Of a DNA stretch of 64,000 nucleotides, positions 1 to 64,000 are shown one piece after another; the stretch's first letter is position 1; each line of letters opens with the position of its first letter. Both the position numbers and the translations under genes were made by a program. Source of the stretch: Gracilinema caldarium DSM 7334 (GTDB taxonomy: Bacteria > Spirochaetota > Spirochaetia > Treponematales > Breznakiellaceae). The notes under the pieces were generated by a model. It ran no database searches. It saw only the letters and a list, made by a program, of their open reading frames with translations, and was not told the DNA's origin. Where the stretch lies: assembly GCF_000219725.1 (NCBI RefSeq), contig NC_015732.1, positions 1,674,001 to 1,738,000 of the forward strand, read 5' to 3'.

Positions 1-669
1 TTCAGAGACCTTATGGGCCTTGTCCAGCCCTTTTTTCTCAAATTTCGTGAGGGGCCGCCATTTCTGCTGGGGAGCAAAGCCATCATAGGGATTTTCCAAG
101 CCCGGGGTTGCAGAAAGCTCAGCCAAAGCCCACCTTCCATAATCGACCCAATCGGTGGCCATATAAAAATAAGCCCCCGGCTTCATACGGGACACCAAGA
201 GGTCCGTAAAGGGCCGTTTGATAAGCCGCCGCTTGTGGTGCCGCTTTTTTGGCCAGGGGTCGGGAAAGAATACATGGAAAGCATCGACCGATTCGGGGGC
301 CAACATATCCTGCAAAACTTCTACCGCATCATGTTCAACAATTCGGATATTCGTAAGCCCCCGCTGTTCAATTTCCCATAGGAGTTTCCCGACCCCTGGC
401 CGATGCACTTCAATACCAAGATAATTTATATGAGGATTCTGCTCTGCTAACTGAGCCGTAGCAGAGCCCATACCAAAGCCAATTTCTATCACCACCGGAT
501 TGGGGTTTTTAAATAGGGTATTCAGGTCAAGGAGTCTTTTCTCATAGGGTATGCAGTACAGGGGTGAGAGCTTTTCATAGCTCCGCCGCTGGGCATCACT
601 CATTCTTCCTGCTCGAAGTACAAAACTGCGAATGGGGCCGTGGGCAGTTTCTTTAAGCTGTTCTTCCAT
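1..669 (-). CDS. trmB: tRNA (guanine-N7-)-methyltransferase, 3' end outside window
   Basis: Catalyses SAM-dependent m7G46 methylation of tRNA in the cytoplasm. The 223 codons in the window begin at ATG (667-669), preceded by GGAG, and read [11 protein letters not shown]. They include the SAM-binding strand [12 protein letters not shown], the acidic end of the next strand ([11 protein letters not shown]) and the family hallmark [15 protein letters not shown]. The frame is still open at base 1. Judged against the usual length of about 220-250 residues, only a few C-terminal residues are missing. A lipoprotein gene lies 63 bp upstream on the same strand, so co-transcription is possible. Confidence 0.95.
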
Positions 670-689
670 CAGAGATCTCCATTTATAAA

Positions 690-733
690 ATTAAGGGCAC
701 CTTTAAAAAACCACTCTTTTTAGAAGTCCCCTT
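690..733 (-). terminator. possible weak terminator between lipoprotein gene and trmB
   Basis: On the minus strand an imperfect hairpin pairs AAGGG-ACTT with AAGGT-CCCTT around an A/T-rich loop. It overlaps the stop codon of the upstream gene and is followed by AATTTTAT. The stem has a mismatch and the T tract is short, so partial attenuation is the most that can be claimed. Confidence 0.3.
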
Positions 734-1401
734 CAGGGTTTTATTGACACTGTTTTTGTTATAGCCCCCACCTGTGCATCGGGATCTTCAGCCCAGAGAG
801 CAATGTCGGTGGTTGCCGTTGAAAGCCCCAACCCCTTTAGATTACCTGAAAGGCTAGAAAGCGGTATGGAACGTGTCATGGTTCCCTCCATGTCATAACA
901 CAGGAGGGTGTTTTTTGGATAAAAAGATATAACAGTAAAAGCATCTCCATTAATTATAAGCCGAGGGAATGGATACCTACTTTGCAGAGGTGCATCAAGG
1001 CCGATTGTTCTTTCAGCTCGTTCCCCGCCCAGATCGGTCAGGATAAGCCGGTAGAGGCCCCGGGGCAATGGTTGTCCATCAACCATAGTAAGGCGATGAC
1101 TCCCTACCCAAAGTTGACCATCCTTGTTTACCGTAATCCACTCGGTAGATTTCAAAGTCCAGTATAACTGCTGTTCATCATTGATAATATAGAGACTATC
1201 CAGGTCTTCCTTACCATCCTCATCCTGGGCAAGAACAAAGAGGCTGAGCTGTTCCCTAATACCATCTGCATCCTCATTATAGATGAGCTTTAAAATATAG
1301 TTTTGAATTTGTGGAGCAGACCGGGAACAGGAAAGCAGGTTCAAATTGATGAATACAAAGGACAGCAAGACTATCGTTATACCCGGATGGTTTCGGTGCA
1401 T
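733..1401 (-). CDS. putative lipoprotein, unknown function
   Basis: A 222-residue protein that I cannot assign to a family. Starting at ATG 1399-1401 it begins MHRNHPGITIVLLSF and has a hydrophobic stretch ending in the lipobox LLSC, so it is probably a lipid-anchored envelope protein. The mature part is polar, with beta-like segments such as LYRLILTDLGGERAERTIG and repeated references to acidic loops. The open frame runs further upstream, but the residues there are not signal-like and overlap the divergent photolyase gene, so this start is preferred. A consensus-like promoter places its transcript start on the ATG, and no Shine-Dalgarno sequence is visible. trmB follows 63 bp downstream. Confidence 0.75.
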   Translation of the reverse strand: MHRNHPGITIVLLSFVFINLNLLSCSRSAPQIQNYILKLIYNEDADGIREQLSLFVLAQDEDGKEDLDSLYIINDEQQLYWTLKSTEWITVNKDGQLWVGSHRLTMVDGQPLPRGLYRLILTDLGGERAERTIGLDAPLQSRYPFPRLIINGDAFTVISFYPKNTLLCYDMEGTMTRSIPLSSLSGNLKGLGLSTATTDIALWAEDPDAQVGAITKTVSIKP

Positions 1402-1455
1402 AGTCTTATAATATCGACCTTGTCTTTTCCCTGCAAGGGTATATATTCTATAAGC
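1402..1455. promoter_or_regulatory. divergent promoters of lipoprotein gene and photolyase
   Basis: Minus strand: TTGCAG (1431-1436), 17 bp, TATTAT (1408-1413), then 6 nt to the ATG at 1401. Plus strand: TTGTCT (1420-1425), 16 bp, TATATT (1442-1447), then 8 nt to the ATG at 1456. The two promoters interleave within 54 bp. Neither gene has a recognisable ribosome binding site, so both transcripts may be leaderless or nearly so. This is inferred from consensus matching only. Confidence 0.5.
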
Positions 1456-2847
1456 ATGCATAGAGCTCGGATCCACGAGTGCAACCGAAAAGAAGAACAG
1501 CCTGGCAGATATATCCTTTATTGGATGCAGGCTTCCATCAGGGGGCGAAGCAACTTGGCCCTCGATTACGCCGTAGAGGCTGCAAATCGCCGAGGGTTGC
1601 CCCTTATAACGGTCTTCTGCATCCAAGATAACTACCTTTCAGCTTCTCAAATTCACTACAAGTATCTTTTTGCGGGCCTCACCGAGGCACAGCAGAATTT
1701 AACAGAAAAAGGGATTGCCCTGTACCTTTATAAGGGGGATCCTATACAAATACTACCACTTCTGGCCCAGCATGCAGCCCTGGTAGTTCTTGATACGGGG
1801 TATCTGCGCCATCAGCGCATCTGGAGAACCAACCTAGGGTCAAGGCTTCCTTGTAGAACAATCTGGGTCGAATCCAATATTATCATACCCGTAGAAACCG
1901 CAAGTATTAAGGAAGAATGGTCAGCCTTTACCCTGCGCCGTAAAATCATCCCCCTTCTCGATGATTTTCTCGACCGCGCAACCGATGAAATCCCTCGATA
2001 TTCCTCGTTGAATACAGACTTCCTTCCACATGTACCTGATCATTTTTCCCTGAACTTACCTAACCTTCTCAAGTATCCCCCAGGGACCTGTCCTAAAAGG
2101 ATGGCTGAACAGACCATTACCGACATCCCGGGCCATCAGATAGCATTACAAAGGTTTTCAGACTTCCTTACAGCTCGTATCGATACTTATGAATCTGACC
2201 GAAATAATCCTCTCTTGAATGGCACATCACGGATGAGCGGAGCCCTGCATTTTGGTTTCATATCCCCCCTTGAAATGGCACTGACTCTACAGCAAGAACT
2301 GGGTCTGCACCGGATCTCTGCATGCAACCACCCAGGGGCGGCGGCATACCTGGAAGAATTAATCGTCCGCCGAGAATTGGCCATCAATTTTTGCTATTAT
2401 AATAATGCCTATGATACCCCTGCAGGCCTTCCTTCCTGGGCCATTCAAACACTTACCGAAGGGAATTTACATCCTCGGCGACAGATATATAACCTTGAGA
2501 GTCTCGAAATGGCTCAAACCGATGACCCTTACTGGAATGCAGCTCAAAACCAGATGGTTCGGACCGGCTATATGCATGGTTATATGCGGATGTACTGGGG
2601 AAAACAGCTTATTGCATGGACTGGAGATTATGAAACCGCCATGAAATTTGCCATTTTACTGAATGATCAGTATTCTTTAGATGGGAGAGATCCCAATGGG
2701 TATGCTGGTATAGCATGGTGCTTCGGCAAACATGATAGGCCCTGGCAAGGGCGGCCAATCTATGGAACAGTACGGTATATGAATGCCGCTGGTCTTCGTA
2801 GAAAATTTGATGCCAACGCCTATGCTCAGGCCTATGTTTCATTATAA
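1456..2847 (+). CDS. phr: deoxyribodipyrimidine photolyase, class II
   Basis: Repairs cyclobutane pyrimidine dimers with light energy through a reduced FAD cofactor. The 463-residue protein has the N-terminal Rossmann-like antenna domain (YILYWMQASIRGRSNLALDY) and the helical FAD domain. The C-terminal quarter carries the class II signatures GYMHGYMRMYWGKQ and LDGRDPNGYAGIAWCFG followed by HDRPW. Class II rather than class I is supported by these signatures. The frame is open further upstream, but the domain begins right after the MHRARIHECNRKE start, so ATG 1456 is chosen. It is followed after 22 bp by a glutaredoxin gene, and the three genes phr-grx-ftr look like one operon. Confidence 0.93.
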   Translation: MHRARIHECNRKEEQPGRYILYWMQASIRGRSNLALDYAVEAANRRGLPLITVFCIQDNYLSASQIHYKYLFAGLTEAQQNLTEKGIALYLYKGDPIQILPLLAQHAALVVLDTGYLRHQRIWRTNLGSRLPCRTIWVESNIIIPVETASIKEEWSAFTLRRKIIPLLDDFLDRATDEIPRYSSLNTDFLPHVPDHFSLNLPNLLKYPPGTCPKRMAEQTITDIPGHQIALQRFSDFLTARIDTYESDRNNPLLNGTSRMSGALHFGFISPLEMALTLQQELGLHRISACNHPGAAAYLEELIVRRELAINFCYYNNAYDTPAGLPSWAIQTLTEGNLHPRRQIYNLESLEMAQTDDPYWNAAQNQMVRTGYMHGYMRMYWGKQLIAWTGDYETAMKFAILLNDQYSLDGRDPNGYAGIAWCFGKHDRPWQGRPIYGTVRYMNAAGLRRKFDANAYAQAYVSL

Positions 2848-2869
2848 GAATATACATCAGGAGGATTAC

Positions 2870-3175
2870 ATGTTTGATTATGTGGAATATATTACGGTAG
2901 AAGGACCGAATAAAAACCATGATGTTGAGGTCTATGCCCTTTCTACCTGTGGTTTTTGCAAACGAGCTCTTGCTTTTTTACGTGACCAGGGGATTTCCCA
3001 CCGCTACATTCATGTAGATCTGATTCCAATAGAGATAAAAAATAAAATAAAAGAAGCTCTCCATGATCAATTCAAGGAGCATGTATCCTTTCCCTTTGCA
3101 GTCATTGACGGCAAAACAACCCTTATTGGGTTTATAGAATCCGATTGGCGAAAAACTCTGCTGGATACCAAATAA
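2870..3175 (+). CDS. glutaredoxin-like protein
   Basis: A 101-residue thiol-disulfide oxidoreductase of the thioredoxin fold. The start is fixed by the strong ribosome binding site AGGAGG 6 nt before ATG 2870. The active site is CGFC in the segment VYALSTCGFCKRALAFL, followed by the strand HRYIHVDL and the cis-proline loop SFPFAVIDG. A short N-terminal strand (MFDYVEYITVEG) precedes the canonical fold. It sits between a photolyase and a ferredoxin:thioredoxin-reductase-like gene, which suggests that the FTR-like protein supplies its electrons in place of glutathione. That pairing is inference from gene order. Confidence 0.88.
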   Translation: MFDYVEYITVEGPNKNHDVEVYALSTCGFCKRALAFLRDQGISHRYIHVDLIPIEIKNKIKEALHDQFKEHVSFPFAVIDGKTTLIGFIESDWRKTLLDTK

Positions 3176-3228
3176 AACAAATAAAATACGGTACTTCTTC
3201 AAACTATATTATTAATGAGGAACAAACT

Positions 3229-3576
3229 ATGAAACCGAAGTCCATTGATGAAACCAAAACCTTTACAGAAATGGTTGCCCGGAAACAGGGTTGGGTCCTT
3301 ACCAGGGATTCATCCCTGTATGATGATCTAGTACAGGGTTTAAACACCAATTGGAACCGGTATGGGTATTATCTCTGCCCCTGCAGGGATACGGATGGTT
3401 CCCGGGAAACTGACCAGGATATCATCTGCCCCTGTAAGTATGCAAAGGCAGACATAGCTGAATATGGACACTGCTACTGTTCGCTCTACTGGTCTCAATC
3501 CTTTGCTGTATCAGGGAAAAGTCCACAGGGGATCCCCGAACGGCGATTCCAAAAAGAAACTACAGATAGAAACTAA
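3229..3576 (+). CDS. ferredoxin:thioredoxin reductase catalytic subunit-like protein
   Basis: A 115-residue protein with the cysteine pattern of the FTR catalytic chain: CPC, then CPC, then CYC, within YYLCPCR...IICPCKYAK...YGHCYCSLYW. In the plant and cyanobacterial family these residues bind a 4Fe-4S cluster and form the redox disulfide that reduces thioredoxin. The third motif here is CYC instead of CHC, and its spacing to the second is longer. ATG 3229 follows GAGGAAC. Because it sits directly behind a glutaredoxin gene, I infer a ferredoxin-driven glutaredoxin or thioredoxin reduction role. The 3' end overlaps the convergent next gene by 17 bp. Confidence 0.85.
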   Translation: MKPKSIDETKTFTEMVARKQGWVLTRDSSLYDDLVQGLNTNWNRYGYYLCPCRDTDGSRETDQDIICPCKYAKADIAEYGHCYCSLYWSQSFAVSGKSPQGIPERRFQKETTDRN

Positions 3577-4726
3577 GGGTAATAATCGTTGTATCAGAGC
3601 TTTTAATCTGACTTACCAAAGACTCGAACTTAACCCCTACTTTTTCACAGGCTTCACTGAGGTAAGATAGATAATAGAGCCCCAGTTCCGTATCCGCACT
3701 ACCTTCGGGGATCTCCTTGTAAAAATCGAAGAGACTTTTCTTTTTCAGGTCAGCAGATTTTTTGGAATCTATACTATCTTTAACAACCTGATATTCGTCT
3801 TCCTTATTATAAAGGGTGATCTGAAGTTTTCCCTGGGTGCCAATACTTGAACTGGTTCCACCAATTTTCCAAGAAACATAGACTAGATCATTCTTTTTTG
3901 TGAGTTCCTCAATAACCCTCATACGAATATTTTGATCAAAAAGAACTGCATTGGCATCTACTGTTCCCCGGTATAGACTAGCAGCTTCTCGGCGTAGATT
4001 AGTATTTTCTGCATTTACCGCCAGTTCAATAACCATGAGGGCTACATATTCGGCAATACGGGATTTTTCGATATACTCAGCCATAATGATTCTAATCTCT
4101 TTAATCAGATTCTCGAAATTTTCCACACCTCGAAATTTTAACAAGATAAACCAAATTATGGATCTTAAATTATTTAATAATTTTTCACTTAAAAAAAGTT
4201 GTACGTTTTTTTCCTCAGGAAGAAGATTAGAATTTTTTGTGATAGCTGAACGAATAGGAGCTAGAATCTCTTCTTTCAATTCATAAACTTGTTTTTCCTG
4301 TTCTTTAAGGTAATTTTGCAAAAAAGTCTCGTTAAATTTGGTTTTTTCGTCAATAATCGATGCAGGATTCATTCTATTCCACTTTTTTATTACCTCTGAA
4401 GCAAGAATTTTAGTGAAAAGTAAATTGCTAAACTGTCGATATAAAAGGCTATACAGGATAAGTTTACTCAAATCCATTACTTCCTGCCGGCGAGAAACAA
4501 ACTCAGCCCGAGAAATTTCTATTTTTGATATATAATCAATTAATAAAAGGCGCTGAATGGCTGAGGGAACAAATTTATCCAGCAATAATCCATATTCTTC
4601 CACGTTATCGGCTAACTTAAACTTAGTTAATTTTTTGTTTTGCTTTATAAATACAGTAGTGCCCTCTTCTGACAGCACAATCTTAAGAGGCAGATCTAAT
4701 ACGGTTTTTCTTTCTTGATTTGACAT
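3560..4726 (-). CDS. unknown protein with degenerate GHKL-ATPase-like C-terminal half
   Basis: A 388-residue soluble protein with no signal peptide. The N-terminal 60 residues form a small beta-rich segment, followed by about 150 residues of helix with a hydrophobic patch (LRSIIWFILLKFRG). The C-terminal part resembles a Bergerat-fold ATPase: an N-box-like ELAVNAENTN, later strand LQITLYNKED, then a G2-box-like LGLYYLSYLSEACEKVG and the closing strand TTIITLSFYL. The D-box DxGxG is not visible, so nucleotide binding may be lost. I do not recognise the family. A good promoter lies directly upstream, divergent from the next gene. Confidence 0.7.
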   Translation of the reverse strand: MSNQERKTVLDLPLKIVLSEEGTTVFIKQNKKLTKFKLADNVEEYGLLLDKFVPSAIQRLLLIDYISKIEISRAEFVSRRQEVMDLSKLILYSLLYRQFSNLLFTKILASEVIKKWNRMNPASIIDEKTKFNETFLQNYLKEQEKQVYELKEEILAPIRSAITKNSNLLPEEKNVQLFLSEKLLNNLRSIIWFILLKFRGVENFENLIKEIRIIMAEYIEKSRIAEYVALMVIELAVNAENTNLRREAASLYRGTVDANAVLFDQNIRMRVIEELTKKNDLVYVSWKIGGTSSSIGTQGKLQITLYNKEDEYQVVKDSIDSKKSADLKKKSLFDFYKEIPEGSADTELGLYYLSYLSEACEKVGVKFESLVSQIKSSDTTIITLSFYL

Positions 4727-4805
4727 ATAACCTTATTATAACCGAGAGCCTGACTTCTGTCATCCCAATCTTGACGGTTTTTATAGGGACGACTATCTTA
4801 TATCG
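4727..4805. promoter_or_regulatory. divergent promoters in a 79-bp intergenic region
   Basis: Minus strand: ATGACA (4758-4763), 17 bp, TATAAT (4735-4740), then 8 nt to the ATG at 4726. Plus strand: TTGACG (4771-4776), 17 bp, TATCTT (4794-4799), then 6 nt to the ATG at 4806. Both put the expected transcript start within about 2 nt of the start codon. The plus gene has no Shine-Dalgarno sequence. The minus gene has AAGG upstream of its ATG, but it would lie outside the predicted transcript. Confidence 0.6.
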
Positions 4806-6767
4806 ATGCTGCACCAAAGGTACGCTATTATATTTTTTTATCTATATATAACATTCTTTTTTGCCTTTTCACATAATCTAGGAGCACAGACACAGGAGAT
4901 ACATCGTATAACAGTACGAGCAAGACAGGGGAACCAAGAAGCGCAACATGTTGCTAATTTAATTCAACAGGCAGATCAAATAGGCTTAACATATGAATTA
5001 CGACCTTTACTCTCACAATATGGTAGCTTTGGAACATCTATTCAATTTGATTTCATCCAAGACAATACGGATACTAATAATATAGTCATTCTTGTTGCAG
5101 TCCCTCTTAGTTCAGAATTTGCCGTTACTGTAGTAGAAGATTTATTACTAGAAATAAGTAAAAATGCTATCAATGCTAACATTCGAATAGCTTTTGTCGC
5201 AGATGAAGCCAATGGACATCGCGGTTTAATTGAACAGCTCGATCAGTTTGATGATCCTGAATCTGTGGTTGTGCTCTATTTTGATCTTTTAGATGAAACA
5301 GGCCCTCTTTCTTTATACCAAGGTTCGCAAGGTTATATAAGTCCACTTCAATTACTTCACGAAGCTGTAAAAATAGGCAAAAAATATAAAATACCAATAA
5401 ATATACCAGAACCATTTAATGAATTATTTCGCCTTAATGTACTAAAGGGAAATGAAGCTCTCGAGGTTATTCATGAAAGAGGATTTTCAGCAATTGTAAT
5501 TACTAATCAAAGTCCTACTCGCACAGGACCTCTTTTAGATAAGAAAGATGTATCACGTTTTCTCAAAGATTATATTGAACACAGCCCCAAAGATACAGCC
5601 CTGTTTGATTTTCATTACACCATTCTTCATTTTAATAATAATTATTTTTTTATTGATGAAAAACACACCTTAATCATCGTTTTATGTAGTGTTTTTACTA
5701 TCCTTCTCTTTTTTGCGATTAATTCTATCATATTTAGACGAAAAATAATAATATATTGGGTTATATTTTTACGCCGATCTTGGATACTGCTGCTGTATAT
5801 CGGGTTATTACTTGGTTCATTGTATTTAAGCAGAATCTGCATATGGATCTGGCTAATGCTCTATGGCACTACCACTTCATTACCACTAACTGTGGTGATA
5901 CTATTTCCCGTACTTTGGTTTTCTTTATTTTCTTTTATATCACCAATATTACAAAATATTACCATACCAAAGCGTTCTAGTTTCTATGGCCAGAGTGGAA
6001 TACTTGTGATTTTATTTGGATTGCTACTAGCGATCACCATAGATATTTCTTTTATGCCAGTCTTCATCTGGGCCTTATTCTGGATATTTTTAGGATCACT
6101 GGTTCATAACTATTTTATAAACCTTCTTAGTTCATTACTTGCGCCGGTACAAATAATAATACTATACATTCTTACAGCTGTAAAAAACAATGCAATCTAT
6201 CCTCTTTATATCTATCCATCGCAATTTCAAAATAGCCTAGTACTATCATTTATTGTTTTACCATTTATCTTGTTGTGGAAACGAACTATTTTACTTAGGA
6301 TTCAAAAAAGCAAGCAAAGGTTACAACGAAATAAGTATGGAATAAGTAAAGCTATTTTTACTGTTGTTCTTCTTTTAGTAATTTTGAGCATAGGCCCTAC
6401 TATTATATCAACAAATAACAAAGATAAAGATGTTACAACGAATAGTGATACACCACTATTTAGTACCAATCTTTCAAGCACTTCATTTTTAAATCAAAAA
6501 ACTATTTCAATCATGCTGAAAGCAAAAACAACTATAGATCGTTATCAGATATATGTATTAAAAAATGACGTACAAAATATTTCCTTAATAGAAAGTACCA
6601 TACCATTTGCAAAAACTGAAACGGGAGATTTGTATTCAGATCTCACAGGGTATCCAGATACTCATTTTACCTTTGACATACTTTTGCCAAAAAACGAAAA
6701 ACTATCTATTAGGATTATTGGAAAATTCGGACATAATATAACAGAATATTTGCTAACAATCCCTTAA
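4806..6767 (+). CDS. polytopic exported protein with peptidase M28/Gaa1-like extracytoplasmic domain (inactive?)
   Basis: A 653-residue protein with a signal peptide ending near GAQTQE, an extracytoplasmic domain of about 250 residues, eight or nine membrane segments between about residues 285 and 535, and an extracytoplasmic C-terminal domain. The first domain has the strand order of M28 aminopeptidase-fold proteins: VILVAVPLSS, then IRIAFVADEANGHRGL, then SVVVLYFDLLDETG. The His/Asp/Glu zinc ligands of active M28 enzymes are not at the expected places. Gaa1 of the GPI transamidase has a similar arrangement of inactive M28 domain plus many membrane helices. The gene is more AT-rich than its neighbours and is probably translated from a leaderless message. 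Function unknown; the fold is inference. Confidence 0.6.
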   Translation: MLHQRYAIIFFYLYITFFFAFSHNLGAQTQEIHRITVRARQGNQEAQHVANLIQQADQIGLTYELRPLLSQYGSFGTSIQFDFIQDNTDTNNIVILVAVPLSSEFAVTVVEDLLLEISKNAINANIRIAFVADEANGHRGLIEQLDQFDDPESVVVLYFDLLDETGPLSLYQGSQGYISPLQLLHEAVKIGKKYKIPINIPEPFNELFRLNVLKGNEALEVIHERGFSAIVITNQSPTRTGPLLDKKDVSRFLKDYIEHSPKDTALFDFHYTILHFNNNYFFIDEKHTLIIVLCSVFTILLFFAINSIIFRRKIIIYWVIFLRRSWILLLYIGLLLGSLYLSRICIWIWLMLYGTTTSLPLTVVILFPVLWFSLFSFISPILQNITIPKRSSFYGQSGILVILFGLLLAITIDISFMPVFIWALFWIFLGSLVHNYFINLLSSLLAPVQIIILYILTAVKNNAIYPLYIYPSQFQNSLVLSFIVLPFILLWKRTILLRIQKSKQRLQRNKYGISKAIFTVVLLLVILSIGPTIISTNNKDKDVTTNSDTPLFSTNLSSTSFLNQKTISIMLKAKTTIDRYQIYVLKNDVQNISLIESTIPFAKTETGDLYSDLTGYPDTHFTFDILLPKNEKLSIRIIGKFGHNITEYLLTIP

Positions 6768-6774
6768 TTACTTT

Positions 6775-7920
6775 TTATTCAAGAGCCAGCTTAATTTCTT
6801 CCACATGAGAAGTGATATCTTGTTCAATAGCTTTTCGAGCTTCTATAAGGGCAGATTGTATGGCGGCGGATTCGGTGCCCCCCTGACCTTTAATCGAAAT
6901 AAGCGGTCTCGCGATTACGATCCTACCATCACTTCGGATGATACGTAACAGCGTCCGGGCTGTACTGGTAAATATGTTATATTTTTTTCCATTAAAAACC
7001 ATTTGTCGAGGTGCATCATATTGGATATCGGCTAAAACCAAGTATGACACACTGATTCCACCTAAAGTACAAGCCTTTTGAATTGCTTCAAAATTCCCTT
7101 GCAAGGCGGCAAAAAATATTATTGGATCCAAAGTTGATGCTGCAGGCAAGAGCTCAAGGCCAGTGCCATTCAAAGCCCTACCGATGCTATCTATAAGAGA
7201 TGCGGCAGCCCCCATAGTTAGTGAGCCTGCAGACTGTTCATCAGCCGGCCTTTCAGAGGCAAAGATGCGGGCTGTTCGAGCAGGTACAATATAGGTAAAA
7301 TCTCGGTGGATTTCAGGGAAAGCTTTTGTTTTACCTCGGTTAGAAATGACTAGCATCGCCCTAATGAGCACGGGCTTATCGGTCCGGCTAATACTTCGGA
7401 CTATGGTTGACGCAACACCATGTGAATCGGTAGCACTTGTAAGAGTAATATCCCCCATACCATTTACAAAGGAAAAATGGATTGGCGCATCGGCCACCAC
7501 CGCTTTGCCATAGTCATAATTTATCAGCAACCGGACTACAGGCATAATACCTATGCCCTTCGCAAGGTCCTGAATATTCCCAGACCGCTGGGTACCATCT
7601 TCTTTTATCCATTCATCTCCCGCTTCCATTGAAAACCGAGCGCTAATCTCAGTGATTTTTTGATCCGCCCACCATACTAGTTCTCTACGGCGGGCATTAC
7701 GTTTTGCATCGGTTTCCGCTTTAGCTTCATCATTTAACGCAAGAATACCAACAAGATGTTTTAAAGCTTCTATAGGATGATTGGTATCCAATGCATTCTG
7801 AGATGCCTGGATAAGGCTCTCCATAGATGTCATTACATCCTGCTCTTGTTCGGAATATATGTTGATACTTAACCATAACAACAAGAATAGAACGAACACT
7901 TGTTTCATAGGGCTATGCAT
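6775..7920 (-). CDS. exported protein of unknown function
   Basis: About 381 residues with a signal peptide (MKQVFVLFLLLWLSINIYSE). Next comes a helical region rich in Ala and Glu with TPR-like spacing (residues ~20-90). A middle beta-domain follows (FSFVNGMGDITLTSATDSHG), resembling an immunoglobulin-like carrier of small changes. The C-terminal 70 residues (RIIRSDGRIVIARPLISIKG plus a regular helix) resemble the end of CsgG/LPP20-type envelope proteins. GGAG lies 9 nt upstream of the ATG at 7920, so MHSPMKQ is taken as the start; ATG 7908 is an alternative. It ends 7 bp from the convergent gene and is the last of a ylxP-lipoprotein-this gene run. Confidence 0.65.
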   Translation of the reverse strand: MHSPMKQVFVLFLLLWLSINIYSEQEQDVMTSMESLIQASQNALDTNHPIEALKHLVGILALNDEAKAETDAKRNARRRELVWWADQKITEISARFSMEAGDEWIKEDGTQRSGNIQDLAKGIGIMPVVRLLINYDYGKAVVADAPIHFSFVNGMGDITLTSATDSHGVASTIVRSISRTDKPVLIRAMLVISNRGKTKAFPEIHRDFTYIVPARTARIFASERPADEQSAGSLTMGAAASLIDSIGRALNGTGLELLPAASTLDPIIFFAALQGNFEAIQKACTLGGISVSYLVLADIQYDAPRQMVFNGKKYNIFTSTARTLLRIIRSDGRIVIARPLISIKGQGGTESAAIQSALIEARKAIEQDITSHVEEIKLALE

Positions 7921-7946
7921 ACAAAGGCACTCCATAGCTACTCATG

Positions 7947-8594
7947 TTACTCTTTCCAAGACAATCGAAGCTCAACTGGTTCAGGACTTAAGACGAGATC
8001 GGATACAGATGATGTATATCGGACCGTAGTACCTGTTACGGTTGCTTGGCCTATTTTCCCACTAGCAGACACTAAAGGGGGCGAAGGATAGGTAAAGCGT
8101 ACATCTATAGTATAGCCTGTAAATATGGTATGCACTAGGTTTTCCAAGTCCTTATCGACATTTTTAATACCCTTGACAAGGACCATACTCATGACTCTAT
8201 TATCCCCCTCTGATATAAGTTTTACTGATTGACCAGATGCATCGAGGAACCCCATAAGAGCTTCCAAATTTGCAAAGGCAAGCTCAGCTTTAACGATAAC
8301 ATTCTTTTGGTCCTGGCTCAAACTATAGGAATTTAAGGTAAGCCCCGGCACACGGCTCAGTGTTCGTTCAAAATCGGTACGACTTACCGGCAGGGGAAGT
8401 TGCTTTTCATTACCATCGAGCTTACCCAGTGCTTCAAACATCCGGGAAAGCCTGTATTCTAGCTGGATTGTACCGGAACCATTCTGACGAATAGTAACAG
8501 TTGAGTTTAATCCGATACAGGAAGTGAATGATAATACTACAAGAACGCCAAGACTTAATAAACCAATTTTATATAACTTCATAGAAAGCTTCAT
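7947..8594 (-). CDS. lipoprotein, LppM/DUF3153-like
   Basis: A 215-residue predicted lipoprotein. The start at 8594 follows AAGGAG with 7 nt spacing; the signal ends in the lipobox FTSC. The mature protein starts with STVTIRQNGSGTIQLEYRLS, typical of the LppM/DUF3153 fold (beta-strand with an NGSG turn, then an amphipathic helix), and ends with a strand pair VRYTSSVSDLV and VELRLSWKE. There is no transmembrane helix after the signal. It lies between ylxP (17 bp upstream) and an exported protein gene. Function in this family is not established. Confidence 0.7.
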   Translation of the reverse strand: MKLSMKLYKIGLLSLGVLVVLSFTSCIGLNSTVTIRQNGSGTIQLEYRLSRMFEALGKLDGNEKQLPLPVSRTDFERTLSRVPGLTLNSYSLSQDQKNVIVKAELAFANLEALMGFLDASGQSVKLISEGDNRVMSMVLVKGIKNVDKDLENLVHTIFTGYTIDVRFTYPSPPLVSASGKIGQATVTGTTVRYTSSVSDLVLSPEPVELRLSWKE

Positions 8595-8610
8595 AAAATC
8601 ACTCCTTTTA

Positions 8611-8898
8611 TCAAAATTCTTCTGAATAAATCTGAACATCCTGAATACGCACAGGTGCTTCATGTTCAATCATGGTAAAGGCCTTGTTTAACACCGACTC
8701 ACCAAAGGATCTTGAATTAGATACTAAGGCTCCTCCAATATGGGCAAAAGAAAGGGAATCCTGTAAATCCACCTCGGCGGCACTGATATGAAATTGTCGA
8801 TGTAATTTATCTTTAATAGATCTAACAATTTTCCGCTTATCCTTTATACTTTCCACATCGGGAATTTCAAAGATCAGCTGTATCATTGAAACGACCAT
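8611..8898 (-). CDS. ylxP: DUF503 family protein (YlxP-like)
   Basis: A 95-residue ferredoxin-like-fold protein recognised by IPDVESIKDKRKIVRSIKDK near the start and by SFGESVLNKAFTMIE near the end. YlxP proteins are usually found with infB, rbfA and truB and are linked to ribosome maturation, but here the neighbours are envelope genes. GGGAGGTG precedes ATG 8898, which fixes the start; the longer open frame upstream lacks homologous sequence. Confidence 0.88.
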   Translation of the reverse strand: MVVSMIQLIFEIPDVESIKDKRKIVRSIKDKLHRQFHISAAEVDLQDSLSFAHIGGALVSNSRSFGESVLNKAFTMIEHEAPVRIQDVQIYSEEF

Positions 8899-8954
8899 AC
8901 TAACACCTCCCTGGCTGTAGACCAGGTAATCTTGTAGTATACTATACACTATTC
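8899..8954. promoter_or_regulatory. palindromic -10 region between ylxP and a divergent gene
   Basis: AGTATACT (8936-8943) is a perfect palindrome that gives a TATACT -10 hexamer on both strands, followed by a second TATACA (8943-8948) on the plus strand. The latter lies 6 nt before ATG 8955. No good -35 hexamer is seen on the plus strand, and the plus gene lacks a Shine-Dalgarno sequence. Confidence 0.4.
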
Positions 8955-11900
8955 ATGGGACCTTTGCGAAGCACCAGTCATTACTTATTAAAAACACTAC
9001 TCGCTATCTTCATAATCGGTTTATTATTGGTAAACGGCACTTTTACCCTTTGGGCTCAACAAGAAGATACTACCAATCATAATGATATAAGAAATCGAGA
9101 ATTCATCTTCGCCGAAGAGGCGCCAGCAACACTCTTTAATCTTTCAAGAAACGATGAGTCGGTAAAACTAGCAATTCAGGGTAATTGGGAAACGGGCATA
9201 ACAGCTCAAGAAGGCATTGCCCTTACCGAGCTTGGTCTTCAGGCTGCAACTACGAATAATCCTCTGCTTTTTACCCAAACGGTGGATCTCACCTTAAGCT
9301 TATGGATCAAAGATCACTGGTTCGTAGAAGCAAGCTTTCTAGATGATTATGAACTCAATACGTATCGAGCAGGATATCAGGGCTCAGAGGAAGAACCATT
9401 GCAATATCTGGGAATCGGTAACACGGGTCTAGATTTTCCCCGTTTTCCTTATTTAGATATGGGTGGATCAAGTACTTCTTCATTCGGCATGTATAATAAA
9501 TGGAAATTTACATTTCATAATGATACAAATCCTTCCCAACCAAGCACGCTCATCCTTCATGGTATCCTTCGATATGATAGCGCCAAGTTACAAGAAAAAA
9601 ACTATATCGGAAATCGAGAGATTACAACAGAAACAATTAATGTATCGGAAATGATCCGAGGTTATTCCTTTGTTCTCCCCGATACAGACCTGGACACAGT
9701 GCCAGTTCTTTATATCGAAGATTCTTCGGGAGATCAGGTTGATGAAAATGGTAGTCGCTGGCGCCTGGCAAAAACTTCTGAATATGCCGCCAGTGCCCGT
9801 GATGGCATCATCGAAATAACCAATGCTTCGGTCCTTGCGGTGGGTAGGCGGCTTGCGGTGGCATACAGAAAAAGTAACATCGACAAGCCTTGGGAAACCA
9901 GTCTTGGAACTTACGGTAATACATCCACGGCTGGCAGCGGCTTTCTTGGCACAGTACAGGAGTACTTTAATACCTCCTCAGGTACCAAAATCATCCTCCG
10001 GGATTATCCTCAGCCGGGCCAGAAGGACCAGGGTAAACTAAAAACCGACAATAACAAACCCGCTACGGTAACCATTGGCGGAATACCGGCTCTAGTCATC
10101 TGGGAAGGGGGAACCTTTTCGCCCTTTGAACGGCTCAGCCGGTATCGTATACAGACTGGTTCATCAAGCACGGTAAAACTTATAAACACTGCTACTGGAA
10201 CAGAAAACCGCGACTTTACCATGGAATCAGCTTCTAGTTTGATACACACCGAAGGTTCATCAACAAGTGCATCCACCGCTCTCTATGAATTGGTAACTGC
10301 CAATGGTACCTACGATCCTCGTAGTCCAGAGAGTTGTTGGCCCTTAGTGAAAGTATATCCTGAGCTATATCTACCAGCATCAAAAGCTACAAGTATCAAT
10401 GTACAGATTCTCATAACAACCTATGGCAGTCCTGGAGTATTTTCTATCGGGACCAATGTACTCCCTGGATCGGTGCAGGTATATCGTAATGGATTACCGG
10501 ATCCTTTGGTACGTTATAATGCTGAGACAGGCGAAGTTGTGTTATCAAATAAGCCACAACCATATGAACACATACGAATACAATATTTACAACGAACCGA
10601 GGAACGCCGATTTGGAAGCCTTGCGGCTGGACTTGGAGCCCAATACACAAGTGGGGGCCCCTTTTCTGCAGATTTGGCCATAGGACTCCGTTGGAATGTA
10701 AACCCTGAAGCCTTTTCTGAGGGTGATACTACAAGTCCTGGGACGGTAGGTCTCAGTGGGGCCTTAAAATGGAATTGGGAACATCTTTCCATTCAGACCA
10801 CCGCGGGGCTTTTATACCGGCAGGAGGATACAACCGGTTTATACCGTATCCTCGGTATGGAAGGGAGCCAATATGCTGAATCTTTCCCGACTACAGGTTT
10901 TTACCAGAGCCCGGTGCCGACAAGTCTGAACGATTTTCTTGCCACATCTCCAACACTCACCAGCAGTAATCAGGCCCCGCTGGTATACCGTTCCTATACT
11001 TCAACGGATATTCTCGGCATCAGTACCCTGAATGACATTTCCTGGTCCGGAGCCCGAGTGATATCCGACAAAACCGGCCCTTACCTGGTACAGGACAACA
11101 CCCTCGATACCAGGGTACTTGTGGGTGAGGCAACCTATAGCGATGAAACCTTCTGGGCCGGTTTTCAGCTGCCCCTGGAACATGCGGCAAGCGCCTTAGC
11201 CGGTGCTCGAAAGATTACCATTCCCTACCGATTTTATGATGTACCTTCATCTCTCAACGGTATTACTGTTAAGGTCTACCTTCAAATAGGAGCCCTCGAT
11301 GGCGCTACATCCACAACCACCACCAGCACAGAAAGCACCATTAACCTAACGGGCTGGGAAAACAGCGCCCTGGTCCTCACGGTTCCCCTCTTTGACAGCA
11401 CTTCACCTTCTGTCGGAGTCTTGCCAACCCAATGGCAGACCGCCACCATCACCTTAAGCGACACCGACCGGCGGGCCCTGGCCAATGCCCGCTCTATGCG
11501 GCTTGTGGTGGTTACCGGCGGCACCGATTACCAGTTTCGCACCCGCATACTCCTGGGCCCGCCGGTGGTCAGCGGTACCAGTATGAGGCCTATTATCGTA
11601 AGTGGAGGTCAGCCACTCTCAGCCATTACCGATACAGCACAATCGGTAGATGCAGCCGAAGTAGGTGACCCGATGCTCCGGAACCGGTTTCGTGATACTA
11701 TTGATACTTTGCACCCCGAAGGGAATGTTCAACGGGTCCTGGAAGTGCATTTTTCCGATTTACTGAACGCAACTGGAGTCGGAGTGGATAGCCGAATTGC
11801 CCTGCCATTCCTGGGAAACTATCGGACACTGCAACTCTTTGTCAGGGGTCCCAAAGCGACTAATTACGATCAGAATACTATGCAAAATGGAGTGTTGTCC

Positions 11901-13940
11901 CTGGTTATAGCCCAGGACTCAGATTCATTTTCCAGCCCTATACTGAGAGCAAGGATTCCCATCGCAGTATTCACTGCCGATGAATGGTCTAAGGTGGAAA
12001 TCCGCTACAACGACCAAAATCCTCAGGTCCTTGTGGACGGTGCAGTGATATCAGGTGCCTTGGTTACCTTTGATGCAGTACAGGGGGCCTCTCCTAGTCA
12101 GCGTAGCGGAGACCAGACCTACCAGTATCTCGCGGTATATCTTTTACCGCCTGCTAACAACGAAGCACTACCTAATGGGACCTTCGCAATCGATGAAATC
12201 CTTTTAACAGAACCTGTCGCCAGCTTTCAGGGGCACTCTGGGATCTATGCACAATGGACCAATCAGGGCCCCCTCATAACCATAAGGAACATACCAGTCC
12301 TTTCGAACCTAAATCTTGCTAGTTATTCCGAAGGCTTCTACCAAAGCCCGATAGAAGCCCCCTATCCCACAACTTTTGGCAATGTGAGTAACCAAACAAA
12401 AACTACATTTTCCCTGTTATGGATTCCCATTGAACTGTATGGAGGGATTACGTTGAATTCATATGATATGGCGTGGAATGGTGGACATAAAATAACCCTC
12501 CCCATAGGCCCTATTCAAGTAATCGATGATTATGATGTTTCCCAGACTTCATACAATCATCAAAATACAATTTCTATAGATATACATACATCTTCAACAA
12601 AAACCCCCTTGCTTTTCACAAGTCTTTCAGCAACATCTGCTCAAGAAGATCTAGTAGTACAGCGTGCCTGGAATATTACCCAAAAGGGATTCTACAAACG
12701 TTTTTTTCTGGAAAGCTCAGGGGATCTTACCTATAAACATACTACAGATACCTATTTTTCAAACAGCAATACAACCTATATTCAAACTTGGAATCACAGC
12801 CTATCAGATTTAACTCCCGATGTAGGGACAACAGAAAATAATCGATCATCCTCTCTACGACTTAAAGGTGGACTTACCCCTCAAACATTTGGATTCATAA
12901 CAGATGCTATATTCACCTCCAATGCTAAAAAGTCACTTATTTCAACAGAGCAAGGTTTAACACATCGTCTTTCATTTCCCTTCTCAATTCAATCTATCAA
13001 AGGAATTCTAGAACATACGAGACAAACGAACCAAACCATCACTGAATATGGTATTGATATTACTAGTGATCTCTATCAGTATACTAACTTTATTAAAAAC
13101 ACCTATAACCTGTATATATTACCCCCTGGTTATTCCCTATTAACCCAAAACCTTGAAAACATGATGAATAGGAGCCAGCAAAACCAGGGCGATACGTTTA
13201 GAAGGCTTACCTTTACTGATACGATAAGTTTCTCCTTGCAGTTGCCATCACCCACAGGTCCCTGGGGATTATTATTCCCCGCTAAGACGCAAACTAAAGT
13301 ATCACGGATAGGGGATCTTCATTACACAAGCTATACAGACAAGCTGTCTTGGGACAGTACTATTTCCGCTTCAGCGGTTAATCTTTTTGGCTCCTATGGA
13401 TATACTCCGATGTTCTCCTTCTATCGGGATGATGAATACACACAACAATTAAATCTGAATGTTTCATGGGTAGATAGAGAACTTTCTGCTTGGAAAACCG
13501 GAATTCATCAAACCGCAGATTTTTATGGTTTTTCTGGCTCTACCCTAGAAGTAAGCCATATATTGTATTTAATGCAAACGGGATGGTCCGATTCGTTAAG
13601 TCTTTCCTGGGCTCATCCAGCACCGAAAAGCCTGTTAGGAGTACTTTTTAAGGGAATCATAGCTACAAATACATTCCAAAAAGCACTGCCAGCTGTGATA
13701 TCATATTCAGAAACTGCCCCAGAACTAATACAAAAGGAATCTCTCGAAACTAAAATTGATTCAAATTCATCAAATGATTCATTAATATGGGATACAACTG
13801 CACGTCATGAGTCTATACTACGAATTAAAAATCAACTGAATATTACCGCCTTTGGAAGTGTTGCATATTCGCAGAATATAACAGAAAATACCTTTACCCT
13901 TATTGGTAGTACGGGAATCTATATTAAAATTCAATTCTGA
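8955..13940 (+). CDS. very large exported protein, probably outer-membrane associated
   Basis: A 1661-residue protein with a signal peptide (hydrophobic LLAIFIIGLLLVNGTFTLWAQ). The sequence is beta-rich throughout. It has aromatic-alternating strands, a repeated strand-turn pattern (VYRNGLPDPLVRYNAETG), and a jelly-roll-like region at roughly 720-1100 (ITVKVYLQIGALDG; LRVPF-type strands). The last about 500 residues are rich in Ser, Thr, Asn and Tyr and end in IYIKIQF. A terminal aromatic residue and alternating strands fit insertion in the outer membrane. I do not recognise a family. The two following barrel genes share its direction and may work with it. Base composition changes inside the gene near 12350. 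Confidence 0.7.
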   Translation: MGPLRSTSHYLLKTLLAIFIIGLLLVNGTFTLWAQQEDTTNHNDIRNREFIFAEEAPATLFNLSRNDESVKLAIQGNWETGITAQEGIALTELGLQAATTNNPLLFTQTVDLTLSLWIKDHWFVEASFLDDYELNTYRAGYQGSEEEPLQYLGIGNTGLDFPRFPYLDMGGSSTSSFGMYNKWKFTFHNDTNPSQPSTLILHGILRYDSAKLQEKNYIGNREITTETINVSEMIRGYSFVLPDTDLDTVPVLYIEDSSGDQVDENGSRWRLAKTSEYAASARDGIIEITNASVLAVGRRLAVAYRKSNIDKPWETSLGTYGNTSTAGSGFLGTVQEYFNTSSGTKIILRDYPQPGQKDQGKLKTDNNKPATVTIGGIPALVIWEGGTFSPFERLSRYRIQTGSSSTVKLINTATGTENRDFTMESASSLIHTEGSSTSASTALYELVTANGTYDPRSPESCWPLVKVYPELYLPASKATSINVQILITTYGSPGVFSIGTNVLPGSVQVYRNGLPDPLVRYNAETGEVVLSNKPQPYEHIRIQYLQRTEERRFGSLAAGLGAQYTSGGPFSADLAIGLRWNVNPEAFSEGDTTSPGTVGLSGALKWNWEHLSIQTTAGLLYRQEDTTGLYRILGMEGSQYAESFPTTGFYQSPVPTSLNDFLATSPTLTSSNQAPLVYRSYTSTDILGISTLNDISWSGARVISDKTGPYLVQDNTLDTRVLVGEATYSDETFWAGFQLPLEHAASALAGARKITIPYRFYDVPSSLNGITVKVYLQIGALDGATSTTTTSTESTINLTGWENSALVLTVPLFDSTSPSVGVLPTQWQTATITLSDTDRRALANARSMRLVVVTGGTDYQFRTRILLGPPVVSGTSMRPIIVSGGQPLSAITDTAQSVDAAEVGDPMLRNRFRDTIDTLHPEGNVQRVLEVHFSDLLNATGVGVDSRIALPFLGNYRTLQLFVRGPKATNYDQNTMQNGVLSLVIAQDSDSFSSPILRARIPIAVFTADEWSKVEIRYNDQNPQVLVDGAVISGALVTFDAVQGASPSQRSGDQTYQYLAVYLLPPANNEALPNGTFAIDEILLTEPVASFQGHSGIYAQWTNQGPLITIRNIPVLSNLNLASYSEGFYQSPIEAPYPTTFGNVSNQTKTTFSLLWIPIELYGGITLNSYDMAWNGGHKITLPIGPIQVIDDYDVSQTSYNHQNTISIDIHTSSTKTPLLFTSLSATSAQEDLVVQRAWNITQKGFYKRFFLESSGDLTYKHTTDTYFSNSNTTYIQTWNHSLSDLTPDVGTTENNRSSSLRLKGGLTPQTFGFITDAIFTSNAKKSLISTEQGLTHRLSFPFSIQSIKGILEHTRQTNQTITEYGIDITSDLYQYTNFIKNTYNLYILPPGYSLLTQNLENMMNRSQQNQGDTFRRLTFTDTISFSLQLPSPTGPWGLLFPAKTQTKVSRIGDLHYTSYTDKLSWDSTISASAVNLFGSYGYTPMFSFYRDDEYTQQLNLNVSWVDRELSAWKTGIHQTADFYGFSGSTLEVSHILYLMQTGWSDSLSLSWAHPAPKSLLGVLFKGIIATNTFQKALPAVISYSETAPELIQKESLETKIDSNSSNDSLIWDTTARHESILRIKNQLNITAFGSVAYSQNITENTFTLIGSTGIYIKIQF

Positions 13941-13983
13941 CAATTTTAATTATATTGATACTGGTTTTTCTTAAATGATGATA

Positions 13984-14006
13984 TATAATTTGATTGTACG
14001 GAGGAG
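13984..14006 (+). promoter_or_regulatory. -10 element and strong ribosome binding site before barrel gene pair
   Basis: TATAAT at 13984-13989 is a perfect -10 hexamer; the -35 is weak. GGAGGAG at 14000-14006 is 5 nt before ATG 14012. This suggests that the two barrel genes can be transcribed separately from the large gene ahead of them. Confidence 0.4.
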
Positions 14007-14011
14007 AGCAT

Positions 14012-15403
14012 ATGAGAAGAATTGTTATATTCATATTTATCATATCATGTACATTTATACATTTTGGTGCAACTGAAGAAAATAACAATCAAAACCCCTT
14101 TGGTTTTAAATTTGAATTAGGTTTAGGTACGGAGACCTTACCGATTGATCCAAAGGCTCCTTTAGAAAGCACGAACCTTGCAACCTATCAAAAATTATCT
14201 TTAAAACCGGATATCTCCTTTGGGAAAATCGGAGTTGGCCTAGACGTAACAGTACATTTTAATATTAAACCGGGGCAAGATGGAAGCGATATTGAAGTTT
14301 ATGAACCAGATTGGATTCCCGAAAAAGCAGATAAAACATTCTTAGAGTTATATTTACCGAAATTTGCATATATTCGTTATGGTCAAAAGGGTGATGCCTT
14401 ATTTGCCAAATTCGGATCTTTTGATGATGGAACCCTTGGCAATGGTTTTATCATGGGGAATTATTCTAATACACGGTTTCTCCCAGAAACAAGGATTTTT
14501 GGTGGTGCCCTTGATATAGATGGGCAGTTTTTTAATTTTCCCTATTTAGGTATTGAAACCTTTGTTGGCAACCTTGCAAAATTTGATGTTGTTGGAAGCC
14601 GTCTTTATGTCCGGCCCTTTGCTGGAACCGAATACCCCTTACTTAAACACCTGCAGGTTGGAGCTACCGTAGCATCAGATACGGATCCGCTCCGCTATGC
14701 AAGTGAAGCTTTTAAAAGTGCTATCGGTACGGCAGATACGGTTACCATAGCAGGCCTGGACACAAAACTGCCGGTTCTTAATACTCCTGTCGTAAGTATG
14801 GCAGCTTTTTCAGATTTAGCATTTGAACCAAAGGGTCGTTGGGGGTCTATGGCTGGTGTTGGGGGGAAATTGATTAATATGGTGCTCTATGGAGCACAAC
14901 TAAGACTCTTAGGCCCAGACTTTATTCCAACCTATTTTGATGGATCCTATGATTTGTTCAGACACCTTAAATATGCAGCCCTTCAGGAAGATGCTGCCGG
15001 TTCAATATATGCAGGATGGCTTGCAAGCATCGGTTTTTCATTATTATCCGATGCGATTATATTTCAGACTTCTCTTGATGGCCCCTTTAAAGCACCACCA
15101 TCTGAACTGGGTAGTATAAATGATTATCCACATCTGCGGGGAGTATTCACTATTGCTGAAGGATTACTTGCTGGATTCTCTTTCGATGCACTGTACGAGA
15201 AATATTACCTTGGTGCTCCGAGCCCTGTTGGTAGCGGTAATTTTTGGAAAGACTTAGTAAGCCAAGAAAACGCTGTTATTGGTGCTAAATTTAACTACAG
15301 AACAGGCCCGGCAATCATAAGCCTTTTATATAATCTGCGTTATGATCCACAATCTGGAGACTATGTGGTTACCTCAAGCCTTATGAGCGCAATTCAGTTT
15401 TAA
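14012..15403 (+). CDS. outer-membrane beta-barrel protein
   Basis: 463 residues with a signal peptide (MRRIVIFIFIISCTFIHFGA). The mature part alternates hydrophobic and polar residues and ends in SAIQF, the usual C-terminal aromatic of outer-membrane barrels. It has the segments GTLGNGFIMGNYSNTRF and FIPTYFDGSYDLFRHLKYA, which recur in diverged form in the next gene (IGHGVLMRNYANNADF; YRPTFFDGTYDRNRVKYA), so the two are paralogues. The start is fixed by GGAGGAG. Spacing to the next gene is 15 bp, indicating one transcript. Substrate or role unknown. Confidence 0.8.
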   Translation: MRRIVIFIFIISCTFIHFGATEENNNQNPFGFKFELGLGTETLPIDPKAPLESTNLATYQKLSLKPDISFGKIGVGLDVTVHFNIKPGQDGSDIEVYEPDWIPEKADKTFLELYLPKFAYIRYGQKGDALFAKFGSFDDGTLGNGFIMGNYSNTRFLPETRIFGGALDIDGQFFNFPYLGIETFVGNLAKFDVVGSRLYVRPFAGTEYPLLKHLQVGATVASDTDPLRYASEAFKSAIGTADTVTIAGLDTKLPVLNTPVVSMAAFSDLAFEPKGRWGSMAGVGGKLINMVLYGAQLRLLGPDFIPTYFDGSYDLFRHLKYAALQEDAAGSIYAGWLASIGFSLLSDAIIFQTSLDGPFKAPPSELGSINDYPHLRGVFTIAEGLLAGFSFDALYEKYYLGAPSPVGSGNFWKDLVSQENAVIGAKFNYRTGPAIISLLYNLRYDPQSGDYVVTSSLMSAIQF

Positions 15404-15418
15404 TTACAGGAGGATAGT

Positions 15419-17602
15419 ATGGTAATTAAATATAATCGTTATTTGTTACTATTTTTTATAGTATTATTGTACAGTATAAATTTTGTATGGGCTCAATCAG
15501 GACCAAAAGCTCTTTTAATGTACGCTGATGATGACAGCCTTATCCAAATAATTACTAAGACAGGTGTCAGTCGTAGCGTTTCTATTGGTGATGAAATCCT
15601 ACCAGGAGAAACGATTAAGACATTAGCAACAAACGCAGAATTAAAATTGGATCCTAACGGAAGTATCATCAAAATCGCAAGAAACACCAGCTTTAAAATA
15701 GAAGGACTTGCGGGCTCTTCTGGAAAAGATACCAATGAGTTTGCCCTAGTAAGTGGAAAAATCCGTACTGTTGCTGCAAAAACAGCTGGAAGTAATAAAT
15801 ATCAGATAAAAACCCCCTCTGCAGTATGTGGTGTACGAGGTACAGACTTTAATATGCTCGTAATTGAAGGTGCCCGAGATGCGGTATACGTACAGAGGGG
15901 CTTAGTAGAATTTGCAAGGACCCTTGCAGATGGCACTGTACAGCCAATTCTGGTGGGAGCAGGTCAATTTGCTGATGTTTTTGGTCCTAGTTTTATTCCA
16001 TTCACATTTACTCAAGAACAGCTCGCTCAAGAATTTGTAGATCTTGATGAATTTAAAACCGTCGATCCATTATCGGTTCCCCAGAATGAGGATTCCAAAT
16101 CATCTAACCAAGAAGAAAAGCCAGCAGAGGATGCCAAGAGCACTACCAACGATGCAAATACTCAATCAGAACAAAAATCTACTGCATCTGGTAAAAAAGC
16201 TTCAGCGCAGGAATCAAAAATGATGGCTTGGCTTGGTGATATGCTGGGCTTTGAAATTGGTTCAGTTGTCATCGATGGGAATACCTATTCTAAAGCTGTA
16301 GTTCAGCCAACCTTTAATATGGGTAAATTCAAAATCGCTCTCTATTTACCCATTATTTATACTAACGATCTATTTAATCCAGACAGCTGGTATCAGCCTA
16401 ATGGTAATAATGAATGGTCCTTTGGATCAGAATACTGGGGAACAAATTATACTAAAGGGGCTCAAGATGCATTGCAAGATTTAGCATTAAAAATTCGTTA
16501 TATTGAATATGGTCAACCCATGGTAGATCCTGTATATCTGAAAATCGGCAATCTTTCAGATATGACTATAGGGCATGGGGTACTCATGCGTAATTATGCC
16601 AATAATGCAGATTTCCCATCTATAAGAAAAGTTGGTGTTAATGCAGGATTTGAAGGCAAAACCTTTGGATTTGAAGGGATTGTAAACGACCTTGGAAAAC
16701 CAGAAATATTTGGTGGAAGATTAAAACTATCTTTCATTGGTATAAGTGCTATTGCAGATATTAATCCAGTAGGCGCTCTAACAGATCAAGAAAAAGAACA
16801 AATAGGAGATCCAATGATTATTGGGTCAGCTTTTGATATTGATATTCCTATACTTAAATTAAGCGCATTTAGCCTGAGAGCATTTGCCGATGTAGCAGCT
16901 GTAGCTCCGTATAATCGAGTAGACACTGGACAACTTAGTTCTGGTTTCCAATATCAAGCTATTTATGATGATTCCTATGGCAATAATTTTAATGCCTTAA
17001 GAAACTATGGGGTTATTTCTGGATTCATGGGTAAATTCATCTTTGTAGATTGGCGCTTAGAATATAGATATTACCGGGGAGCCTATAGACCAACCTTTTT
17101 TGATGGCACCTATGATCGGAATAGAGTAAAATATGCTAAGGCCTTCTATGATTTACTTACTACAACAAACCCATCTAACGATGTAACCGTACATGGCATT
17201 TATGGTGAAGCTGGATTTGACCTCTTTAGAGATAAGATCCAATTTACTGCGGGGTACATGGTGCCCTGGAGTCCCGATAGTTCTGCATCATGGAGTTATA
17301 TTTCGCAACAAGACTATATTCTTGCTAAACTAGTACTCAAAAAAGGCCTCGTACCTTTCTATGATATTTCTGGATCATTAACCTATGCACATACGGGTTT
17401 TGCCTACGCCTTAAGTAGGGATAATGCTCTGGTTAATGAAAATACCATACTTACAGGAGAAGTTGTTATTCCAATAGCAAGTACTGTTGATTTTGCTATT
17501 CTGCTTACTAATAATGCGGTTTATACAGTCGATCCTACTTTAGCAGACCCAGAATATACAACCAGTCCGTCTCTTACCTTTGAAACCAGAATTCATTTCT
17601 AA
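15419..17602 (+). CDS. FecR-domain protein fused to an outer-membrane beta-barrel
   Basis: 727 residues. Signal peptide to about residue 25; FecR domain at about 45-170 with IGDEILPGETIKTLATNAEL, an RTVAAK stretch and YQIKTPSAVCGVRGTDFN; a low-complexity Glu/Lys/Ser/Thr/Asn linker at about 215-265; then a barrel of about 450 residues ending in ETRIHF. FecR domains in other bacteria sense or bind in the periplasm and connect to TonB-type receptors. Here the domain would sit at the periplasmic side of its own barrel. The start follows AGGAGG. It is paralogous to the preceding gene over the barrel part. Confidence 0.82.
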   Translation: MVIKYNRYLLLFFIVLLYSINFVWAQSGPKALLMYADDDSLIQIITKTGVSRSVSIGDEILPGETIKTLATNAELKLDPNGSIIKIARNTSFKIEGLAGSSGKDTNEFALVSGKIRTVAAKTAGSNKYQIKTPSAVCGVRGTDFNMLVIEGARDAVYVQRGLVEFARTLADGTVQPILVGAGQFADVFGPSFIPFTFTQEQLAQEFVDLDEFKTVDPLSVPQNEDSKSSNQEEKPAEDAKSTTNDANTQSEQKSTASGKKASAQESKMMAWLGDMLGFEIGSVVIDGNTYSKAVVQPTFNMGKFKIALYLPIIYTNDLFNPDSWYQPNGNNEWSFGSEYWGTNYTKGAQDALQDLALKIRYIEYGQPMVDPVYLKIGNLSDMTIGHGVLMRNYANNADFPSIRKVGVNAGFEGKTFGFEGIVNDLGKPEIFGGRLKLSFIGISAIADINPVGALTDQEKEQIGDPMIIGSAFDIDIPILKLSAFSLRAFADVAAVAPYNRVDTGQLSSGFQYQAIYDDSYGNNFNALRNYGVISGFMGKFIFVDWRLEYRYYRGAYRPTFFDGTYDRNRVKYAKAFYDLLTTTNPSNDVTVHGIYGEAGFDLFRDKIQFTAGYMVPWSPDSSASWSYISQQDYILAKLVLKKGLVPFYDISGSLTYAHTGFAYALSRDNALVNENTILTGEVVIPIASTVDFAILLTNNAVYTVDPTLADPEYTTSPSLTFETRIHF

Positions 17603-17629
17603 TCGTTTAGGATAAAAATATTAAAAGAT

Positions 17630-17672
17630 AAATGGGGATTCCTTGAGTTCTTCTTGGATATCCCCTTTATTC
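17630..17672. terminator. bidirectional terminator between convergent genes
   Basis: Stem GGGGATtCC / GGatATCCCC, with AAA and TTT extending it, separates the plus-strand barrel operon from the minus-strand TPR lipoprotein gene. T-rich sequence follows on the plus strand and A-rich sequence precedes it, so it can serve both directions. Confidence 0.6.
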
Positions 17673-17703
17673 TTTTAATAAAATCCGAAATCTGTAACAT
17701 AAA

Positions 17704-18627
17704 TTAATACTTTTTTTCATGGTCTTTATTATCATAGAATAAAGTCTGAAGTGTTCGTTTTTGAGTTTCTGTTAAACGAGTGTCAGCAAGCAAGACATCA
17801 AATTGTTCCTTATTTTGATAACCTGCTGAAAGAGCTGATTCAATATGTTTAAATCCTTGGTTATCCAAAGGGTCCGCGAATATGATAAGCCGACCGATAC
17901 GAAAATCCACCTCACCTTTTTGTAAACCAGCTAACTCTTCCCGATTCGTTTGTTTAATTTTTTTTAATGCTTCTATTGCACGACTATACAATGCAAGTTG
18001 CTCTGCAACTTCTGCATATTCTTTAAGAATTTGTGGATCATCGTTTTTTTTAAGCCATTGTGAATAATGATCAATCGCTTCTGGGTATGCTAGCATTTTT
18101 TCTGTTCTTGCAAGAAGAAGTAATGCGTCTTTATCATTACCATCATCGGCCTTCATTTCTTTTAATAATTGATAGGATTCTGAATACTTTTGTATACCAT
18201 ATAACACGAGGGCATATCCATATTTGCTTTCTTTGCTTTCAGGAACTAGTTCAATTACCCTTCTATAATACAGTTCTGCCTTTTCAAAATTTAAAGCCTT
18301 CAGATTTGAAAAAGCAGCAGCCTTAAGTAAAATAACATTATCCTTATCTTTGTTTAGTAAGATTTCAAAGATACTAGCTGCTTTTGTATACTTTTGTTGC
18401 TGGAAAGCAATTCTCCCAAGATAATACATGGAAGCATTCTTTGTTTTTGAGTATTTGCTTGCTTTCTGAAACCAAATTTCAGCTTCTGTATATTTACCTA
18501 AATCATAGTAAGCTTTTCCTAGAGAATATAATTCTTCTTCAGATATAGATGCTGGCCCAGAAACACAGGATAGTACGAGTAAATATACAGCAATTATACA
18601 TGTAAATCCAAAATAAGCAGGTTTCAT
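17704..18627 (-). CDS. TPR-repeat lipoprotein
   Basis: 307 residues with a lipobox LVLSC after a hydrophobic signal. About six tetratricopeptide repeats follow, beginning EEELYSLGKAYYDLGKYTEAE, with the pattern continuing to about residue 230. The C-terminal part (FRIGRLIIFADPLDNQGFKH) is more loosely ordered. TPR proteins in spirochaete envelopes commonly scaffold other proteins. The gene starts 3 bp after the stop of the UPRT-like gene and ends the ispG gene run. Confidence 0.8.
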   Translation of the reverse strand: MKPAYFGFTCIIAVYLLVLSCVSGPASISEEELYSLGKAYYDLGKYTEAEIWFQKASKYSKTKNASMYYLGRIAFQQQKYTKAASIFEILLNKDKDNVILLKAAAFSNLKALNFEKAELYYRRVIELVPESKESKYGYALVLYGIQKYSESYQLLKEMKADDGNDKDALLLLARTEKMLAYPEAIDHYSQWLKKNDDPQILKEYAEVAEQLALYSRAIEALKKIKQTNREELAGLQKGEVDFRIGRLIIFADPLDNQGFKHIESALSAGYQNKEQFDVLLADTRLTETQKRTLQTLFYDNKDHEKKY

Positions 18628-18630
18628 GCA

Positions 18631-19692
18631 TTAACCAAGCACAGTATCCTCAATTTCTCGCAATTGGGATCGATAGAGATTTGCAATATTAGATCCATAA
18701 TCTGCAATAAGCTGCATAATATTTCGAGGATGGTCTTCACCATCTTTCCCATTTATTCGGTCTCCAGCATCCCCAAGCCCTGGAAGTATATATGCGGCCT
18801 CATTTAGTACTGGATCCATCCAAAGTGTGTAGACTTTGCAGTTTTCAAGAGCCCGTACAACTCGCAATGCACCCTTTAATGCAGATATTACATTAAAGAA
18901 TTGAACAGATCGTGGTTTAACTCCTTGATCAAGCAGGTATTTTACAACAGTAACAAGACTGCCGCCAGTGGCATTCATGGGATCAGCGAAAATAAGATCT
19001 TTATCATTTAATTTTTCTAGATCAAAATAAGATTTTTCTAAATCCAGGATATATTCCATATCATTTTCGTGTTTAGAGTCATCCCGTTTTATTTTAAATA
19101 ACGCAAAGGGAGTTACATAACCATGGGATGAGTATTCCTGTATTTCCTTTGACATAATCATAGAGGGAAGCAGGGCACCCCGCAACATAACACACATGAC
19201 GGTATTTTCAATTTTATCATCAATATTTGGAATCTTATGTACTGCATAATTTTGTACCGGAACAGTAACAGGAGTTTTTACAATGAGATAGTTCTTGCTT
19301 GAGACCTGGGTACCCGCAAAGGCCAGCTTAAACAGCATTTCATAGGCTCTTTGTATATAGTATACAAATTCCTGTCCACCAGTCCGAACATCCCTGAGTT
19401 TTGCTATAAGCCGAGATGCTTCAGGATGACTTTCTTGAGGCGTAAGAAAAGAATATACATGAATACCCTTTTCTTCCTTACATATATCCTGCATCATTCG
19501 GCCCATTTCATTATATAATTCAATCAGGTTCTGTTCTTCCCGATGCCGTTCAGCGGTTGATTTAGTAGTAGAAAGAATACTAAATGAAAGCATGACCTGA
19601 CGGAACAAGGAATCCATGGTAGCAATATGGTTTTTATCGCTTTCTGTTAAATAACCATCCAGGTCTTGTGCTTTTAAGACAATCTTATTCAT
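18631..19692 (-). CDS. uracil phosphoribosyltransferase-like protein with helical N-terminal extension
   Basis: 353 residues. The C-terminal 200 residues match the UPRT fold: MLRGALLPS at the place of the family's ILRAGL, the PRPP loop [11 protein letters not shown], and the uracil-binding tail [15 protein letters not shown]. These are the residues expected for UMP synthesis from uracil and PRPP. The N-terminal 130 residues are helical and not part of ordinary UPRT (about 210 residues). GGGAGG precedes ATG 19692, so the shorter start is chosen. It is preceded by a small barrel gene and followed by a TPR lipoprotein gene, odd company for a salvage enzyme. Confidence 0.82.
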
Positions 19693-19703
19693 CTCCAACC
19701 TCC

Positions 19704-20216
19704 CTATTTTTTCATCCAATACCGTACCCCCAATTCTGCGGCAAAATATAAATCAGGGAATTTAAGGTCCGGTGAGATGGATAACCCAATAGAAGGATCA
19801 AGGGCAAGAAACATTTCGTATTCTTTATTGATATGCCATGAAAGCCCTACAGGAAACCGGACACCAGCGGCTGATAAAAAATCACCATTAATAGTTCCCA
19901 TATTTAGATAGCCACCGATTCCAAAATACCAATCTAAATTAAAATCTTTTTCGGTTACTAGATCCTGATCAATTATATATTTATCGCCAGTTATACCAAA
20001 TGCAATATTATCATTATGAATTCCCAGATATGCGGCCCAAAAAATGGGAATTGTTGGTAACTTAAGACTAATTCCTAAATTAGCTCCTGCCCCATCAATA
20101 CCAAAATTACTTCCAAGGACACCACCAATACCTGTTCCTTTGTCGTGATCAGCAAAAACAGATGGTCCCAGTATGAGCATAATGATACATGCCAATAAAG
20201 TGGTTCGTAATTTCAT
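19704..20216 (-). CDS. small outer-membrane beta-barrel protein
   Basis: 170 residues with a signal peptide ending at VFA-DHDKG. About eight amphipathic strands follow ([35 protein letters not shown] and others), ending in [12 protein letters not shown]. Size and pattern fit the eight-stranded barrels found in Borrelia and Treponema (BAPKO_0422/DUF3996-like). AGGAGG lies before the ATG. It lies between a TPR gene and the UPRT-like gene. Confidence 0.7.
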
Positions 20217-20227
20217 ACATTATCCTC

Positions 20228-21361
20228 CTAAGGTCGTTCATTAATTGGTTCTATATAGGGATTTTTCAATTGCATCTGAGATCGTTTTTGCCATTCGCTT
20301 GTTCTGGTATTTTTTGATAGCACCGTCCATAAATACATTGCTGTACTTCGCCGTCCTGTTGCATATAATGCTGCAGCTAAATAATAGTTAGTTTTATAAT
20401 AATCTACATCTTGTATATAAGTTTCAAGATCTGAAAATCGGACGAGCCTATGTATTAAGTCCAAGTAGTCATTAAAAACAAAACCATATTCACGAAGCTG
20501 ATATTCTTTTATCAACATAGAATTCTGAATAAGAAATGCATAGGTTAGATGTTCAATCGATTTATCATACCGACCTGTTGCGTAATAATAGAATCCAAGT
20601 ATCCGATGAGCTCGTTCTGCTTGTGTATCCTCATGTCTATAGAGTGTAAGAAAGCGGTTTACCCCATCATCGATTAAGGTTCTAAACATCGCTGTTCTCA
20701 TAAAGGATTCGGAACGGGAATCACCATTCCAGAGGCTGTCCTTTGATACAATTTCTATTAATGTTTTTTCATATTGGGGATAATTACCGAGGATATGATA
20801 CATATCAGCAATTTTATATTGTATTTGGGTCGTAAATTCTTCGTTACCAACAATATGCTGCTGAGAAAGGGCTCTCATATATTGCTGTAGTGCAATAGCA
20901 GCTTCTCCTTCTTCCCGATACACTTCACCAATCCAATATTCCGCTTCAGGATACAAACGTAATATATCAAATAATGAAATTATTTTTTGTGCAGAATCTT
21001 GAATTATCGATTCAGGAAAATGATAATGTATTTCAGATAAAATATCAGAGATCCGCTTATTAGGTCTATCTTTTAAATATAATGAAATCTTATTGATAGA
21101 ATCTCCTAATACTCGGACTTCGTCTGCTGAAAGGAACTCTATAAAATCTTTTTGCATCCTCAAATACAATTCATTTCTTGTTCTTTTTGCATCCTCAAAG
21201 GCGATAAGGGCTTTCCCGTACGTCTTACTACGATAGTATTGTTTACCCCTTTCCAGTAACAACCAATAGGGTTCACCGTTTGTTTGTGCAGATAGTGGCA
21301 GTACGGTAATGTTGATGAACAGGGTGCTTACTACAAATAAGATTACACCTCGATATTTCAT
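20228..21361 (-). CDS. exported TPR-repeat protein
   Basis: 377 residues, signal peptide cleaved after PLSAQ. TPR-type helices: YWLLLERGKQYYRSKTYGKA near the N-terminus, YWIGEVYREEGEAAIALQQY in the middle and RILGFYYYATGRYDKSIEHL near residue 265. It overlaps the stop of ispG by 4 bp (ATGA), so translation is coupled. It probably acts in the periplasm. There is no lipobox. Confidence 0.78.
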   Translation of the reverse strand: MKYRGVILFVVSTLFINITVLPLSAQTNGEPYWLLLERGKQYYRSKTYGKALIAFEDAKRTRNELYLRMQKDFIEFLSADEVRVLGDSINKISLYLKDRPNKRISDILSEIHYHFPESIIQDSAQKIISLFDILRLYPEAEYWIGEVYREEGEAAIALQQYMRALSQQHIVGNEEFTTQIQYKIADMYHILGNYPQYEKTLIEIVSKDSLWNGDSRSESFMRTAMFRTLIDDGVNRFLTLYRHEDTQAERAHRILGFYYYATGRYDKSIEHLTYAFLIQNSMLIKEYQLREYGFVFNDYLDLIHRLVRFSDLETYIQDVDYYKTNYYLAAALYATGRRSTAMYLWTVLSKNTRTSEWQKRSQMQLKNPYIEPINERP

Positions 21362-22476
21362 AACTTTTCCAGCTCTTCTTTGAATGCCTGGTCTGCCTCA
21401 GTAACAGCGACAGTTCGAACAATGTTACCGTGTCTAAAAATGAGAACCTTATTACCCGCACCAGTGATACCAATGTCAGCATGGCGTGCCTCACCGGGAC
21501 CATTAACAGCACACCCCATGATGGCCACTGTGATATCTTTTTTCATCATATAGAGGGTATCACGCCACCGTTCAGTAAAGGCATGGGTATCGAAACTGTT
21601 TCGACCACAACGGGGGCATGATACGATAATAACTCCCTGTCCGTTTACTCCCTTGCCACTAGAATCAGCCACTGCGCTAACAATTTCCCGCCCCGCAATG
21701 ACTTCGTTTTCCATCGTATCCGACAGGGATACCCGAATCGTAGCGCCAATACCTTCCGCTAAGAGGGTATGCAAAGCAATAGAATTGCGAACGATACCTG
21801 GTATAAGGGGACCTGCTTCAGTCACCCCTAGATGAAGGGGCACATCGGTTCTTTTAGCAATCAGGCGGTTAGCTTCCAATGTATCATAAATAGAAGAAGC
21901 CTTCATGGATAAAAGTACATTTTTAAAATTCAGGGTTTCAAATATTTCCAATTCCCGCTCCGCAGTGCTTACGAGAGCTTCAGCCCGTGTCATTTGTTGT
22001 TCGTCTACAGCTTTTCGCAGATCTGCTGGCAAGCTTCCTGCATTAATTCCAATTCTGATAGGAACTCCCTTTTCAGCAGCCTTAGCTGCAACTGCTTTAA
22101 CCTTATCAAGGGAGCCGATATTACCAGGATTTATCCGTATTTTAGCTATAGGGAAATCGAGACAGCGAAGGGCAATTTTATAATCGAAGTGGATGTCTGC
22201 GACGAGGGGCATGGTTACCCGCTTGGCAAGTTCACCCAAGACATCCGCAGCAGCTAGATCAGGTACTGCAAATCTTAAGAGGCTGCAGCCAAGTTTCTGC
22301 AGTTTATCAATCCGCGTTTCTATATGTTTACCCGATTCACCCTGTAAAGATGTTTCATCGAGCCGATCCTTCCACATGGTTTGAACTGCCACAGGATAGG
22401 CACCGCCTACCAGCACAGAAGAAAGGTGGTCAAAACCACCAATTTTTACAACCCGGACCATTTGATTTTGTTTCAT
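21358..22476 (-). CDS. ispG: 4-hydroxy-3-methylbut-2-enyl-diphosphate synthase
   Basis: Sixth enzyme of the MEP isoprenoid pathway; converts MEcPP to HMBPP with a 4Fe-4S cluster. The TIM-barrel half contains VQTMWKDRLDETS and LVADIHFDYKIAL; the C-terminal cluster domain has CPRCGR and MGCAVNGPGEARHADIG, giving the three Cys and one Glu ligands. It is the short two-domain bacterial form (about 370 residues). The chosen start, ATG 22476, is MKQNQMVRVVKIGG; the longer frame runs into a structured leader. The start lies just 19 nt from that structure, and four envelope genes follow closely. Confidence 0.95.
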   Translation of the reverse strand: MKQNQMVRVVKIGGFDHLSSVLVGGAYPVAVQTMWKDRLDETSLQGESGKHIETRIDKLQKLGCSLLRFAVPDLAAADVLGELAKRVTMPLVADIHFDYKIALRCLDFPIAKIRINPGNIGSLDKVKAVAAKAAEKGVPIRIGINAGSLPADLRKAVDEQQMTRAEALVSTAERELEIFETLNFKNVLLSMKASSIYDTLEANRLIAKRTDVPLHLGVTEAGPLIPGIVRNSIALHTLLAEGIGATIRVSLSDTMENEVIAGREIVSAVADSSGKGVNGQGVIIVSCPRCGRNSFDTHAFTERWRDTLYMMKKDITVAIMGCAVNGPGEARHADIGITGAGNKVLIFRHGNIVRTVAVTEADQAFKEELEKL

Positions 22477-22495
22477 GAGTTTCCACAACAAAATA

Positions 22496-22576
22496 CGGAG
22501 AATCCGGTTCCTCAATGGCTTCTAAAGCGTTAATGTTTAGAAACCTTTTACAGCAATCATGCTGCCGGGTTCTCCG
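22496..22576 (-). promoter_or_regulatory. nested inverted repeats upstream of ispG (leader RNA or attenuator)
   Basis: Outer arms CGGAGAATCCGG (22496-22507) and CCGGGTTCTCCG (22565-22576) pair over 11 of 12 positions. Inside are two further hairpins: GGCTTCTAAA/TTTAGAAACC with a 9-nt loop (22517-22545) and CAGCA-ATCA-TGCTG (22551-22564). On the minus strand the outer stem is followed by TATTTTGTT, then the ispG start. This looks like a three-way junction acting as terminator or attenuator between the V-ATPase operon and ispG. I know of no named family with this shape. Confidence 0.55.
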
Positions 22577-22598
22577 TTGCTCCGTGGAAGGTAACCGC

Positions 22599-23024
22599 TT
22601 AACCAGCAATACCCAAGGAGAAAACCATCACAAAGAGGGCTACGGTTTCGATAAGACCGACGACCAAAATATAGTTACCAAAGCCCTGTCCGGTTTCAGC
22701 AAGAGCATCGGAGGCATAAGCTGCAGCCTTGCCCTGATACAGAGCAGAAGCACCCATGGCAAGCCCAGCAAAAAGTCCAACTGCGAGCTTACCAACTCCA
22801 TCGAGCCCCCCGCTGCGGATTGCGTTCATCAATATAAAACCATAAATGGTTTGAGTAAGCGGAGCGCCGGCAAAGGCCACTAACAGGAATGGTACAGGCT
22901 TATTCTGCAGAAAACACTTTTTCCAAGACCCAATTGCGGTCATACCGGCAATACCGGCTCCCAGTGCAGAACCAAAAGCTGAAAGACCCAATGCAGCAGC
23001 AACGCCAATCATTCCGATATCCAT
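22599..23024 (-). CDS. atpK: V-type ATP synthase subunit K (rotor ring)
   Basis: 141-residue double-hairpin proteolipid forming the membrane rotor ring. Helix 4 carries the ion-binding Glu126 (GLIETVALF); helix 2 has LTQ at residues 56-58 and helix 3 has Gln97 (YQGKAAA). These positions match the Na+ ligands of E. hirae NtpK (Leu61, Thr64, Gln65, Gln110, Glu139). The first hairpin lacks a carboxylate, usual for this double-hairpin type. AAGGAG precedes the ATG. Last gene of the V-ATPase operon. Confidence 0.93.
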   Translation of the reverse strand: MDIGMIGVAAALGLSAFGSALGAGIAGMTAIGSWKKCFLQNKPVPFLLVAFAGAPLTQTIYGFILMNAIRSGGLDGVGKLAVGLFAGLAMGASALYQGKAAAYASDALAETGQGFGNYILVVGLIETVALFVMVFSLGIAG

Positions 23025-23051
23025 AATCTTCTCCTTATCATGTAATATGCC

Positions 23052-24911
23052 CTATTGCTGGGCTGTTTCCTTGACAGCAAAGGGCGAATATTTGACACCA
23101 GACCATTCCATTCCGAGATGGCCGGAGTATTCCAACATATTAAGCCGTACACCATGAACGACTACCGAGAGAGCGCTCATTGCCAGGTTTAATCCATGAC
23201 CAAAGAACAGAATTAACGCTCCAGCAAGGATTCTGACCATACCGGCGGGAAGCCCAGCAGCCATGCCATTAAAGCTTTCAGCAATGGCAAATCCTGCAAG
23301 TCCAACCGCAAAGAGACGGATATAGCTGATTATATCAGAGAAACTTGAAACTGCAGACAGGAAGGTGGGCAGGAAGTTGGCAAAGCTTTTAAGAATGTTT
23401 GCTATAAAATTGCCTCCCTTCTGTTCAGCAAAAACAAAATAGGTTGCAAGGCCTCCACCAATCATCCAGATTGCAAAGGGTGGTACGGGAAAGGCGGTTT
23501 TATCGAGAACCAGGTTCAGAACGAGGAAATAGAGGCCCAATACCATGGAAAGCCATCCGAGCTGTGCAAAGGCGGTCAGCGATGGCAGGGCTTTTTTAAT
23601 ATTCTTCATATGGGCCCATACGAGCTGAACTGTTCCAATGATAAAGCAAAGGTGCTTTATGTTTTGCTGAACGAGCCGGGCAGCTTCCTTTGGTGCTAGT
23701 GAAGGATTTGGTCTGAAGGGTGGTATTACCAAAGCTTTCAGGAAAGCGGGAAGGCTGTCATAAGGCAAGGCAAACCAGGTTCCGTTAATGGCACCCCATA
23801 TAATAGTAACCGAAGAAAGCAATAGTAATAACAGAATTCCGTCTGCGAATTTGCCGGTCTTCTTTTTTCCCTTAAAACCAAAATAGAGACTTAAAAGGAG
23901 AATTAGGACACCATAACCTGCATCTCCAATAATCATGGCAAAAAATAGAGAGAAAAATACGAGGAATGACATACTAATGTCATATTCGTGATACCCCGGG
24001 ACCGTGCCTAAGAGGTCAAATATGGGCTGTACAATCCGAATATAGGCCGGATTTCGTACAAGCGTAGGCGGCCTATCTCCTTCATTGGGGTCATCGATAA
24101 TGAGTGCCCATCCATACTCTGCGGCGGCTCGTTTCAGCTTACCCGCTGCATCAGCGGGAATATACCCGGTGATCCAGGAAATTGCCAGTTCCGGTGGGGT
24201 GTCCTCTGTAACTTCCATACTGGCCTTGGCGGCTTCAAACTCTGCCTGTTCGTTTAACCTCTGGAGTTCCCGCTCTATGAGATACATCTGAGAAGAAAGC
24301 TCTGAGAGTTTCTTTTCTATATCGGCGATGGTTTGTTTACGCTGAGCAATCCGATTTGAGAGAGCAGAATATGAAAGTTCAGGCAATGCAAAGGGCTGTT
24401 CGCCAGGGATCGGGTCCCCTACCACAACACAGCGTACGAGGGTCTTATCTTCAGAAAGAACTATTATAGAAACTGCGGGATCAAGCTTCTCGTACACCTT
24501 TTTAGGCAGTTCATAGGGGATAAGCGTAATACCCTGCTTTCTTAGGTCTTCCAGGCTAGCCGGTTCAAAATCACCCCAGGCTGCGATTCTATGTAATTCC
24601 TTTATGTCTGCTGCAAGGAGCTCCTGTTCCTGTTTTTTCTGATCAGCTAAACGCAGAACCTCCTGTATCAGTGCAGCGGGCTCTGTTTTTTGAACGATAC
24701 TGGTATTGGTTTCTTCCTTAGTAGCGGCATTACGAAGTATTCCCAATGCATGTTCAGCCTGAATTTTTAGTTCCATAACGCTGCTGAGCCCATCGGAGCT
24801 AACATTTTTACGTTCCAGATGAACCACTCCCAGCTTTCGTAAGGCCTCCAGTGAGGCTTCCCGTTCACGATCAAAAACAACAAGAGCGACCTTTTTCATT
24901 GGTACAATCAT
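23052..24911 (-). CDS. atpI: V-type ATP synthase subunit I (stator a-type)
   Basis: 619 residues. The N-terminal cytoplasmic half (to about 310) contains coiled coil (AQRKQTIADIEKKLSELSSQ) that contacts the peripheral stalk. The C-terminal half has about eight membrane helices, with the FSDIISYIRLFAVGLAGFAI segment holding the conserved Arg that faces the rotor carboxylate. The start overlaps the atpD stop as ATGA, and atpK follows after 27 bp. Confidence 0.95.
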   Translation of the reverse strand: MIVPMKKVALVVFDREREASLEALRKLGVVHLERKNVSSDGLSSVMELKIQAEHALGILRNAATKEETNTSIVQKTEPAALIQEVLRLADQKKQEQELLAADIKELHRIAAWGDFEPASLEDLRKQGITLIPYELPKKVYEKLDPAVSIIVLSEDKTLVRCVVVGDPIPGEQPFALPELSYSALSNRIAQRKQTIADIEKKLSELSSQMYLIERELQRLNEQAEFEAAKASMEVTEDTPPELAISWITGYIPADAAGKLKRAAAEYGWALIIDDPNEGDRPPTLVRNPAYIRIVQPIFDLLGTVPGYHEYDISMSFLVFFSLFFAMIIGDAGYGVLILLLSLYFGFKGKKKTGKFADGILLLLLLSSVTIIWGAINGTWFALPYDSLPAFLKALVIPPFRPNPSLAPKEAARLVQQNIKHLCFIIGTVQLVWAHMKNIKKALPSLTAFAQLGWLSMVLGLYFLVLNLVLDKTAFPVPPFAIWMIGGGLATYFVFAEQKGGNFIANILKSFANFLPTFLSAVSSFSDIISYIRLFAVGLAGFAIAESFNGMAAGLPAGMVRILAGALILFFGHGLNLAMSALSVVVHGVRLNMLEYSGHLGMEWSGVKYSPFAVKETAQQ

Positions 24912-25510
24912 TCTGCGGCCCTCTCCATTCCACGTTTGGCAATTTTGCCTCGTACCACTGCTGCGGTCTGTTGATCACCCAAATAGACCCTTATTTTCTT
25001 AATGTTTGCCTTGGTCTCGGGAATCTTAACCTTTTCAAAAAGATTAACCCGCTGGGTTGTGGTACGCAGTTCCCGTTCAAGCCGGCGTTGCTGCTCTTCC
25101 AGGGTTTTGGCTTCCAGGTCGAGAAGCAGCACCTGCCGCATCCGTTCCACCGCCGTATCGAGCCACAGGGGCGTCCTGAGGAGGTCATAGGGTTGCACCT
25201 CGAATTCGGCCCCCTTAAAGACGGGAATTTCAACACCGGCAATGTTCCCTGTTTCTATTCTTAAAGAAGTCACAGACAGCAGTTCCGGGGTAAAGTAGCC
25301 CTGCTCACCAAAGACGGCTATCCAGGACTTAAACTGTTCATTCACCCTATCCTTTTCGGCTATGAGGGTACGGATCCGGCTTTCGGTGTTCCGGATTTCC
25401 ATTTGGAGCTGTTGTTTTTTAAGCATGAGCGTCGGAAGATAGCGCTGATACATTTTCAGTGCATCCTTCTGTTTTTTCAGCTCATTCTTCGTAAGCTTAA
25501 TCTTAGCCAT
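24908..25510 (-). CDS. atpD: V-type ATP synthase subunit D (central stalk)
   Basis: 200 residues, long antiparallel coiled coil of the central rotor shaft. N-terminal KIKLTKNELKKQKDALKMY and C-terminal RVNLFEKVKIPETKANIKKI are family signatures. GGAGG is 4 nt before the ATG. It lies directly behind atpB; no subunit F gene is found beside it, as in other spirochaete operons. Confidence 0.95.
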   Translation of the reverse strand: MAKIKLTKNELKKQKDALKMYQRYLPTLMLKKQQLQMEIRNTESRIRTLIAEKDRVNEQFKSWIAVFGEQGYFTPELLSVTSLRIETGNIAGVEIPVFKGAEFEVQPYDLLRTPLWLDTAVERMRQVLLLDLEAKTLEEQQRRLERELRTTTQRVNLFEKVKIPETKANIKKIRVYLGDQQTAAVVRGKIAKRGMERAAE

Positions 25511-25523
25511 AGCTCCTCCGGCC

Positions 25524-26822
25524 TTAAGCTTTTTTCGGCCAGTATGTATTGATGAGTTCGGTTCTTAATCCCGTTTCTTCGGGGGAGAAACAGGAAGCAA
25601 GGATTTCCCAGCCCAGGTCAAGGGCCCGTTCCAGGGGGATGTTAACCGAAAGATCCATCATTTCTTTTTCAAAGAGTTCGCCGTATTTCAGAAGTTTAGA
25701 GTCCCAGTCGGACATCATAAAGCCCATGGCCTTCTTTTCCAGGGTATCCTTATAGGCGGCATACAATTTAATCATACCGTCCATAAGCGCTCGATGGTCT
25801 GGTCGGGTTTTACCGTTAACCTGCTGTTTCAAACGGGAAAGGGATCCGAAGGGTTCGATACGGCCATTTTTCAAGTAGTACTGGCCTTCGGTAATATACC
25901 CCGTATTGTCCGGCACCGGGTGGGTTACGTCGTCACCGGGCATGGTGGTAACACCAAGGATGGTGATGGACCCGGCGGTATCAAAATCGACGGCCTTTTC
26001 ATACCGGGCAGCAAGCTGGCTGTAAAGATCACCAGGATAACCACGGTTAGAAGGTACCTGTTCCTGGGTAATGGCGATTTCCTTCATGGCATCGGCAAAG
26101 TTGGTCATGTCGGTAAGCAACACCAACACATCCTTGCCCTGAAGGGCGAACTGCTCTGCCACTGCGAGGGAAATATCGGGGACCATAAGACATTCAACCA
26201 CAGGGTCTGCCGCGGTATGTACAAACATGACGGTCCGGGAAAGGGCGCCCCCTTCTTCCAAAGTATCCTTAAAGTAAAGGTAGTCGTCGTATTTGAGCCC
26301 CATACCGCCCAAAATAATGACATCGACTTCGGCTTGCATGGCGATCCGGGCCAATAGTTCATTGTAGGGTTCACCAGAAACGGAGAAAATCGGGAGTTTC
26401 TGTGAAACCACCAGGGTATTAAAGAGGTCGATCATGGGGATACCCGTGCGGATCATCCGCCGGGGAATGATCCGTTTGGAAGGATTAACCGAAGGACCGC
26501 CGATGGGGATTAGGTTTTCCTTCATTTCCGGTCCCTTATCCCGGGGCGCGCCGGATCCGGTAAAAACCCGGCCCATTAAGTTTTCTGAGAAGGAAACCCG
26601 CATGGGGTGTCCCAAGAATCGAACCGTATCGCCGGTAGAAATACCGCGGCCGCCGGCAAAGACTTGCAGAGATACCAGGTCATCCTGCAGACGGATTACT
26701 TCTGCCAGGGAAGTTCCAAAAGTAGTATCAATTTCGGCAAGGTCTCCGTAGCGTACATCCGTTGCACGAACGGTAATGACGTTACCGGTAATGGATTCTA
26801 TTTTACTGTATACCTTTTTCAT
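25524..26822 (-). CDS. atpB: V-type ATP synthase subunit B
   Basis: 432 residues, non-catalytic partner of subunit A in the A3B3 head. Signatures: [12 protein letters not shown] in the N-terminal barrel, [38 protein letters not shown], and [19 protein letters not shown]. There is no Walker A GxxxxGK sequence, as expected for B. GGAG lies before the ATG; atpA is 14 bp upstream. Confidence 0.96.
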
Positions 26823-26836
26823 TTCGCCACTCCGTC

Positions 26837-28597
26837 CTAAGCAAGAATCTTTTCCGCGTTTTTATCAAGACCCGCGGAGCGTTCGGAAACTGCATCCAGA
26901 ATTTCCTTTTCCAGAGCTACAAAACGTTCGCTCTTCCATTCAGAACCATTGTAGTCCAGGAATTTCTGCCTGAGCCGGTTAAACCAGCTTCGGGCATCTT
27001 CCTTGTCTTTAAACTTAAACTGGGAAGCAAGAATGTTCAGCAGTATGGCAAAGACATGTTTCTGCCGTTCAGGGCTGACCGCCGCATCGACCGCATCAAA
27101 GGAGTTTTGCTGGAAATATACAGAATCGAGGAAATTACCCTTTAGATAGATGATAAAGTCATCCAGACTGGTGCCTTCCTCACCAACAACCTTCATCATC
27201 TGTTCTACTTCACTGCCGCGGAACATAAATTTATGGGCATAGGCAACTTTTTCTGAGTCAATGATACCGCGATATTTGGACCAGGAATCCAGAGGATGAA
27301 TAGCTGGGTACTTGCGGGCATCGGAGCGTTCACGGGAAAGGCCATGAAAGGCGCCGACAACCTTAAGTGTTGCCTGGGTAACCGGTTCCTCAAAGTTACC
27401 CCCTGCGGGAGATACGGTACCACCGATGGTTACAGAGCCGGTGCGGCCATCCTTTAGCCGGACAATACCAGCCCGTTCATAGAAGGCGGCAATAACCGAT
27501 TCAAGGTAGGCCGGGAAGGCTTCTTCACCGGGGATTTCCTCGAGCCGGCCTGACATTTCACGCATAGCCTGGGCCCAGCGGCTGGTAGAGTCCGCCAGAA
27601 GCAGTACATGGAGTCCCATCTGGCGATAGTATTCCGCCAGGGTTACCGCCGTATATACCGATGCTTCCCGGGCGGCTACGGGCATGGAGGAGGTATTACA
27701 GATAATAATGGTCCGTTCCATGAGGGATCGGCCCGTTTTGGGGTCCAGCAGTTCAGGGAATTCCTTAAGGGTTTCTACAACCTCACCGGCCCGTTCACCA
27801 CAGGCAGCGATGATAACCACATCCACATCGGCGTGGCGGCTCGTGATCTGCTGAAGTACTGTCTTTCCGGCTCCGAAAGGACCGGGAATACAATAAGTGC
27901 CGCCACGGGCTACAGGGAAGAAGGTATCGATAAGTCGGACCTTGGTGACCATGGGGTCCACAGGCTTCAGCCGTTCAGCATAGCAGTCGACCGCCCGTTT
28001 TACCGGCCACCGGAAGGACATGGCTACGGGGATTCGGTTACCCTTGCCATCGTCCAGTTCAGCGATGGCATCCCGTACGTGGTAAGTTCCCTTTGGTTTG
28101 ATAGAAGCAACCGTATAACGGCCATACATGTTAAAGGGAACCATAATCTGATGGGTAAAGGCTCCCTCCGGTACGGTACCCAGGGTGTCTCCCCGCTCTA
28201 CCGTATCGCCGACCTTGGCAACAGGGGTAAATTCCCATTCTGCATCCAAAGGAAGGGCATCGAGGTAAATTCCCCGTTCGAGGAAATAGCCCGCTTCTTC
28301 TGCCAGCTTTGGCAGGGGGTTTTGCAGACCATCAAATACCTGGCCAAGCAGGCCGGGACCAACCTCTACAGAGAGCATATCACCGGTAAATTCGACCATA
28401 TCACCGACAGCGATTCCCTTGGTCATTTCAAAGACCTGAAGGAAGCAAAGATCGCCCCTGATACGGATGACTTCACTTTTTAAACGTTTATCTTGAACCT
28501 TTACATAGCCGACTTCGTTCATCGAGACAATCCCGTCGAAACGAACACCGACCATATTGCCATTAACGGCTACTACTGTACCCTTAGTTCCGATCAT
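26837..28597 (-). CDS. atpA: V-type ATP synthase subunit A (catalytic)
   Basis: 586 residues. Nucleotide-binding P-loop GPFGAGKT near residue 235, the A-specific bulge domain ([18 protein letters not shown]), the [20 protein letters not shown] region and the C-terminal helical domain. Catalyses ATP hydrolysis or synthesis coupled to rotation. It starts by ATGA overlap with the DUF2764 gene, so it is translationally coupled. Confidence 0.97.
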
Positions 28598-29199
28598 TTC
28601 GGTTCTCCCGCATATATTCTAGATTGAGCTGCATCCATAATGGAGGCATAAAGCCCCTGATAAGCTTCAAAACCTTCATCTACCTTGAATTTCTGTTTCC
28701 GTTCCAAAAGCTGAAGTTTAAGATAATAAGCATAGACCGTATCCCGGCCAAAATAATCGAAGCCTTGCAGGGATTCGATAGCGGACCAACGGGCCCGGTC
28801 CAGGAATAATTCAGCCTCGAGAGGTGACTCTATGGCAACCGCTTGTTTTGCAACCATTGTAGCATCCATTGGATCTGCCGGGGCATCTGCAAGAAATTGT
28901 TGTTCCCGTTTAACATGCTGAAGCCTAAGACGCGCAAGATGAAGCCTCAGAGCCCGTTCCCAAACCCGCCAGTTATCCAGTAACGAAGAACCCAGGCTTT
29001 CAGGCATCAGCTGAAAACCCTGTCCGAGGGAAAGGGGTTGAGTTCCTTCCGGGTCCAGACGGCAATATTGAAGCAGAGCAAAGTCCTGGGCTGAAAGAAA
29101 GGTCCTGCACAGCTCTACAAAGTCCTTGATTTCAATGGCCGCCGAAACACCGTAGGAGAGGGATGGCAGCTGTGAAACCAGATAATAATAGGCTCCCAC
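28594..29199 (-). CDS. DUF2764 protein, V-ATPase operon component
   Basis: 201 residues starting at GTG 29199, with AAGGGG upstream. Begins GAYYYLVSQLPSLSYG, the hallmark of DUF2764, and is otherwise helical with FDYFGRDTVYAYYLKLQLLE near the C-terminus. In spirochaetes and some Bacteroidetes this gene occupies the place between atpE and atpA where other operons have atpC. I infer that it serves as the axle-to-ring connector. No sequence similarity to atpC can be seen by eye. Confidence 0.85.
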   Translation of the reverse strand: MGAYYYLVSQLPSLSYGVSAAIEIKDFVELCRTFLSAQDFALLQYCRLDPEGTQPLSLGQGFQLMPESLGSSLLDNWRVWERALRLHLARLRLQHVKREQQFLADAPADPMDATMVAKQAVAIESPLEAELFLDRARWSAIESLQGFDYFGRDTVYAYYLKLQLLERKQKFKVDEGFEAYQGLYASIMDAAQSRIYAGEPK

Positions 29200-29202
29200 G
29201 AT

Positions 29203-29817
29203 TTATAACCCCTTTACTACCGACTTAAGAAGCTCAGAAAGGCGGGGATTAAGATAGGCTGACATAAGCTCAGCCACAGCCTCTGCAGAAAAATCATAAT
29301 AGGCAGAACCGTCTTTAGATGCGATGCGGAACCCCGCCGAAAGATTTCGGTCCGATTTTAGTTCAACACCCTTTGCAAGTTCGGAAGCAAGTTTCTTAGT
29401 AAAATAGCCCTCAAGCCGCTGTAGGGCATCATTCTGAAGAAGTATTGCCAGATTATCGCTTTCTTTTTTAGCCCATTCGCTGACAATTTGGGGAATTGCG
29501 GTCTTAAGGGCTTCATCATCGAAGGCGGCGGTAACTTCCCGTTTTACCACCGCATCCAGAAGTTTCTGGATCTCGGCCTGAAAACTGATAATAAGGTTGC
29601 GGGCGGCCTGCTCAATCGCGGCGATACCTGCTTTTTCTGACCGCTCCGCATCCCGTTTCCCGGCGGTTACAATTGCATCAGCTTCTTTTTTTGCAGCTTC
29701 TACTAGCTTTCGAGCCTCTGCATGGGCTTCCTGAATAATAGTTTCAGCCTGGGCAGAGGCAGACTCAACTCCGTCTTTCTTTATTTTATCAATCAGTTCC
29801 TGCAGTTGAATATCCAT
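29203..29817 (-). CDS. atpE: V-type ATP synthase subunit E (peripheral stalk)
   Basis: 204 residues. Long Ala/Glu/Lys-rich N-terminal helix (IQEAHAEARKLVEAAKKEAD) that pairs in the peripheral stalk, then a C-terminal mixed domain including GFRIASKDGSAYYDFSAE that docks on the head. GGAG lies before the ATG. No G/H partner gene is obvious; the small gene upstream could fill that place. Confidence 0.92.
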   Translation of the reverse strand: MDIQLQELIDKIKKDGVESASAQAETIIQEAHAEARKLVEAAKKEADAIVTAGKRDAERSEKAGIAAIEQAARNLIISFQAEIQKLLDAVVKREVTAAFDDEALKTAIPQIVSEWAKKESDNLAILLQNDALQRLEGYFTKKLASELAKGVELKSDRNLSAGFRIASKDGSAYYDFSAEAVAELMSAYLNPRLSELLKSVVKGL

Positions 29818-29834
29818 AGACTCCTCTCTTAGTT

Positions 29835-30197
29835 TTAGTTTGTTCGCTCATTCACATATCGTAAGACCTTGAGAAGTTTACGCTTTGCAATCTGGTAAAC
29901 CGCTTCGGGGTCTTCGTATTCCAGTACCTTCTTTTGTATCATGGCATCTACAGCAGCGGCAAGTGTATCTACATTTTCATATGTATCAATTTCTATCAGA
30001 TCAAGGGCTTCCAGAGCCTTGCGGATACCATTTAGCTCCCGTTTCAGCAGAGCTTCGTTTTCATGATAGACATAGTTGGTTACATCATTTTTTAATAAAC
30101 GTCGTTCATAGAGGTTTTTTAAATCTTCCACATCTTCGAGACAGTCTTCCAGTTCGGCCTTAAGGATTTTCATGAAGAGCCGCTTGCGTTCTGGCAT
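29835..30197 (-). CDS. small conserved protein at the head of the V-ATPase operon
   Basis: 120 residues, almost wholly helical, with MPERKRLFMKILKAELEDCL, HENEALLKRELNGIRKALEAL and KRKLLKVLRYVNERTN. GGGAGG fixes ATG 30197. Analogous spirochaete operons also have a short helical gene here. I infer a role with the stalk (perhaps the missing G/H-type partner of AtpE), or in assembly; no family evidence decides this. Confidence 0.75.
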   Translation of the reverse strand: MPERKRLFMKILKAELEDCLEDVEDLKNLYERRLLKNDVTNYVYHENEALLKRELNGIRKALEALDLIEIDTYENVDTLAAAVDAMIQKKVLEYEDPEAVYQIAKRKLLKVLRYVNERTN

Positions 30198-30219
30198 ACA
30201 GGACCTCCCTGCTGGTTCT

Positions 30220-30248
30220 AGTGTAATGGTATCATGGGGCTTTTTCAA
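30220..30248 (-). promoter_or_regulatory. predicted promoter of the V-ATPase operon
   Basis: Minus strand TTGAAA (30243-30248), 17 bp, TACACT (30220-30225), followed by a leader of about 15 nt with GGGAGG before ATG 30197. It lies between galM and the operon, so the ATPase genes need not depend on galM transcription. Confidence 0.55.
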
Positions 30249-30254
30249 GCAGGC

Positions 30255-31286
30255 TTACCATTCAAAACTAAAGACTGCTTCTTCATGATATTTACGGTCT
30301 GGACCAAAAATACAGGATGGGAATTCAGGACGATTGGGGCTGTCGGGATAATGCTGTGTTTCCAGGCAAAAACCGGCATGTTTTATGTAGCGTGAGCCAG
30401 ATTTTCCAGCCTCACCATTGAGAAAATTCCCTGAATAAAATTGTACCCCTGGCTGGGTAGTAAAGACCTTCATAAGCCGTCCGGTAAGGCCTTCATATAC
30501 TTCCGCACAGGGACGTAGTTTGCCCAGCTTTCCATCAACCACATAACAATGATCATATCCTCCAGGAACCTGGGCAATATCACGGCCAATAGGTTTGCGC
30601 TGCAAGAAATTAAAGGGAGTGTCCTGTACCGGCACAAGATTTCCTGTTGGTATGAGCTGTGTATCGGATTCCACGATATGAGATGAGAAAAGGGTCAGCT
30701 CATGGGAAAGAATATCTCCCCAACCTTCTCCCTTAAGGTTAAAATAAGCATGATTGGTAAGATTGATGGGAGTAGGCATATCAGCTTTCGCCTTGTATTC
30801 ACAATGGATTTCATTGTTGTTATTCAGGGTGTAGGTGACCACAGCTTTTACTGTACCGGGGAAGCCTTCCTCACCATCGGGACTCTCCAGTTCAAAGCGG
30901 ACTGCAACAGCCCCCTTTTCCTCATAGGCTTCAGCCTTCCAGACCCGTTTATCAAAGCCCCGACGACCACCATGAAGGGTGTTTTCGCCATCATTTTTAT
31001 ATAAAGCATAGGTAGAACCATTGAGGCTGAATCTCCCCTTTGAAATACGATTTGCACAACGACCCACAGTTACACCAAAAAAACTGGGATTATGGGTATA
31101 TTCAGTTAAAGTTGAATATCCTAATAGAACATCATCTTTTTGTCCTCTTTTTGATGGTACATAGAGGGACACCCAGGTCGCACCGTAAGTGGAGAGGGAT
31201 AACTGAATTTCTCCCGCCCTAAGAGTATACAAATCTACCGTTTCACCATGAGATAGTACTCCGAAGGTTTTTTTATCAATTTTCAT
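30255..31286 (-). CDS. galM: aldose 1-epimerase (mutarotase)
   Basis: 343 residues; interconverts alpha and beta anomers of hexoses such as galactose. Signatures: VGRCANRISKGRFSLNG, NTLHGGRRGFDKRVW (catalytic-site His), NLTNHAYFNLKGEG (second His) and the C-terminal GFCLETQHYPDSPN with the catalytic Glu. ATG 31286 follows GGGAG; the ATG two codons upstream is too close to it. No other sugar genes are nearby. Confidence 0.95.
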   Translation of the reverse strand: MKIDKKTFGVLSHGETVDLYTLRAGEIQLSLSTYGATWVSLYVPSKRGQKDDVLLGYSTLTEYTHNPSFFGVTVGRCANRISKGRFSLNGSTYALYKNDGENTLHGGRRGFDKRVWKAEAYEEKGAVAVRFELESPDGEEGFPGTVKAVVTYTLNNNNEIHCEYKAKADMPTPINLTNHAYFNLKGEGWGDILSHELTLFSSHIVESDTQLIPTGNLVPVQDTPFNFLQRKPIGRDIAQVPGGYDHCYVVDGKLGKLRPCAEVYEGLTGRLMKVFTTQPGVQFYSGNFLNGEAGKSGSRYIKHAGFCLETQHYPDSPNRPEFPSCIFGPDRKYHEEAVFSFEW

Positions 31287-31322
31287 ATCCATCTCCCATA
31301 TCTATATTTTTTGAACGATTTG

Positions 31323-31352
31323 ACTATAGCAAATCATCATGAGAAAAATCAA
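31323..31352 (-). promoter_or_regulatory. predicted galM promoter
   Basis: Minus strand TTGATT (31347-31352), 18 bp, TATAGT (31323-31328), with a leader of about 30 nt containing GGGAG before ATG 31286. Confidence 0.5.
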
Positions 31353-31381
31353 GTACGTATAAGGGGGACTAAGCAACAATT

Positions 31382-31410
31382 TTGCATTACCCTTGCATTG
31401 ATAGTATCTT
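31382..31410 (+). promoter_or_regulatory. predicted promoter of the J-domain gene
   Basis: TTGCAT (31382-31387), 17 bp, TATCTT (31405-31410). The start codon at 31435 is preceded by TGAGG 13 nt away. It is divergent from galM. Confidence 0.45.
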
Positions 31411-31434
31411 ACAAAATGAGGTAAAATACCAGAT

Positions 31435-31923
31435 ATGGACAAATTTTTTGACCGTTTGGGTGAAGTTCTCAAAACTTTTCTTGATGAAGATTCTGATCGG
31501 CTTTTTAGGACTCGGCAAACAAGGAGACCCTTCAGTGATCCCGATCTGGATGCAGCCTATGATGAATTAGAAGCATTTCTGAATTCAGGAAAGATCGATA
31601 ATAAAAACAACCATGCCTGGGCAGACTATCAAAGGGGGACTGATGATTTTCATAGCCAGGGTTCAGACAAGCAATCGTCTCGATTCAAGCAAGGTCCTGC
31701 CATACCAGAGAGTTTGCGAAAGGATTTTGAAGAATTGGGGCTCCCCTTTGGTGCAAGCGAAGAAGCATGTAAGGCAGCATATAAACGGCTTTTAAAGATT
31801 CATCACCCAGACCGCCATGCAGGGCATCCGGGAAATATGAAAAAAGCCACAGAAAAATCTGCCCGTATTAATGCAGCATACCAGAGGATAGAAACCTGGC
31901 GTCAGACCGGCAAGGTTGATTAA
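31435..31923 (+). CDS. J-domain protein
   Basis: 162 residues. The C-terminal half is a DnaJ J-domain: EELGLPFGASEEACKAAYKRLLKIHHPDRH has the HPD tripeptide that stimulates DnaK ATPase, and helix IV (ARINAAYQRIETW) follows. The N-terminal 90 residues are acidic and unrelated to DnaJ (no Gly/Phe or zinc domain), so it is a specialised co-chaperone. It ends with a 4-bp overlap with the convergent response regulator. Confidence 0.88.
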   Translation: MDKFFDRLGEVLKTFLDEDSDRLFRTRQTRRPFSDPDLDAAYDELEAFLNSGKIDNKNNHAWADYQRGTDDFHSQGSDKQSSRFKQGPAIPESLRKDFEELGLPFGASEEACKAAYKRLLKIHHPDRHAGHPGNMKKATEKSARINAAYQRIETWRQTGKVD

Positions 31924-33287
31924 TCCTCTGCTTCATCCCCGCTGATATCACCCCATTCGGCAAGTTTCCGGTGCAGAGTTTTCCGTCCAATTCCCAGGAC
32001 TTCGGCGGTCTTGCTTTTATTTCCCTTGTAGGCGCTTAAGGTTTCCCTGATGATAATTTTTTCTGCTTCTTCCAAAGGGATACCAAGAGGAATATGAATC
32101 GAAGTTGATTCAGAGGATTTCCGCACTGTAGGCGGCAGGTCGTCCAGGGTTATAACTGAACCCTTCGCAAGGACCACCGCGCTTTCCATACAGTTCCGCA
32201 GTTCCCGCACATTGCCAGGCCAATCATAACCGTAAAGGGCTGTTCTGGCTCGGGGATCGATTCCATCTATCTGTTTATTGTTTTCTTTGGCAAATTCCTT
32301 AAGAAAAGCTGTGGCCAGCAGGGGGATATCTTCTTTTCGTTCCCGCAGGGCTGGAACATGGATGTTTACCACGTTGAGCCGGTAATAGAGATCTTCCCGG
32401 AAGGTACCCTTTTCTATTTCGGCTTTCAGGTCCCGGTTTGTGGCAGCCACAATCCGTACATCGACCTCCAACGTTTCTTCTCCGCCGACCCGTTCGAATT
32501 TCTTTTCCTGGAGGACCCGTAATATTTTTATCTGCACATTCTGATCAATTTCGCCGATTTCATCGAGGAAGAGGGTTCCCTCATGGGCTAATTCAAAGCG
32601 GCCCCGTTTCCGGCCTACCGCCCCGGTAAAGGCTCCCTTTTCATGACCGAAAAGTTCGCTTTCCAGGAGTGTCGCTGCCAGGGCTGCACAATGGACCTTG
32701 ATGAGGGGCTTGTTTTTCCGGGGTGACAGTTCATGGATTGCATTGGCCACCAGTTCCTTGCCAACACCGGATTCACCGGTGATTAACACCGAAGCCTTGG
32801 TGGGGGCAACCTGCCTGATCGTGTCGAAAATCTTTCGCATGGCAGGGCTGTTGCCGATGAACATTTCGAAAGTACGATTATGTTCCAGTTCTTCTTCGAG
32901 CCGGCGGTGCTGTAATACTAATTCCCGATTCTGCAGAGCCCGTTTTACGAGGAGGGAGAGCCGGTCCAGATTGAGGGGCTTGGTGAGAAAATCATAGGCC
33001 CCATTCCGCATGGCGTCCACCGCATTTTCCACGGTGCCATGGCCGGTCAACACGATCACCGGTACACCGGGACTTTCGGTGTTTATTTTCCGAAGCAGTT
33101 CTTCACCACTCAAACCGGGCATACGGAGGTCGGTGATAACGAGATCGATATCGCCCTTTTGGAACCGTTTATAGGCCTCGTCCCCATCGGCGGCTACCAC
33201 CACATCGTGGCCTTCGAGCTGGAGGGCTGCGGCAAGGCCTTCGCGGATATTTTTTTCATCATCTACAACAAGGAGTTTAAACTTCAT
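31920..33287 (-). CDS. sigma-54-dependent response regulator, NtrC family
   Basis: 455 residues: receiver domain with phosphoacceptor Asp53 (LVITDLRMPG) and switch Lys in DFLTKPL; AAA+ domain with Walker A GESGVGKE, the sigma-54 contact motif GAFTGA and Walker B TLFLDEIGEI; C-terminal Fis-type helix-turn-helix (TAEVLGIGRKTLHRKLAEW). Activates RNA polymerase with sigma-54. Its start overlaps the kinase stop by 4 bp, so they form a pair. Target genes not visible in this window. Confidence 0.95.
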   Translation of the reverse strand: MKFKLLVVDDEKNIREGLAAALQLEGHDVVVAADGDEAYKRFQKGDIDLVITDLRMPGLSGEELLRKINTESPGVPVIVLTGHGTVENAVDAMRNGAYDFLTKPLNLDRLSLLVKRALQNRELVLQHRRLEEELEHNRTFEMFIGNSPAMRKIFDTIRQVAPTKASVLITGESGVGKELVANAIHELSPRKNKPLIKVHCAALAATLLESELFGHEKGAFTGAVGRKRGRFELAHEGTLFLDEIGEIDQNVQIKILRVLQEKKFERVGGEETLEVDVRIVAATNRDLKAEIEKGTFREDLYYRLNVVNIHVPALRERKEDIPLLATAFLKEFAKENNKQIDGIDPRARTALYGYDWPGNVRELRNCMESAVVLAKGSVITLDDLPPTVRKSSESTSIHIPLGIPLEEAEKIIIRETLSAYKGNKSKTAEVLGIGRKTLHRKLAEWGDISGDEAED

Positions 33288-34501
33288 GGCTGATCGCCCC
33301 CATAGGCAATAAGTTTTGTTTCTTTCTGAGGAATTGGCAGGGTAATCATGAAACTACTCCCCTCACCTTCCTTTGATTTTACTGTTATTTCACCCCGGTG
33401 TTCTTTAATTATTTTAAAGACCAGGGTGAGTCCTAAACCGGATCCTGTTTCTTTCGTCGTAAAGTAGGGTTCGAATATTTTTGAAAGATTTTCTTCGCTA
33501 ATACCTATTCCCGTATCGCTAATATAGATATGCACCTCCGAGCCCGTGCTTTCGGTTTTAATCGTTAAGATGCCGCCTTCGTTCATAGCAGCAATAGCGT
33601 TTTTAATGAGATTTAGCAGCGCCTGTTTAATATACCGTTCATCATAACAAAGGGTTGGCAGTTTTTCGTCCAATTCCAGGACGGTTTGGATATGGTTTTC
33701 TTCCAGTTCATAGTGGACAAAGTCCACCAACTCATGGATAAGGCTATTGAGATTTCCTTCTCTTAGTTCCATATTCATCGGGCGAACGGCAAACAGAAAA
33801 TCAACGACAATCCGGTTAAGCCGGTCAATTTCTTCGTTGACCACCGCCAGGTATTTTTCGAGGAGATCAAAGGGGGCTGCTTGAATTGTTACCGGTTCGT
33901 GGTTTTCAGGTTCGTCGGAACAGGCAGCCCGGCTTGCCTGCAGGGCTTTCTGAATCAGCTGAATATGGATTGAAATAGAACCCAGCGGATTTTTTATTTC
34001 ATGGGCCACACCGGCAGCGAGGGTTGTAAGGCTCGCAAGGTTTTCCGCCCGTCTGAGCCGGGCTTCTTTAGCCCGTTTTTCGGTAATATCTTCCACATGG
34101 ATGAGCGACCCCGTTACACGCCTGTCTTTTACAAGGGGTAAAACACTGATTGCCAAAAGCCGTTGAATTCCCTTCACTTCCACATCAAATTCCCTATCTA
34201 ATACCCGATCGCCTTCAAGAAGGGTTCTTTGCAGGAAATCTGCAATACGATCATCGGCTATACTGGACCAAATGGGCCGTTCCAATTGATCATGAAATAC
34301 CAGCGGAAGAAGCCGTTCTGCGGATTTGTTCACTAAAATCAGATTAAAATCCGCATCACAGACGAGAAGCCCCTCCGCAAGAGAATCAAGAACCGATTCA
34401 AGCCGTTCATTTTCTGCAGCGGTTCTGATAAGCAGATCCGTAATCTGCTCAGCAGTCATTTTAGGTAATTTTTTAAGGGCCCGTTCAATAAAGGTTCTCA
34501 T
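33284..34501 (-). CDS. cytoplasmic sensor histidine kinase, NtrB-like
   Basis: 405 residues with no membrane segment. An N-terminal PAS domain (ERLESVLDSLAEGLLVCDAD to VEDITEKR) is followed by HisKA with the phosphorylated His in AAGVAHEIKNPLGS and by a HATPase domain: N-box LINLIKNAIAAM, D-box DTGIGI, G-box GSGLGLTLV. It would phosphorylate the adjacent NtrC-type regulator. The start abuts the holB stop directly. Confidence 0.94.
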   Translation of the reverse strand: MRTFIERALKKLPKMTAEQITDLLIRTAAENERLESVLDSLAEGLLVCDADFNLILVNKSAERLLPLVFHDQLERPIWSSIADDRIADFLQRTLLEGDRVLDREFDVEVKGIQRLLAISVLPLVKDRRVTGSLIHVEDITEKRAKEARLRRAENLASLTTLAAGVAHEIKNPLGSISIHIQLIQKALQASRAACSDEPENHEPVTIQAAPFDLLEKYLAVVNEEIDRLNRIVVDFLFAVRPMNMELREGNLNSLIHELVDFVHYELEENHIQTVLELDEKLPTLCYDERYIKQALLNLIKNAIAAMNEGGILTIKTESTGSEVHIYISDTGIGISEENLSKIFEPYFTTKETGSGLGLTLVFKIIKEHRGEITVKSKEGEGSSFMITLPIPQKETKLIAYGGDQP

Positions 34502-35800
34502 TTAGATAGCTTCCATCATCGAAATAAACAATCGCTCCAGACTGCTTAATGGACTCAGATTGTAGGTCGAAACTGCATTGTCCGCTTCCTTAATTTGGTC
34601 TTTCCACATAGATATGAGGGCGGTAAGCTCTGGTTTTGTATGATATTGCATCAATAATTGACTACAGAAAGCTGCGACTTCTTTTAAAAAGTCCGTAAAC
34701 AGGAGGGACATAGAAAAATTATCCAACTCTTTCATCAATATGAGCAAAATAGAACGGACTGAAGCATTCTCAATACCTTCAAAACCAGGCAAGTGGTGAC
34801 TGAAATTTTGTAAAATCACAAGGATCTCTTCGTGTTGAACTCTTCGAGCCTGTCGAGCCTTCTGGATAAGGGCAAACATAAATAATCCTGCAGTTCGTGT
34901 AATATGTTCGGAAGAAATAGGTAAAAAGGATTCAAGATAGGTTTCTAGAATCGAACTTGTTGTTGTTACTTCTTGATTATTAGTATCCTTAAATACCCGC
35001 CTAATTATTTCTAGCTCGGTTTGCAGGTTTCTCTGTTCAAAAGCATAGGATCTCAGACGGGACCGAATGGTCGGCAACAGGGCTGATTTTTTAGTGGTAC
35101 ACATGACAATTTGGCAGGACTCTGGTGGTTCTTCCAGAATTTTGAGGAGCGCATTCCGAGCAGCATCCTGCATACGGTCTGCGTTTTCAATTACTAATAG
35201 CTTTCTTCGCCCCGATGGTGCAAGCCTAGCCCAATAAGCGGACCGGCGGATTTGAAAAATAGGGATCGTATCGGATATCCCCTCCCGCTCTAGCTGAAAG
35301 GCATTTTTTACGATCGTTGCAGTGAGCTTTTCACGCTCTTGTACATCAACCTGAAAAGAACTGAGCTCCTCGATGAATTCGTTACATTGGGTGATGATTG
35401 GTGCCAATTTAGTAAGCCGTGACTCTTCGCCTTCCCAGAGCAGAGGATTAAAACGATGCAGCAGCTTTCTGACTGAACGGAAAAATAACAATTTTGCCGC
35501 AGATTCAGAATCCCTGAGGTATGCCGCAGATGCAGCGGCAATTTCTGCAGAAAAGGCTCTGCTTCCCAAGAGAAGAAGATCCGGATGATGCAAGTGCCGA
35601 TGTTTTACACATTCACTACAGGTGCAATTCCATGGGGCTCCTTCGGTAAGGCAAGAAAGGGTTCTCCCCAACTCCAGAGCGGTGGTTCCCTTTCCAGATG
35701 CTGGCGGGCCTTCGAATAAGATTGAAGGCGGTAATGAGCTATTTTGAAGATCTAGAATAAGTTGATGTACCGCAGGTTGACCAAGTACATTCTCAAACAT
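34502..35800 (-). CDS. holB: DNA polymerase III delta-prime-like clamp loader subunit
   Basis: 432 residues. Walker A GPPASGKGTT at about 36, zinc-binding cysteines in CTCSECVKHRH, and a sensor/arginine-finger region KLLVIENADRMQDAARNALL followed by LKILEEPPESCQIVMCT. This is the delta-prime/DnaX-like AAA+ fold that loads the sliding clamp. The segment between the zinc motif and the ADRM box is longer than usual (about 100 residues of insert). GGGGGC precedes ATG 35800. Confidence 0.88.
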   Translation of the reverse strand: MFENVLGQPAVHQLILDLQNSSLPPSILFEGPPASGKGTTALELGRTLSCLTEGAPWNCTCSECVKHRHLHHPDLLLLGSRAFSAEIAAASAAYLRDSESAAKLLFFRSVRKLLHRFNPLLWEGEESRLTKLAPIITQCNEFIEELSSFQVDVQEREKLTATIVKNAFQLEREGISDTIPIFQIRRSAYWARLAPSGRRKLLVIENADRMQDAARNALLKILEEPPESCQIVMCTTKKSALLPTIRSRLRSYAFEQRNLQTELEIIRRVFKDTNNQEVTTTSSILETYLESFLPISSEHITRTAGLFMFALIQKARQARRVQHEEILVILQNFSHHLPGFEGIENASVRSILLILMKELDNFSMSLLFTDFLKEVAAFCSQLLMQYHTKPELTALISMWKDQIKEADNAVSTYNLSPLSSLERLFISMMEAI

Positions 35801-35803
35801 GTT

Positions 35804-36289
35804 TTAAGCCCCCAGCTTGACCGGTGAATTCCGTTGGAGCTCTCCAATAAGAGGCAGCAATATGTGATAAAACCAACTCTTTTCAAGTAAGACTATAGCG
35901 TTAAACAGAGGTTGATAAACTAGTACCAAAAGAATTATCGAAATGATAAGAACCCCTTCTACAAGTCCCAACATAAAACCAGCAATATGATCTAAAGAAT
36001 CCAGGTTAATCCGCTCTACAAGATCTTTGATCATTGCTTCGAGAAGTTTAATGACAAGAAAGGTTATAAGAAAGAGTACTATAAAGGCGGTTAGTTCTGG
36101 AAATAACGTCAATCCAAACTCCGTACGTAACAATACAGCACCATTTTTAAACAACAAAAATCCTACAATGAGCCCTAGTACAACAGATGCTACGGACATA
36201 AACTCCTCTACAAATCCCCGTAAAGTACAACGTAATACAAAAAGTATGAGAAGAGCCCCAAAGATAATATCGATGGTTGCGATATTCAT
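35804..36289 (-). CDS. cvpA: CvpA family membrane protein
   Basis: 161 residues, four hydrophobic helices with the CvpA pattern LRGFVEEFMSVASVVLGLIV and the conserved glycine-rich last helix (IAGFMLGLVEGVLIIS). Inner membrane. Roles in colicin V export and envelope integrity have been described for homologues. It overlaps the murG stop by one base (TAATG). Confidence 0.85.
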   Translation of the reverse strand: MNIATIDIIFGALLILFVLRCTLRGFVEEFMSVASVVLGLIVGFLLFKNGAVLLRTEFGLTLFPELTAFIVLFLITFLVIKLLEAMIKDLVERINLDSLDHIAGFMLGLVEGVLIISIILLVLVYQPLFNAIVLLEKSWFYHILLPLIGELQRNSPVKLGA

Positions 36290-37380
36290 TACGAACCGCC
36301 TTGGATATAATGAATAATCTGTTCAGAAATATAATGGGCCGCATTACTAGAAGCTATTTGCTTTGATGCCTCCGCCATAGCAATTCTTCGTTTTTCATTT
36401 TGTGCAAAGGCTTGAACCCGTTCGATAAGCTTATCTGCTGTAACATCTTCCCCGATCAGAACCTCCGCAGCACCGGACTTCTCAAAATAACGAGCATTCA
36501 CCACCTGATCTCCCCGAGTACCTGAACCTGCCAGAGGAATAAGGATCATCGGTTTTCCTGCAGTTGCGGCTTCCCACACAGTACCAGCACCACTACGACC
36601 GACAACAAGTTCTGCCGCTGCAAGCACATGGGGTAGTTCATCTTTAATATATGGATAGGGTTTATATCGATCAGAGGGAAGCAGCCGAATGTCCTGATTC
36701 GGTCCAGTTTGATGAACCACTACATAGGTTTTGACAAGTTCTGATAAAGTTGCTTCTATGAGCTCGTTAACCTGCCGGGCGCCCTGACTGCCACCGAGAA
36801 CCAGCAGTATACGGGCTGTTGCTGAAAGGCCTAAAAATTGTCTTCCCAGTGTTGGATCTCCAGCATAAAAGGATGCCCGTACGGGATTTCCCACCGTTTG
36901 GGCCTTTTCACGGTATTTTACACCTAACATCGAAATAGTATCCGAATAAGCTGTAAATATACGCCTCGAAAAGGGAAGATTGAGCTTAGTTGCCAACCCA
37001 GGGGTATAATCCGATTCATGGGAAAAGACTGGGATACCTAAAGAAGCTGCTGCAGCACAGGGTGGAACACTTACAAAACCGCCCTTAGAAAAGAGAAGAT
37101 CCGGCTTAACCGATGCTAGTATCTTCCGAGCAGCAAAAAAACCTCCTGCTATATTAAAGAGATCTGTTACATTTTTTAAAGAAAAATAGCGTCTCAGTTT
37201 ACCTGTTGGGATCCCATAAAATTCAATTCCCGCAGATTCAACAATCTGACGATCCATCCCCTCTTTATTACCAATCCAGATAATATGACAAGGTATTTGT
37301 TTTTGCAGTTCTTGGGCAATTGCAATACCTGGATAAATATGTCCGCCGGTACCACCACCGGTAAAAGCAATTCGATACAT
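36289..37380 (-). CDS. murG: UDP-GlcNAc:undecaprenyl-PP-MurNAc-pentapeptide transferase
   Basis: 363 residues; adds GlcNAc to lipid I to make lipid II at the cytoplasmic face. Glycine-rich loops TGGGTGGHIYPGIA and GGSQGARQVNE, and the UDP-GlcNAc-binding GRSGAGTVWEAATAGKPMIL, identify it. The start at ATG 37380 gives the normal N-terminus (MYRIAFTGGG), but there is no clear ribosome binding site. First gene of the murG-cvpA-holB-kinase-regulator run. Confidence 0.96.
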   Translation of the reverse strand: MYRIAFTGGGTGGHIYPGIAIAQELQKQIPCHIIWIGNKEGMDRQIVESAGIEFYGIPTGKLRRYFSLKNVTDLFNIAGGFFAARKILASVKPDLLFSKGGFVSVPPCAAAASLGIPVFSHESDYTPGLATKLNLPFSRRIFTAYSDTISMLGVKYREKAQTVGNPVRASFYAGDPTLGRQFLGLSATARILLVLGGSQGARQVNELIEATLSELVKTYVVVHQTGPNQDIRLLPSDRYKPYPYIKDELPHVLAAAELVVGRSGAGTVWEAATAGKPMILIPLAGSGTRGDQVVNARYFEKSGAAEVLIGEDVTADKLIERVQAFAQNEKRRIAMAEASKQIASSNAAHYISEQIIHYIQGGS

Positions 37381-37429
37381 ATAACAAAGCTACACAATTA
37401 TTATCTTTTTCGCAACTGAAAAAGCATAC

Positions 37430-38320
37430 TCAAGATGGCATAAGATTAATAAGGGCCTCATTATGAAAGAGTTTTGCATATTTTCGAGCGCTAAAACCCA
37501 ATTTATCTTCAATATCCGGATCGGCCCCTGCATCTAGAAGCTTTTTACATAATGCTATATCACCCTTGCCAACAGCAATAATAAGGGCTGTCTGCCCATC
37601 CTTACTTTGGATATTAACATCGGTTCCAGCTTCTATAAGATCCTCCGCAATTTGGGTAAATCCACCAGCCACTGCATCCATAAGGGCTGTATTACCCCTG
37701 TCTTCAGCTCGCAAATTTACATTCGCCCCTGCATCAATTAGAAGATCCACCATGGCCCTGTTATGTTCTCTGGCAGCAATACAAAGAACAGGAACCCCCT
37801 TTTTATCCCGAGTATCCGGTGGGAATCCTGCCCGTAAAAAAAGATCCACCCCATGGGCATTTCCTTCCCGGACCGTATCTGCAAAGGCATCCCCCCGTAT
37901 GGAAATACCAAGTTCAAGTAATTCCTTCCGAGCTAAGCGGCGTTCCGCCACATCGGTCCATTCTTTCCGTTCTGCTTCTATAAAGTTTGCAAGGTCTTCA
38001 AGGGAAAGAACAAGAAAAAAAGGGGCCAGAAAGGGGGCTTGAACAGGCTCCCGGGACGGCCTAAATAAAATCATAGGTTTTTCAGAACCGAGGGAAAAAC
38101 CAGCGACAAAGGAAAGCCAAGCACTCGATGCTGACAGCATAGAATACACTACCACGATATGAGTGGCGGAACTGATAATTTCATCCAGCCGGTGTTTATC
38201 GGTTCGCCAATTTTTACCGATTTGATACGCCTCTGCAGCTATTTCTATTGTGTGAAACATTTTTAATATTGCCTTAGCCTGATCGGCATCGGACTTTTCG
38301 CAAAGCACCAAAACTTTCAT
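37430..38320 (-). CDS. TIR-like domain fused to ankyrin repeats
   Basis: 296 residues. The N-terminal 100 residues look like a TIR/SEFIR-type domain: strand MKVLVLCEKSDADQAK, then DEIISSATHIVVVYSMLS and SAWLSFVAGFSLGSEKPMIL. The glutamate used by NADase TIR domains (in the WxxE position) is missing. Residues from about 145 hold three or four ankyrin repeats (ADPDIEDKLGFSARKYAKL last). AAGGTTGGG precedes the ATG. It follows the cyclase gene by 26 bp. It probably mediates protein interaction; function unknown. Confidence 0.75.
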   Translation of the reverse strand: MKVLVLCEKSDADQAKAILKMFHTIEIAAEAYQIGKNWRTDKHRLDEIISSATHIVVVYSMLSASSAWLSFVAGFSLGSEKPMILFRPSREPVQAPFLAPFFLVLSLEDLANFIEAERKEWTDVAERRLARKELLELGISIRGDAFADTVREGNAHGVDLFLRAGFPPDTRDKKGVPVLCIAAREHNRAMVDLLIDAGANVNLRAEDRGNTALMDAVAGGFTQIAEDLIEAGTDVNIQSKDGQTALIIAVGKGDIALCKKLLDAGADPDIEDKLGFSARKYAKLFHNEALINLMPS

Positions 38321-38346
38321 AACCCAACCTTACATGCTTTATATGA

Positions 38347-39891
38347 TTATGCCCGAACTTTCATCATGCAGTTATCGAGGTAAAAAATTGCTGCCCCATC
38401 TTCAGGTATAATTTCTAATACCTTTCTAAATTGGTACATAGCATCGTTAAAATCTTTCTGGTAATAACTCATCATTCCTTGTTCAAAAAAACTATTGGCC
38501 TTCATTTTATGTTCAAGAAGTTGGGGATCGAGACCGTCATATATTTCAAAAACCGAAACAGGATCCTCCTTGCCTTTTACCCGTACCTTCCCGATAAATC
38601 GATACATATAAGCTCCCGGATCCTTCAGGCTTTTAAAGGTTTCATCACTGATTGCTATGGAAATATTAAAAACTTTGGTGATACTTTCGAGCCTGCTTGC
38701 AAGGTTGACTGCGTCGGAAATAACTGTATTTTGCATCCGGTCTTGAACCCCCACAACACCGAGCATAAGAGGCCCCGTATGCAACCCAATCCCCATGGAA
38801 AGGGGACGATAATTGCACTTAGCCCGATGAATATTGTATTCAAGGATTACCCGTTGCATATCGATGGCTGAACGGACCGCTGCATCGGGACCTTTTTCAT
38901 CAGGGAAAAGGGCCATAATAGCATCTCCCATGTATTTATCGACAAATCCACCATGATTGGTAATAGCAGGAACAATTCGTGCAAGATATGAATTGATGAA
39001 TTTAAAACTTTCTTCAGGGGTAAGAACTTCTGAAAGGTTGGTAAACTGACGGATATCTGAAAAGAAAATAGTCATTTCCTGTTTCACATGATCTCCGAGT
39101 TGTAAATCCACTACACTGGGTTTATCAAGAATTTGTAAAAACTCTTTGGGTATAAAACGGGTTAGAGCTATGGAAACCCGGTCTACATAATCTGAAAGAT
39201 AGGGTTCTTCCGGCGCTAAAGATGGATTCCCTACAAGGATGAAAATAAAAAAACAAGAAAAAAGCAGAATTTGTCCAACCAGAATAAAAAGATGGCTTTC
39301 AAAGGAAAGGGGGAATAAACCTGCTGCTAGCAGAATATAGGGAAAGGCTGAAAGCAATACCGATACACCTAAAAGTATAAAAATAAAGGCGTTTTTCTCT
39401 CGATTTTTAACGATGAAAACTCCGTAGAATAGGATAAAACAACCAATAACAGCAATTCCTGCAAAGAAAGGAATTGTAAAATAGGGGCTGCATAACCACA
39501 TGGCGATGATTGACAACAATTCTGTAACCCCAATGATAGAAGACGACCGCATAGCAAACTTCGTTGCACGGCTTGAAATTATAAATAATCCGAGAGCAGT
39601 CTCTTGAGCAAGAAGTAGACTAAGCAAAACCAGTACGACCTGTTGAACAAGGAGTGGTTTTCCATTAAATCCATGCAAAAACAGAGGACTTACCACTGCC
39701 ATAGTAAAAAGCATGAACAATACCGAAAGGAGTAGCATAATAAAACGAGAACAATGACGTCTCATCGGGACAACAAAATAGTTAATTACATAAAAGACTG
39801 AAAATAGCATTTCTATAGTAGCAAGACATCCGATAAGGGCAGAAGAAAAAACAGTTACTATAACTTCTTTAGATTCAACTAATTCTATCAT
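38347..39891 (-). CDS. membrane-linked class III adenylate cyclase with TPR tail
   Basis: 514 residues. About six or seven membrane helices (residues ~15-225), then a class III cyclase domain (about 265-450) and a C-terminal TPR-like hairpin (GMMSYYQKDFNDAMYQFRKV). Metal Asp residues are in FFSDIRQFT and KYMGDAIMALF; the Lys in DKYMGD and the Thr in NTVISDAVNL are the pair typical of adenylate, not guanylate, cyclases; Asn and Arg of NLASRLE complete the site. It would make cAMP. No SD is clear before ATG 39891. Confidence 0.9.
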   Translation of the reverse strand: MIELVESKEVIVTVFSSALIGCLATIEMLFSVFYVINYFVVPMRRHCSRFIMLLLSVLFMLFTMAVVSPLFLHGFNGKPLLVQQVVLVLLSLLLAQETALGLFIISSRATKFAMRSSSIIGVTELLSIIAMWLCSPYFTIPFFAGIAVIGCFILFYGVFIVKNREKNAFIFILLGVSVLLSAFPYILLAAGLFPLSFESHLFILVGQILLFSCFFIFILVGNPSLAPEEPYLSDYVDRVSIALTRFIPKEFLQILDKPSVVDLQLGDHVKQEMTIFFSDIRQFTNLSEVLTPEESFKFINSYLARIVPAITNHGGFVDKYMGDAIMALFPDEKGPDAAVRSAIDMQRVILEYNIHRAKCNYRPLSMGIGLHTGPLMLGVVGVQDRMQNTVISDAVNLASRLESITKVFNISIAISDETFKSLKDPGAYMYRFIGKVRVKGKEDPVSVFEIYDGLDPQLLEHKMKANSFFEQGMMSYYQKDFNDAMYQFRKVLEIIPEDGAAIFYLDNCMMKVRA

Positions 39892-39973
39892 ACTACTACT
39901 TTAAACTACATTAAACCAATTTGGTAGAGGCTAGATACCTATTAAACAGGATGGCTACTTTACATAAAGGTAA

Positions 39974-40013
39974 AAATAAAAAAGGCCGATTGTAAGGTTC
40001 ACAACCGGCCTTT
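39974..40013 (-). terminator. terminator of tRNA-Phe
   Basis: On the minus strand AAAGGCCGGTTGT pairs with ACAATCGGCCTTT around a 7-nt loop, followed directly by a run of T. It starts one base after the tRNA 3' end. A textbook rho-independent terminator. Confidence 0.9.
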
Positions 40014-40014
40014 G

Positions 40015-40087
40015 TGCCGCCAAAGGGAATCGAACCCTTGACACAAGGATTTTCAGTCCTTTGCTCTACCAACTGAGCTACAGCGGC
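40015..40087 (-). tRNA. tRNA-Phe (GAA)
   Basis: 73 nt folding as a cloverleaf: acceptor GCCGCTG/TGGCGGC, D arm GCTC-AGTTGGTA-GAGC, anticodon arm AAGGA-CTGAAAA-TCCTT with anticodon GAA, variable GTGTC, T arm AAGGG-TTCGATT-CCCTT, discriminator A. CCA is not encoded (CAA follows). The anticodon reads the phenylalanine codons TTC and TTT. Confidence 0.97.
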
Positions 40088-40099
40088 GTTACGGTTAGT

Positions 40100-40128
40100 T
40101 TTATACAGGAGATACAAAAAAAAGTCAA
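40100..40128 (-). promoter_or_regulatory. promoter of tRNA-Phe
   Basis: Minus strand TTGACT (40123-40128), 17 bp containing a T run, TATAAA (40100-40105). The expected start site lies about 6 nt before the tRNA 5' end. Confidence 0.7.
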
Positions 40129-40186
40129 TACAAAAACCTGCTTTTTTTAGAGTCTAAGACATATTTGGTACAAGGGGCCCTGCAAT

Positions 40187-40215
40187 TTGAGAAATGTAGA
40201 AGAATGGGCTATATT
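40187..40215 (+). promoter_or_regulatory. promoter of outer-membrane protein gene
   Basis: TTGAGA (40187-40192), 17 bp, TATATT (40210-40215). The expected transcript start is near 40222, two bases before a stable hairpin. Confidence 0.65.
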
Positions 40216-40223
40216 CTTAATGA

Positions 40224-40251
40224 GAACCTTCATCATGAAGATGGAGGGTTC
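40224..40251 (+). promoter_or_regulatory. 5'-terminal mRNA hairpin
   Basis: GAACCTTCATC pairs with GATGGAGGGTTC (one bulge, one G-U) around the loop ATGAA. It sits at the predicted 5' end of the mRNA, where such hairpins protect abundant envelope mRNAs from decay in E. coli (ompA). Ribosome binding site AAAGGAGG lies further down. Confidence 0.5.
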
Positions 40252-40277
40252 AAGTATAAACTCGAAAGGAGGAATGT

Positions 40278-41294
40278 ATGGCTCTTTCTATAAAGAAAGC
40301 TCTTACTCTTACCGTACTGGCAGCTACCGTTGTAACGTCTGGCTTCAGCCAGGCGTCCCCAACATCAATAGCTGATGTACAAAAAGGAGCAGAGAGCATG
40401 GCAGAAGCCCTTGCTTCAGCCTTACCCTTTAATTCTACCCTGGGGCTTAACTGGTCCGATGCTTATATTGGTCAGTTTATAGGAATCCCTCCCCATTTTG
40501 GAGTCGGTCTTTCTGCGGGAGCTACTTCTGTTAAATCCGATGAAATGAAGGTCTTACTCGATAAACTTGGCGTTGATACCCAGGATTTACCCGAAATACT
40601 TCCATTACCAGCGGGAATACTGGAAGCCCGTATAGGTGGATTCATTCTTCCCTTTGATATTGGACTTAAAGCAGGTTTTATTACGGGAGATATGGGAAAA
40701 GCGATCGAAGATACTTCAGGGGGGTTAAAGCTCGATTACATCCTGGTCGGTGGAGATTTCCGATATAATCTTATAAAGGGCAATCTGCTCCTTCCACGGG
40801 TCAGCCTCGGCGTTGGGGTAAATTATATGAAGGGAAGCCTTGGGACTACCCTGAGTGGCGGCCAGAGCTTTAGCTATAATAACTATAATAATTATTACAT
40901 TAATACATCGGCCCCTGAACTTGGCCTTTCCTGGGAAACCACCACTATCGACCTCAAAGCTCAAGTATCTAAGAGCCTGCTTATCTTTACCCCCTATGCA
41001 GGCCTTGGAGCAAGCTACGGCATGTCCAAGGCGGGCTACTATGTTAAGAGTGAAATAACAACAACAGGCGGAAGCATAGATGATATAAAGAATGCCCTCA
41101 CTCAAGCCGGTATCACCCCGCCGGACATTTCTGCCACGGAAATGTCAAGCTACTTTGACAATAACGGATGGGCATTCCGGGCCTTTGGGGGTCTTTCCCT
41201 TAATATTCTGGTCCTGAAACTAGATCTCACAGGCCTCTACAACTTCAGCGATGGCAGTTACGGCGGTACTCTGGGAGTCCGTTTCCAACTGTAA
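40278..41294 (+). CDS. outer-membrane protein, probable beta-barrel
   Basis: 338 residues. Signal peptide (ALTLTVLAATVVTSGFSQA) then amphipathic strands: IGIPPHFGVGLSAGATS, LEARIGGFILPFDIGLKAG, YILVGGDFRYNLI, LLIFTPYAGLGASYGMS, ending in GGTLGVRFQL. A helical, Asn/Tyr-rich insert (YNNYNNYYINTS) and a segment ITTTGGSIDDIKNALTQAGI are predicted loops. AAAGGAGG fixes the start. It is a single gene between a divergent tRNA and its own terminator, with a strong promoter, so it is probably abundant. Confidence 0.82.
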   Translation: MALSIKKALTLTVLAATVVTSGFSQASPTSIADVQKGAESMAEALASALPFNSTLGLNWSDAYIGQFIGIPPHFGVGLSAGATSVKSDEMKVLLDKLGVDTQDLPEILPLPAGILEARIGGFILPFDIGLKAGFITGDMGKAIEDTSGGLKLDYILVGGDFRYNLIKGNLLLPRVSLGVGVNYMKGSLGTTLSGGQSFSYNNYNNYYINTSAPELGLSWETTTIDLKAQVSKSLLIFTPYAGLGASYGMSKAGYYVKSEITTTGGSIDDIKNALTQAGITPPDISATEMSSYFDNNGWAFRAFGGLSLNILVLKLDLTGLYNFSDGSYGGTLGVRFQL

Positions 41295-41313
41295 AAGATT
41301 CTCAATAATGGGG

Positions 41314-41352
41314 GGCTGTCTCGTATATACTTCCGAGACAGCCTTTTTTTTT
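41314..41352 (+). terminator. terminator of outer-membrane protein gene
   Basis: GGCTGTCTCG / CGAGACAGCC stem with a short loop followed by nine T residues. Textbook rho-independent terminator. Confidence 0.93.
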
Positions 41353-41371
41353 GAACTGAAGCCCGCGATAT

Positions 41372-41400
41372 TTGACGGAATAGAACACTTAACCTAGAAT
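41372..41400 (+). promoter_or_regulatory. promoter of cheW
   Basis: TTGACG (41372-41377), 17 bp, TAGAAT (41395-41400). Expected start near 41407. Confidence 0.65.
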
Positions 41401-41405
41401 AGTAA

Positions 41406-41424
41406 GTGGGGTATGTCACCCCAC
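41406..41424 (+). promoter_or_regulatory. 5'-terminal hairpin of cheW mRNA
   Basis: GTGGGGT-ATGTC-ACCCCAC is a perfect 7-bp stem with a 5-nt loop, beginning at the predicted transcript start. The ribosome binding site GGAGG lies 4 nt after it. Besides protecting the 5' end it may limit access to the ribosome site. Confidence 0.5.
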
Positions 41425-41439
41425 GTGCGGAGGATGATT

Positions 41440-41946
41440 ATGGGTCACAACAACCAATACCTGACCTTTCGGCTGGAAGATGAGCAGTATGCGGTAAGTG
41501 TGTATTCGGTCCGTGAAGTGCTGGAATATGCACCTATCACCCGATTACCGCAGACAGCGGCCTACCTAAAGGGTGTTATCAACTTAAGAGGGGTGGGTAT
41601 TCCTGTCATCGATCTAAGAACCAAATTTGGTATGCCGGAAGTGCCGGTAACCAAAGATACCAGCATTATTGTATTGGACATCACAGGCCGGGAGGGGCTG
41701 CTTATTATCGGAGCTCTAGCAGATTCTGTTCAGGAAGTCATCGAATTGGAAGCGAGAGATATTGAACCCGCCCCCCGGTTTGGAAACAACCTAGCGGTTG
41801 AATATATCCAGGGTATTGGGAAAAAAGACGGTAAATTCATCATCATTTTAAATATGGATAAGATTCTGAGTACCGATGATGTGATCGATATTTCACATTT
41901 GGACACTCAAGGAACACAAATCCCCATATCAGAAAGCACAACCTGA
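41440..41946 (+). CDS. cheW: chemotaxis coupling protein CheW
   Basis: 168 residues, one CheW domain: QYLTFRLEDEQYAVSVYSVREVL, LRGVGIPVIDLRTKFG and ILNMDKILSTDDV. Couples methyl-accepting receptors to CheA at the cell pole. GGAGG fixes ATG 41440; an ATG at 41413 lies inside the leader hairpin and adds only nine residues. It is separate from cheA in this window but next to the motility cluster. Confidence 0.95.
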   Translation: MGHNNQYLTFRLEDEQYAVSVYSVREVLEYAPITRLPQTAAYLKGVINLRGVGIPVIDLRTKFGMPEVPVTKDTSIIVLDITGREGLLIIGALADSVQEVIELEARDIEPAPRFGNNLAVEYIQGIGKKDGKFIIILNMDKILSTDDVIDISHLDTQGTQIPISESTT

Positions 41947-42005
41947 CAATGCAATTCAAATATAGGGGGCTTCGCAACTAATTGGAATTGAAGGGGTACC
42001 CCTAT

Positions 42006-42617
42006 TCAGTTCTTTTGGGATTTCTTCCCCGAAACATTTATAGCTAAATCTACTTCTGCAACGGTAACTTTGAGCTTGCTAGCAATCAGCTCCGGTGAAA
42101 ACCCAGCTTCATACAATTCAAGCACCTGGTCGGAAAAAGATGGGGCCTTTGGCGTAAGTTCATGCTCAGTTCTAAGGAAGCGAGGTTTAGGATTCGATTT
42201 CTCAACTTCAGGTGTGACTAGTTCAGACGATGCCAATGATTTTTTTGCTCTTTGCTCTCGCTGGAACAGATCCATTTCCTGAGGTACATCCGATTGTATG
42301 GTACGGCCCTGCCTTCTTCCAAGCTCAGCATAGGCCTGCTCTTCCATAGAGCGGCGGTTGATTTCTTTTTTATATGCCAGAATGCGTTTATCCGTATCCT
42401 CCAAGATAGATTTTAGGGTTTTTACTCGGTCTTCAACCAGGGCGATATCCCGATCGGTAGCGGCATCGATATCAGAAATGAGATGGGCCACCTCATCCCT
42501 AAACTCTGCCAAGATTCGCTCCTTGCTGGTTTGTTTTAATATAAGAGATCTCACATATATAAATGTAAAAGCCCACAACAAGAGATTGGCAACAGAAATG
42601 ATTACAGAAATATCCAT
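42006..42617 (-). CDS. membrane-anchored coiled-coil protein at end of motility cluster
   Basis: 203 residues. One N-terminal helix (IISVANLLLWAFTFIYVR), then a long charged coiled coil (about 30-110), a variable linker, and a C-terminal helix-turn-helix-like motif (ELYEAGFSPELIASKLKVTVAEVDLAI). Such layouts occur in spirochaete and Gram-positive flagellar gene clusters (DUF6115-like). It has no known job. Ends the minus-strand run, 59 bp before the cheW stop region. Confidence 0.7.
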   Translation of the reverse strand: MDISVIISVANLLLWAFTFIYVRSLILKQTSKERILAEFRDEVAHLISDIDAATDRDIALVEDRVKTLKSILEDTDKRILAYKKEINRRSMEEQAYAELGRRQGRTIQSDVPQEMDLFQREQRAKKSLASSELVTPEVEKSNPKPRFLRTEHELTPKAPSFSDQVLELYEAGFSPELIASKLKVTVAEVDLAINVSGKKSQKN

Positions 42618-42622
42618 GCAAT

Positions 42623-42952
42623 TTATCCGTTTACATCAATATGTTTACCTAAATCAGGATCCTGAATCACATCAATTTGTTTTTCTTCGTTTGGGCCTTT
42701 CTTTTCTTCCTTTTTTTCAGGGAATTCTTCCTGGCTCCGGTTCCGTGCATTATTATCCTTGATTCGTTCAGCTCCACCTTCGGGTTCTTTGGTCTCGTTA
42801 ACAGAACGAACCTTTTCTTCAGTTTTTTTCAGATTCACAGCTCCTTGCAAAGATTGTTGCAATACAAGGCCCTCTTTTTCAGCACTTTTCTGTCTGGCTA
42901 CCTTATCCATCTGAGTAAAGAGGGTTTGTAAATCAATTGGTTGTATAGCCAT
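42623..42952 (-). CDS. small hydrophilic protein of unknown function
   Basis: 109 residues, highly charged, Lys/Glu/Gln-rich (ERIKDNNARNRSQEEFPEKK). The N-terminal 40 residues (MAIQPIDLQTLFTQMDKVARQ) are the most ordered. GAGG precedes ATG 42952. The first 20 bases overlap the end of fapA, so translation may be coupled. Confidence 0.65.
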   Translation of the reverse strand: MAIQPIDLQTLFTQMDKVARQKSAEKEGLVLQQSLQGAVNLKKTEEKVRSVNETKEPEGGAERIKDNNARNRSQEEFPEKKEEKKGPNEEKQIDVIQDPDLGKHIDVNG

Positions 42953-44894
42953 CGGGACCTCGCTTTGCTTCCTCATCGGGTTCTTCGTATTTTGTTACCC
43001 TGATGAGGTTGTTTTCAAGTACAAAGGTAACAGCACGGTATTCATTTTTTACATCCTCTTTTGCATCTCGGATGATAATCTTGACACCTGGATATACTTT
43101 ACTTGAAGCTGAAACTTTTCCACGAACCTTCAGGGTATTTAAATAATTCTGGATTGATGTAACTTCCTCGTTAATTGCTTGAATGTCCCGGAGTACAAAC
43201 TGGCGACGTTCCATAAGTTCCTGCATATAAGCTTCCTTGTCCTCCGGCAGAGACTTTCTCTGCTTTTTAATACTGACGAGGGTTCGCAGGTTCAGTTCTA
43301 TTTCCTCCAGCTGTTTTTCAAGCCCATCCTTTTTCACCAGGATCTGATCAAGCTTTTCCTTACTTTTAGGATCAAAACCGACCTCACAGATGGTTTCTGT
43401 GCCGCTTACCGGGCTTCCAAGCACCTTTGCATTTATCTCTTCAGCGGCTCTAAGCCTTCCGCCAACAATATTTGCCCGCTTACCCTGGCAAATAATACTC
43501 TTATTAGCATTTACCTGAGAATTGATGATACCATCTGAAACAACAACCATATTTCCTGCTTCTACAATGGCATTTTCAATAAATCTTGCCCAGATAGATC
43601 GACCGGCCCGAACAAAACCACTATTTTTTCCAGTAATACCCTGATGAACAATAATATCCCCTTCAGCATCCAATTCTGCCTTTTCTACTGTACCGTGTAC
43701 TTCAATGTTTCCAGCGGCCTTCACCGAAAAGCCATCTTCCACATTGCCGGTAATAATAACAGTTCCCAGAAATATTATATTACCTGTCTTAAGGTTCACA
43801 TCTCCCTGTACAGTATATACCGGTTCAACATTAATTTTACCACCACTTAACACTACCTGCCCATTCAGATCCGCGATAATAGTGAGTTGATCCTCAGCGA
43901 CATGAACATTTTTACCAATCGGCATGGGTATGTCCTTGCCGTTCTTAGCGGGTATGACCTTGCCTGTAACCGTTTTTCCGGGAACACCCCGTTCTGCCGG
44001 AACTTTTCTGGCCAAGGGCTGGCCTTCGACCACATTTTGTATTATATTCAGTTCTTTAAAGTCGACTCGACCGTTAGCTCCTTCCTTAAGTTTTATTTTC
44101 GATTGATCGGTGTCAAAATTATATTGAATATAGGCATCCCGACCATTCACCGGACGACTACCTTCTGCAACAAGGACCATTTCCTTATATTTTGGCTTAT
44201 CGGTAAATTCTTGTAGAACGTCGTCTTTAATACCATACACGACTCGATTATTACGTAAAAAACTGAGTATAGTCTCTGCTGAAAGATCACAACCACCAGG
44301 CCCCGGTGGAGTAACATAAATATAGGCTTTCATTTCTTGATCAGCTATATCAACGGTAATAATAGCGTCATTTGCGGGGTTCTGTATAAAAGTACCCACC
44401 AGAACATATTCACCGGCAGCTTCCTTAACAACCCTGGAAACAAGCTGTTCATCAATATCCCTTACAGAGCGTTGTACGAGCGCGTCCATGGCCTGCTTTT
44501 CATTTGCTCGTTTTCCTTTTCCACGAGGAGTAGTTACTTTAAGGAATGCCCCCTCAGGACCAAAATGAACAAATACTTCACCATCCCGATCTTCGATTAT
44601 CGGTGCACTGATAACAAGATCTTGTTCTTCTGTGGTTAATAGGGAAACGGTTTCTTGCTCTTCTGCTTTTTCATAAGCCCTTATATGCCAATTCTTCTTT
44701 CCGGTACCTAAAAAACCTGGATTTCCCCGTTCGATAATCTCATATTCGATCTTTTTTACACTTGTCCCAAGCAAGGTAGCGGCATTATACACCGCCTCTT
44801 CCAGCGTCTCTCCTTCAGTCTCTAAAGTACGGATTTTCCGGTCCCGTTCCAGCCGTTCCTTCATTTTTTGCTGTAGCTGGACAAAATCAATCAT
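42933..44894 (-). CDS. fapA: Jag-N/FapA (DUF342) protein
   Basis: 653 residues. N-terminal Jag-N domain (VKKIEYEIIERGNPGFLGTG preceded by GETLEEAVYNAATLLG), then the DUF342/FapA core with its right-handed repeats (GNIEVHGTVEKAELDAEGDI; VQGDVNLKTGNIIFLGTVII) and a C-terminal coiled coil. FapA family members are linked to polymer or flagellar regulation but no reaction is proved. It follows fliA by 12 bp. Confidence 0.85.
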   Translation of the reverse strand: MIDFVQLQQKMKERLERDRKIRTLETEGETLEEAVYNAATLLGTSVKKIEYEIIERGNPGFLGTGKKNWHIRAYEKAEEQETVSLLTTEEQDLVISAPIIEDRDGEVFVHFGPEGAFLKVTTPRGKGKRANEKQAMDALVQRSVRDIDEQLVSRVVKEAAGEYVLVGTFIQNPANDAIITVDIADQEMKAYIYVTPPGPGGCDLSAETILSFLRNNRVVYGIKDDVLQEFTDKPKYKEMVLVAEGSRPVNGRDAYIQYNFDTDQSKIKLKEGANGRVDFKELNIIQNVVEGQPLARKVPAERGVPGKTVTGKVIPAKNGKDIPMPIGKNVHVAEDQLTIIADLNGQVVLSGGKINVEPVYTVQGDVNLKTGNIIFLGTVIITGNVEDGFSVKAAGNIEVHGTVEKAELDAEGDIIVHQGITGKNSGFVRAGRSIWARFIENAIVEAGNMVVVSDGIINSQVNANKSIICQGKRANIVGGRLRAAEEINAKVLGSPVSGTETICEVGFDPKSKEKLDQILVKKDGLEKQLEEIELNLRTLVSIKKQRKSLPEDKEAYMQELMERRQFVLRDIQAINEEVTSIQNYLNTLKVRGKVSASSKVYPGVKIIIRDAKEDVKNEYRAVTFVLENNLIRVTKYEEPDEEAKRGPDGYTTN

Positions 44895-44906
44895 AAGGGA
44901 CAGCTC

Positions 44907-45695
44907 CTAGATTATTCCTTTGCGGATATTCGTTAGTTTTGCTCGTAATCGAAGTATAGCCTTTGTATGAAGCTGGGAGACACGGGATTCGGTAACTTCC
45001 AGAACTTGTCCAATTTCCTTTAAAGTTAAATCCTCATAATAATAAAGAACAAGTACCTTTTTTTCTTTATCGGGCAATTCATTTATTGCCTCTATAATAA
45101 TTCGCCTTATTTCATCTTTTTCAACAATATGTTCAGGATTAAGGCTTGATGGAGCTTCGATACTTTCTCCAATAGAAACCTTATCATTTTCATCACCTGA
45201 AAACCAAACATCATTGAGAGATAATATCGATGTGCCAGATATGTGCATCATCGTTTTAAGGAATTCCTCTTCGGTCAATCCCAAAGCCTGGGCAATTTCC
45301 TGATCCGTTGCAGTGCGTCCTAATTGGGCTTCTAATGATCCTATAGTTTCTTCCAATTCTTTAGTTTTTTGACGTACCGATCTCGGCACCCAATCGATAG
45401 AACGGAGTTCATCAAATATAGCGCCTCTGATTCTAGTTACTGCATAGGTCTTGAATTTAACATTTTTATCTGGATCGAATTTTTCGATCGCATCCAACAG
45501 TCCAAAAGTCCCAAATCCCACAAGGTCATCAAATTCTACATTGTGAGGCATGCCTACAGCTACTTTCCCTGCAACATATTTCACAAGAGGTGCATATTGT
45601 TTAATAAAGGCTTCACGGATTTTTGGATCCCTGGTTTTTTTATAAGTAAGCCAGAGTTCTTCTTCCGTCTTCTGCTCCAGGAGGACATTCCCCAT
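44907..45695 (-). CDS. fliA: RNA polymerase sigma-28 (FliA/WhiG family)
   Basis: 262 residues. Region 2 ([20 protein letters not shown] and [19 protein letters not shown]), region 3 ([16 protein letters not shown]) and region 4 helix-turn-helix ([20 protein letters not shown]). Directs transcription of late flagellar and chemotaxis genes. AAAGGA precedes the ATG. It sits with flhF-flhG as in most flagellar operons. Confidence 0.95.
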
Positions 45696-45698
45696 ACC

Positions 45699-46364
45699 CT
45701 ATCCTTTCTGGTCCCGTTTCAAAATTGTTTGTATCGCCATTGCCATTTCTTTTGGATCAAAAGATGCTGAAGTACCAGCATATTTTGTCGAAGTTGTTGT
45801 AGGAGCTCCTGTTTCATGCTCACTATCCTCTCCACGTTCCAGAACTGGCATTACAAAGGCATCTGACATTCCTTCGAGGTCAGGCAACTCATCAACATCA
45901 TCGATGACCCCAATGGGGAGTGCCGGACTTTGACTTAGTACTTCATTACTTTCTATTCGGGCCGTATCATGTTCCCTACTAGTATAGCTGTCTTCGTCAT
46001 TCTGGTCCAGAGCTTTTTCAGAAATGAATTCATCATCTTCTTCCACTGTGTCTTTTACCAATTGGGAAGCCAGAGAATTTTCCGGAATAACTTCCTCCTC
46101 CCCAACAGAAATATTCACCTTTGAACCGACATCCGGAATAGCACCTTCATGGTCTGAAATATCCTGGCCTTGGTTTTCTATAAGCTCTGGAATAAATTGG
46201 GTAATAAGCCAATAGACGAGACCTGAAAAAACAAAGAAAAAAACAGCAAAAATAAGGGCCCGTATGAGGGCAATTAAGAATGCAGCCCCAGCAATCATTC
46301 CAAACAAAATTGAAAGGATAAAGGCGATACCTGCTACCAGTCCGCTGATTTTTGGATCAAACAC
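45699..46364 (-). CDS. inner-membrane protein of unknown function in flhG-fliA interval
   Basis: 221 residues from GTG 46364 (GGGGAG upstream). Two N-terminal hydrophobic segments (AGIAFILSILFGMIAGAAFLI and IFAVFFFVFSGLVYWLITQF) are followed by about 150 very acidic residues (EDDEFISEKALDQNDEDSYT). A short C-terminal helix (FDPKEMAMAIQTILKRDQKG) resembles the tail of motility-linked spirochaete proteins. Between flhG and fliA; probably part of the export or placement machinery, no direct evidence. Confidence 0.7.
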   Translation of the reverse strand: MFDPKISGLVAGIAFILSILFGMIAGAAFLIALIRALIFAVFFFVFSGLVYWLITQFIPELIENQGQDISDHEGAIPDVGSKVNISVGEEEVIPENSLASQLVKDTVEEDDEFISEKALDQNDEDSYTSREHDTARIESNEVLSQSPALPIGVIDDVDELPDLEGMSDAFVMPVLERGEDSEHETGAPTTTSTKYAGTSASFDPKEMAMAIQTILKRDQKG

Positions 46365-46417
46365 CTACAAGCTCCCCTTATTAGACTAGGATAGAACCGG
46401 GACTGCGTCAAGCCGCA

Positions 46418-47308
46418 TTATTCTCTGTTAAACAGGCGTCTGATAAGGTTACCTAATCCGCCATCTTGACGAATTTCTGTTTTTTCCATACGACCCACAA
46501 TATGCTGGACACAGAGCGAAGCTTTACTCTTTGGGTCCAAAACCATAAAAGGCTTTTGGCGCAATACAGCCTGGGGAACCGCGGGGTCATCATAAATAAA
46601 ACCAAGGTAATCTACCTTGAGGTTTAAAAACTGACCGGCGATGTTGATCATCCGGTCTGCTACTTTTTTAGCCTCTGCAACCGTTTTTACCCTGTTGACC
46701 ACCAGCTTAAGACCCATATTTAAATTATCAATTTCGGTTGCAATAATTTTGATAATCCCATAGGCGTCGGTGATTGCCGTCGGTTCTGGGGTTGTAACAA
46801 TGACCGCATCATCCGCAGCAGCTACAAATGAAAGTACATTATTGGAAACACCGGCGCTGGTATCGATGATGATAATATCTGCATTGGAAAGGGTATACAG
46901 CTCATTAATGAAATTCTGCCGCTCATCTTCACTTAAATTTGCAATTTTCGAAAACCCCGACGCTCCAGCAACAATTTGTATACCATATTCCGTATCAATA
47001 AGGATATCCTTCATGGTTTTTTGCTTTCGGATCACATGATACAGATTATATTTCGGGATCATATTAAGCATCACATTAACGTTTGCAAGCCCCAGATCGG
47101 CATCCATAACGATGACCTTCTTCCCAAGTCGGGCATAAGCCAAAGCCATATTAACTGATACATTGGTCTTTCCAACCCCGCCTTTGCCGCTGGCAACGGT
47201 AATAATTCTGGTCTTTCTACTCTGTTTGTCCTTTGCAGGAGTTGTTGTCTGGGTATTATTATTTTTTGCCCTCATGAGTTCTCGTAGCTGTTCTGCCTGG
47301 TCTTCCAT
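46418..47308 (-). CDS. flhG: flagellar number regulator FlhG (MinD-like ATPase)
   Basis: 296 residues. Deviant Walker A ASGKGGVGKTNVSVN, Walker B VIVMDADLGLANVN, and a C-terminal amphipathic helix with RRLF for membrane contact. The N-terminus EDQAEQLRELM contains the DQAxxLR motif that in Bacillus inserts into FlhF and stimulates its GTPase. GGAG precedes the ATG; flhF is 12 bp upstream. Confidence 0.94.
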   Translation of the reverse strand: MEDQAEQLRELMRAKNNNTQTTTPAKDKQSRKTRIITVASGKGGVGKTNVSVNMALAYARLGKKVIVMDADLGLANVNVMLNMIPKYNLYHVIRKQKTMKDILIDTEYGIQIVAGASGFSKIANLSEDERQNFINELYTLSNADIIIIDTSAGVSNNVLSFVAAADDAVIVTTPEPTAITDAYGIIKIIATEIDNLNMGLKLVVNRVKTVAEAKKVADRMINIAGQFLNLKVDYLGFIYDDPAVPQAVLRQKPFMVLDPKSKASLCVQHIVGRMEKTEIRQDGGLGNLIRRLFNRE

Positions 47309-47319
47309 GAAAATCTCCG

Positions 47320-48537
47320 TTATAGAACGTCTCTAGTTGCGTATGCAAACTTTTCTTCTATTTTCTGACGATTAATTCTAAAACCTTCAAGGTTGATTAA
47401 AAACCGAACCGCTGTTGCCCGCTCGATGTCCTGGGGGACCTTTTGTCCATTGGTGATAAAGGATACGGTTTTTCCCCGTTCTGCCAAAGCACTGATCATA
47501 TTACCTACACGGGTAGTCTCATCAAGTTTGGTTACGATAATTGACCGGTAATTAAAAGGTTCGTATTGCTGCATGATTTCTTTAATGTCGCTGAACTTTG
47601 TAGAAGCAGCCATTGCGAGATGCACTTCAGCGGTACTGCCGCAGGCATTAAGGATCTCTTTCATTTCAGCCAGTTTCACCGCATCCCGCGGGCTTTTTCC
47701 TATGGTATCCACCAGAACAAGATCCACTTCCTGGGCATACATAGCTATGGTTTTTCTAAGGTCCTCATAGGTTTCTACACAGGACACGGGGATTTGCATG
47801 ATATTCCCATAAGTCTCAATTTGTTGTTTTGCTGCAATTCGGTAGTTATCGATAGTTATCATCCTTACCGAGAGGGGGTTCAAGCCGTTCATGCCAACAA
47901 CACCATACAGGGCAGCGAGTTTTGCAATGGTAGTGGTTTTGCCAACCCCGGTTGGTCCAACTAAGATGAGGACCCGAGGCTTCGTGTTTGAGTTCGGCTC
48001 CTGATATACATTAATGCTTTCTCCAATCCATTCAACAACCTGGCTCTGAAGTGCATCGAAATCTTCAAGGGCTTCGAGAGAAAAATCCCTCTTAATTCTA
48101 TTTTGAATTGACAATGTATAATTGTGGGAAAAATCATTTGAATAGAGCAATTCGCTAATTTTTAAAAGATTTGGGTGCTCATCGGCTGGTTTCGATTGTA
48201 TCTGTGTTGATTCAAGTTTTTCTTTAAGACTTCGGACTTCCTGTAATACGGTTTGCAGGGTAGGATCCATTTTTGGATTTGCTACGGCAAGAATTTTCCG
48301 TTTTTCCTCTTCCAAGTCTAAAGGTTTTCGCACATTTTTAAGGGGATCCGTAGCATAACGCAAGGGTTCATTACTCACAATACCGGTCATCTCGACCCCG
48401 TCCCGGGTAAATAGACCGAGGAAACCTCCAATACGAACCGTTTTTCGCATCAATATTTTAGCGTTATCCCCATACTTTTCTTTTATTTTGCGGATACATT
48501 CCGCATGGGTAGGTGCCTGTTCAGTAAAATATTCCAT
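47320..48537 (-). CDS. flhF: flagellar biosynthesis GTPase FlhF
   Basis: 405 residues. B domain (TEQAPTHAECIRKIKEKYG), then N and G domains: G1 VGPTGVGKTTTIAKLA, G3 LVLVDTIGKSPRD, G4 IIVTKLDETTRVG. An SRP-type GTPase that places the flagellar base at the pole, forming a GTP-dependent homodimer. AAGGGAA precedes the ATG. Confidence 0.95.
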   Translation of the reverse strand: MEYFTEQAPTHAECIRKIKEKYGDNAKILMRKTVRIGGFLGLFTRDGVEMTGIVSNEPLRYATDPLKNVRKPLDLEEEKRKILAVANPKMDPTLQTVLQEVRSLKEKLESTQIQSKPADEHPNLLKISELLYSNDFSHNYTLSIQNRIKRDFSLEALEDFDALQSQVVEWIGESINVYQEPNSNTKPRVLILVGPTGVGKTTTIAKLAALYGVVGMNGLNPLSVRMITIDNYRIAAKQQIETYGNIMQIPVSCVETYEDLRKTIAMYAQEVDLVLVDTIGKSPRDAVKLAEMKEILNACGSTAEVHLAMAASTKFSDIKEIMQQYEPFNYRSIIVTKLDETTRVGNMISALAERGKTVSFITNGQKVPQDIERATAVRFLINLEGFRINRQKIEEKFAYATRDVL

Positions 48538-48547
48538 ACCGTTCCCT

Positions 48548-50635
48548 TTATTCTATTCGAATTTCGCCTACCGCTTCAACGGTTATATCTGCTACAATTT
48601 CCGGAACCGACAGTACAACAAGGTCCGGAATTTCCCGTTCTGTACTGGATTTTACCAAGGGACGGCCTGCTTCAGAACAAAGTACTAGAGGAATCATGCC
48701 CTGTTCCTGCATAGCTGCTACCGATCGGGACAGTGCTTTTATCCATGCCCTCTGTAGAGCTGGTTCCAAAGCAGCAACCACGCCGCTTGAAGTCTCTACC
48801 CTGCTGTCTATAATCTTCTGCTCCAAAGACTGCTCTATAGTAAGCACCCTCAAGGTCCGTTCATCATCGGCATACTGTAGACAGATTTGCCGTGCTAAAG
48901 CCTGGCGTGCTTTCTCGGTGAGGAACTGGGTATCCTTGGTGACCGGTGCAAAGTCTGCCAGGGCTTCGAGAATGGCAACCATATTACGTATGGAAACCTG
49001 TTCTCGGAGCAGGGCTTGCAATACCTTTTGAATTTCTCCAAGAGACAACAATTTTTGTGCTTCTTCTACCACTGCAGGATACTCTTTTTTAAGGGTTTCA
49101 AGGATACCCTGGGTTTCCTGGCGGCCTAAAATTTCCGCTGCATGCCGTTTAATAATTTCCGTTAGATGGGTTGCAATGATTGATGGCGGATCCACCACGG
49201 TGTACCCTGCCCGTTCTGCTTCTTCCCGGCGATCTTCACTAATCCATAAAGCAGGGAGCCCGAAGGCGGGATCCTTTGTCTTTTCACCCGGAATTTCATC
49301 AGTCACTCCACCAGGATTTATGCAGAGAAAATATCCCATTCGGATCTTTCCGCGGCCCACATCAACCCCCTTAATTTTAAAACAATACTCAGAAGGCTCG
49401 AGCCGCATATTATCGATAATTCTGATCCTGGGGATGACCAGGCCGAGATCCAGAGCTGATTCTCTGCGAATTCGATGAACCCGCTCAAGAAGTTCTGCAC
49501 CCTTATCACGGTCTACTAGGGGAATAAGTCCATACCCTAGCTCCAATGAGAGCGGGTCTAAGGGCACCACTGGCGACATTTCTGCGCTTTCATCGGCGGG
49601 TTTTTTAGCGGCGGCAGTTTTTGTCTTTTCGGCTTCCTGCTGTTTTAATTTTCCCTGTCCAAGGCGATATGCGGTAAATCCGAGAACCAGAGCAAGGGGT
49701 ATCAGTACATACCAGGGAAAGCCCGGCATTAAGGATAGGGCTGCCAGAACAAAGGCTCCGATCCAGTATATCCGGGCATCCCGGGAAAATTGACTCGTAA
49801 CATCGGACCCAAAGGTCCCATCAGAAATAGAACGGGTAACGATGATACCTGTCGCAGTTGATACGAGAAGAGCTGGGAATTGGGAAAGGAGGCCGTCACC
49901 AATAGAAAATGTAGTATAGGTTCCCAGGGCGGCAATAATATTTTCTCCATGCAAAGAGACCCCAATGATGATCCCCCCGAGTACATTAATAACGGTGATA
50001 AAAATGCCAACTTTAACGTTGCCGGATACAAATTTGCTCGCGCCATCCATGGCACCGTAAAAATCAACTTCCCGCTGGAGCTCATTTTTCCTTCTGAAGG
50101 CTTCTTCTTCAGTGATTGCCCCTGAGTTATATTCCGCTTCGATAGCCATCTGTTTACCGGGCAATGCATCGAGGGCAAAACGGGCGGCTACTTCGGCAAC
50201 CCTGGTTGCACCTTTGGTAATGACAATGGCCTGGACTGCGATGATAACAATAAAAATAACAAATCCTATAACGAGACCTTCTGTCCCCCCACTACCGACA
50301 ACAAAGGATGAAAAGGCCTTTATCATTTTACCGTCGAATCTTGCCCCCTGGGACAAAATGAGCCTCGTGGAAGAAACATTGATTGCAAGACCAAAAACAG
50401 TAGATACCAACAGTATAGTTGGGAAAATACTGAAATCGGTTGGACGCTTGGTATATAAAACAATAAGTAAAATTAAAAGGGCTAATACAAGGTTCAGCGC
50501 CATAAGCGCATCGAGGAGCACCGTCGGCAGAGGAATGATCAACATCATGACAACGGCTACAACACCAATTGCTACAAAGAGATCACTTCTGTCCTTTAAA
50601 AAACTGTCGCTCAAAATTCTACGTGCATCGGACAT
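48548..50635 (-). CDS. flhA: flagellar export gate protein FlhA
   Basis: 695 residues. About eight membrane helices (to ~330), then the cytoplasmic FHIPEP domain with linker; FEAT such as GDGLLSQFPALLVSTATGIIV (the FHIPEP loop region), IPRIRIIDNMRLEPSEYCFK and PAIVADIT-like end VPEIVADITVEAVGEIRIE. It forms the nonameric ring that docks substrates and energises export. GAGGAA precedes ATG. Confidence 0.96.
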   Translation of the reverse strand: MSDARRILSDSFLKDRSDLFVAIGVVAVVMMLIIPLPTVLLDALMALNLVLALLILLIVLYTKRPTDFSIFPTILLVSTVFGLAINVSSTRLILSQGARFDGKMIKAFSSFVVGSGGTEGLVIGFVIFIVIIAVQAIVITKGATRVAEVAARFALDALPGKQMAIEAEYNSGAITEEEAFRRKNELQREVDFYGAMDGASKFVSGNVKVGIFITVINVLGGIIIGVSLHGENIIAALGTYTTFSIGDGLLSQFPALLVSTATGIIVTRSISDGTFGSDVTSQFSRDARIYWIGAFVLAALSLMPGFPWYVLIPLALVLGFTAYRLGQGKLKQQEAEKTKTAAAKKPADESAEMSPVVPLDPLSLELGYGLIPLVDRDKGAELLERVHRIRRESALDLGLVIPRIRIIDNMRLEPSEYCFKIKGVDVGRGKIRMGYFLCINPGGVTDEIPGEKTKDPAFGLPALWISEDRREEAERAGYTVVDPPSIIATHLTEIIKRHAAEILGRQETQGILETLKKEYPAVVEEAQKLLSLGEIQKVLQALLREQVSIRNMVAILEALADFAPVTKDTQFLTEKARQALARQICLQYADDERTLRVLTIEQSLEQKIIDSRVETSSGVVAALEPALQRAWIKALSRSVAAMQEQGMIPLVLCSEAGRPLVKSSTEREIPDLVVLSVPEIVADITVEAVGEIRIE

Positions 50636-50650
50636 GAATTAACGTTTCCT

Positions 50651-51811
50651 CTATACCGCCGATTTCCGGCGTTCTTCATTAATCTTATATACATGGGCCA
50701 GCACTGTGGCAATGGCCTGATAATAGGTTTCTGGTATTATATCCCCTATTTCCACTTCTGCGTATAGGGCCCGAGCTAAAGGTTTATTTTCTACAATAGG
50801 AACAGCATGTTCATTGGCTATGGCTTTAATCCGTTGGGCTACCTCATCAACACCCTTGGCTGTCACCATCGGTGCTGGCATGGTATCCCTATTCCACTCT
50901 AGTGCTACGGCATAATGGGTCGGGTTGGTAATGACCACATCGGCCTTAGGCACATTGGCGGCCATATTTCTGGAAAGGAGTTCCCGCATTCGTTGTCTGA
51001 GTCTGCTTTTAATGAGGGGATCCCCCTCATACATTTTTCGCTCTTCCTTTACTTCCTGTTTGGTCATTTTTAAAAATTCCATATATTGCCAGCGCTGGAA
51101 GAGATAATCGGGAATAGAAAGACCTAACAATAAGAGGGCGGCAATAAGAAGTAACTGGATGGTAAGACTGGCTATTGTCGTAAAACCGGTCCAGAGCGTA
51201 GCCGTTTGTAAACGGGCCAGTTGTGCGATTTTAGAGCTAATTATGACATAGGATACAATACCTATTATTGCAATTTTTACGATAGATTTTGCAAAATTGA
51301 ATAATCCCTCGATGGAAAATAAGGTTCGCTGAAAATACTGCCCCAGACGGGGAACAATTTTAGAAAATTTGGGAAGCAGTGGTTTGGTGGTAAAGAGAAA
51401 TCCCGTCTGAACAAGATTGGCGATAATCCCCGACAGCATAGCTACCGCAATGATGGGCAATGCAAGCCGGGCAAAATAGGTTATAAACACTACAAAAAAC
51501 ATGCCATTCAGCATGGAATCCACCTCATTAAGACGGGTAAAAAAGAAACGGAACATCTCAAGGCAGGTCTTGAACATGGAGGGGCCTAAAAAAATCAGGG
51601 TTAAGGTTGGAAGTAAAAGAACAAGTGATCCGATGAGCTCCTGACTTTTCGCAACCCGCCCCTCTTCCCGGGCTTTTCGGATTTTATATTCCGAAGGTTC
51701 TTCTGTTCTGCCTTCATCTTCTGCGGCAAACCATTGCAGATCGATGGAAAGCGCCTTTTGGAGTGACAGTTGTTCATCAAACAGCTCAGAGAAATGCTGC
51801 TGTTGTTTCAC
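50651..51811 (-). CDS. flhB: flagellar export switch protein FlhB
   Basis: 386 residues from GTG 51811, which overlaps the fliR stop as GTGA. Four membrane helices and the C-terminal autocleavage motif NPTH in VVITNPTHYAVALEW, whose cleavage switches export from hook to filament substrates. The first 35 residues precede the usual FlhB N-terminus (GRTEEPSEYKIRKAREEG). Confidence 0.96.
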   Translation of the reverse strand: MKQQQHFSELFDEQLSLQKALSIDLQWFAAEDEGRTEEPSEYKIRKAREEGRVAKSQELIGSLVLLLPTLTLIFLGPSMFKTCLEMFRFFFTRLNEVDSMLNGMFFVVFITYFARLALPIIAVAMLSGIIANLVQTGFLFTTKPLLPKFSKIVPRLGQYFQRTLFSIEGLFNFAKSIVKIAIIGIVSYVIISSKIAQLARLQTATLWTGFTTIASLTIQLLLIAALLLLGLSIPDYLFQRWQYMEFLKMTKQEVKEERKMYEGDPLIKSRLRQRMRELLSRNMAANVPKADVVITNPTHYAVALEWNRDTMPAPMVTAKGVDEVAQRIKAIANEHAVPIVENKPLARALYAEVEIGDIIPETYYQAIATVLAHVYKINEERRKSAV

Positions 51812-52596
51812 AGTTGCCTCCCCATCGATGTGATAACCCTTTCGAGTATACTAAACCCATTGTTTATCACGTAGGCAAAGGCTTCCACTAAAAATGGCAT
51901 GGTAGCCATAATAAGGATGAATGCCACAGTAATTGAAATGGGAAAACCTTCAGTCAGAAGATTCATCTGAGGAGCAGCCTTAGAAAGCAGCCCCATCGCA
52001 AGAGAAATGAGAAAGAGGGTTCCCAGTATGGGCATGGAAATAACAAGGGCATCTACAAATAGCTGGCTTAAGCCTTTGATCATAACGTTCAGAATCCCTT
52101 CTCTTGCAGTAATCAGGGTAAGCACATTGAAAGATTGGACTGAACGCTGGAAACCACCTAGGAACAGTTGCTGAAACCCGTCCACAGACAGAAATACGAG
52201 CATACCAATCAGGTTGAGGTACTGTCCCATAAGGGGGTTTTCGATCTGTGCCAGGGGGTCATAGGTTTCAGAAGCACCAAATCCCATTTGCAATGAAAAA
52301 AATTGTCCTGCCGATGAAAAAGCAGAATAAATGATAGTGAGATAAAAACCAATAATGATGCCAATAAAGGCTTCTCCGATAACCAGCAGTAAATAAGTAA
52401 GATTAAATACTTCCTGAGGAAGGTCTATAGGAGCAGCCTGAGGAAACACCATAAAGGCAGCAAAACCTGCCAAAGAAACTTTAGCTACCTGTGGAATAGC
52501 ATCGGAAGAAATAAGGGGAGCAACCTCGATCATGGCCAAGGCTCGTACTGCAATGAGTAAATAAAGCGGTGCATTTGCCAGGATCTGGTTCAACAT
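51808..52596 (-). CDS. fliR: flagellar export gate protein FliR
   Basis: 262 residues with six hydrophobic helices; family signs APLYLLIAVRALAMIEVAPL near the start and SISLAMGLLSKAAPQMNLL near the end. Closes the FliP/FliQ gate. GAGG precedes the ATG; flhB overlaps its stop. Confidence 0.95.
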   Translation of the reverse strand: MLNQILANAPLYLLIAVRALAMIEVAPLISSDAIPQVAKVSLAGFAAFMVFPQAAPIDLPQEVFNLTYLLLVIGEAFIGIIIGFYLTIIYSAFSSAGQFFSLQMGFGASETYDPLAQIENPLMGQYLNLIGMLVFLSVDGFQQLFLGGFQRSVQSFNVLTLITAREGILNVMIKGLSQLFVDALVISMPILGTLFLISLAMGLLSKAAPQMNLLTEGFPISITVAFILIMATMPFLVEAFAYVINNGFSILERVITSMGRQL

Positions 52597-52599
52597 GGA

Positions 52600-52869
52600 T
52601 TACCTCGCCATGGAAGGAATCATCTTAAATAACTGGATCGTATAATCCCCCAGCGAAGAAAACATAAAGCCACCTAAGAGGGCCAGAATAAGAAGTATCG
52701 CAAGAATTTTGGGAACAAAGGTCAGGGTTTGTTCCTGAATTGATGTCGTAGCTTGTAAAATGGCAACAATAAGACCAACAACCAGGGCTGTGACCAGGAT
52801 GGGAGCTGATAGAATAATGACCTGTAAAATTCCACCCCGCATCAGAGTGACAATATCACCAATGTCCAT
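52600..52869 (-). CDS. fliQ: flagellar export gate protein FliQ
   Basis: 89 residues, two hydrophobic hairpins with the pattern LVTALVVGLIVAILQATTSIQEQT, characteristic of FliQ. GGGAG precedes the ATG. Three bases separate it from fliR. Confidence 0.95.
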   Translation of the reverse strand: MDIGDIVTLMRGGILQVIILSAPILVTALVVGLIVAILQATTSIQEQTLTFVPKILAILLILALLGGFMFSSLGDYTIQLFKMIPSMAR

Positions 52870-52880
52870 AAGCTACTCCC

Positions 52881-53732
52881 TTAGAAAAAAGACCGCACCA
52901 GTTGTTCAGTCAAAAGCCCCCATCCATCGACTAAAACAAAAAGAATAAGCTTAAAGGGCATGGATATCATAACCGGAGGAAGCATAATCATACCCATAGA
53001 CATAAGCACACTGGCGACGACCATATCAATGATTATGAATGGTATAAACAAGAGGATACCGATTTTGAACGCTACTGTGAGTTCATTAAGAATAAAAGCA
53101 GGAATGAGTACATAGGTCGGAACATCTGCCAAAGTATTCGGTTTTGGGAGTCCTCGCATTGCCATAAAGAGCCGTATATTATTCGGGTTTCCCTGCATTT
53201 GGCGGTACATAAATAGTCGTAAAGGTTTTTCCGCCTGTGTATAGGCTTCTTCAATGCCAATTTTCCCATCCGAGAGAGGCTTGAAAGATTTTTCGTAAAC
53301 TTCCTGGAAGGTTGGCCACATGATAAAAAGGGTGAGGAAGAGAGATATTCCCAGAATCACCTGGTTGGGCGGTGCCTGCTGAAGTGAAAGGGCTCGTTTG
53401 ATAAAGTCCAGCACAATAGAAATTCTAAGAAAGCTGGTCATAAGTATTAAAAGACTTGGAGCGAGGGATAAGACCGTAAGGAGTAGTAGTAATTGTAATG
53501 AAAAGGCAACCTCTTTACCCGAATTCGGGTTCCGTATAGTCAGATCTATAAAGGGAACTACCGGTGGAGCCTGTGGAGTTGGAACCCGTACGGTACCCTG
53601 GGTTGACCGGGTAGGAAAATTTTGATTCTGGGTCCCAGTCTGGGTTCCCTGGGCAGTTTGAGCAGCGAGGGGTATAAGAGAACTAAGGAAACATAAATAT
53701 ATCAGGAGAAGGAGACGTTGCAGCCCTTTCAT
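52881..53732 (-). CDS. fliP: flagellar export gate protein FliP
   Basis: 283 residues with a signal peptide (LLLIYLCFLSSLIPLAAQ), unusual only in being long, a Gln/Thr-rich segment, then the FliP core: LIRTMTSFLRISIVLDFIKR-like strand at LMTSFLRISIVLDFIKRALS, PPNQVILGISLFLTLFIMWP, and RLFMAMRGLPKPNT. The long open frame further upstream is inside fliO, so ATG 53732, one base after the fliO stop, is used. Confidence 0.94.
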   Translation of the reverse strand: MKGLQRLLLLIYLCFLSSLIPLAAQTAQGTQTGTQNQNFPTRSTQGTVRVPTPQAPPVVPFIDLTIRNPNSGKEVAFSLQLLLLLTVLSLAPSLLILMTSFLRISIVLDFIKRALSLQQAPPNQVILGISLFLTLFIMWPTFQEVYEKSFKPLSDGKIGIEEAYTQAEKPLRLFMYRQMQGNPNNIRLFMAMRGLPKPNTLADVPTYVLIPAFILNELTVAFKIGILLFIPFIIIDMVVASVLMSMGMIMLPPVMISMPFKLILFVLVDGWGLLTEQLVRSFF

Positions 53733-53733
53733 C

Positions 53734-54366
53734 CTACAGCCCCCGAAGCCGTTCACGCTGTTTTTTGAGCCGTTCTGCATGTATATTGACAGGGCTCTGT
53801 AGATTTTGATTATCTGAATGGGACTGAGGTATAAAACGACGTAATATCGATGTAAAGTCGTGTTGTGATTTCCCGGTCTCAGCCAGTTTTTTGGATTCAT
53901 CAAGAAACATGGCATCCAGGGTTTCCTTGTCGGTAATTTCCGCTATAGGTTGAACAGATCCATCGGAAGAGCCTACAAGCCATGCTTTCGTACCAACGGC
54001 AACGATATGAATATATCGGTTAGATCCTAGATGGGTGCTTGCGAGTACCCTAAGGTAAGGGTCTCGCAGTTCAGCAGGTCTGGCAAGTTTCTTAAGCCAG
54101 AATACGATACCATAAATAGCGGCAACAGAAAGACCCAATACCAGGACAAGACGGAACACTGTCCAAAAGGTAATTCCACTCTGGGCTCGAACAGTGTCTG
54201 TTCCTGCTGTTTCACCAATCTGTAACGCCCCCTCATCGGTACCATTGGGAGCCTGAGCCGATTGAACAACCTGAGACCCATTTTGAGATGTTGTCTGACT
54301 AAAAAGCAAAGTACTGCCCGAAAACGCCACCAACATGGCGAGGGCATAGATGCGAAGCCTGTTCAG
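53734..54366 (-). CDS. fliO: flagellar export assembly protein FliO (likely CTG start)
   Basis: About 210 residues. Signal peptide or membrane anchor, one core helix (FWTVFRLVLVLGLSVAAIYGIVFWLKKLARP) and the cytoplasmic FliO fold (LRVLASTHLGSNRYIHIVAVGTKAWLVGSS). ATG 54336 lacks any ribosome site. Upstream in frame a GGGAGGGG is 4-6 nt before CTG 54366, and starting there adds NRLRIYALA, a charged and hydrophobic head that completes the signal. The next in-frame upstream codon of interest is a stop at 54394. CTG is therefore the better supported start. Confidence 0.85.
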   Translation of the reverse strand: MNRLRIYALAMLVAFSGSTLLFSQTTSQNGSQVVQSAQAPNGTDEGALQIGETAGTDTVRAQSGITFWTVFRLVLVLGLSVAAIYGIVFWLKKLARPAELRDPYLRVLASTHLGSNRYIHIVAVGTKAWLVGSSDGSVQPIAEITDKETLDAMFLDESKKLAETGKSQHDFTSILRRFIPQSHSDNQNLQSPVNIHAERLKKQRERLRGL

Positions 54367-54409
54367 TTTTCCCCTCCCAGGGAACGAGCGTCCCTACTTC
54401 GCGTTTATT

Positions 54410-55651
54410 TTACCCCATATCGGACATTCTTTCCATAGGTGAAACAATTTCAGTTACACGAACTCCGAAGTTTTCATCGATAACGACAACTTCGCCTTTG
54501 GCAATAAGTTTGTGGTTCACCAGTATATCTACCGGTTCACCGGCCAATTTATCCAATTCAATGATGGTACCTTCTCCCATCCCCAGGATTTCTTTAATCA
54601 GTTTTTTTGTTCTACCCAGCTCTACGGTCATTTCCATGTACACATCCATGATAAGACCGATATTTCCCTGTTCAGCAGATGAGGCTTGAGGAACCAGACT
54701 GGGAAATTGAACAGGCTGCACATTTGTGGCAGAAGCACCCATACCATATCCGCCAAAGGCTTGCGGTGACTGACCCATCGGAGGGAATCCTGCCATTCCA
54801 CCCATAGGAGAACCCCCCATAACTCCACCAAAGGGCATACCACCCATTGCGGCTCCACCCATGGCCATGCCACCCATCGACTGTGGAGCTTGCGTACCCG
54901 GCATACTCATTTGGCCCATAGCAGGTCCCGCACCAAAACCACCCATGGCAGAGTTCCCTATACCAGCCATAGGTTGAGTCCCGGTGGACTTACCAACAGC
55001 ACCACCACTTAATGCTGCAGCTATATCCTGTACTACTGAAGCACCATAGACTTCCCATATCGGAAGATTTGTGCCATCACCAAGACTCAGTTGATAGGTT
55101 ACCCGTGCAAAATCGCCATTTGGAAGAGCAACCACCGCTTTAGGTACATAGGTGGCTTCGGGGGATACGGATGCAATCGACTTATTACCCGTTTTTTCCG
55201 TTAGGGTAGTAATTTGTGTTCCTGTTAATTGTGAAATGATCTCGCTGATTACCGATAAGGCCATATCATCCAGTTCGATATTATCTTCTTTGTTCATCAA
55301 ACTGGCAATTTTCTTAGCACCTTCTTCAGAAAGCACAAAAAGATGTTCCCCAGGGAAACCGGAGCTGAAATCGGCTTTTATCGCTACAACCATATCAGGG
55401 ACTTTCTGCAGAAAGGATTCCCGGTTTACTCCATCAACCTGGGTAAGCTGCATGGTGACAGTGGTCCCTGTCATCATAGAAAGGTTAGAGGATTGGGTTT
55501 GCACCGTAGCGACCAGGTACTCCTGTAACAGAGCTTTACTCTGCTCACTGATACCACCACCAGAACCTGGGGTAGGCATACCAAGACTTGAGGAATCTAC
55601 TCCGGCCAAGAGAGCATCTATTTCATCCTGGGAAAGGGCGCCATCGCTCAT
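54410..55651 (-). CDS. fliY: flagellar switch protein FliY
   Basis: 413 residues. N-terminal CheY-P-binding peptide (LSQDEIDALLAGVD), CheC-like domain (about 30-195), a Gly/Met/Pro-rich linker (about 215-305, with repeated GGM and MGG) and a C-terminal SpoA domain (VELGRTKKLIKEILGMGEGTI; DEN-type GVRVTEIVSP). The CheC phosphatase motif Ser/Asp-x3-Glu-x2-Asn is degenerate in both halves (Q in place of E; S in place of N). It forms the C-ring with FliM. The start overlaps the fliM stop by 4 bp. Confidence 0.93.
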   Translation of the reverse strand: MSDGALSQDEIDALLAGVDSSSLGMPTPGSGGGISEQSKALLQEYLVATVQTQSSNLSMMTGTTVTMQLTQVDGVNRESFLQKVPDMVVAIKADFSSGFPGEHLFVLSEEGAKKIASLMNKEDNIELDDMALSVISEIISQLTGTQITTLTEKTGNKSIASVSPEATYVPKAVVALPNGDFARVTYQLSLGDGTNLPIWEVYGASVVQDIAAALSGGAVGKSTGTQPMAGIGNSAMGGFGAGPAMGQMSMPGTQAPQSMGGMAMGGAAMGGMPFGGVMGGSPMGGMAGFPPMGQSPQAFGGYGMGASATNVQPVQFPSLVPQASSAEQGNIGLIMDVYMEMTVELGRTKKLIKEILGMGEGTIIELDKLAGEPVDILVNHKLIAKGEVVVIDENFGVRVTEIVSPMERMSDMG

Positions 55652-56679
55652 AGGTTTTCATCTCCTTCTGATGCAAGTTCTTCGAACTCTTCCTGTTCAA
55701 GCTCAGCAAGTTTTTTGACAATCTGAACTGCCATTTTTTTGCCTATAACACCTGGACGGCAGAGGAATTTCTTTTTATTTCCTACATTGAGTGTCATTGG
55801 ATCCCCTACCCTCACATTATATAATCGGATCACATCACCGACTCGTAAAGAAAGAACATCCCGTACGGGGATTTGTATTTTTCCTATCTCAGCAACCACA
55901 TTAATATCTACTGTAGAAAGCTTTTCTTTTAATACATTAAGATTTTCCGTTGTTGTTCCCCGTCGTACCGACGAATACCAGTATTGTGCAGACAGTTTCC
56001 CAATAATTGGCTCTATCGTCAGATAGGGGATACAGAAGTTCATCATCCCTTCCACTTCACCAACCTTAGTTTCCAGAGTAACCAGCACCACCATTTCTGT
56101 TGGGGGAACTATCTGAGCAAACTGTGGATTGGTGTCTATCTGACCAAGCCGCGGCCGAAGGTCAATGACGGTTGCCCAGGCTTCACGCATATTACCGAGG
56201 ATGCGTACGATAATTCCTTCCATTACTGACTGTTCAATATCAGTCAGTTCATGTTGAGCCTTAGTTCCTTCACCGGTTCCACCAAAAAGACGGTCGATGA
56301 TTGAAAAGGTAACAGCGGGATCAATTTCCAGTATGGCATTGCCCTTCAGGGGATCCATATTGATGATTGCCAAGGTGGTAGGGGTTGGAATAGAACGGAT
56401 AAATTCTTCATAGGTTAGCTGATCTACCGAAGCAACATGAACATGGACCATGCTCCGTAAATTCGCTGAAAGGGATGTGGTGGTAAGACGAGCAAAGGTT
56501 TCATGCATAATAGAAACCGTTCGAATCTGTTCCTTGGAGAATTTATCAGGCCGCTTGAAATCGTAGATTTTTATTTTACGAGTATCTGTCGCGGGTTTAA
56601 AATCCTCCGGCTCTGTTTCCCCTGCGTTGATTGCGGTAAGAAGCTGATCAATTTCTTCCTGTGACAGTACTTCGGTCAT
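55648..56679 (-). CDS. fliM: flagellar switch protein FliM
   Basis: 343 residues. N-terminal CheY-P-binding LSQEEIDQLLTAI, middle CheC-like domain (IMHETFARLTTTSLSANLRS; GGTGEGTK loop), and C-terminal SpoA (IQIPVRDVLSLRVGDVIRL). It receives CheY-P and transmits reversal. AAGG precedes the ATG. Confidence 0.96.
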   Translation of the reverse strand: MTEVLSQEEIDQLLTAINAGETEPEDFKPATDTRKIKIYDFKRPDKFSKEQIRTVSIMHETFARLTTTSLSANLRSMVHVHVASVDQLTYEEFIRSIPTPTTLAIINMDPLKGNAILEIDPAVTFSIIDRLFGGTGEGTKAQHELTDIEQSVMEGIIVRILGNMREAWATVIDLRPRLGQIDTNPQFAQIVPPTEMVVLVTLETKVGEVEGMMNFCIPYLTIEPIIGKLSAQYWYSSVRRGTTTENLNVLKEKLSTVDINVVAEIGKIQIPVRDVLSLRVGDVIRLYNVRVGDPMTLNVGNKKKFLCRPGVIGKKMAVQIVKKLAELEQEEFEELASEGDENL

Positions 56680-56701
56680 GCCTTTCTTCCACCTTTATTG
56701 T

Positions 56702-57259
56702 TTACATCTCTACCACATCAAGCTGTTGGAATAGAATTTCCCGGGCCTTTGCTTTCTGTAAAATTGTTGTATTTAATGCTTCACGGATTTCAATTTTTAA
56801 GTTGCGTTCATTTTCCGGTTTTAAATCCGCTGCATATTTATTGCTAAAGTAGTTGCGGAAAAAATCCTTTAATTCGTAGAGACGGTTTGTGAGTTCGGTC
56901 TGTGCATTTTTATCATTGAGATCATACCCAATAATGACATTAACCACAACCGAGGATGGAGTTGGATCCTTTGTTCTCGTTCGTATTACCCCAATAGTCG
57001 TAAACCAGGATAATTCTGGCCGTTTCCCCATATAGGGATCTGTTTCGGATGTAGCCACAGTTTGAGGCTTTCCCGATCCGGACATAATTCTATAGGTAAT
57101 AACTGAAACAGTTACTATAAAGATAAGCGCTCCTAGGCCAATTGCAACAAATTTTAAAATTGTCGGCAGTATTCCACCAATTCCAGCACCTTTTTTCGGA
57201 GAACTATCTATTGTCGAATCACCTTCATCAAGATTAAGCTCATCCTGGTCTTCTGCCAT
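56702..57259 (-). CDS. fliL: flagellar basal-body protein FliL
   Basis: 185 residues. Short acidic cytoplasmic head, one membrane helix (FVAIGLGALIFIVTVSVITYRI), then the periplasmic FliL domain (NVIIGYDLNDKNAQTELTNR and KIEIREALNTTILQKAKARE). Associates with stators; GGAGG precedes the ATG. Confidence 0.94.
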   Translation of the reverse strand: MAEDQDELNLDEGDSTIDSSPKKGAGIGGILPTILKFVAIGLGALIFIVTVSVITYRIMSGSGKPQTVATSETDPYMGKRPELSWFTTIGVIRTRTKDPTPSSVVVNVIIGYDLNDKNAQTELTNRLYELKDFFRNYFSNKYAADLKPENERNLKIEIREALNTTILQKAKAREILFQQLDVVEM

Positions 57260-57320
57260 GGTGTATACCTCCGTATTTTAGATATAATATACGAAACAAG
57301 GCGGTCATGCAAATGGTTAT

Positions 57321-58055
57321 TTATAAATGCCCTTCATCAAGGATCACAATGTCAACACGACGGTTGTAAGCTCTTCCTTCAGGAGTATCATTCGAAGCTA
57401 TAGGAACTGTATCTGCAAAACCTGCAACCTGAAACCGCTTTTCTTCTACTCCAATATCGGTAAGATACTTGAGGACGTTAATAGAACGAGCTGTGGAAAG
57501 TTCCCAATTCGATGCCCAGGGACCAGCAGGATCCACAGGAGTGGAATCGGTATGGCCTTCGATACGGAATTTCCTTCCCTGGAGGTCTTCAGAATTCAAT
57601 AGGGCACCCAGCCGAAGTAAAATATCCCTCGTTTCTTCAATATTCACCTGAGCGCTGGCAGGAGCAAAAAAAGCATCTGAAGCAAGGCTTATGACAAGTC
57701 CCCGTTCATCGGTGGTTACCTTTACCTTGTTAGATTTTACTTCGGGAGCAAAAAGGCTGGTTGCCTTTTTTTTTGCAGTAGAAAGGGATTTTCCTTTTTC
57801 CATGGAAGGAAGAGACATGATGGTATTTCCAAGGTCCGCATTTCTTCCTGCGGTCAGTGTAGCACCGCCTTCCATTGCTCCCATTCCGATATTGTTAAGA
57901 GAAGAAATCATCTGTTGGAGCTGAACTTCATCAACCTCCGAAACATTAAAGAGAGCAGCAAAAAAGGTAAGCAGAAGGGTAACCATATCTGAGTAGGTAA
58001 CAATCCATTCTGGAGCACCGCCACCGCCCTCTGACTGTTTCTTCTTTTTTGCCAT
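57321..58055 (-). CDS. motB: flagellar stator protein MotB
   Basis: 244 residues. One helix with the ion-binding Asp (TYSDMVTLLLTFFAALFN), a plug region, then OmpA-like peptidoglycan-binding domain (IEGHTDSTPVD and DTPEGRAYNRRVDIVIL). The helix lacks the polar series of Na+-type PomB, so proton use is likely, but this is weak evidence. AAGGA precedes ATG. Confidence 0.96.
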   Translation of the reverse strand: MAKKKKQSEGGGGAPEWIVTYSDMVTLLLTFFAALFNVSEVDEVQLQQMISSLNNIGMGAMEGGATLTAGRNADLGNTIMSLPSMEKGKSLSTAKKKATSLFAPEVKSNKVKVTTDERGLVISLASDAFFAPASAQVNIEETRDILLRLGALLNSEDLQGRKFRIEGHTDSTPVDPAGPWASNWELSTARSINVLKYLTDIGVEEKRFQVAGFADTVPIASNDTPEGRAYNRRVDIVILDEGHL

Positions 58056-58058
58056 AGA

Positions 58059-58841
58059 CTAATCCTTAAGGATTTCTGCTTCTACAGACTTCCTGACATC
58101 GGGGGCGAGGAATGAAAGCAGTTTAAGGGCAAGAATGCGGGGGTTATCACCAGCCTGAATGGAAAGAACCCCTTCGATAATCATTTCTTTTACCTGGGTT
58201 TCTGCAGCATCATGGGCTTTGAGTTTTCCCAACATGGGTATTAACAAGAGGTTTGCCATAATTGCCCCATAAAAGGTAGTAATGAGAGCAACGGCCATGT
58301 TAGGACCGATCGAGCTTTTATCTTCCAGGTTTTTCATCATGGCGATAAGCCCCGTAACGGTACCCAACATTCCAAGACCGGGAGCCAGTTTTGACCATGC
58401 ATCTACGATAGACATTTTATCAGCATGACGGGCTTGCATCTGGTTCAACTCAGTTTCCATAAGGGTTCGGATGATTTCCGCATCGGTACCATCGACCACG
58501 AGGCGGAGCCCCTTTTTCATAAATTCATCATCCAGGTCTTCCAGCTCTTCTTCCAGAGCAAGCAAACCTTCCCGGCGGGCTCGATCAGAAAAGGCCATGA
58601 GCTTCGTGATAATTGCCTGTTCCCCGAAATTGGGAACCTTCATGGTAAGTCCGATAACTTTAAAGACACCAAGGGCTTCGGACATACCAAAATTAATAAA
58701 GAGAGTAAAATATGAACCAACCACAACCATTAAGAACGAGGGGAGGTCCATATAGGTAAAGATGGTACCACCGGATGTAAAGATGGACATAACCAACATG
58801 GTAAAGGCACCGACTAAACCGATAATCGTCGCTAAATCCAT
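58059..58841 (-). CDS. motA: flagellar stator protein MotA
   Basis: 260 residues, four helices with the large cytoplasmic loop (FSDRARREGLLALEEELEDL) and the pore-helix patterns PGLGMLGTVTGLIAMMKNL and ALITTFYGAIMANLLLIPML. The ring drives rotation with MotB, whose gene follows after 3 bp. AGGAG precedes the ATG. Confidence 0.97.
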   Translation of the reverse strand: MDLATIIGLVGAFTMLVMSIFTSGGTIFTYMDLPSFLMVVVGSYFTLFINFGMSEALGVFKVIGLTMKVPNFGEQAIITKLMAFSDRARREGLLALEEELEDLDDEFMKKGLRLVVDGTDAEIIRTLMETELNQMQARHADKMSIVDAWSKLAPGLGMLGTVTGLIAMMKNLEDKSSIGPNMAVALITTFYGAIMANLLLIPMLGKLKAHDAAETQVKEMIIEGVLSIQAGDNPRILALKLLSFLAPDVRKSVEAEILKD

Positions 58842-58847
58842 GACCTA

Positions 58848-59045
58848 TCACTCCTCGTTCTTGAATCCGCCGATTAACTTTCTGTATTCTATAATTCGAT
58901 TGATGATCTCTTCCGGCTTTTCGCGGACTATGACTTTTTTACCGGACAGCATGACCAGGGTCGTATCGGGATGGGTCTCTATGGACTCGATCTGATGGGG
59001 ATTGAGGTAATATGCTACGCCATCAAGCCTGGTTACCTGTATCAT
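58848..59045 (-). CDS. flbD: FlbD family protein
   Basis: 65 residues, strand-rich: MIQVTRLDGVAYYLNPHQIE, DTTLVMLSGKKVIVREKPEE and a C-terminal helix. Always found between flgE and motA in spirochaetes; molecular role unclear. GGATAGC lies before the ATG. Confidence 0.9.
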   Translation of the reverse strand: MIQVTRLDGVAYYLNPHQIESIETHPDTTLVMLSGKKVIVREKPEEIINRIIEYRKLIGGFKNEE

Positions 59046-59064
59046 GCTATCCTACTGTATCATA

Positions 59065-60465
59065 CTATCGCTTTAAGGTTAAGAGTTCCTGAAGCATCTG
59101 GTCCGAAGTCTGTATGGTTTTGGAGTTTGCCTGGAACCCCCGCTGGGTTACGATCATGTCGGTAAACTGCTCTGCCAAATCTACGTTGGACATTTCCAGG
59201 GCACCTGCAATCAGTTTGCCTTTACCTGCTATACCCGAGGGGCTGATATTTGCCAACCCAGAGTTATTGGATACCACATAGGTATTTTCTCCGGTCTTCT
59301 CAAGCCCACCTGGGTTTGTAAAGCTTGCCATAGCTACCTGTCCAATAAGCCGGTTTGTACCATTGGAATAGACTCCGGTAATGACACCGCTCTGGTCAAT
59401 TTTGAAATTTTCAAGATACCCCATGGGATAGCCATCCTGCATAAAGGCCTTGGTAGAACTCTTTTCTGCAAACTGGGTTATGGTATTCACCACACTACCG
59501 ATTTTCCCCAGGTTGATATTAAACTCCTGCCGGATGAGGTTACCATCTGCACCGGGTGTAGAGCCCTGAACATCAAAGGCAACCCGAACATTCACATCAC
59601 CCTCTGTAGGGGACTGATTACCGTTTGCATCAACGACCCCTGCAAGGGTTCCCAGATTGCTGAAATTAACGGTGAAAATATTGGGACCGCCTGCAGCGGT
59701 TGCTCCTTCTCCAAGACCAACCGCTGTATTGGTCGGAGTTGCACCTTCAGGATCAACGGTAACCCGGGCTTGCCATTGGTTATTCTGTCCGGGAAGGCGG
59801 GAAAAATCGACCCGGAGGGTGTGTTCCTGTCCAAAGTTATCGTAGATCTTAAAGTCGGTGCTCCAGGTCCCTTCAAGAATGGCACCGGGACCGGCATTTT
59901 CTGGAATTTCAGGGGTTCGCTTGTCCAGGTTACAGGCAAAATTAACTGAGGTCGTTGCCTTAGCGGGATCCTTGGAGCCAACAGGAATAATGAGGTCTTC
60001 CACATCCCGGGCGGTATCAATGCGGGTAGTACCGCCTACATCCCGGGCCATCCAGCCCTGTACACGAAGGCCGTTTGCGGGATTGACCAGAGTTCCATCT
60101 CTATCCAGGCCAAAGGCACCAGCCCGGGTAAAGAAGGTTTTTTCTCCATTTTTAAGAACAAAGAAGCCCTGTCCCTGAATAGCCAGGTCCGTACCAACGC
60201 CGGTGGTTTGTAAGGACCCCTGGGTATGAATCGTATCGATGGAAGCAATCATCATACCAAGACCGACTTCCTTAGGATTGACACCACCCACTTCTTCAGT
60301 AGGCCGAGCAGCACCGGACATCTGCTGGTACAAAAGGTCCTGAAAATTGACCCTGCCCTTTTTAAAACCCGTGGTATTAACGTTGGAAATATTGTTACCC
60401 AGTACATCCATCCGAACCTGGTGATTCTGTAACCCTGCAACACCGGAATACAATGATCGCATCAT
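59065..60465 (-). CDS. flgE: flagellar hook protein FlgE
   Basis: 466 residues forming the hook. Axial-protein ends: [20 protein letters not shown] and [20 protein letters not shown] with LQELLTLKR. Residues Lys165 (VGSKD) and Cys178 (NFACNLDK) are at the very numbering of the T. denticola FlgE pair that forms a lysinoalanine cross-link between subunits. GAGGAG precedes ATG 60465. Confidence 0.97.
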
Positions 60466-60471
60466 AAGCCA

Positions 60472-60909
60472 TTACTCCTCATATACCTTGGTAACCTGTT
60501 CCCAGTTATAATACGTACCATTTACCAGGACCTGAGGGACCGCTCCCCTGGTAACGGCTTTCACTACACCCTGAATAACCTGGTCTCCTTCGGTTAATTC
60601 CACCGATTTACCAAGAGCACCGGTTGCTTCTCCACCAGAGAGCAAATTTGCAAGCCGGTTAAAGTCCTGAGCCATATTGGTCATCTGTTCGAGGGAAGAA
60701 AACTGGGCCATCTGGGCGATAAATTCCTTATCTTCCATTGGTGCCGTCGGATCCTGATGGGTTAATTGGGTAATGAGAATTTTTATAAAATCATCCTTAC
60801 CCAGATTCTGGCTAGGCTTCTTGCCCTGTTCAATGGTTTTATTAAAACTATCTACCTGCATTCGAACCAGGGATTGTTCCTGTGCGTTAAGGGTTGCACT
60901 CAGTTCCAT
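60472..60909 (-). CDS. flgD: flagellar hook cap protein FlgD
   Basis: 145 residues with the FlgD N-terminal motif LGKDDFIKILITQLTHQDPT and FIAQMAQFSSLEQMTNMAQD. It lacks the long C-terminal Ig-like domain of enteric FlgD. AAGGAGG precedes the ATG. Confidence 0.94.
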   Translation of the reverse strand: MELSATLNAQEQSLVRMQVDSFNKTIEQGKKPSQNLGKDDFIKILITQLTHQDPTAPMEDKEFIAQMAQFSSLEQMTNMAQDFNRLANLLSGGEATGALGKSVELTEGDQVIQGVVKAVTRGAVPQVLVNGTYYNWEQVTKVYEE

Positions 60910-60922
60910 CAGTATGGCCTCC

Positions 60923-62215
60923 TTAGGCTAACATATTTATCGATAGATTTGTTCCAGAACTTAAAGAACTGTTCTGAATTGGACTCATTAGTCCCGGCGT
61001 TGTATTGTCATAACTGCTTGCAACAAGCCGATCGGAGTAGAAGGGCTGCGGCATCTGTCCCTGCTGGAAACCACCAGACCCCCGGCCATCGGCCGATACA
61101 GAGACTTCGAGGCTTGCACCCTGAAAGCCTCCATCCTTAAAGGCCTGTTCAAGAGAGTGGATTTCCTTTTCAAAGGCCCGCAGGGCTTCTTCGGTTTCTA
61201 CCAGGATGTGGCCGGTAACCTTATTATCAGCCATTTCTAGTTTAATCCGCACATTTCCCAGAGTTTCGGGTTTCAGATTCAGCCTGATAAGCCCTTCGCC
61301 CCCATCCTTCAGTACCATGGAAGCGTGGCGGACTATATCACCATTCATCGATGTCCGTAGTTCCTGGGCTAGCATATCCTGAAAGGATCGGGATGGACTT
61401 TGAGTAGATGATAACCTGGGGTTCTCTATATTTTTCCCCGATTCTTCTTTAAGATGAAGAGTCAATTCTACAGTTTTCGTCGTACTCTCCTGAGAGGAAT
61501 TCGATTCAGTTAGCTTGGCTTTAGCCTCAATGGTCTGGGTCCTCAGGTCATAGACTTCCACATCGATCCGTTCCTTACGCTTATCCCGGGTTTGGTCATA
61601 TTTTCTGATTTTGCTCTCCTGGGGTCCTTCACTTGGTTCTGCTTTTATTCTGTTTTGCTGGGCTTGTAATCCCAAAGTAGTATAGACAGCCAAAACCTGT
61701 CCATTTTGTTCAGCCCCAACATCTTTAACAATCCCTTGATTCCGGTTATTTTTAAATGATTCCCGTTGTTTCTTTGCAGTCTGTGTATCCTGATCATTAA
61801 GGGATGCAACCTGTTCATGTGTAGACCGTTGCTGTTTTTGGGATAACGGTACAACATCTTTACCTAAGGTTGATGAAAGGTTTTCGCTTTTTTTGGATGT
61901 CCCTTCCCGTAAAACTGCAGCCTCTGTAAGTATGTTACCAGCGGGCTTGATATGCCGTGCATTCTGTACCTTATCGGCCTGTTTGTGGTTTCCTACTTTT
62001 TTTACATCATATATCTGCGCTGATGTTTGATGTGCTGCAGAAAGCGTTTCCTTACTAAGGGATTGTTTTTCTTTCCCTCGAGCAGTTTGTAGTTGTTTGA
62101 AAAGACCTTCGAAGGCACCAAATAGGGATGTTCTTTTTGAATCCGCCTTTGAAAAAAGATTCTTTTCAGACTGCCCTAAGGGCTGTTTGGCGGACACGTT
62201 GGGGGGTGCAAGCAC
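60923..62215 (-). CDS. fliK: hook-length control protein FliK
   Basis: 430 residues from GTG 62215 (AGGAGG 11 nt upstream). Long disordered, Lys/Gln/Ser-rich N-terminal part measures hook length; the C-terminal Flg_hook domain is RHASMVLKDGGEGLIRLNLK to ETEEALRAFEKEIHSLEQAF. In Treponema this is the tap1 position. The Gln-rich middle lacks tandem repeats. Confidence 0.88.
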   Translation of the reverse strand: MLAPPNVSAKQPLGQSEKNLFSKADSKRTSLFGAFEGLFKQLQTARGKEKQSLSKETLSAAHQTSAQIYDVKKVGNHKQADKVQNARHIKPAGNILTEAAVLREGTSKKSENLSSTLGKDVVPLSQKQQRSTHEQVASLNDQDTQTAKKQRESFKNNRNQGIVKDVGAEQNGQVLAVYTTLGLQAQQNRIKAEPSEGPQESKIRKYDQTRDKRKERIDVEVYDLRTQTIEAKAKLTESNSSQESTTKTVELTLHLKEESGKNIENPRLSSTQSPSRSFQDMLAQELRTSMNGDIVRHASMVLKDGGEGLIRLNLKPETLGNVRIKLEMADNKVTGHILVETEEALRAFEKEIHSLEQAFKDGGFQGASLEVSVSADGRGSGGFQQGQMPQPFYSDRLVASSYDNTTPGLMSPIQNSSLSSGTNLSINMLA

Positions 62216-62273
62216 GATCCATCCTCCTCCTGAAACACCGGACAGGCCGGTGGCCGGGGAAGGAAAGAAGGGC

Positions 62274-62906
62274 TCAATTCAGGGTCCGGGGCTTTCCGGC
62301 CATTTTTCTCTGCAGTTCGGCGGATCGTTCCGGCGGCAGCAGGGAGAGCCAGTAGGCAACCAGGGAGGCCTTTCCCTCCTTCTGAGCTATTTCCTCGGTC
62401 ATCCGGAATACGTCGATAATATCCTGATCATCCATAGCCGCTAGTATTTTAACAGCCTTATCAGGCGGCATACCAACCAGGTATCGCGCATTCTGTTCGA
62501 TGTTTACCCTTCTATTTTCGAACTGTTGGACCGTAAGGTTAAAGGTTTTTTCCCGTTCATCCTGTGCTTTTTGCCGTTCCTGTAATTCCTGGGCTTTTTG
62601 TTCTATTTCAGCCTCTTTTTTCTGCAATTCCGCTTCTTTTTTATCCAATTCAAGACTTCGCAAATTGAGTTCTTCCAAACGCACCGCAAGCCGTTCTGCA
62701 TCAAGGGAAAGGGTCTGTACATCCGTAAGGGTTTGCTGAGTTCGGGGCTTTAAGCCAAGTAAAGAATACAACGGGGAGAGGAGTACCTTTGCATCAATAA
62801 CGGCAAGATAATCGAACCAAATAAGCCCACCTATAGCGAGCACGATGATGAGAAGAATAAGCACAATCACTCTGCCTAAAACCCGTTGTGATCCGTAACC
62901 AGCCAC
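62274..62906 (-). CDS. flbB: flagellar collar protein FlbB
   Basis: 210 residues from GTG 62906 (AAGGGGA 7 nt upstream). One membrane helix (VIVLILLIIVLAIGGLIWF), a heptad coiled coil of about 75 residues (LDKKEAELQKKEAEIEQKAQ), and a C-terminal MgtE-N-like domain (GMPPDKAVKILAAMDDQDII). In Borrelia, FlbB builds the periplasmic collar and locates stators. It is the first gene of the fla run after the promoter. Confidence 0.88.
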   Translation of the reverse strand: MAGYGSQRVLGRVIVLILLIIVLAIGGLIWFDYLAVIDAKVLLSPLYSLLGLKPRTQQTLTDVQTLSLDAERLAVRLEELNLRSLELDKKEAELQKKEAEIEQKAQELQERQKAQDEREKTFNLTVQQFENRRVNIEQNARYLVGMPPDKAVKILAAMDDQDIIDVFRMTEEIAQKEGKASLVAYWLSLLPPERSAELQRKMAGKPRTLN

Positions 62907-62936
62907 TCTGTATCCCCTTTCGATAATTTCTTCCCT

Positions 62937-62965
62937 AGTATCACCTAAGGACTACGGTACGTCAA
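62937..62965 (-). promoter_or_regulatory. promoter of the flbB-led motility operon
   Basis: Minus strand TTGACG (62960-62965), 17 bp, GATACT (62937-62942). The -35 overlaps the last bases of the upstream phosphoesterase gene. Expected start near 62930, with 24 nt to the GTG. It is the sigma-70 kind; no sigma-28 box is seen, matching the sigma-70 control reported for Borrelia and Treponema motility genes. Confidence 0.6.
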
Positions 62966-64000
62966 GGATTTCCTAACAATTCAATCTTAGCTTTAATATA
63001 ATCGAGCCGGTCCGTATTGAGGACTGAACGCCGTTGTGCTGTACCTTCAAGTATATCGATAGTATAGGAGCCTCGGTGCACAAACTTTTTCCCCTTGCCT
63101 TCGGTAAACCAATAGACCAGAGAAATGGAAGTACTGTCCAGTTCTATTGCATTAACACCTTTTTTACCAATTGCACAACCGGAATTAAACAGACAGGGCA
63201 CGGGGAGTTCATCACCATAAAGACTTTCTTTGATACTGGTACGCCGCTCTGACCGCTTAAGTTTGGCAAGTTCAATCCTTAGAAAGAGTACTTCATCAGC
63301 AATCCTTTTGCGATCTTCGCCGGTAGCCAGAGGATATTCCCGACAAAGCCGTTCAATTTCAAATTTAATATAGTCAAAACGACCTAAGGATTCGAACAGT
63401 GGCCGATGTGTATGACCAATAACAGCAATGATACCATTGGTTCTGGCATAATCATAGGCTTTTTTTTCGACAGCAAACCGATGTCGGGGACTGCGGCCCG
63501 AAGAAATATTACGGATACCCAAAGGCTTTAAAAGGTATCTGAGACCGGCCCTGATGATATGGTTATAATGGGTATAGATTTTTGAACCCTGATGCCCATG
63601 AAACACATAGATCGGTAGTACTGGGGTTTCTATTCTGAGGGAGTCCAGTAACGGATAGGGATAATGCTTTTCTAAGATTAGATCATCATCATGGTTACCA
63701 AGAATTTTATAAAACCGGCCCCTCTCATGAAAGGTATCAAAGAGTTCATAAAGCCTTTTCCAATAGGTTCGTATGTTCGTGTAGGAATAACGTTGGAGTT
63801 CTTCAATATCTCCGTTTAATACAAGATACCAGTTTTGGGATAGATAATATTTTTCAAGAATATCCTGAATCAGTTCCTGATTTTTTAACAGATCATCGCT
63901 GCGGCCGCCATTACCCATATGAAAATCACTGATAATTAAAACCTTATCGTCCGGTGCGAGTTGCAGTACTTCCGCTTTGGTAAACCCCTGGTGCAAATCC
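62962..64000 (-). CDS. metallophosphoesterase, 5' end probably outside window
   Basis: About 345 codons. Calcineurin-type metal motifs: SDFHMGNGG, NGDIEELQR, LGNHDDDL, FHGHQG and GHTHRPLFES. The spacing resembles UDP-2,3-diacylglucosamine hydrolase (LpxH)-type enzymes, but Treponema-type cells lack lipid A, so the substrate is unknown. The frame is open to the window end; a TTG at 63994-63996 is a possible start, but no upstream sequence is visible to judge. A charged insert (about 215-250) is unusual. Confidence 0.82.
   Translation of the reverse strand, partial: DLHQGFTKAEVLQLAPDDKVLIISDFHMGNGGRSDDLLKNQELIQDILEKYYLSQNWYLVLNGDIEELQRYSYTNIRTYWKRLYELFDTFHERGRFYKILGNHDDDLILEKHYPYPLLDSLRIETPVLPIYVFHGHQGSKIYTHYNHIIRAGLRYLLKPLGIRNISSGRSPRHRFAVEKKAYDYARTNGIIAVIGHTHRPLFESLGRFDYIKFEIERLCREYPLATGEDRKRIADEVLFLRIELAKLKRSERRTSIKESLYGDELPVPCLFNSGCAIGKKGVNAIELDSTSISLVYWFTEGKGKKFVHRGSYTIDILEGTAQRRSVLNTDRLDYIKAKIELLGNP

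Follow-up and report, generated by a model that had tools for sequence, protein, structure and literature searches.

The gap between the gene for subunit K of a V-type ATPase and ispG in T. caldarium holds an element whose outer stem and basal CCAC/GUGG helix, judging from related genomes, have been kept while its interior is free to change. Elements of this type, intercistronic hairpins, are commonplace; here one is reported for the V-ATPase-ispG operon. We place at about 0.5 the probability that this hairpin uncouples the output of ispG from that of the V-ATPase within a shared mRNA, acting as a barrier to decay and a weak terminator, with its base over the ispG ribosome site. In a provisional ranking of roles, a decay barrier with weak termination would come first, a partial terminator second and translational coupling third.

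Location and fold of the hairpin

The window analysed here is a stretch of 64,000 nucleotides from the T. caldarium (Gracilinema caldarium DSM 7334) genome, which comprises 3,239,340 bases in one contig and contains the element as a single copy. The element occupies the stretch from the K stop (22599) to the ispG ATG (22476), both genes being on the minus strand. Further V-ATPase genes in the same direction precede the K gene, and ispG shares its last 4 nt with the next gene (21361). The parts are as follows, each with the evidence that defines it in brackets.

22599..23024, minus strand: gene for V-type ATPase subunit K (proteolipid), the upstream cistron (open reading frame and translation; orthologue directly upstream of ispG in the family)
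22481..22589, minus strand: complete intercistronic hairpin, from TTCCAC (about 10 nt past the K stop) to GTGGAA (last base 4 nt before the ispG ATG) (folds, inverted repeats, conservation)
22584..22589, minus strand: 5' strand of the basal helix, TTCCAC, of which CCAC is kept in 4/4 genus members as well as in sister genus G025 (inverted repeats, comparison)
22565..22577, minus strand: 5' arm of the outer stem, ACGGAGAACCCGG, of which CGGAGAA is identical in 4/4 genus members (inverted repeats, comparison)
22551..22564, minus strand: inner hairpin 1, 5 bp with a 4-nt loop (arms 22551-22555 and 22560-22564), in the window species only (fold, comparison)
22517..22545, minus strand: inner hairpin 2, arms of 10 (22517-22526 and 22536-22545) with one minus-strand G-U, in the window species only (inverted repeats, fold, comparison)
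22495..22507, minus strand: 3' arm of the outer stem, CCGGATTCTCCGT, of which TTCTCCGT is identical in 4/4 genus members (inverted repeats, comparison)
22487..22494, minus strand: interrupted U-rich run, ATTTTGTT (inverted repeats, fold)
22481..22486, minus strand: 3' strand of the basal helix, GTGGAA, at the ispG ribosome-binding position (inverted repeats, comparison)
21358..22476, minus strand: ispG (MEP pathway), ATG at 22476-22474 (open reading frame and translation)

The sequence-only reading of this DNA had described three inverted repeats, nested in a way unlikely to arise by chance. The repeats are present where it placed them, and the improbability of the nested whole is borne out. 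Minimum free energy of the minus-strand RNA is -35.8 kcal/mol against -19.4 (sd 3.2) for dinucleotide shuffles (z -5.2), that of the plus-strand RNA is -34.1 kcal/mol against -18.7 (z -5.4), and on either strand 0/200 shuffles are as good. After correction for GC content, just 3 of the 7988 96-nt segments taken over the 64 kb on both strands out-fold the element, and these three lie near 17.6 kb, where gene ends converge. Taken by themselves, the outer arms (22495-22507 and 22565-22577, complementary at 12 of 13 positions) are unremarkable, with 15 inverted repeats of such quality in the window and 6-12 in random sequence. As a separate observation, the most stable fold of the window for its GC content, at 17585-17712 between two convergent genes, is probably a bidirectional terminator.

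Because the minus-strand ends TTCCAC (22589-22584) and GTGGAA (22486-22481) also pair, the structure extends to the ispG ribosome site. The U-rich run ATTTTGTT has two alternative partners, the purine strand of the basal helix and AACAAAAT in ispG codons 2-5 (22465-22472). Pairing with the latter forms a second hairpin (22465-22494, minus strand), with the ispG SD and ATG inside it, in competition with the basal helix for the run; a similar second hairpin (TTTCATG / CATGAAA) occurs in G001 and G003.

Conservation in the genus and its sister genus

We compared the window species with three other genomes of its genus (G001, G002 and G003; two of the genus genomes are close to each other) and with the sister genus G025. 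The element stands at the same junction of K and ispG in all three other genus genomes, and the gaps share a common frame, CCACGGA-N4-CGGAGAA ... TTCTCCGT-T-rich-TGTGG-6 nt-ATG, whose four blocks CCACGGA, CGGAGAA, TTCTCCGT and TGTGG are identical in 4/4 genomes. Spacing within the genus is likewise constant, the K stop lying 11-12 nt before CCAC and GTGG exactly 6 nt before the ATG (4/4). Identity to the window species at fourfold-degenerate sites is 52-55% in K and 32-36% in ispG, so that unselected sequence would be largely randomised. The corresponding gap of G025, CCACGGAGACACGGAA..TTCCGTGTCCGGGTGG, is also a hairpin with like ends, without the T run.

Across the five sequences 89.7% of cells are paired, against 39-57% with the partner slid, and RNAalifold independently recovers the same two-storey helix. 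Three pairs have changed on both sides, against at most one in the slid controls; these compensatory changes support selection on the structure, in a small sample. The observed covariation is reached by 11/500 shuffles and is thin, since four genus genomes only contribute to it, two of them close. A structured RNA element before ispG, as had been proposed, is thus upheld by its presence at one junction in 4/4 genus genomes and by outer-stem changes that preserve pairing.

The interior of the hairpin gives a different picture. It is unrelated among genus members, to which the outer stem and basal helix alone are common: G002 has one long hairpin with TCGACG/CGTCGA where the window has CCGG/CCGG, and in G001 and G003 the hairpin is plain and its loop region short. 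Because the interiors of the relatives differ in this way, the three-way junction is specific to T. caldarium, a filling of the loop in that species alone. The sequence-only reading had made conservation in relatives the test of its proposal; the outer stem is conserved there, but the three-way junction, although the window sequence does fold into it, lacks its inner hairpins in the three genus relatives. We also discarded a possible reading frame across the element (..EAIEEPDSPYFVVET..), since no such interior is shared by the relatives.

These comparisons bear directly on the suggestion that the element is a riboswitch or attenuator before ispG that senses an MEP metabolite or redox state. 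The compact three-way junction of the window fold, the position ahead of a pathway gene and the two mutually exclusive partners of the U-rich run would suit such a role. The junction and inner hairpins are, however, the very parts absent from the other three genus members, so that no conserved ligand-binding core was found. A search of Rfam, also at low threshold, gave no family at the gathering score, the best weak match, 17.2 of 40 bits, being to a lncRNA family of vertebrates. A ligand-binding leader is therefore unlikely, and we regard the regulated element as a whole as highly improbable; the proposal of ligand sensing for an MEP gene is not supported.

It had also been remarked that one mismatch on each strand becomes a wobble on the other, and that pairing alone does not decide the strand of action. 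The remark is correct for the single mismatches, which go both ways: the minus-strand A-C is a plus-strand G-U, and the G-U of the inner hairpin is the reverse. The alignment adds minus-strand G-U pairs at columns 25-121 in all five sequences and at 31-113 and 37-107 in some of them; on the plus strand these would be C-A mismatches, and the only G-U gained there is the one at 22503/22569. With fair confidence we take the minus strand as the strand of action, because it carries both flanking genes, it alone has a U-rich run after the stem, and the wobbles of the relatives are mostly minus-strand G-U.

Candidate roles within the V-ATPase-ispG message

V-ATPase K and ispG are probably read as one message. 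A sigma-70-like promoter was sought on the minus strand in the gap and the K gene, and none was found; as the stem also ends 18 nt from the ATG, read-through from the V-ATPase operon is the simplest account of ispG transcription. Co-directional K and ispG stay together across relatives, which fits an intercistronic hairpin within one transcription unit. With transcription of ispG by read-through, the hairpin would lie inside the message and would hold ispG output below, and independent of, the output of the abundant K proteolipid. Its main role would be to hinder 3'-5' mRNA decay where the V-ATPase part ends, by analogy with malE-malF and assuming decay by 3'-5' exonucleases in spirochaetes, with possible contributions from some termination at the interrupted U run and from the basal helix covering a weak ispG ribosome site. 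In E. coli, stable hairpins within operons and without a U run protect upstream segments from 3'-5' decay (PMC5927463). The T. caldarium element resembles such decay-barrier hairpins (malE-malF of E. coli, puf; PMC5927463) in being stable, in lying between an abundant upstream product and a downstream one and in lacking a proper U run. It differs from malE-malF in that the E. coli case consists of multi-copy REP repeats, whereas the T. caldarium element is single-copy and a putative decay barrier.

The same stem could instead be a Rho-independent terminator that closes the V-ATPase operon, with partial read-through into ispG. A stable stem ending immediately before ATTTTGTT, at the end of the V-ATPase gene set, is what such a terminator looks like, and a T-rich run follows the stem in 4/4 genus members. 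The ATTTTGTTG after the stem is, however, not a largely uninterrupted U run, and the run is missing in G025; the T runs can pair within the basal helix, and the loop is branched and 57 nt long. Terminators were scored after d'Aubenton-Carafa with a short, approximate script of our own. The window element scores -33 and its relatives in the genus -18 to -29, where other 3' ends in the window have +38.8, -4.6 and -7.7. Full termination would moreover leave ispG without a promoter, as the gene is too close to the stem for one of its own. Elsewhere in the family, the junction of G018 carries CAGGGGGCCCTGAGGGGGTTCCCCTG and TTTTTGTTTTT with a terminator score of 37.3 and that of G017 scores 13.0; these are good terminators, and termination may therefore be the older role. 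The interruption of its U run suggests that the window copy should terminate weakly, so that an end of V-ATPase transcription here, as had been suggested, is possible but predicted to be weak. We consider a terminator as the primary function possible, though on the unlikely side.

The position of the basal helix raises translational control of ispG, in which the base of the hairpin would hide the ribosome site and ribosomes finishing K would open it, coupling ispG translation to that of K. CCAC/GTGG pairs at the ribosome-binding position with the constant spacing given above (11-12 nt from the K stop, 6 nt to the ATG), and in each of the five genomes most of the ispG SD region is paired (unpaired 0.05-0.32). 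The likeness to intercistronic helices that cover ribosome sites thus lies in a base set over a weak SD at fixed spacing; the unlikeness is an ordinary opening energy (8.2 kcal/mol, 17th among the 55 starts of the window) and the putative nature of the coupling. Coupling would also have less need of the upper stem, yet this is the best conserved part. Given the rank of the opening cost, occlusion by the basal helix is a contribution at most, and coupling as the main function appears distinctly unlikely.

The junction across the family and a possible palindromic origin

We sampled 70 genomes of the family from an ispG search, a sample that leans to genomes with the most similar IspG. K lies directly upstream of ispG in 68 of them, the exceptions being G026 and G069, with a gap of 0-339 nt. 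Some gaps are of 0-9 nt and leave no room for a terminator or promoter, so K and ispG must be read together in those genomes. Of the 37 gaps that are 40-240 nt long, 18 have a folding z < -2, mostly with hairpins whose sequences are unrelated (as with CCGGA..CCCC/GGGG..TCCGG in G116 and GCCGCGAATC/GATTCGCGGC in G097), and a hairpin at this junction therefore seems to have been favoured repeatedly. The corresponding part of the window is 21358-28597 (minus strand), and in the family the ends of K and ispG sometimes touch.

The ends of the element also resemble a dispersed palindrome of the Spirochaetota. The 5' end, CCACGGAG-NN-ACGGAG, matches the palindrome CCACGGAGACACGGAG...CTCCGTGTCTCCGTGG at 14/16 positions (15/16 in G025), where the motif was chosen from the G025 locus and its dispersal elsewhere found afterwards. 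Exact CCACGGAGACACGGAG occurs 40 times in G044, 6 in G304 and 4 in G351, with 0 in the reversed control of each. Many copies are long palindromes whose other end is CTCCGTG-N-CTCCGTGG and whose interiors are unrelated, and palindromes with ends CCACGGAGACACGGAG / CTCCGTGTCTCCGTGG, 66-214 nt long, occur in several Spirochaetota families. The loci are:

G044: L241-L246, L253 and L254
G304: L247 and L248
G351: L249
further loci: G039, G042 and others

The gaps between K and ispG in G100, G128 and G066 (L191, L193 and L195) carry AACCACGAAG/CTTCGTG-type repeats, like a sister form of this palindrome.

One reading of this resemblance is that the element is a non-functional remnant of such a repeat, with copies in other Spirochaetota having interiors as unrelated as those of the element. 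The element is like the REP or dispersed palindromes of Spirochaetota (REP survey, PMC12306157) in ends nearly equal to CCACGGAGACACGGAG..CTCCGTGTCTCCGTGG of family f5 and other genomes and in an interior that varies between copies. It is unlike them in that the T. caldarium genus has one copy per genome, where a REP would have many, and in a diverged 3' end (TTTGTGG for TCCGTGG). Exact CCACGGAGACACGGAG is absent from the T. caldarium genome, the motif in G000 is not above the reversed control, and the genus shows no excess of motif copies, the K-ispG element being among the best CCACGGAGACACGGAG matches in each genus genome. Other CCACGGAGACACGGAG matches in the genus and G025 lie inside open reading frames and were rejected as copies, as were the short chance matches, mostly within coding genes (dnaX-, tatD- and mutS-like), that were all BLAST of the element returned in 59 relatives. 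A remnant would, moreover, have decayed, whereas the arms are identical in four genomes although neutral sites of ispG are near saturation, and stem changes keep the pairing. We therefore find a functionless remnant very doubtful.

An origin from the palindrome may nevertheless hold even if the element has a function. An ancient insertion kept as a useful hairpin would explain the conserved ends and free interiors, convergence being the alternative. We tentatively suggest, as a possibility that is not the likelier one, that a palindrome captured in the ancestor of the two genera became a fixed control of the ratio of pump to isoprenoid enzyme, and that other genera evolved their own hairpins there. 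Literature searches for the palindrome string and for a link of ispG with the V-ATPase in spirochaetes found no paper.

Comparison matters for how such folds are read: an eye-catching three-way junction can be lineage-specific filling of a loop, with the plain outer stem as the conserved part. In most of a spirochaete family ispG, whose enzyme catalyses one step in making isoprenoids, travels with the V-ATPase operon, and a hairpin recurs at the junction with unrelated sequences. A cultured, free-living thermophile (Spirochaeta caldaria H1T, optimum 48-52 C; PMC3739177) thereby allows a test of how a single message can meet such different demands for two proteins. If the capture of a palindrome and its separate replacement in other genera are true, the junction of K and ispG would be a control site conserved in position and free in sequence.
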